Of a DNA stretch of 18,171 bases, positions 1 to 18,171 are shown piece by piece. The notes beneath the pieces were generated by a model. The model was not told where the DNA came from. It worked only from the letters and a program-made list of their open reading frames with translations, and made no database searches. Both the position numbers and the translations under genes were made by a program. Source of the stretch: Flavobacterium sp. (lineage in GTDB: Bacteria; Bacteroidota; Bacteroidia; Flavobacteriales; Flavobacteriaceae); assembly GCA_030682755.1 (NCBI GenBank), contig JAUXNR010000228.1:1-18171 (forward strand), in the 5' to 3' direction. Each line of letters begins with the position of its first letter. The first letter of the stretch is position 1.

Positions 1-3000
1 GTGGCAACAGTGGCCAGTACTTTTACAACCATTGCTCTTCAAACCCAATTTCAAGCCGGAGATTTGGTTTTTGTAGCTTACAGAATGAACGCAACGGCTA
101 CCGAAGACGAAGTAGCTTTGTTAACTTTAGTAGATATCGAACCGGGTACTTTTATCAATTTAACCGATTCAAAATATACCAACAATGCTCAACCGCAATG
201 TCCGAACGGAATTGTATGGACATTAGGTCCTGACGAATGTGTAACTGCAGGGTCAGTGATTTCCATTCAAACCTCAGCTTTACTTGCCAACAAAGGAACT
301 GTAACCGGTTCAGGATTCGGATTGAGTTCCGGTGGTGACCAAGTCATTGTTTATACAGGAACAGCTGGTTCGCCAAACTACATCACCGCTCTTAGTTCTA
401 ACGGATGGGTGGCTTCAAATACAACATGTGGCGGAAGTCTTTCCATGATTCCGGCAGGATTAGTAGATGGAGTTTCTGCTTTAAATACAAGTACTACTCC
501 CGGAAATGTAGCCGGAAATGCCGTAAATGCTTTCTATAGCGGAACACAATCAGGAACACCTGAAGCCTTGAAAACAGCTATTTTGAACCCCGCCAACTGG
601 ACAGCAGTAGCCGGCGGAACAGCTCCTCAAGTATGGCCAACATGGAATTTCCCAAGTACGATTCAAGTGGTAAACGCTGTGGTGATAAACAACAACACCA
701 TCGAAGTAACCTTCAGTCAAAACGTGAATGTAGCTTCTGCAGAAACTTTGGCTAACTATTTAGGTGTTGCGAATTTAACTTCAGCTACAGCTTTAAACAA
801 TACGGTAACGTTAACTTACGGAACACCGTTTGCTTCCGCTACAAATTATACTTTAGTAATTGACAATGTTCAAAACAACGATAATGTGGCTATGGTTTGT
901 CCGTTTACGTTCAACTTTGGTTTCAATACCAGCGTTTCATTGGCATCGAATTTTATTAAAGTAAATGAAAATGCAGGGACATTGAACTTCATCATCAATT
1001 TAGACAGTCCTGCCGTTTCATCGGTTGATTTAGTGGTAAAAGGAGCTCCGTTTAGCACTGCTGATGCCAATGACTTTACATTGACAACGCAAACCTTAAA
1101 CTTTACAGGTTCAAGTTCGTTAACACAAACCATTACGATTCCAATTATTGATGATACCGAAGTGGAACAACAAGCGGAATATTTCGTATTGAGTTTAGAA
1201 AATCCTGTTGGGTTAACCATCACAGGAGATACATTTGCTACCATTTATATCATTGATAACGACAATGTGGCTCCGGTGCCTTCGCAACAAATTGAATTGA
1301 ACTACATCGGAAGTTTTGATCCATCAGGAAACAACACCAGTACCTGTGAAATTGTGGCTCACGACCCATTAAGCCAACGTTTGTTTGCAACCAGTGCGAT
1401 TGCTAATTTCTTAGACATTATCAACTTCAGCAATCCTGCTGCTCCATCGTTAATTACTTCAATTAGCATGGCTCCTTATGGTGGCATTACAAGTGTTGCG
1501 GTGAAAAACGGAATTGTTGCTGTTGCCTCGCCAAATGCAGATGAAACCTTAGACGGTAAAGTAGTATTTTTTGATACTAACGGGGTATTCTTAAAACAAG
1601 TAACCGTTGGTGCTTTACCGGATATGATTACGTTTACGCCGGATGGAACTAAAGTGTTAACCGCGAACGAAGGACAACCTAATAACAACTACACCATCGA
1701 CCCGGAAGGTTCTGTGAGTATCATTGATATTTCAGGCGGTATTGCAAACGTAACACAAGCTAACGTAACCACATTATTGTTCACGCAATTCAACGCACAA
1801 GAAGCCACTTTAATTGCTTCAGGAGTTCGTAAATTGAAATCGACCAGTACGTTATCACAGGATTTTGAACCGGAATACATCACAGTGAGTGCCGACAGCC
1901 AAAAAGCTTGGGTAACCTTACAAGAAAACAATGCTGTTGCCGAAATCAATTTAACCAACAATACGTACACTAGTGTTTGGGCTTTAGGAACCAAAGACAT
2001 GAGCTTACCGGGTAACGGTTTTGATGCTTCAGACAACAACAACGAAGTATTGATTGCCAACTGGCCGGTAAAAGCCTTTTACATTCCGGATGCAATGGCA
2101 AGTTATACAGTAGGTGGCGTAACCTATTTGGTTACAGCCAATGAAGGTGATGAAAAAGAATACAGCGGCTTTGAAGAAAGAGTTGCCGTTGGAGCAGCAG
2201 CTTATCAATTGGATGCAACGGTTTTCCCGAATGCGGAAATGTTAAAACAATCGCACAACTTGGGTCGTTTTAGAGCTACCAATTTAAACGGAAACTTAGA
2301 TGCTGATCCTCAATTTGAAGAAATCAACTGTGTGGGAGCTCGTTCGTTTTCTATCTTTAATACTGCTACACAACAAATTGTATTTGACAGTGGTGATGAT
2401 TTTGAACGCTACACAGCGGCTAACTATCCAACCATTTTTAATGCCGACCACGGAAGCAACACCCCAAAAGTGAGAAGCCGTGCGAAAGGTCCGGAACCGG
2501 AAGGAGTGGTTTTAGCCACCATTGCTGATCAAACTTTTGCATTCATTGCCTTAGAGAGAATTGGCGGTGTGATGGTGTATAACATCACCAACCCAAATAA
2601 CCCAACGTTTGTAGATTACAAAAACACCCGTAGTACGTCAGCGTATGCCGGAGACCAAGGTGCGGAAGGAATCATTTACATTGAACCAACAGATAGTCCA
2701 ACAGGAACAGGATACATTTTAGTATCTAATGAAATCAGTGGAACCATCACCATTTTTGAAGTAGATGCCACCACGCTTTCCACGCCGGATTTTGTAAACA
2801 ACAACCCAAAAACATTTGTGGTATTCCCGAATCCTGCAGAAAGAGGTTTGGTCTATTTCAACCGTATGGCCGACATTGAAGTATTTGACAACACCGGAAA
2901 GTTAATCTACAGTGCCAAAAACGCACAAACCATCGATACGTCAAGTTTCGCCACCGGAATGTATTTTGTAAAAACCTCCGAAGGCATCGTAACAAAGATT

Positions 3001-3012
3001 ATCGTAAAATAA
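1..3012 (+). CDS. Choice-of-anchor I family secreted protein with Calx-beta and T9SS type A sorting domains (5' end outside window)
   Basis: At least 1003 residues are visible. The frame is open from the first base (GTG) and no signal peptide is seen, so I infer that the true start lies upstream. Domains in order: an N-terminal region (about 1-215) rich in Thr/Asn/Gly; an Ig-like segment around 222-305; a Calx-beta domain about 310-420, recognised by the acidic end IDDTEVEQQAEYF and the closing IYIIDNDN; a choice-of-anchor I beta-propeller-like domain about 431-930, with the phrase EIVAHDPLSQRLFATSA; and a T9SS type A C-terminal domain about 938-1003 that starts with VFPNPA and ends in VTKIIVK. 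Such proteins are exported through the T9SS and anchored or released at the cell surface. Ligand or enzymatic activity is unknown. A rho-independent terminator follows within 60 bases. Confidence 0.9.
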   Translation: MATVASTFTTIALQTQFQAGDLVFVAYRMNATATEDEVALLTLVDIEPGTFINLTDSKYTNNAQPQCPNGIVWTLGPDECVTAGSVISIQTSALLANKGTVTGSGFGLSSGGDQVIVYTGTAGSPNYITALSSNGWVASNTTCGGSLSMIPAGLVDGVSALNTSTTPGNVAGNAVNAFYSGTQSGTPEALKTAILNPANWTAVAGGTAPQVWPTWNFPSTIQVVNAVVINNNTIEVTFSQNVNVASAETLANYLGVANLTSATALNNTVTLTYGTPFASATNYTLVIDNVQNNDNVAMVCPFTFNFGFNTSVSLASNFIKVNENAGTLNFIINLDSPAVSSVDLVVKGAPFSTADANDFTLTTQTLNFTGSSSLTQTITIPIIDDTEVEQQAEYFVLSLENPVGLTITGDTFATIYIIDNDNVAPVPSQQIELNYIGSFDPSGNNTSTCEIVAHDPLSQRLFATSAIANFLDIINFSNPAAPSLITSISMAPYGGITSVAVKNGIVAVASPNADETLDGKVVFFDTNGVFLKQVTVGALPDMITFTPDGTKVLTANEGQPNNNYTIDPEGSVSIIDISGGIANVTQANVTTLLFTQFNAQEATLIASGVRKLKSTSTLSQDFEPEYITVSADSQKAWVTLQENNAVAEINLTNNTYTSVWALGTKDMSLPGNGFDASDNNNEVLIANWPVKAFYIPDAMASYTVGGVTYLVTANEGDEKEYSGFEERVAVGAAAYQLDATVFPNAEMLKQSHNLGRFRATNLNGNLDADPQFEEINCVGARSFSIFNTATQQIVFDSGDDFERYTAANYPTIFNADHGSNTPKVRSRAKGPEPEGVVLATIADQTFAFIALERIGGVMVYNITNPNNPTFVDYKNTRSTSAYAGDQGAEGIIYIEPTDSPTGTGYILVSNEISGTITIFEVDATTLSTPDFVNNNPKTFVVFPNPAERGLVYFNRMADIEVFDNTGKLIYSAKNAQTIDTSSFATGMYFVKTSEGIVTKIIVK

Positions 3013-3044
3013 TAACCCTCCTTTTTTTCATCTTACTTGCATGC

Positions 3045-3072
3045 AAAAACCCTCCGTCCTGGAGGGTTTTTT
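3045..3072 (+). terminator. Rho-independent terminator after the choice-of-anchor I gene
   Basis: A 6-bp perfect GC-rich stem, CCCTCC (3050-3055) with GGAGGG (3061-3066) around a 5-base loop, is followed by six T and preceded by five A. It is therefore bidirectional in form. It sits 33 bases after the stop codon. Confidence 0.85.
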
Positions 3073-3208
3073 ATTGCATTTTGATAAACCTTTATGATGA
3101 AAAATGTTCAAAAATTAAGCAGTTATTTTTAAAACCATTAAGAAATTAAGGTTCATTAAGCATTTACGTCCTTAACTCCTTTGAGAACTTTGCGGTTAAA
3201 ACCTTAAT

Positions 3209-3247
3209 AAAAAAGCGAAGCGTCTTAACCTTCTTAATATCAAAAAC
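3209..3247 (+). repeat. Dispersed intergenic repeat, copy 1
   Basis: An A-rich lead, then GCGAAGCGTCTTAACC, a TTCTTAATAT tail and CAAAAAC. It matches 3299-3337 almost completely. The function is unknown. Confidence 0.6.
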
Positions 3248-3298
3248 ATTTCTGTGCCTTCTGTGCTTTCTGTGAGAGCCTTAATTCTTCTTAATGAG

Positions 3299-3337
3299 AA
3301 AAAAAGCAAAGCGTCTTAACCTCTTAATGTCAAAAAA
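3299..3337 (+). repeat. Dispersed intergenic repeat, copy 2
   Basis: An A-rich lead, then GCAAAGCGTCTTAACC, CTCTTAATGT and CAAAAAA. It is the partner of the copy at 3209-3247, 90 bases apart in direct orientation. Confidence 0.6.
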
Positions 3338-3461
3338 ACGCCAATCCTATCTTACCATAACTTTTAAACTTTCCCTAACTCCGTTAATAAAAACCCAATT
3401 CCCCCCTACCCAAGAATAATCTCCGTAATTTTAATACCTAAACCCCTTATCAAAAATAAAC

Positions 3462-3872
3462 ATGAACCTAAAAAAAAGAATAGGCATCTGGATGGATTAC
3501 ACCAGTGCCCAAATCTACGAAAACGCCACCGGCGAATTCCTCCTCACCTCCATGGAGTCCAACTTCTATTTACCCGCTAAGAAAAAAGAAAAAACAAGCA
3601 GCGAAAGCCACATCCACAACGAAGAAAACCAAACCGATCAAGCCTTTTACGATGATTTAATGGTACTGGTTAAAGACTATGACGAAGCCGTACTTTTTGG
3701 ACCAACCCAAGCCAAAACCGCTTTGTTTGACCTAATCAAAGCCAACCCCGAATACAACAACCTCTACATCCAAACCCTCGAAGCCGATAAAATGACTACC
3801 GAACAAATGAAAGCCTTCGTAAAAAAACATTTTAAAATTCCGCTGAAGACGAATAAACCAATTTCGTATTAA
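3462..3872 (+). CDS. Small conserved protein, possibly related to the bacterial eRF1-like / host-attachment group
   Basis: 136 residues, with no signal peptide or membrane segment. It opens with KKRIGIWMDYTSAQIYE, a short beta-strand start. A charged Lys/Glu linker follows (about 38-60), then a second half with DEAVLFGPTQAKTALFDLI (about 74-93) and a C-terminal EQMKAFVKKHF. The 'VLFGPTQAK' phrase recalls the nucleotide-binding-like core of bacterial proteins related to eRF1 domain 3 and of 'host attachment' proteins. I recognise this as a conserved Bacteroidota hypothetical family but cannot assign a function. Codon choice is strikingly C-ending compared with the AT-rich operon downstream, so the gene belongs to the chromosomal background. 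It is monocistronic, with a strong terminator 18 bases after its stop. Confidence 0.8.
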   Translation: MNLKKRIGIWMDYTSAQIYENATGEFLLTSMESNFYLPAKKKEKTSSESHIHNEENQTDQAFYDDLMVLVKDYDEAVLFGPTQAKTALFDLIKANPEYNNLYIQTLEADKMTTEQMKAFVKKHFKIPLKTNKPISY

Positions 3873-3890
3873 ACAAATACACACCTCACA

Positions 3891-3917
3891 AACCCAAACG
3901 AAAGTTGGGTTTTTTTT
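3891..3917 (+). terminator. Rho-independent terminator
   Basis: AACCCAA (3891-3897) pairs with TTGGGTT (3905-3911) around a 7-base loop, and a run of eight T (3910-3917) follows. It lies 18 bases after the stop of the 136-residue gene. Confidence 0.85.
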
Positions 3918-3979
3918 GGCACTGTTGTGAAGTAGCAGTAGTGTTGAAACAACACAAAAAAAAACGCACTCAAAAAACA

Positions 3980-4003
3980 AACCTCAACAATGTTGGGGTT
4001 TTG
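3980..4003 (+). terminator. Second terminator-like hairpin
   Basis: AACCTCAAC (3980-3988) pairs with GTTGGGGTT (3992-4000) with one T.G pair and a 3-base loop, followed by a short T-rich stretch. It may be a backup terminator or a decayed copy of the one at 3891. The T-tract is weak. Confidence 0.5.
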
Positions 4004-4057
4004 TTCATGAATACCAGTACCTCAGCATTTTTCACTTGCCATTTTTCTGATGGAGTG

Positions 4058-4325
4058 TGTCATTCCGACGAAAGGAGGAATCCCATAATCCAAGTCACGC
4101 CCTGTTATGTCATCCCGCTAGATGTCGAAGACGAGATAGGGACCTCCTACGCAGTAGGCAGTCCAAAACAAAATCACTTAGCAATCGCCACCTTCATTAA
4201 CACAGCCCTCTGTTTAGTCATTCCAATTAATCGTAACGACATAATCAAAAGAGAGCCGACGAAGCAATCCCATAATCCAATTCACGCCGCGGCATGTCAT
4301 TCCGACGCAAGGAGGAATCCCATAA
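4058..4325. repeat. REP-like repeat array (GTCATTCCGACG / AAGGAGGAATCCC units)
   Basis: Two 31-base units at 4058-4088 and 4295-4325 are identical except for one base (A/C at unit position 14). Each contains the inverted pair ATTCC...GGAAT. A second shared stretch begins with CATAATCCAA, followed by G/T and TCACGCC (about 4084-4111 and 4270-4300). Two more decayed units lie between them: 4108-4170, with the small palindrome CCTACGCAGTAGG at 4146-4158, and 4218-4280. The apparent open frame through this region translates the repeat as CHSDERRNP and CHSDARRNP, which I take as spurious. The array ends 10 bases before the putative operator of the restriction-modification operon. Confidence 0.8.
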
Positions 4326-4335
4326 AGCTGAGCAA

Positions 4336-4402
4336 AATTATTCCAAAATGGAATAGCGAATTCTATTCACGAATATTGTATTATGGAATAATTCTTAATT
4401 CC
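4336..4402. promoter_or_regulatory. Putative operator (C-box-like) for the controller protein
   Basis: The 74 bases before the controller gene hold nested inverted repeats. ATTCCA (4340-4345) and TGGAAT (4349-4354) lie around AAA; GAATAG (4351-4356) and CTATTC (4363-4368); AATTATTCC (4336-4344) with GGAATAATT (4385-4393); and GGAAT (4385-4389) with ATTCC (4398-4402). Repeated palindromic boxes directly upstream of a small Xre-type gene are the usual layout of controller-protein operators in type II systems. I see no clear TAnnTTTG box here. The function is inferred from position and symmetry. Confidence 0.5.
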
Positions 4403-4409
4403 TAAAGAC

Positions 4410-4625
4410 ATGAATGAAAAAAAAATCAACCAAATCATTTCCTATCAATTAGTTAAAGCCCGAGAAGAATTAGGCTATACACAAATGAAAGTGCAAGAAG
4501 ATAAAATTATCAGTCAAAGTAATTTATCTAAGATTGAAAACGGAATGAAAAAAATTAGTGCAGCTAAACTTTTTTTATTGGCTGAATATTATAAAAAACC
4601 TGTTGAATACTTTTTTAAAAAATGA
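4410..4625 (+). CDS. Xre-type HTH controller (C) protein of the restriction-modification operon
   Basis: 71 residues, which is the usual size of restriction-modification controller proteins. One cro/C1-type helix-turn-helix fills the protein. Helices 2-3 run from about residue 22 to 45 (GYTQMKVQEDKIISQSN, then LSKIENGMKKIS), and the final helix ends in KKPVEYFFKK. As a dimer it would bind palindromic boxes and first activate, then repress, its own promoter, so that methylation precedes cutting. Its stop overlaps the methyltransferase start by 4 bases (ATGA), so the two are translationally coupled. It is the first gene of the six-gene operon. A generic phage-type repressor is the alternative, but the position makes the C-protein role likely. 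Confidence 0.85.
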   Translation: MNEKKINQIISYQLVKAREELGYTQMKVQEDKIISQSNLSKIENGMKKISAAKLFLLAEYYKKPVEYFFKK

Positions 4626-5887
4626 AAATGAAGGAGAAAATATCTATTGAAGAGTTTGATGGTAAAAGATTTAAAATTAAAATTTTTGAACCTGAATCAC
4701 TTAATGTAAAAAAAGCTGTAATCACTCACTATCTTCATAATATAGAAAATGGTGTTGCAAAACATTTTAAGAATGAGGCATTAAAATATATTGATGAAAT
4801 TATTGCTTATAAAAATTCAGAAGAAAAAATAAGTCTCGTTCAGGATTCTGCGATACAACAATTACTGTTTGAAGTTAATGACGTTCCTTTTCCTACTCCC
4901 AAAAATTACAAATTCAAGTTCATAGATTTATTTGCAGGAATTGGAGGTTTCAGATTAGCCATGCAAAACCTCGGAGGTAAATGTATTTTCACAAGTGAAT
5001 GGGACAAAGAAGCACAAAGAACTTATCGTGCAAATTTCGGTGAAGTACCTTTTGGTGACATCACAAAAGAACAAACTAAAGACTTTATACCTGATAATTT
5101 TGATGTTTTATGTGCCGGTTTTCCATGTCAGGCTTTTTCAATAGCAGGAAAAAGAGGTGGATTTGAAGATACACGTGGGACTTTGTTTTTTGATGTTGCT
5201 GAAATTATCAAAAGAAAAAAACCAAAAGCAATTTTTCTTGAAAATGTAAAAGGTCTGAGAAACCATGATAAAGGAAAAACATTAGCTACCATCTTAAATG
5301 TTTTAAGAGAAGATTTGGATTATTACGTTCCTGAACCTCAAATCATGAATGCGAAGAATTTTGGTGTTCCTCAAAACAGAGAACGAATATTCATTGTTGG
5401 TTTCAGAAAAGATTTAGGAATTACTCAATTTAACTATCCTGAATCAATAGATGACAATCCAATTTTAGAAGATGTTCTTGAAGAAAACGTAGTTTCAACA
5501 AAATACTATTTATCTTCTACTTATTTAAATACATTAAAAAATCACAAGGCTAGACATGCCAGTAAAGGAAACGGATTTGGTTACGAAATTATTCCTAACG
5601 ATGGTATTGCAAATGCTATAGTATGTGGTGGAATGGGAAGAGAAAGAAATTTAGTATATGATGACAGAATAACTGATTACAATCCCGTAACAAAAATTAC
5701 TGGAGAGGTAAACAGAGAGGGAATAAGAAAAATGACACCCAGAGAATGGGCAAGATTACAAGGCTTTCCTGATAATTATATAATCCCTGTAGCTGATGCT
5801 TCAGCATATAAACAATTTGGAAACTCAGTAGCGGTCCCTGCTATTCAGGCAACTGCTGAGAAAATCATTGAAAAACTAAACTTTTAA
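4622..5887 (+). CDS. DNA (cytosine-5-)-methyltransferase, M.HpaII-like, predicted CCGG specificity
   Basis: 421 residues. All key C5-methyltransferase motifs are visible. Motif I is FIDLFAGIGGFR (about 100-111, SAM binding), and motif IV is AGFPCQAFS (165-173) with catalytic Cys169. Motif VI is LENV (206-209), motif VIII QNRERIFIVGF (251-261), motif IX RKMTPREWARLQGFPD (369-384), and motif X YKQFGNSVAVPA (397-408). The target-recognition region (about 262-368) contains RHASKGNGFGYEIIP and GGMGRERNLV, phrases I recall as nearly shared with M.HpaII. With the HpaII-type nuclease next door this predicts C5 methylation within CCGG. An N-terminal extension of about 95 residues is longer than I recall for M.HpaII; a partly HTH-like role is possible but unproven. 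One base separates its stop from the endonuclease start. Confidence 0.95.
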   Translation: MKMKEKISIEEFDGKRFKIKIFEPESLNVKKAVITHYLHNIENGVAKHFKNEALKYIDEIIAYKNSEEKISLVQDSAIQQLLFEVNDVPFPTPKNYKFKFIDLFAGIGGFRLAMQNLGGKCIFTSEWDKEAQRTYRANFGEVPFGDITKEQTKDFIPDNFDVLCAGFPCQAFSIAGKRGGFEDTRGTLFFDVAEIIKRKKPKAIFLENVKGLRNHDKGKTLATILNVLREDLDYYVPEPQIMNAKNFGVPQNRERIFIVGFRKDLGITQFNYPESIDDNPILEDVLEENVVSTKYYLSSTYLNTLKNHKARHASKGNGFGYEIIPNDGIANAIVCGGMGRERNLVYDDRITDYNPVTKITGEVNREGIRKMTPREWARLQGFPDNYIIPVADASAYKQFGNSVAVPAIQATAEKIIEKLNF

Positions 5888-5888
5888 T

Positions 5889-6968
5889 ATGTTAACTGGA
5901 AACATTGGTGAGTGGAGTGAAATTTATACATTACTTAAACTTTTAAGTGATGGAAAATTAATACCCGGTGATGAAAATATTGAAAAAATAAACAATCTTT
6001 TTTATCCTATTATAAAAATACTTCGCTCTGAATCTAATGGAACATTTGAATACTATATAAATCAGGATATTGTTATTATATCAAATGACAAAGAATTACT
6101 TCGAGTGCCATTGTCTACATTTAAAGATAAAGCAACATTTTTACTTGAAAAAATAAAAGCTAATATTGACCGCACTTTTTCTGTTCCTGAAATTGAGGAT
6201 TTTATGAATGACATTAAATGCATTACACTAAAATCAAATTCTTTAGTAAAAACAGATATAAATATAGTAGTACATGATTTAAGAACAAATCAAACACCTT
6301 TATTGGGTTTCAGTATTAAATCTCAGCTTGGTCACCCGTCAACACTTTTGAATGCTGGTAAAACAACTAATTTTATTTATAAAATAGAAGGAGTTACTTT
6401 ATCCTTAGAAGAAATCAACTGGATTAATGCAATTGAAACTAAAAACAAGATTAGAGACCGAATTACTGCTGTTTTGAATAATGGAGGCGTTTTTCATTTT
6501 GAAGGAACTGAACAAAAAATTTTTTCAAATAATCTAACATTGATAGATAGTCTCTTACCAAAAATATTAGCTGAAATTTTATATACTTATTACACACAAA
6601 AGGATTCAAATTTGAATTCTTTAGTTAATAACATTCAAATTAATAATCCTTTAGCTTTCGACACTTCAGATAATCATCAATTTTATAGTTATAAAATAAA
6701 ACGTTTTTTAACGGATGTTGCATTGGGAATGATGCCCTCTAAAGTATGGTCAGGAGAACATGAAGCTACTGGTGGTTATCTAATTGTTAAAGAAGACGGT
6801 GAAATACTTTGCTATCATATTTATAATAAAAATGAATTTGAAAACTATCTTTTAAACAATACCAAGCTTGATACTGCAAGCAGTAAAAGACATGAATTTG
6901 GAAAAGTTTATTTAGAAAATCAAAGCTTATTCTTTAAACTGAATTTACAAATACGATTTATAAAATGA
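5889..6968 (+). CDS. HpaII-family type II restriction endonuclease (predicted CCGG)
   Basis: 359 residues, close to the size of R.HpaII. It opens with GNIGEWSEIYTLLKLLSDGKL (about residues 4-24), the characteristic start of this family. It ends with a conserved block of RFLTDVALGM (272-281), EATGGYLIVKEDG (292-304) and a final KLNLQIRF. A plausible PD-(D/E)xK-type core is Asp123 (KTDINIVV) followed by FSIKSQLG with Lys144, the Glu of the motif being replaced by Ser. The enzyme would cut unmethylated CCGG. Its stop overlaps the next start by 4 bases. Assignment to the HpaII family rests on these phrases and on the M.HpaII-like neighbour. The exact specificity is an inference. Confidence 0.88.
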   Translation: MLTGNIGEWSEIYTLLKLLSDGKLIPGDENIEKINNLFYPIIKILRSESNGTFEYYINQDIVIISNDKELLRVPLSTFKDKATFLLEKIKANIDRTFSVPEIEDFMNDIKCITLKSNSLVKTDINIVVHDLRTNQTPLLGFSIKSQLGHPSTLLNAGKTTNFIYKIEGVTLSLEEINWINAIETKNKIRDRITAVLNNGGVFHFEGTEQKIFSNNLTLIDSLLPKILAEILYTYYTQKDSNLNSLVNNIQINNPLAFDTSDNHQFYSYKIKRFLTDVALGMMPSKVWSGEHEATGGYLIVKEDGEILCYHIYNKNEFENYLLNNTKLDTASSKRHEFGKVYLENQSLFFKLNLQIRFIK

Positions 6969-9223
6969 GTGATGAATTAAAATTCAAAATAAGTTCAGGG
7001 CTTAAAAATATAATCGGTCGCGATCTAATTACCGATGAATATATTGCAATATTTGAGTTGGTGAAAAATTCATTTGATGCCCATGCAACTGATGTGGAGA
7101 TCGTCTTTGAAAATATCTTTTCAGAAAACGGAAAAATTATTGTCATGGATAATGGCAAAGGGATGAATAAAGATGACCTTTTGAATAAATGGCTTTTTGT
7201 AGCTTATTCTGCTAAAAAGGAAGGTACTGAAGATATCGATTATAGAGATAAAATAGGCAACCGTATTTATTATGCTGGAGCCAAAGGAATTGGTAGGTTC
7301 TCTTGTGATAAATTAGGAACTAATTTAAGATTAGTCTCAAGAAAAGATGAACCAAATTCCAAAATAGAACAAATACAAGTTGACTGGACAAAATTCGAAG
7401 AAAACGCAAAAGAAGAGTTTGTAAATATTTCTGTAGCCCATGATGAATTAGAAAATAATCCATCGAAATTTGAAGCAGGGACATACCTTGAAATCACAGG
7501 GTTAAGACCTGATGCGAGATGGGATGCCCATAAAATAATTAGACTGAAACATTCCTTATCAAAGCTCATAAATCCTTTTGAACCGAATGATAATCGCAAA
7601 TTTAAAATTAATGTGGTTGCAAATGAATTCAGAAAACAAGATGAGAGTCAGACAAATCCTTATTGGAAAATAAATGGATTTGTTGTAAATAACCTTCTTT
7701 CGATTTTAAAGAATAAAACTACTCATATTTTATCAGAAATATCAGATGATGGGCAAACAATCTCTACCGAATTATCGACAAATGGAATTTGGTTGTACAA
7801 AATTGTTGAACGAAATAACGATTACAGACTTTTATCTAATGTACTTGTCGAATTATATCATCTAGATAAAAGAGCAAGATATAACTTCACTAGATCAATG
7901 GGCGTGAGAGCACATGATTACGGCTCAGTCTTCCTTTATAAAAACAATATTCGTATTTATCCGTACGGAGAACCAGGAGAAGATTCCTTTTCACTAGACA
8001 CTAGACAACAAAGAAAAATTGGTAGTTATGTCGGCACAAGAGAATTAATTGGTAGAGTGGAAATTTCTGGCAATAACGACGAATTTAAAGAAACCACAAG
8101 CCGTGGAGATGGATTGGTAAAAAATGAAAGTTACTTTCAATTACAATCCTATTTAATTAATTCTGTTATTTCAAAGCTTGAAAATTATGTGACTAAATTT
8201 CTGAAGTTTGGAATAGATATAAAAAAGTTTGATAGTGCCGAAAGTAATTTGGAAGGTGTTGTAAAATATCTTTCAGGAGTTTCCAATAGTAACATTATTT
8301 CAATTGATTTTAACTCTAATATTTTGGAGATAATCGGGGTAAATCAAGAACAAAACAAAAGTGCAATAGCAATCTTAAATTCTATTGAAAATATTGCAAT
8401 CGAGTCTGGCAATAATCAACTTTTAGAGAATGTCAAGGAGATTAGACAACGACTTGAAGAAGCAGTCACTACTGCAGAAATTGCCGAAGAAGAAATAAAA
8501 GAAAAAGACAAAATAATTACAGAAAAAAATTCTGAAAACTTATTTTTAAAATCAGTAAAATCTCAAGATTTAGATGAAATAGTGAGTTTTATGCACAGTG
8601 TTGGAATTTCATCTGATATAATTGACAAATATGTAAATGGCCTTTATAAAAGGATTAACCGTGGAGAAAAAATCAGCAATGACGAACTTGCAAAAAAGTT
8701 AAGAGAAATAAGTTTAGAAAATAGAAAAATTTTAGCTGTATCACAATTTGCTACAAAAGCCAATTTTAAACTGTATTCCGAAGAGATTGAAATAGATATT
8801 ATTGAATTTATTGATGAATATGTTAGAAACATATTAAGTAGAATAAGATCTGAAGATATTACTATTGAATCAGTAAATGATAAGCAACTTAAATTTATCG
8901 CTAGTTTTAGACCTATTGAAATAACGATTATTATCGATAATTTTGTTAGTAATTCAGTTAGAGCAAAGGCAAAGTCATTTTTGATTAAGTACGAAATTAA
9001 TAATGATGAATTAACTATATCTTTTGAGGATGATGGTATAGGTATCCCTGACAATTCATTGAAAAATATTTTTGATATTGGCTATACGACAACCACTGGT
9101 TCAGGATTAGGGCTTTTTCATGTTAACAGTATTGTTTCTAAAACTGAAAACATGAGTTTAGAGATAAATAACAAAACCAACAAAGGAGTAACATTCATTC
9201 TTAAAATAAAAAACGATGGCTAA
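6965..9223 (+). CDS. Dual-GHKL ATPase: MORC-like N-terminal ATPase fused to a histidine-kinase-like C-terminal ATPase
   Basis: 752 residues, no signal peptide or membrane segment. The N-terminal GHKL domain has the N box ELVKNSFDA (31-39), MDNGKGM (61-67) and the lid AGAKGIGRFS (104-113), as in MORC/Hsp90/MutL-type ATPases. A transducer-like middle region follows, with SVFLYKNNIRIYPYGEPGED (321-340). A coiled coil covers about 485-530. Next is a helical segment, DEIVSFMHSVGIS (537-549), that could be a DHp-like dimerisation helix with His544. The C-terminal GHKL domain is of histidine-kinase type: IIDNFVSNSVRA (656-667), FEDDGIGIP (687-695), IFDIGYTTT (702-710), GSGLGLFHV (712-720). It overlaps the endonuclease by 4 bases and the receiver gene by 8. 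MORC-related GHKL ATPases are known near prokaryotic restriction-modification genes. The two-ATPase arrangement in an HpaII-type operon is what stands out. Function unproven. Confidence 0.88.
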   Translation: MSDELKFKISSGLKNIIGRDLITDEYIAIFELVKNSFDAHATDVEIVFENIFSENGKIIVMDNGKGMNKDDLLNKWLFVAYSAKKEGTEDIDYRDKIGNRIYYAGAKGIGRFSCDKLGTNLRLVSRKDEPNSKIEQIQVDWTKFEENAKEEFVNISVAHDELENNPSKFEAGTYLEITGLRPDARWDAHKIIRLKHSLSKLINPFEPNDNRKFKINVVANEFRKQDESQTNPYWKINGFVVNNLLSILKNKTTHILSEISDDGQTISTELSTNGIWLYKIVERNNDYRLLSNVLVELYHLDKRARYNFTRSMGVRAHDYGSVFLYKNNIRIYPYGEPGEDSFSLDTRQQRKIGSYVGTRELIGRVEISGNNDEFKETTSRGDGLVKNESYFQLQSYLINSVISKLENYVTKFLKFGIDIKKFDSAESNLEGVVKYLSGVSNSNIISIDFNSNILEIIGVNQEQNKSAIAILNSIENIAIESGNNQLLENVKEIRQRLEEAVTTAEIAEEEIKEKDKIITEKNSENLFLKSVKSQDLDEIVSFMHSVGISSDIIDKYVNGLYKRINRGEKISNDELAKKLREISLENRKILAVSQFATKANFKLYSEEIEIDIIEFIDEYVRNILSRIRSEDITIESVNDKQLKFIASFRPIEITIIIDNFVSNSVRAKAKSFLIKYEINNDELTISFEDDGIGIPDNSLKNIFDIGYTTTTGSGLGLFHVNSIVSKTENMSLEINNKTNKGVTFILKIKNDG

Positions 9224-9632
9224 AAAATTTACTAAAGCAATTGATATTGTATGGGTTGAAGATAATAAACAATACCTACCTTCAATTGAAGATGATTTGA
9301 AGGAAATAAAAAAAGAAAATAAAATTGAACTTTATATTACTGAGGAAAATGATTCAACAAAATTCATTAACATAGCGGGTAATATTCCGTCATCATTGGT
9401 TTATTGTGTTGATTATAACCTACACAATAATGGAAAAGGAATAAATGGTGATCAGGTAATAAAAAACATTCGTGCTTTAAATAAAGATTGCGTTATAGTT
9501 TTTTATAGTATTAATTTGGTTCAAGAAGAATTAAGAAAATTAATTGGTAACAATGACCCAAATACATACTGTGTTTACCGTCCAAATATTATACAAAAAT
9601 TAAGACAGCTTATTGAAGAAGGGATTATCTAA
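9216..9632 (+). CDS. Stand-alone receiver (REC)-like protein, degenerate at the conserved lysine
   Basis: 138 residues forming one alpha/beta domain with the receiver plan. Strand 1 is IDIVWVEDN with acidic pair Glu15-Asp16. Strand 3 is LVYCVDYNL with candidate phospho-acceptor Asp66. Strand 4 is CVIVFYSIN with Ser98 in the Thr/Ser switch position. Strand 5 is TYCVYRPN, where Arg122 replaces the near-invariant Lys. There is no output domain. It starts 8 bases inside the dual-GHKL gene, so it is most likely its partner. It could be a phospho-receiver or a pseudo-receiver that binds the ATPase without phosphotransfer. Two bases separate it from vsr. Confidence 0.75.
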   Translation: MAKKFTKAIDIVWVEDNKQYLPSIEDDLKEIKKENKIELYITEENDSTKFINIAGNIPSSLVYCVDYNLHNNGKGINGDQVIKNIRALNKDCVIVFYSINLVQEELRKLIGNNDPNTYCVYRPNIIQKLRQLIEEGII

Positions 9633-9634
9633 TT

Positions 9635-10042
9635 ATGGACCGCCACACCCCATCACAACGCTCCAAAAACATGCGTGCCGTCAAAAGCAAAGGCACGAAA
9701 CCGGAAGTGATGTTAAGTAAAGCATTATGGCATTTAGGGTATCGATACAGAAAAAACAATAAAACAGTTTTTGGAAAACCTGATTTAACGTTTAAAAAAT
9801 ATAAACTCGCTGTTTTTGTAGATAGCGAGTTTTTTCATGGTAAAGATTGGCAAATCAGAAAACACGATATAAAAAGCAATCAAGAGTTCTGGCATAAAAA
9901 AATTGAAAGAAATATCGAAAGAGATAAAGAGGTCAATGAATTACTTAATAATGAAGGGTGGAAAATTTTACGTTTTTGGGATAAAGAAATCATAAAAAAT
10001 TTAGAAACCTGTATCAATAAAATAATAACTCATTTAAAATAG
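9635..10042 (+). CDS. vsr: Very-short-patch mismatch repair endonuclease (Vsr)
   Basis: 135 residues, the normal size. The start is typical: RSKNMRAVKSKGTKPEVML, containing the conserved Glu24. Catalytic Asp50 lies in KPDLTF. FVDSEFFHG (61-69) aligns with the E. coli FTHGCFWHH stretch, so the E. coli Thr-His active-site pair is replaced by Val-Asp and the zinc ligands are mostly missing. I believe such variants are common in the family. EFWHKKIERNIERD (84-97) and GWKILRFWDKEI (108-119) complete the signature. Vsr nicks 5' of the T in T:G mismatches that arise when methylated C deaminates, here presumably in CCGG. Vsr genes are known in HpaII-type systems. The first 75 bases are about 55% GC against roughly 30% for the rest of the gene, which is odd. 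Confidence 0.92.
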   Translation: MDRHTPSQRSKNMRAVKSKGTKPEVMLSKALWHLGYRYRKNNKTVFGKPDLTFKKYKLAVFVDSEFFHGKDWQIRKHDIKSNQEFWHKKIERNIERDKEVNELLNNEGWKILRFWDKEIIKNLETCINKIITHLK

Positions 10043-10310
10043 TCCACGACTAAAAACTTGACTCCCAAACCCAATTCACCCTAAAATCCAACCCAAAACA
10101 ACAGTCAAAACAACATTTCATCCACCATTTTCTAACTTCCTAATTGGTTAGAGTTTCCTTCGGGTTTTGTTCGGGATTGCTTCGGGGTTGTGGTACCCCT
10201 TGTTCATATCTTTTCTCCAAAAAAAGTACTTTTTCTAAAGAAACCTGCTTTTTATCCCAACTTAAACCAAAAGAAAGTTGTTTTCTTAGTTAAAAAAACA
10301 AGCAAAAAGG
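10043..10310. other. Repeat-rich gap after vsr
   Basis: I see no gene in these 268 bases. They hold a CCCAA/ACCCA-rich low-complexity part (10067-10110) and then a run of TTCGGG words at about 10158-10190 that ends in GGGGTTGTGGTACCCC (10182-10197, 4-bp GC arms). After these comes a weak AT hairpin, AAGAAA (10271-10276) with TTTCTT (10282-10287). The TTCGGG/GGTACCCC part looks like a dispersed flavobacterial intergenic repeat. The two flanking genes converge here, but no convincing terminator is visible. Confidence 0.5.
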
Positions 10311-11867
10311 TTAGTGTACGACTTTAAAATGTGTTACTCCCGCTTTGGTGGTAATTTCCACCACATACACCCCATTCGACACCCCACTAAAATCAACCTG
10401 ATTATTTACAAAAGGCAACCCGATTCGTTGACCGTTTAACCCATAAACCGTTACGGAAGTAATGGTTTCAGTAGTTTCAATCGTCAACAAATCCTTCACA
10501 GGATTCGGATAAATGCGTACGGTAGTTGTTTCCGAATCAGGAACCGAAAAAGTAAACATAGAAATCTTAGCCAAAAACGGACTGTAGCCAAACGAATTGG
10601 CATTGGTGTGATTGTACCAGCCAAAAGTGGCATTTCCTTGCATTTTTCCCGCAAGATAAACTGTTTCATCAGCGTAAATTGCAATACTGTTTCCGTAATC
10701 ATTTTGAGAACCGCCTGCGGTAAAGGCAAAAACAACAACCCCGTTTGTCGTGTAGTGCAACAACAGAATTTCCTGATTGGAAAAAGTGCCGGTAGTGGTT
10801 TGCACCTGATCAGACCATTGTGTGATACCGCCGGATAAGTTACCGGTTAGATAAATAGCCCCACTGGAAGTAACCTTTAAAAAATTACGCGAGCCTAATG
10901 TCAGCGAACCATTTCCGGGAACTTCTCTTGCCCATAAATACGTTCCGTCAGGACTTAATTTTGTCAGGAAAAAATCAGCACCCCCTGTAAGTGGACCTTC
11001 CAGAGCTATGGTGCCCAATTGTAAAGGAAGAAACGTATCTGCTGCCCAATAAATAAAACCATCCCCATCCACTTGCACCATGGGCGAAGTACAGGTGATG
11101 TCTTCTAAATACTTAATCCATTGAAAAACACCGGCCGCATTATACTTCACCAAATAGACCGTATAATCAAAATTGGTGGGTTGTAACACCCCTGCATAAG
11201 TTGAATTGATATTGGCACACGAACCCGTAGCATACATATTGCCGGCGGCATCAACAGCCAAAGAAGTCAAACGATTCACATTTTGTTGCGTAATTAATTG
11301 CAAAGAAACTCCGGCCGGACTTAATTTTTCAATGTGACAGGTTCCGTAATTATCATAGCCTAAATAAATGTTGTCCAAAGCATCAAAAGCGATGGCTTTA
11401 AACGTGTTGACACCCACAACAGGCATGGTCAACACTTTATGCCACAAGAGCGTACCCGAAGGATTGATTTTAAGCAACACATGTTGTGGTAAACCTGTTG
11501 TATTAGGAATTTCAAAAGTATCAAAAGTCAACGTATTCAGATGTTCAATAGCCATCAGCATGTTGCCTTGACTATCACTTTGCAATTGTTGAACAACCCC
11601 TCTCTCGGTAATTGTTTTGGAAAAAAGTACGCTACCGTCTGAAGCAAATTTTTGATACGTAAGATTTCCGAAAACTTCGGTATAGGAATACGGATTGTCT
11701 TTATAACCCGCAAAATAGACATTTCCAAAGGAATCTGTGGCAGTAACATAACCCGTAGGAACTGGTGATGTTATGTTTATTGAAGGAGTATTTACCCATT
11801 CAACCAATTGAGCCGTACTCATTGTAAAAGACAAGAGTAAAAAGACGAAGAGTAGTTTTTTTATCAT
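10311..11867 (-). CDS. T9SS type A sorting domain protein with SBBP-type beta-propeller repeats
   Basis: 518 residues. A signal peptide is clear (MIKKLLFVFLLLSFTMSTAQ, 1-20), supporting this start. The body is a chain of beta-propeller-like repeats with the spaced pattern DxxGNxY-xG: DSFGNVYFAG, DALDNIYLGY, DAAGNMYATG, DGDGFIYWAA, SSGAIYLTG, ADETVYLAG. The C-terminal about 70 residues form a T9SS type A sorting domain that starts at VRIYPNPVKDLL and ends in THFKVVH. Sec export followed by T9SS secretion to the cell surface or medium is expected. No catalytic residues are apparent, so it is probably a binding or structural protein. A weak promoter-like box (TACCTTTA read on the minus strand, 11890-11897) lies 23 bases upstream. 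Confidence 0.92.
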   Translation of the reverse strand: MIKKLLFVFLLLSFTMSTAQLVEWVNTPSINITSPVPTGYVTATDSFGNVYFAGYKDNPYSYTEVFGNLTYQKFASDGSVLFSKTITERGVVQQLQSDSQGNMLMAIEHLNTLTFDTFEIPNTTGLPQHVLLKINPSGTLLWHKVLTMPVVGVNTFKAIAFDALDNIYLGYDNYGTCHIEKLSPAGVSLQLITQQNVNRLTSLAVDAAGNMYATGSCANINSTYAGVLQPTNFDYTVYLVKYNAAGVFQWIKYLEDITCTSPMVQVDGDGFIYWAADTFLPLQLGTIALEGPLTGGADFFLTKLSPDGTYLWAREVPGNGSLTLGSRNFLKVTSSGAIYLTGNLSGGITQWSDQVQTTTGTFSNQEILLLHYTTNGVVVFAFTAGGSQNDYGNSIAIYADETVYLAGKMQGNATFGWYNHTNANSFGYSPFLAKISMFTFSVPDSETTTVRIYPNPVKDLLTIETTETITSVTVYGLNGQRIGLPFVNNQVDFSGVSNGVYVVEITTKAGVTHFKVVH

Positions 11868-12100
11868 TGGTATGTAGCTAGTTAGGTGATAAAGGTAAGA
11901 TGAAAAAAGGATAAAAAGGTTGCTTTGGAAAAGGTAAACATTTCGCTTTTTTAAACCATTAAGGAATTAAGGTGCATTAAGTTGAGCCTTTAATCTCACA
12001 AGTTAAAAAAGTTATAACCTATTTAAAATTTCAACAATTTATCCAATTTTGAAAATCCGTGTTCAAACCCAATAACCCCATAACCTTTTAAACTTTTAAA
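11868..12100. other. Intergenic gap with dispersed TTAAG repeat and TTTTAAAC doublet
   Basis: 233 bases without a gene. The stretch at about 11951-11981 (ACCATTAAGGAATTAAGG core) is a near-copy of 3130-3160. A direct doublet TTTTAAACTTTTAAAC sits at 12086-12101, right at the end of the DUF1801 gene on the minus strand, and it is preceded by an ATAACCCCATAACC microrepeat. Confidence 0.55.
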
Positions 12101-12478
12101 CTAAAGCCTCACCAAAACCCCTTTCCGCTTTATCAAATTCTTATAATCCCACTGAATTGTTTCCGATTTCTGAAGCCAACGTTTCAAATCGTCTGTATTA
12201 ATTTCGGAAACCGAAGTATAAAAAATGGATGCGTCTTTGAACTTATCGCCTCTCACTTTCAAAGCGGGTTCTTCAAAATCGGCACCGCTCCAAAACATCA
12301 ATCGCATACCCGCTTTTTGTTTGCTGAAACCCACAATCGGATTTCCATCGATAAACCAAACGGGATGAGCATGCCAGATTTTACTTTCGGTAAATGACAA
12401 ATGGGAATCGATTAATTCCACGAGTTGTTGGCCAATGGCTTGGTCGGTTTCTGAGAGGTTTGCGATGTAGTGTTTCAT
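12101..12478 (-). CDS. DUF1801 domain protein
   Basis: 125 residues, no signal peptide or membrane helix. It has the DUF1801/YdhG-like pattern: a helical N-terminus (HYIANLSETDQAIGQQLVELI), then ESKIWHAHPVWFIDGNPIVGFSKQKAGMRLMFWSGADF (about 32-69) and the C-terminal DDLKRWLQKSETIQWDYKN. The family has an alpha/beta fold related to frataxin-like iron chaperones, but the biochemical role here is unknown. It is the last gene of the minus-strand run, 26 bases downstream of the SRPBCC gene across a microrepeat tract. Confidence 0.85.
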   Translation of the reverse strand: MKHYIANLSETDQAIGQQLVELIDSHLSFTESKIWHAHPVWFIDGNPIVGFSKQKAGMRLMFWSGADFEEPALKVRGDKFKDASIFYTSVSEINTDDLKRWLQKSETIQWDYKNLIKRKGVLVRL

Positions 12479-12481
12479 TTT

Positions 12482-12520
12482 TTAGGTACTGAGGTGCTAA
12501 GGTACTAAGGTGCTGAGGTT
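12482..12520. repeat. Short-period GGTGCTAA/GGTACTAA microrepeat across the SRPBCC stop codon
   Basis: Four to five degenerate copies of a 9-10 base word (GGTACTGA, GGTGCTAA, GGTACTAA, GGTGCTGA) run in tandem. On the minus strand they read ACCTCAGCACCTTAG. One unit supplies the TAG stop of the SRPBCC gene and encodes its last residues (TSAP). The origin is unclear. Confidence 0.65.
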
Positions 12521-12951
12521 TTTAGAAAGTCGAAGGCTCCTTTTCTGAGGTTGATGTCATATTCTGAAAAAGCTTTCAAACAAGCTAAAAAATTAGCCCA
12601 GCCTTCTGTGTTTCCGCCAAACCATTTGATGCCTTTTTCGGTGTTTTCTTTTCCGTCTTCTGTCACGTGGACTAAGGTGCTTTTATCTTTTTGTTCCGTC
12701 AATTGGATGGTTACCACTGTTTCGGGATCCCAAACAAAGGTTATTTTAGTATTTGGAATCACTTCGGTCACGGTTAAAGGGCACTTTTCTTCAAATTCAG
12801 GAAATGTCCAAATGAGTTCTGCGTTTTCTTCCATTCTACCCGAACTGCTACCGATAAAATAATTAGTCATTTTATCAGGATTAACAATATTTTCGAAAAC
12901 CGTTTCAATGGGTTTTTGAATTTGAATTTTAGCTTGAATGATGAGTTTCAT
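12505..12951 (-). CDS. SRPBCC (AHSA1/START-like) family protein
   Basis: 148 residues from the chosen ATG. The helix-grip fold pattern is clear: MKLIIQAKIQIQKPIETVFENIVNPDKMTNYF at the start, a central ELIWTFPEFEEKCPLTVTEVIPNTKITFVWDP, and the C-terminal helix WFGGNTEGWANFLACLKAFSEYDIN. The family binds hydrophobic ligands or acts in stress adaptation (AHSA1-like). The substrate is unknown. An in-frame ATG 24 bases further upstream (12975) would add MHYKKIKN and overlap the SnoaL-like gene. I prefer the inner start because family members begin at this strand. The last four codons lie within a microrepeat. Confidence 0.85.
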   Translation of the reverse strand: MKLIIQAKIQIQKPIETVFENIVNPDKMTNYFIGSSSGRMEENAELIWTFPEFEEKCPLTVTEVIPNTKITFVWDPETVVTIQLTEQKDKSTLVHVTEDGKENTEKGIKWFGGNTEGWANFLACLKAFSEYDINLRKGAFDFLKTSAP

Positions 12952-12956
12952 GTTTT

Positions 12957-13304
12957 TTATTTTTTTGTAATGCAATACGACGTAATGCTTTGCAACAGAT
13001 TGTCTTCGTTAAATTCGTATACGTCACAAGCCCAAACAAACGCTTTCGGTTTTTGATTGATGTGAAACGCCGCTGTTCCGTTGATGGCCACTTTATTTCC
13101 GTCTACAAGACAATTGATTGTTTCAAATTGGGTGGTTACCGAATTGAAATAGGCTTTTACTTGCAAACATTGTTGCATCACGGCTTCTTTTCCGAGAAAT
13201 TCGCTTTCGCCCACCACTTGCCACACAATAGTGTCAGCAAGATACGGAAAAACGGATTGAAATTCTCCATTTGAAAAGGCTTGTGCTATACTTTTTATGT
13301 TCAT
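12957..13304 (-). CDS. SnoaL-like / NTF2-fold polyketide cyclase-type protein
   Basis: 115 residues with the NTF2-like pattern: an N-terminal helix (MNIKSIAQAFSNGEFQSVFPYLADTIVWQVVGESEFLGKEAV), where the W in the first strand and the FLGKEAV turn are typical, followed by sheet segments TTQFETINCLVDGNKVAINGTAAFH and FVWACDVYEFNEDNLLQSITSYC. Related proteins form a pocket for small hydrophobic ligands. No specific substrate can be inferred. Its stop lies 5 bases before the SRPBCC start, so the two are probably co-transcribed. Confidence 0.85.
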   Translation of the reverse strand: MNIKSIAQAFSNGEFQSVFPYLADTIVWQVVGESEFLGKEAVMQQCLQVKAYFNSVTTQFETINCLVDGNKVAINGTAAFHINQKPKAFVWACDVYEFNEDNLLQSITSYCITKK

Positions 13305-13314
13305 TTTTTTAAAT

Positions 13315-13367
13315 AAGAAACTAAGGGGCTAAGGTTCTGAGGGGCTAAGTACCTTAGAACCTTAGCC
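13315..13367. repeat. CTAAGG microrepeat forming a long hairpin at the VOC gene stop
   Basis: Tandem CTAAGGGG/CTAAGGTT words fold into a perfect 12-bp inverted repeat, GGCTAAGGTTCT (13327-13338) with AGAACCTTAGCC (13356-13367). It can be extended to about 16 bp with one G.T pair around a 9-base loop. The stop codon of the minus-strand VOC gene (13362-13364) lies inside the stem. There is no T-tract, so it is not a classical intrinsic terminator, but it could terminate or stabilise mRNA. Confidence 0.7.
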
Positions 13368-13775
13368 ACTATAATTAACCATCCAACACACCCCAAATTT
13401 ATCTACAAAAGAACCGAAATAATCTCCCCAGAACATATCGTCCATAGGCATTTCTACTTTTCCGCCGGCAGATAATCCGTTAAATAGGCGGTCGGCTTCT
13501 TCCCGACTGTCGGGCGTAATGGAAATATAGTTGTTGTTGCCCACCTTGAGCACATGTCCGGCACTTGGCAAACAATCGGAAGCCATTAAATGTTGTCCTT
13601 TGCCGATGGGAAGTGCTACGTGCATGGCTCTGTTTTTTTCGTTTTCCGGTAAATTTTCTGTTCCGGGAGCATCGCTCATTTTGGAAACAGTTAATTCACC
13701 GCCAAAAACGGTTTGATAAAATCGGAAAGCTTCTTCGGCATTTCCATCGAAATTTAGGTAGGGATTTAGTAACAT
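13362..13775 (-). CDS. VOC family protein (PhnB-like)
   Basis: 137 residues with the PhnB/glyoxalase-like pattern: NPYLNFDGNAEEAFRFYQTVFGGEL at the start, then MSDAPG, ENEKNRAMHVALPIGKGQHLMASD, and the end MFWGDYFGSFVDKFGVCWMVN. These proteins use beta-alpha-beta-beta-beta units to build a metal- or ligand-binding cup. They have often been annotated as 3-demethylubiquinone methyltransferase-like without evidence. The reaction is unknown here. The 3' end runs into the hairpin-forming repeat at 13327-13367. Confidence 0.87.
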   Translation of the reverse strand: MLLNPYLNFDGNAEEAFRFYQTVFGGELTVSKMSDAPGTENLPENEKNRAMHVALPIGKGQHLMASDCLPSAGHVLKVGNNNYISITPDSREEADRLFNGLSAGGKVEMPMDDMFWGDYFGSFVDKFGVCWMVNYSG

Positions 13776-13830
13776 AAGTTTTCTGTTATCTGTTGTTGGT
13801 TGTTGGTTGTCGGTTTTAAGCCTATTACCA
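13776..13830. repeat. GTTGTTG low-complexity tract between the DoxX-like and VOC genes
   Basis: A short-period repeat of TGTTGTTGGTTGTTGG form, then ATTACCATTAACCTATTAAC words, fills the whole 55-base gap. On the minus strand it follows the DoxX-like stop directly and precedes the VOC start. Confidence 0.5.
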
Positions 13831-14202
13831 TTAACCTATTAACTCTTTAATTTTCTGTTTGTTTTCGTAAAGCACCCAAAGGTTGATGAGGAAAAACACT
13901 CCCGCGATTGCTAAGCCCGAAGGCATGTAAACGGCATTGTGCAGCATGATTCCAACCATCACAGGAAAAATCATCAAAGCTCCCAACAAGCGTGTTTTTG
14001 GGAAAATAAATAATACTCCTGAGATGAGTTCTACAGCTCCTACGAGTGGCAGTAACCACCCGATGGTCATGAAGGCTTCGCCTGCTTTCACTACTTCGGG
14101 TTCCAAAGGTGGAACGGGCATGTAGTGTAAAAATTTGTCTAAACCGGCATTGATAAACATCAATCCGAATAATGTGAATAATACTAACTTGACTATTTTC
14201 AT
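13831..14202 (-). CDS. DoxX-like small membrane protein
   Basis: 123 residues with four predicted membrane segments: VKLVLFTLFGLMFINAGLDKF (about 4-24), IGWLLPLVGAVELISGVLFIF (about 48-68), LLGALMIFPVMVGIMLHNAVY (about 72-92) and LAIAGVFFLINLWVLYE (about 97-113). The short loop with FLHYMPVPPLEPEVVKAGEAF after helix 1 is typical of DoxX-like proteins. The role is unknown; relatives are linked to redox or thiol stress. It starts 10 bases after the upstream VOC gene ends, so the two are co-transcribed. Confidence 0.85.
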   Translation of the reverse strand: MKIVKLVLFTLFGLMFINAGLDKFLHYMPVPPLEPEVVKAGEAFMTIGWLLPLVGAVELISGVLFIFPKTRLLGALMIFPVMVGIMLHNAVYMPSGLAIAGVFFLINLWVLYENKQKIKELIG

Positions 14203-14212
14203 GCTAGTTTAT

Positions 14213-14602
14213 TTATTTCATTGAATACAATCCAAACGTGTTGTTTTCTGTATCAAGGCAAATACTGATAAAACCGTGTTCGCCAATGGACATTTTAGGA
14301 CAATGTACTTTGCCTCCTGCTTTTTCAACACGACTTTCTTCTACACTACAGTCTTCACAAGGAAAATAAACCATGGTAGAGGTGTTTCCCGGGTTGTTAG
14401 TTCGGGCTTCTTTCATTTGAACTAAAGCACCACTCACACCTTGGTTTTCGGCATTTGAAAAACAAGACATTATGAATTCATCACTACCATCCGGAGAAGG
14501 CATATCGTGAAATTTTGTTCCTAAAACGGTGGCATAAAATTGTTTGGCTCGCTCCATGTTGTCCACATAAATTTCGAACCAACAGATTACATTTGTATTC
14601 AT
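14213..14602 (-). CDS. VOC family protein (glyoxalase-like)
   Basis: 129 residues. A single-chain VOC domain: NVICWFEIYVDNMERAKQFYATVLGTKF at the start, a central FSNAENQGVSGALVQM, TMVYFPCEDC, and the final HGFISICLDTENNTFGLYSMK, where the late Glu-containing strand is typical. It is likely a dioxygenase/glyoxalase-fold binding protein of unknown substrate. It is probably the first gene of the transcript that continues into the DoxX-like gene. A good TAnnTTTG promoter box and inverted repeats lie directly upstream. Confidence 0.87.
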   Translation of the reverse strand: MNTNVICWFEIYVDNMERAKQFYATVLGTKFHDMPSPDGSDEFIMSCFSNAENQGVSGALVQMKEARTNNPGNTSTMVYFPCEDCSVEESRVEKAGGKVHCPKMSIGEHGFISICLDTENNTFGLYSMK

Positions 14603-14629
14603 TATTTATTTGTTTAAAAGGTTGAATAA

Positions 14630-14637
14630 CAAATATA
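14630..14637 (-). promoter_or_regulatory. Bacteroidota-type promoter -7 box for the VOC/DoxX transcript
   Basis: Read on the minus strand this is TATATTTG, an exact match to the Bacteroidota TAnnTTTG element. It lies 27 bases upstream of the ATG at 14602. No clean TTG -33 motif is visible, which may fit activator dependence. Confidence 0.55.
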
Positions 14638-14654
14638 GGAAGTGTCTTTTAGAA

Positions 14655-14688
14655 GAAACTTGCCTTATGACAAGAAATTACTTGTTTC
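14655..14688. promoter_or_regulatory. Nested inverted repeat, candidate Crp/Fnr-type operator
   Basis: CTTG (14659-14662) and CAAG (14671-14674) are spaced by 8 bases, ACAAG (14670-14674) and CTTGT (14681-14685) by 6, and the outer pair GAAAC (14655-14659)/GTTTC (14684-14688) encloses both. The site sits about 18 bases upstream of the TATATTTG box and 46 bases downstream of the Crp-type gene on the same strand. Confidence 0.4.
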
Positions 14689-14691
14689 AAA

Positions 14692-14727
14692 TGAGGATGG
14701 GAGATAGGAGTTGGGAAATGGGAGAGT
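14692..14727. repeat. GGGAGA/GGGAAATGGG purine microrepeat after the Crp/Fnr gene
   Basis: GATGGGAGATAGGAG, TTGGGAAATGGGAG and similar words form a degenerate 7-9 base period. The tract lies 7 bases beyond the stop of the minus-strand regulator. Confidence 0.5.
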
Positions 14728-14733
14728 TTTTAC

Positions 14734-15321
14734 TTACTGTCCGTTACCTTCAAAACTCTCCTTTCTAATTCTGCTGAAGGAAGTATCGGTTATTCCCAAA
14801 TAACTGGCTATATGTTTTAAAGGTGACTGTAAGACTACTTCGGGTTTTTCTTTAATCAATTGCATGTAGCGGTCTTTGGCAGAAATGGTAACCATTTCCA
14901 CAGAGCGTTGTTTAAAGTGAAACAATCTGTTGGTCATCCAAAGGCGTCCCCATTCCGAAAAGCCGGGAATGGAATGATACAATTCTTGAAACACCTCAAA
15001 ATCAATCATCCAACCTTCGCAATCGGTGAGAGCATGAATGGTTTCCTGACTGGGAATGCGTTGAAACAAAGACAACACTTCAATAACAATTTCATGTTTT
15101 GAATAAAAATCAGTGGTAATATCGTTCCCATTATAATCATAAGCAAACGAACGCATCAAACCGCTTTCCAGCAAAAGATATCCTTTGGAAACCTCCCCTT
15201 TTTTTAAAACAATAGTCCCTTTTTTAAAAGTAACTTTATAATGTGACGCAATCAATCGGTCGAGTTCTTGCGGATTGATTAGAGGATGCCGGTAAACTTG
15301 TGATAAAAGTGGTTTGTTCAT
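14734..15321 (-). CDS. Crp/Fnr family transcriptional regulator
   Basis: 195 residues. The N-terminal cyclic-nucleotide-binding-type beta-roll (about 28-110) shows KKGTIVLKKGEVSKGYLLLESGLMRSF, and a dimerisation helix follows (about 115-145). The C-terminal winged helix-turn-helix has SPLKHIASYLGITDTSFSRIRKE (166-188), the usual Bacteroidota form. There is no Fnr-type Cys cluster, so an Fe-S sensor is unlikely, and the ligand is unknown. It is upstream of, and on the same strand as, the small-protein run. An inverted repeat in the gap before the VOC gene makes local control of that run plausible. Confidence 0.92.
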   Translation of the reverse strand: MNKPLLSQVYRHPLINPQELDRLIASHYKVTFKKGTIVLKKGEVSKGYLLLESGLMRSFAYDYNGNDITTDFYSKHEIVIEVLSLFQRIPSQETIHALTDCEGWMIDFEVFQELYHSIPGFSEWGRLWMTNRLFHFKQRSVEMVTISAKDRYMQLIKEKPEVVLQSPLKHIASYLGITDTSFSRIRKESFEGNGQ

Positions 15322-15530
15322 ACTGCTTTCGGAAAAATGGACAAGCGAATGTAAGCAAAAAGGTGAAAAAAAACTCAGCTAAAGAACGAATTAACAAGTT
15401 TGTTGCTGCCAATTCAATACAAAAAAACAAAATCAAAACATAAGAATGATGTAACATTTCCGGCGAATTATATAACGACAATACCCTAAAAACAGTTTAA
15501 ATTTATGGTCTAACCTAAAATTGCTCAATT

Positions 15531-15761
15531 ATGGAACCTTTTCAATTTTTAGAAAATAATCCTATGGCTTGGTGGTTGGTTTTTACCATCATCTTGGTGG
15601 TGGTATTTGGCATCCTATTTTGGATTTTTACGGTTGACAACACACTTCCTTCGGAAAAACAAAGCATCTCTTTCTTTAGACGTTTCGCCAAACGGTCTTT
15701 CCGTAGAAAAGCACTTCCTGAAAACGAAAAAGACAATTCTACCCAACAACATAACGAATAG
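15531..15761 (+). CDS. Small single-pass membrane protein, unknown function
   Basis: 76 residues. One strong membrane helix, WWLVFTIILVVVFGILFWIF (about 14-33), follows a short N-terminal MEPFQFLENNPMA. The cytosolic tail is basic (RRFAKRSFRRKALPENEK) and ends in a polar Asn/Gln-rich segment. The positive tail after the helix suggests an N-out/C-in topology. No family is recognised. A TAAATTTA box (15498-15505) upstream is one base off the TAnnTTTG consensus. The reading frame has good coding character, but the gene is short, so confidence is moderate. Confidence 0.65.
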   Translation: MEPFQFLENNPMAWWLVFTIILVVVFGILFWIFTVDNTLPSEKQSISFFRRFAKRSFRRKALPENEKDNSTQQHNE

Positions 15762-15803
15762 AAATCCGTATGAATCTTCGTTTGTAAAACCATCTGTGTC
15801 ACC

Positions 15804-15819
15804 TGCCTGTCGGCAGGCA
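15804..15819. repeat. Short palindromic element TGCCTG/CAGGCA
   Basis: TGCCTG (15804-15809) and CAGGCA (15814-15819) form a perfect 6-bp stem around TCGG. The GC-rich word stands out in an AT-rich gap and is of the kind dispersed in Bacteroidota intergenic DNA. With no following T-tract it is not a strong terminator for the small membrane protein gene. Confidence 0.55.
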
Positions 15820-15892
15820 AGTCCGCGTTCTTGTTTTTTCATAAATCTTTAAAAAAATCCCCGAATTTTTTCTTTACTTGAAAATTATATCG

Positions 15893-15906
15893 TAATATTG
15901 CAATAT
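15893..15906 (+). promoter_or_regulatory. ArsR operator overlapping a promoter-like box
   Basis: A perfect 12-base palindrome ATATTGCAATAT (15895-15906) lies 13-24 bases before the arsR ATG. It overlaps TAATATTG (15893-15900), one base off the Bacteroidota TAnnTTTG box. A repressor site placed on the promoter is the expected layout for arsR autoregulation. Confidence 0.55.
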
Positions 15907-15918
15907 AATAATACAATC

Positions 15919-16251
15919 ATGGGAGCCACAAAAACAGATCACTTTTCAGACCAGCAAAACGAACTGGCCATTTTAACCAAAGCCTTGGGACATCCCGCCC
16001 GAATTGCCATTATAGAATACTTGATGAAGGTGGAGAGTTGCATTTGTGGCGACATTGTTAACGAATTGCCGTTAGCACAGCCTACTGTTTCCCAACACCT
16101 GAAAGAACTAAAAAACGCCGGTCTCATCAAAGGAAACGTTGAAGGTGCATCCATTTGTTATTGCATAAATGAAACAGGCTTTGACAAAATCAAACACTTT
16201 TTTCAAACCGTAAACGACCACTTGGATGACAAAAGAATACAATGTTGTTAA
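15919..16251 (+). CDS. arsR: ArsR/SmtB family arsenic-responsive repressor
   Basis: 110 residues from the ATG. The winged helix-turn-helix is clear: LTKALGHPARIAIIEYLMKVESCICGDIVNELPLAQPTVSQHLKELKNAGLI (19-70). The Cys41-x-Cys43 pair in ESCICGDIV matches the helix-3 arsenite site of ArsR. Extra cysteines are Cys80, Cys82 and a terminal Cys109-Cys110. It should repress the operon until arsenite binds. A TTG 21 bases upstream is in frame but lies inside the operator palindrome, so I chose the ATG. It heads the arsenic operon. Confidence 0.93.
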   Translation: MGATKTDHFSDQQNELAILTKALGHPARIAIIEYLMKVESCICGDIVNELPLAQPTVSQHLKELKNAGLIKGNVEGASICYCINETGFDKIKHFFQTVNDHLDDKRIQCC

Positions 16252-16274
16252 AAGATAAATAGTGTTTCTCGTCT

Positions 16275-16308
16275 GTCTTCCCTCCTTTGGAGGGTTTGGG
16301 GAGGAAAA
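16275..16308 (+). repeat. Hairpin/purine-rich repeat before the DUF6428 gene (copy 1)
   Basis: CCCTCC (16280-16285) and GGAGGG (16289-16294) form a perfect stem with a TTT loop, followed by GGGGAGGAAAA that ends 27 bases before the ATG. It is related to the elements at 16868 and 17604. Confidence 0.7.
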
Positions 16309-16335
16309 AACTTAACCCAGAAAAATTCAAAAAAA

Positions 16336-16806
16336 ATGAAACTATCACAAATCAAAAACGTCCTTTCTAACTTAGAAACCGTTACTTTCCAGCTACCAAA
16401 CGGAACCTTTGTTCCCGAACATTTTCACGTAACAGAAGTTGGCTTAATCACCAAAAACTTCATTGATTGCGGCGGTACCGTTCGCAAAGAAACCGTTGTC
16501 AACTTCCAATTGTGGGATGCCAACGATTACGACCATCGTTTGAAACCACAAAAATTAGCCAAGATCATAGTCTTATCCGAAAAAGCATTAGGCATCGAAG
16601 ACCATGAAATTGAAGTAGAATACCAAGGTGAAACCATCGGTAAATTTGATCTGGATTTCAACGGAGAAACCTTTATGCTAGTCAATAAAAAAACTGCTTG
16701 TTTAGCTGAAGATCAATGCGGCATTCCAACCCAAAAACCAAAAGTTAGACTATCAGACATGCAAAACCAATCCGGATCTTGCACACCGGGTGGTGGCTGT
16801 TGTTAA
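16336..16806 (+). CDS. DUF6428 family protein of the arsenic operon
   Basis: 156 residues, soluble. It starts MKLSQIKNVLSNLETVTFQLPNGTFVPEHFHVTEVGLI, a pattern I recognise from DUF6428 proteins encoded in Bacteroidota ars operons. Later come FIDCGGTVRKETVVNFQLW (42-60) and HEIEVEYQGETIGKFDL (90-106). Cysteines at 45, 122, 128, 149 and a terminal Cys155-Cys156 in a Gly-rich tail (SCTPGGGCC) could bind arsenite or metal. The function is unproven. Placed between arsR and the reductase, it is probably an accessory arsenic-handling protein. Confidence 0.88.
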   Translation: MKLSQIKNVLSNLETVTFQLPNGTFVPEHFHVTEVGLITKNFIDCGGTVRKETVVNFQLWDANDYDHRLKPQKLAKIIVLSEKALGIEDHEIEVEYQGETIGKFDLDFNGETFMLVNKKTACLAEDQCGIPTQKPKVRLSDMQNQSGSCTPGGGCC

Positions 16807-16835
16807 AATAAACCAAAATTGATTTTATACGCTAC

Positions 16836-16860
16836 TGTCAGGCTAAGCTTGCCGAAGCCC
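16836..16860 (+). repeat. TGTCAGGCTAAGCTTGCCGAAG-type dispersed repeat
   Basis: This 25-base word closely resembles the widespread bacterial intergenic element GTCAGGCTGAGCTTGTCGAAG (recalled), with two substitutions. It lies in the 108-base gap between the DUF6428 and reductase genes and contains an AAGCTT-centred near-palindrome. Confidence 0.55.
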
Positions 16861-16867
16861 CACATCA

Positions 16868-16899
16868 CGTCTCCTTTTGAGGGGGTCGGGGGAGGAAAA
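16868..16899 (+). repeat. Hairpin/purine-rich repeat before the reductase gene (copy 2)
   Basis: CGTCTCCTTTTGAGGGGG followed by TCGGGGGAGGAAAA, ending 16 bases before the ATG. The purine end is the same as in the copies at 16275 and 17604. Confidence 0.7.
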
Positions 16900-16914
16900 C
16901 TAAAAACAAAAAAT

Positions 16915-17541
16915 ATGACCACACCAATCCTATTCCAACAAATCGAAACAACCCTAAAAAGTCTCGATTTCACAACCATTTCATCTGAACGAAAAGAAAT
17001 CCTCCAACCCTTAGTTGACTTCATTCAGTCAAAGGTTACGGATAAAAAAGAAATACGCCTCAACTTAATTTGTACTCACAATTCACGCAGAAGTCATTTG
17101 TCTCAAGTATGGGCACAAACAGCGGCAACCTATTATAACATACCGAATGTGTTTTGTTATTCAGGAGGCACAGAAGCAACCGCTATGTTTCCTATGGCAG
17201 CAAAAACTTTAGAAAAGGCAGGATTTCAAATCCAAACTATTGCTGAGGGAACCAATCCGATTTACGCCATTAAATATGCAACAAACACGCATCCGATTAT
17301 TGGATTTTCCAAAACCTATGACGATGCCTTCAACCCACAAAGTGAATTTGCCGCCATCATGACCTGCTCACAAGCCGATGGAGGATGTCCGTTCATTGCC
17401 GGAGCCGAAAAAAGAATACCAATTACTTATGAAGACCCAAAAGCATTTGACAACACTCCACAACAAGCAGCAAAATACGAAGAACGCAGCCTTCAAATTG
17501 CCACCGAAATGAGCTATGTTTTTTCGCAGGTAAAATTGTAA
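16915..17541 (+). CDS. LMW-phosphatase-like arsenate reductase (ArsC-type protein)
   Basis: 208 residues. The phosphatase-type P-loop C-x5-R-S is visible as CTHNSRRS (Cys53, Arg59) after strand RLNLI. The late EDP (Asp174-Pro175) is the expected general-acid motif. Additional cysteines Cys151 and Cys158 (MTCSQADGGCP) could serve as relay thiols. At 208 residues it is longer than classical thioredoxin-coupled ArsC (about 135). It fits the Bacteroidota 'protein-tyrosine-phosphatase/arsenate reductase' group, with an N-terminal helical extension of about 45 residues. It would reduce arsenate to arsenite for the exporter downstream. A longer frame from 16819 exists, but its added part translates the intergenic repeats, so the ATG at 16915 is preferred. 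Confidence 0.9.
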   Translation: MTTPILFQQIETTLKSLDFTTISSERKEILQPLVDFIQSKVTDKKEIRLNLICTHNSRRSHLSQVWAQTAATYYNIPNVFCYSGGTEATAMFPMAAKTLEKAGFQIQTIAEGTNPIYAIKYATNTHPIIGFSKTYDDAFNPQSEFAAIMTCSQADGGCPFIAGAEKRIPITYEDPKAFDNTPQQAAKYEERSLQIATEMSYVFSQVKL

Positions 17542-17603
17542 AAGAATGCAAATCATTGATCAATTAAGATAGTAGTAATAAACTTATAAGTACTCTTACG
17601 TCT

Positions 17604-17640
17604 CGTCTCCTCCTATTTCGGAGAGTCGGGGGGAGGAAAA
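17604..17640 (+). repeat. Hairpin/purine-rich repeat before the ACR3 gene (copy 3)
   Basis: CGTCTCCTCC, ATTTCGGAGAGTC, then GGGGGGAGGAAAA ending 19 bases before the ATG. The CTCC/GGAG stem is shorter than in copy 1. It belongs to the same family as 16275 and 16868. Confidence 0.7.
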
Positions 17641-17659
17641 ACCTCAACACCTTCAAAAA

Positions 17660-18171
17660 ATGACTCCACCATCAAAAAAAATCGCCTTTTTTGAACGCTA
17701 CCTCTCGCTATGGGTTGCGTTATGCATCGTATTTGGAATAGCATTGGGCAACTTCGCCGGAGCAGCGATGACCCTCCTAAGCCAAATGGAAATTGAAAAA
17801 GTAAATATCCCTATTGCTATTTTAATTTGGATGATGATCTATCCTATGATGGTGCAAATTGATTTTTCAAGTTTAAAAAAAGTAACCCAAAAACCGAAAG
17901 GTATTGTATTGACAGTCATCATCAACTGGCTAATCAAACCCTTTACCATGGCGTTTTTTGCTTGGCTTTTTTTCTCAAATATTTACAGTGCATTCATCTC
18001 CCCGGAATTGGCAGGTGAATACATTGCGGGAGCTATTTTATTGGGAGCTGCACCGTGTACTGCAATGGTGTTTGTTTGGTCCTATTTAACCGATGGGGAT
18101 CCGAATTATACACTCATGCAAGTTTCGGTTAACGATTTAATTATTTTAGTTGCTTTTGTTCCTATTGTTGG
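17660..18171 (+). CDS. acr3: ACR3 family arsenite efflux transporter (3' end outside window)
   Basis: 170 residues are visible and the frame is open to the end of the window, so the gene is cut by the edge. It starts MTPPSKKIAFFERYLSLWVALC, the usual ACR3 opening. Membrane segments are seen at about 15-37, 49-67, 81-106, 121-142 and from 158 on. GAAPCTAMVFVWSYL (129-143) contains the conserved transport Cys133, and NDLIILVAFVPIV follows. ACR3 proteins are inner-membrane, proton-driven As(III)/H+ antiporters with ten helices. It is the last visible gene of the operon, preceded by the third hairpin/purine repeat. Confidence 0.93.
   Translation, partial: MTPPSKKIAFFERYLSLWVALCIVFGIALGNFAGAAMTLLSQMEIEKVNIPIAILIWMMIYPMMVQIDFSSLKKVTQKPKGIVLTVIINWLIKPFTMAFFAWLFFSNIYSAFISPELAGEYIAGAILLGAAPCTAMVFVWSYLTDGDPNYTLMQVSVNDLIILVAFVPIV

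Follow-up and report, generated by a model that had tools for sequence, protein, structure and literature searches.

A dual-GHKL protein with a histidine-kinase-like core and a receiver partner in a predicted HpaII-type restriction-modification operon of Flavobacterium sp.

By the general description, type II restriction enzymes require neither ATP nor a sensor. Detocs is a phage defense in which a toxic effector domain accompanies kinase and receiver proteins. HEF_HK/Response_reg_2 is a kinase and receiver-like gene pair that adjoins C5-methylases and Vsr (Bellieny-Rabelo et al. 2021, PMC8011034). MORC/paraMORC ATPases belong to restriction-modification (R-M) systems (Iyer et al. 2008, PMC2292703). 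Proteins with paired GHKL domains in the vicinity of R-M genes were predicted in 2008 and 2021, and the available text of the two papers gives no tested function for them there. ParaMORC-HEPN (Ymh) fusions also have R-M genes as neighbors (Anantharaman et al. 2013, PMC3710099). Two-component genes occur in some McrBC operons (CoCoNuTs, PMC11090510). HATPase and REC are among the abbreviations for predicted, nonvalidated systems in the available text on DefensePredictor (PMC13092281).

We analyzed an 18,171-nucleotide stretch of Flavobacterium sp. (contig JAUXNR010000228.1), called the window here. It contains an operon at 4410-10042 in the order HTH, C5-methyltransferase, HpaII endonuclease, dual-GHKL protein, 138-aa receiver, and Vsr (Table 1). 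The endonuclease and adjoining methyltransferase have the layout of an HpaII type II R-M system, as predicted from their domains. The methyltransferase and endonuclease genes are 1 base apart. The endonuclease and GHKL genes share 4 bases, the GHKL and receiver genes share 8 bases, and the receiver and vsr genes are spaced by 2 bases. The operon genes sit in a block of low GC content (0.27 to 0.33, versus 0.36 to 0.43 in the other 1-kb bins of the window). Family models or conserved synteny rule out chance open reading frames. The inverted repeat at 4336..4393, immediately 5' of the HTH gene, is a candidate operator, and the HTH protein is a candidate R-M controller. The HpaII-type setting, the three junctions around the pair, and the stand-alone receiver-like gene had all been proposed in a first-pass annotation and were recovered here.

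Table 1. Features of the operon and of the proteins that it encodes.
Feature	Coordinates	Strand	Basis or remarks
Imperfect 20-nt inverted repeat	arms 4336-4355 / 4374-4393		85% complementary (repeat search)
XRE-type HTH protein, 71 aa	4410..4625	+	PF01381, E 9.7e-11
C5-cytosine DNA methyltransferase, 421 aa	4622..5887	+	PF00145 DNA_methylase, E 2.4e-105; TIGR00675 above cut-off
HpaII-type restriction endonuclease, 359 aa, full length	5889..6968	+	PF09561 RE_HpaII, E 3.9e-137, profile 2-359 of 359
Dual-GHKL protein, 752 aa	6965..9223	+	ORF, domain matches, structure model
N-terminal ATPase half, residues ~1-371: GHKL and S5/transducer-like middle	6965..8077	+	PF13589, Foldseek
DHp-like helical hairpin, residues 537-598	8573..8758	+	lies between both ATPases
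Histidine-kinase catalytic ATPase, residues 608-752	8786..9220	+	N659/N663, DDGIGI, GSGLGL
Stand-alone receiver domain, 138 aa	9216..9632	+	motif residues, profile matches
Vsr mismatch endonuclease, 135 aa	9635..10042	+	PF03852, E 6.4e-32; TIGR00632 above cut-off

The family was sampled as the best 80 of 509 confirmed loci plus the window (81 loci), so its class shares hold for near relatives. Genes in these loci were called with a simple longest-ORF script.

The dual-GHKL protein contains the two GHKL motif sets seen in the first-pass annotation. It matches PF13589 (HATPase_c_3) at residues 27-173 (E 2.4e-27) and PF02518 (HATPase_c) at residues 652-749 (E 1e-22). The front ATPase has the motif residues N35, D62, G64, G66, G108, and G110. 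N35 and N663 are N in 81/81 aligned proteins (best 80 of 509 plus the window). D62, G64, G66, G108, G110, G714, and G716 are invariant across the 70 loci that make up the two main classes, all near relatives. The front had been called MORC-like, and this is supported. In Foldseek, the structure model matched SMCHD1 (6mw7, E 1e-11) and MutL (1nhh, E 5e-11), over a range of the model that the output does not give, and also Hsp90. A profile matched PMS1 (E 2.4e-6, profile 19-70). The model has moderate confidence and falls below 50 at residues 78-112. These matches support a MutL/SMCHD1-like (MORC/MutL-like) ATPase in the front half.

The back half had been described as histidine-kinase-like, which stands and can be extended by a DHp-like hairpin. 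With its two-helix hairpin and the invariant His in it, H544 (8594-8596), the C-terminal unit resembles a complete histidine-kinase core; H544 is a candidate phospho-acceptor kept in 81/81 aligned homologues (best 80 of 509 plus the window). The unit has DHp and CA parts, the conserved His, and N and G boxes. The next residue is S545 in the window and Q or H in 61/81 of the same sample. The acidic residue of the HisKA type is present in only 2/81 (D, in L011 and L027), and the remainder have Q, H, S, T, or others.

The receiver protein contains E15, D16, D66 (9411-9413, the candidate phospho-acceptor), and S98, which correspond to the acidic pair, Asp, and Ser/Thr of receivers. R122 apparently lies where receivers usually have a Lys after beta-5, and this position is R, F, or Q in nine short receivers in a loose alignment. 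The missing Lys and the nonacidic residue after H544 both count against a relay. A Pfam search of the 138-aa protein gave nothing above noise, and a single-sequence search against the PDB gave no useful match. A profile built from 13 short relatives matches response regulators of solved structure (best E 6.3e-7) and also the receiver half of long relatives (hhalign 99.7%). The phospho-site is kept across 70 loci of near relatives.

Among the best 80 of 509 loci plus the window, the receiver gene is directly downstream of the GHKL gene in 75/81. A C5-methyltransferase related to that of the window is found on 75/81, within flanks of up to 7 kb, and is directly upstream in 59/81. Homologues lying mostly away from R-M genes, an outcome that would have spoken against the first-pass annotation, were therefore not seen. 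Generic type II is the PADLOC label for the family GHKL proteins. Plasmid (E<=1e-30) and phage (E<=1e-10) searches each retrieved only partial matches to the front half, in two records.

Most receivers of these near relatives are long (66/75, best 80 of 509 loci plus the window). Their tails carry an RNxxAH-type motif in 61/66, and one of the five without the strict motif, L058, still keeps the R and H. The R and H are present in 48/48 aligned long receivers. The structure model of one member has an all-helical tail with Rx4H. Compared with HEPN families, 7, 5, and 4 of 47 tails match at E<=1 (best E 1.5e-6), and the single member with a full result scores under the gathering threshold. The tail is a probable HEPN-like RNase domain on these sequence and model features. 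Two observations count against a HEPN output: the tail profile matched no solved HEPN chain in the PDB, and five long receivers are without the strict motif. The VIA-align matches of a long receiver were taken up by receiver domains and hence hardly probed its C-terminal fold. PADLOC gave the candidate label PDC-M60B to 3/48 long receivers. We found no paper in the open-licence literature on REC-HEPN fusions partnered by a GHKL kinase.

The pair resembles HEF_HK/Response_reg_2 in several respects. Both have a protein with HATPase_c_3, DHp-like, and HATPase_c parts, an adjoining receiver-like gene, and a C5-methyltransferase beside it, and in HEF_HK Vsr is often 3' of the receiver-like gene (PMC8011034). 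Homology is seen between the front halves (hhalign 100%, E 3.9e-39, 373 columns) and between the kinase ATPases (99.6%, with HEF proteins incomplete in that comparison). The His box differs: the window has H-S, most relatives have H-Q or H-H, and HEF_HK has H-E-F. GHKL proteins of four whole HEF loci have 967-1001 aa, and their partners have 528-575 aa without Rx4H. These partners match family receivers weakly (69%) and family tails not at all. PF19191 (HEF_HK) had no match in the window at E<=1, in 0/30 relatives at E<=0.01, and none in the window's own genome. PF19192 (Response_reg_2) was not found in the window receiver at E<=1 or in its genome, where the search had no positive control genome. 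It was also absent among the matches listed for 48 long receivers (25 of 50 families), which places it in <=1/48 at E<=0.1. HpaII does not appear in the main text of PMC8011034. Filing the pair as HEF_HK/Response_reg_2 is ruled out by the missed PF19191 and PF19192, although it is still a relative. The general kind of pair is already in print, and the window proteins belong to a sister family of it. The first-pass annotation knew of no described HpaII-type system with such a two-ATPase and receiver module. That is not supported as worded: a comparable pair near R-M genes was published in 2021 (PMC8011034), and the pair of the window, which misses its Pfam models, is related to it.

The protein shares with MORC/paraMORC an N-terminal GHKL and S5-like half, methyltransferase and Vsr neighbors, and mobile behavior (PMC2292703). 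Its histidine-kinase core and receiver partner are not described for MORC/paraMORC in the available text of that paper. None of the six operon proteins is an SFII helicase, a MORC/paraMORC neighbor. ResIII was found in 1/75 neighbors of relatives, among the matches listed (25 of 64 families), in a scan of 75 of 77 listed genes that left out the contig-edge pieces L023 and L045. The BbrUII/HgiDII restriction enzymes (NCBIfam NF050001) have a GHKL front related to residues 28-229 of the protein (E 1.6e-19). The score is 69.9 bits versus a cut-off of 550, and the matched stretch ends after the front part. ParaMORC-HEPN fusions likewise combine GHKL and HEPN; in them the ATPase itself bears the HEPN domain (PMC3710099), whereas only relatives of the window have a HEPN-like domain, and it is on the separate receiver. 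Detocs was not among the PADLOC results for the window, the family GHKL proteins, or the long receivers.

The pair probably switches defense nucleases, because close relatives usually adjoin a DNA methylase and bear a probable RNA-cutting domain on the receiver. We give about an even chance to a two-component relay with a DNA-state-sensing clamp, phosphotransfer, and a nuclease effector as output. Both genes would encode a soluble relay. The input would be the MutL/MORC-like ATPase clamp, fused to the histidine-kinase core. The core may autophosphorylate on H544 and pass the phosphate to D66 of the neighboring receiver. The pair is mobile and optional, a cassette that accompanies C5-methyltransferases. 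The usual output in relatives is most likely a toxic nuclease, since most of their receivers carry the HEPN-like domain. It would be freed when the clamp meets abnormal DNA, such as unmethylated, nicked, or cut DNA. The window receiver, without an output domain, most likely acts by partner binding as a single-domain regulator. Its nearest candidate partners are R.HpaII and its methyltransferase.

The pair may instead be an independent cassette, defensive or selfish, that exploits the R-M operon solely to be cotranscribed and spread and does not act on HpaII or the methyltransferase. We consider this fairly unlikely, and the occurrence of the pair offers it several points. The pair is patchy. 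It is present in 2/30 HpaII-bearing genomes of the genus; several of these endonuclease genes (L148, L157-L161) are incomplete or broken, and the loci carry about 1.5 kb per side, except that L135 ends 90 bases past the endonuclease, and L153 and L155 end about 400 bases past it. HpaII is on only 6/81 family loci (best 80 of 509 plus the window), and the receiver stands alone there. The pair as an HpaII-type feature, as first annotated, is not upheld by these counts. L162 has full-length R and M genes beside remnants of the pair. Pair-bearing endonucleases are scattered (one-clade hypothesis, AU p 1.4e-54; at least five changes on the endonuclease tree), on a tree where long branches meet and the pair label was equally clustered in 61/500 shuffles. 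Between the window and L063, the GHKL proteins are 75% identical but the endonucleases only 46%. These last two results give no sign of tight coevolution of the pair with HpaII, and the remnants in L162 with the scattered endonucleases suggest that HpaII does not need the pair, which the first-pass annotation had proposed as a possible gate or backup for restriction. Against a mere passenger, the GHKL proteins of the six HpaII loci form one group on a quick tree without a mixture model, so the pair is not randomly spread over R-M types. The window cassette also has no effector fused to its receiver. A separate REC-HEPN partner elsewhere in its own genome (950 contigs, 96% complete) was rejected, with eight matches all within the REC part.

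Less probable still is a paraMORC-type DNA remodeler, in which looping or clamping of DNA by the front ATPase aids cleavage, the kinase half is a dimerizer or second ATPase, and the receiver is structural, without phosphotransfer. The fold matches to MutL, SMCHD1, and Hsp90, the MORC/paraMORC proposal (PMC2292703), the atypical residue after the His, and the missing Lys would all suit it. It has no need, however, for the invariant H544 and N663 or the kept receiver phospho-site, nor for the HEPN-like tail in most near relatives. Control of R-M operon transcription by a classical two-component regulator is very unlikely: the operon starts with an HTH gene and inverted repeat, and GHKL kinases can control defense operons by phosphorylating a repressor, as in CapK/CapS (PMC13373217), but no DNA-binding domain was found in the window receiver, and long forms carry the HEPN-like domain instead.

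The relay may also have exchangeable nuclease outputs, a tentative extension that we think unlikely as it stands. The clamp-kinase would read DNA methylation or integrity, and one receiver family would activate a fused HEPN RNase in most near relatives or, in the window branch, a type II endonuclease in trans. The rule that a short receiver means HpaII is broken by L005, L006, L008, L169, L170, and L172, which have short receivers without HpaII, so a receiver standing free need not have HpaII as its target. These receivers, and the absence of the pair from most HpaII genes examined, count against the relay reading as a whole. So do the scattered endonucleases, the mismatch between the window and L063, and a REC pN/pS of up to 0.73 in one pair.

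We know of no type II restriction enzyme previously placed under two-component control. If the relay with exchangeable outputs is true, HpaII would be the first, as far as we know. HEPN toxicity in long-receiver relatives would give paired-GHKL proteins near R-M genes a testable output. A conserved kinase-receiver cassette coupled to C5-methyltransferases, with a fused probable RNase or a neighboring endonuclease, would, if true, link restriction, DNA-state sensing, and abortive infection.

The cassette of the dual-GHKL gene and the adjoining receiver gene is real and conserved. Its architecture resembles that of a two-component relay whose input is of the MutL/MORC type. Pfam places HATPase_c_3 at residues 27-173 of the GHKL protein and HATPase_c at residues 652-749. 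The operon genes are co-directional and tightly packed, and the ORF coordinates reproduce the overlaps and gaps reported in the first-pass annotation. They lie within a low-GC block (GC 0.27-0.33, against 0.36-0.43 in the remaining 1-kb bins).

Features of the window and of related loci
Feature	Location	Description
ORF covering the 31-nt copies	window 3905-4405	166 aa; probably not a gene
31-nt element	window 4058-4325	two copies
XRE-type HTH gene	window 4410-4625	
C5-methyltransferase gene	window 4622-5887	
HpaII-type endonuclease gene	window 5889-6968	
Dual-GHKL protein	window 6965-9223	752 aa
Small protein (receiver)	window 9216-9632	138 aa
Vsr gene	window 9635-10042	
Probable arsenic block	window 15898-17541	ArsR-type regulator (PF01022), DUF6428 protein, 240-aa protein
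Cassette remnant locus	L162 5660-7117	genome G182
Two genes after GHKL	L059 9325-10765	
Two genes after GHKL	L068 6621-7998	
Two genes after GHKL	L073 9286-10648	
HhH-GPD-type glycosylase candidate	L068 2089-2775	among the 75 neighbours scanned
HhH-GPD-type glycosylase candidate	L006 9727-10389	recognised by eye

The copies of the 31-nt element (TGTCATTCCGACG...) are 97% alike and lie between a 136-aa gene and the operon. Its 22-base core has 6 genome-wide sites at no more than 2 mismatches; the reversed control has 0. The 240-aa protein of the arsenic block resembles arsenate reductase by eye and has no Pfam match at E ≤ 1e-5.

Pfam gives nothing above noise for the 138-aa protein. A profile built from it and 12 short relatives matches response regulators of solved structure (E 6.3e-7). 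The same profile also aligns to longer relatives over their receiver half (99.7%). E15, D16, D66 and S98 are conserved, and R122 seems to stand at the usual receiver Lys position. A search for an output domain in this protein found none.

The family description covers 81 loci: the window and, out of 509 confirmed genome loci, the best 80. A 100-400 aa gene lies directly 3' of the GHKL gene on the same strand in 75 of them and overlaps it in 57. At L018, one of the six loci lacking it, a contig end cuts the receiver. Long receivers, with a HEPN-like C-terminal tail, carry R(N/D/Q)xx(A/G/V)H at 61 loci and lack the strict motif at 5. Nine receivers are short, 6 of them with HpaII (window included), and at 6 loci no receiver was called. 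Of the 81 loci, 75 carry a relative of the window's methyltransferase (immediately upstream in 59) and 13 carry Vsr. Three loci (L059, L068 and L073) have two adjacent genes of 218-247 aa in place of the single long receiver, perhaps another output type. Within the GHKL family, L060, L072, L075 and L077 make up a branch from Pseudomonadota in which no receiver gene is called directly downstream. HhH-GPD-type glycosylase genes, 4 of the 75 neighbours scanned, lie close to the methyltransferase. They perhaps take Vsr's role on deaminated 5-methylcytosine.

The pair is an optional addition to HpaII operons, and it is rare when viewed from the endonuclease side. HpaII is present in 30 of 348 genus genomes. 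The pair occurs in 2 of those, the window's own genome and G538, whose locus seems to be the same as L001. In the phylum sample, PF09561 matches 11 of 395 genomes at E 0.001 (10 above the cut-off). Among these the pair is in the window's own genome only, with a remnant in G182. The remnant locus retains a full-length endonuclease (359 aa, 64% identity to the window's) and a 422-aa methyltransferase. Its GHKL gene is reduced to residues 1-65 and its receiver to the C-terminal part. These scars likely mark a deletion of the cassette that occurred naturally. Where the pair is absent, Vsr can come straight after the endonuclease (8 bases between them at L154), and this junction is the position that the pair occupies in the window. 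L152 and L155 each contain one open frame of about 650 aa matching the window's methyltransferase and endonuclease, a possible fusion.

GHKL proteins adjoining HpaII form a single group on the GHKL tree (1 change, SH-aLRT 95). On the endonuclease tree the pair-bearing genes, remnant included, require at least 5 changes, and a single clade of the six endonucleases with a whole pair is rejected (AU p 1.4e-54). Identity between the window and L063 is 77% for the methyltransferase, 75% for GHKL, 66% for the receiver, 65% for Vsr and only 46% for the endonuclease. Purifying selection acts on the GHKL gene: pN/pS is 0.12-0.25 in three pairs, in which synonymous sites are saturated or nearly so. Receiver pN/pS ranges from 0.15 to 0.73.

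PMC8011034 already describes a protein that combines HATPase_c_3, a DHp-like part and HATPase_c and is encoded beside a receiver-like gene, in the vicinity of C5-methyltransferases and Vsr. Its main text does not mention HpaII. Neither Pfam model of that pair (PF19191, PF19192) matches the window or the relatives tested or listed. We compared four loci of the published pair (HEF loci), taken from 198 genomes. Their GHKL proteins are 967-1001 aa long; the partners span 528-575 aa and contain no Rx4H motif. In the front half, these GHKL proteins are clearly homologous to those of the window's family (100%, E 3.9e-39). Their partners show a weak match to the family's receivers and none to its tails. 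Given the missed models, homologous front halves and poorly matching partners, sequence comparison places the window's pair in a sister family, not as a member by model. At the published-type HEF loci L177-L180, a 354-368 aa gene is immediately upstream of the GHKL gene, and the 528-575 aa partner has a long C-terminal part. ParaMORCs with helicases and nucleases are described in PMC2292703, whose sections 5 and 6 name neither receiver nor kinase core. HEPN fused to paraMORC ATPases is reported in PMC3710099. In the literature searched, no REC-HEPN output is described for GHKL kinases of this kind, nor is this pair described inside an HpaII system.

We infer the relay's signal from two features, the ATPase at its front and the methyltransferase that often accompanies it. 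A receiver-fused RNase is probably the usual output in near relatives. The window's single-domain receiver presumably acts through binding a partner, for which R.HpaII or its methyltransferase would be candidates rather than a conclusion.
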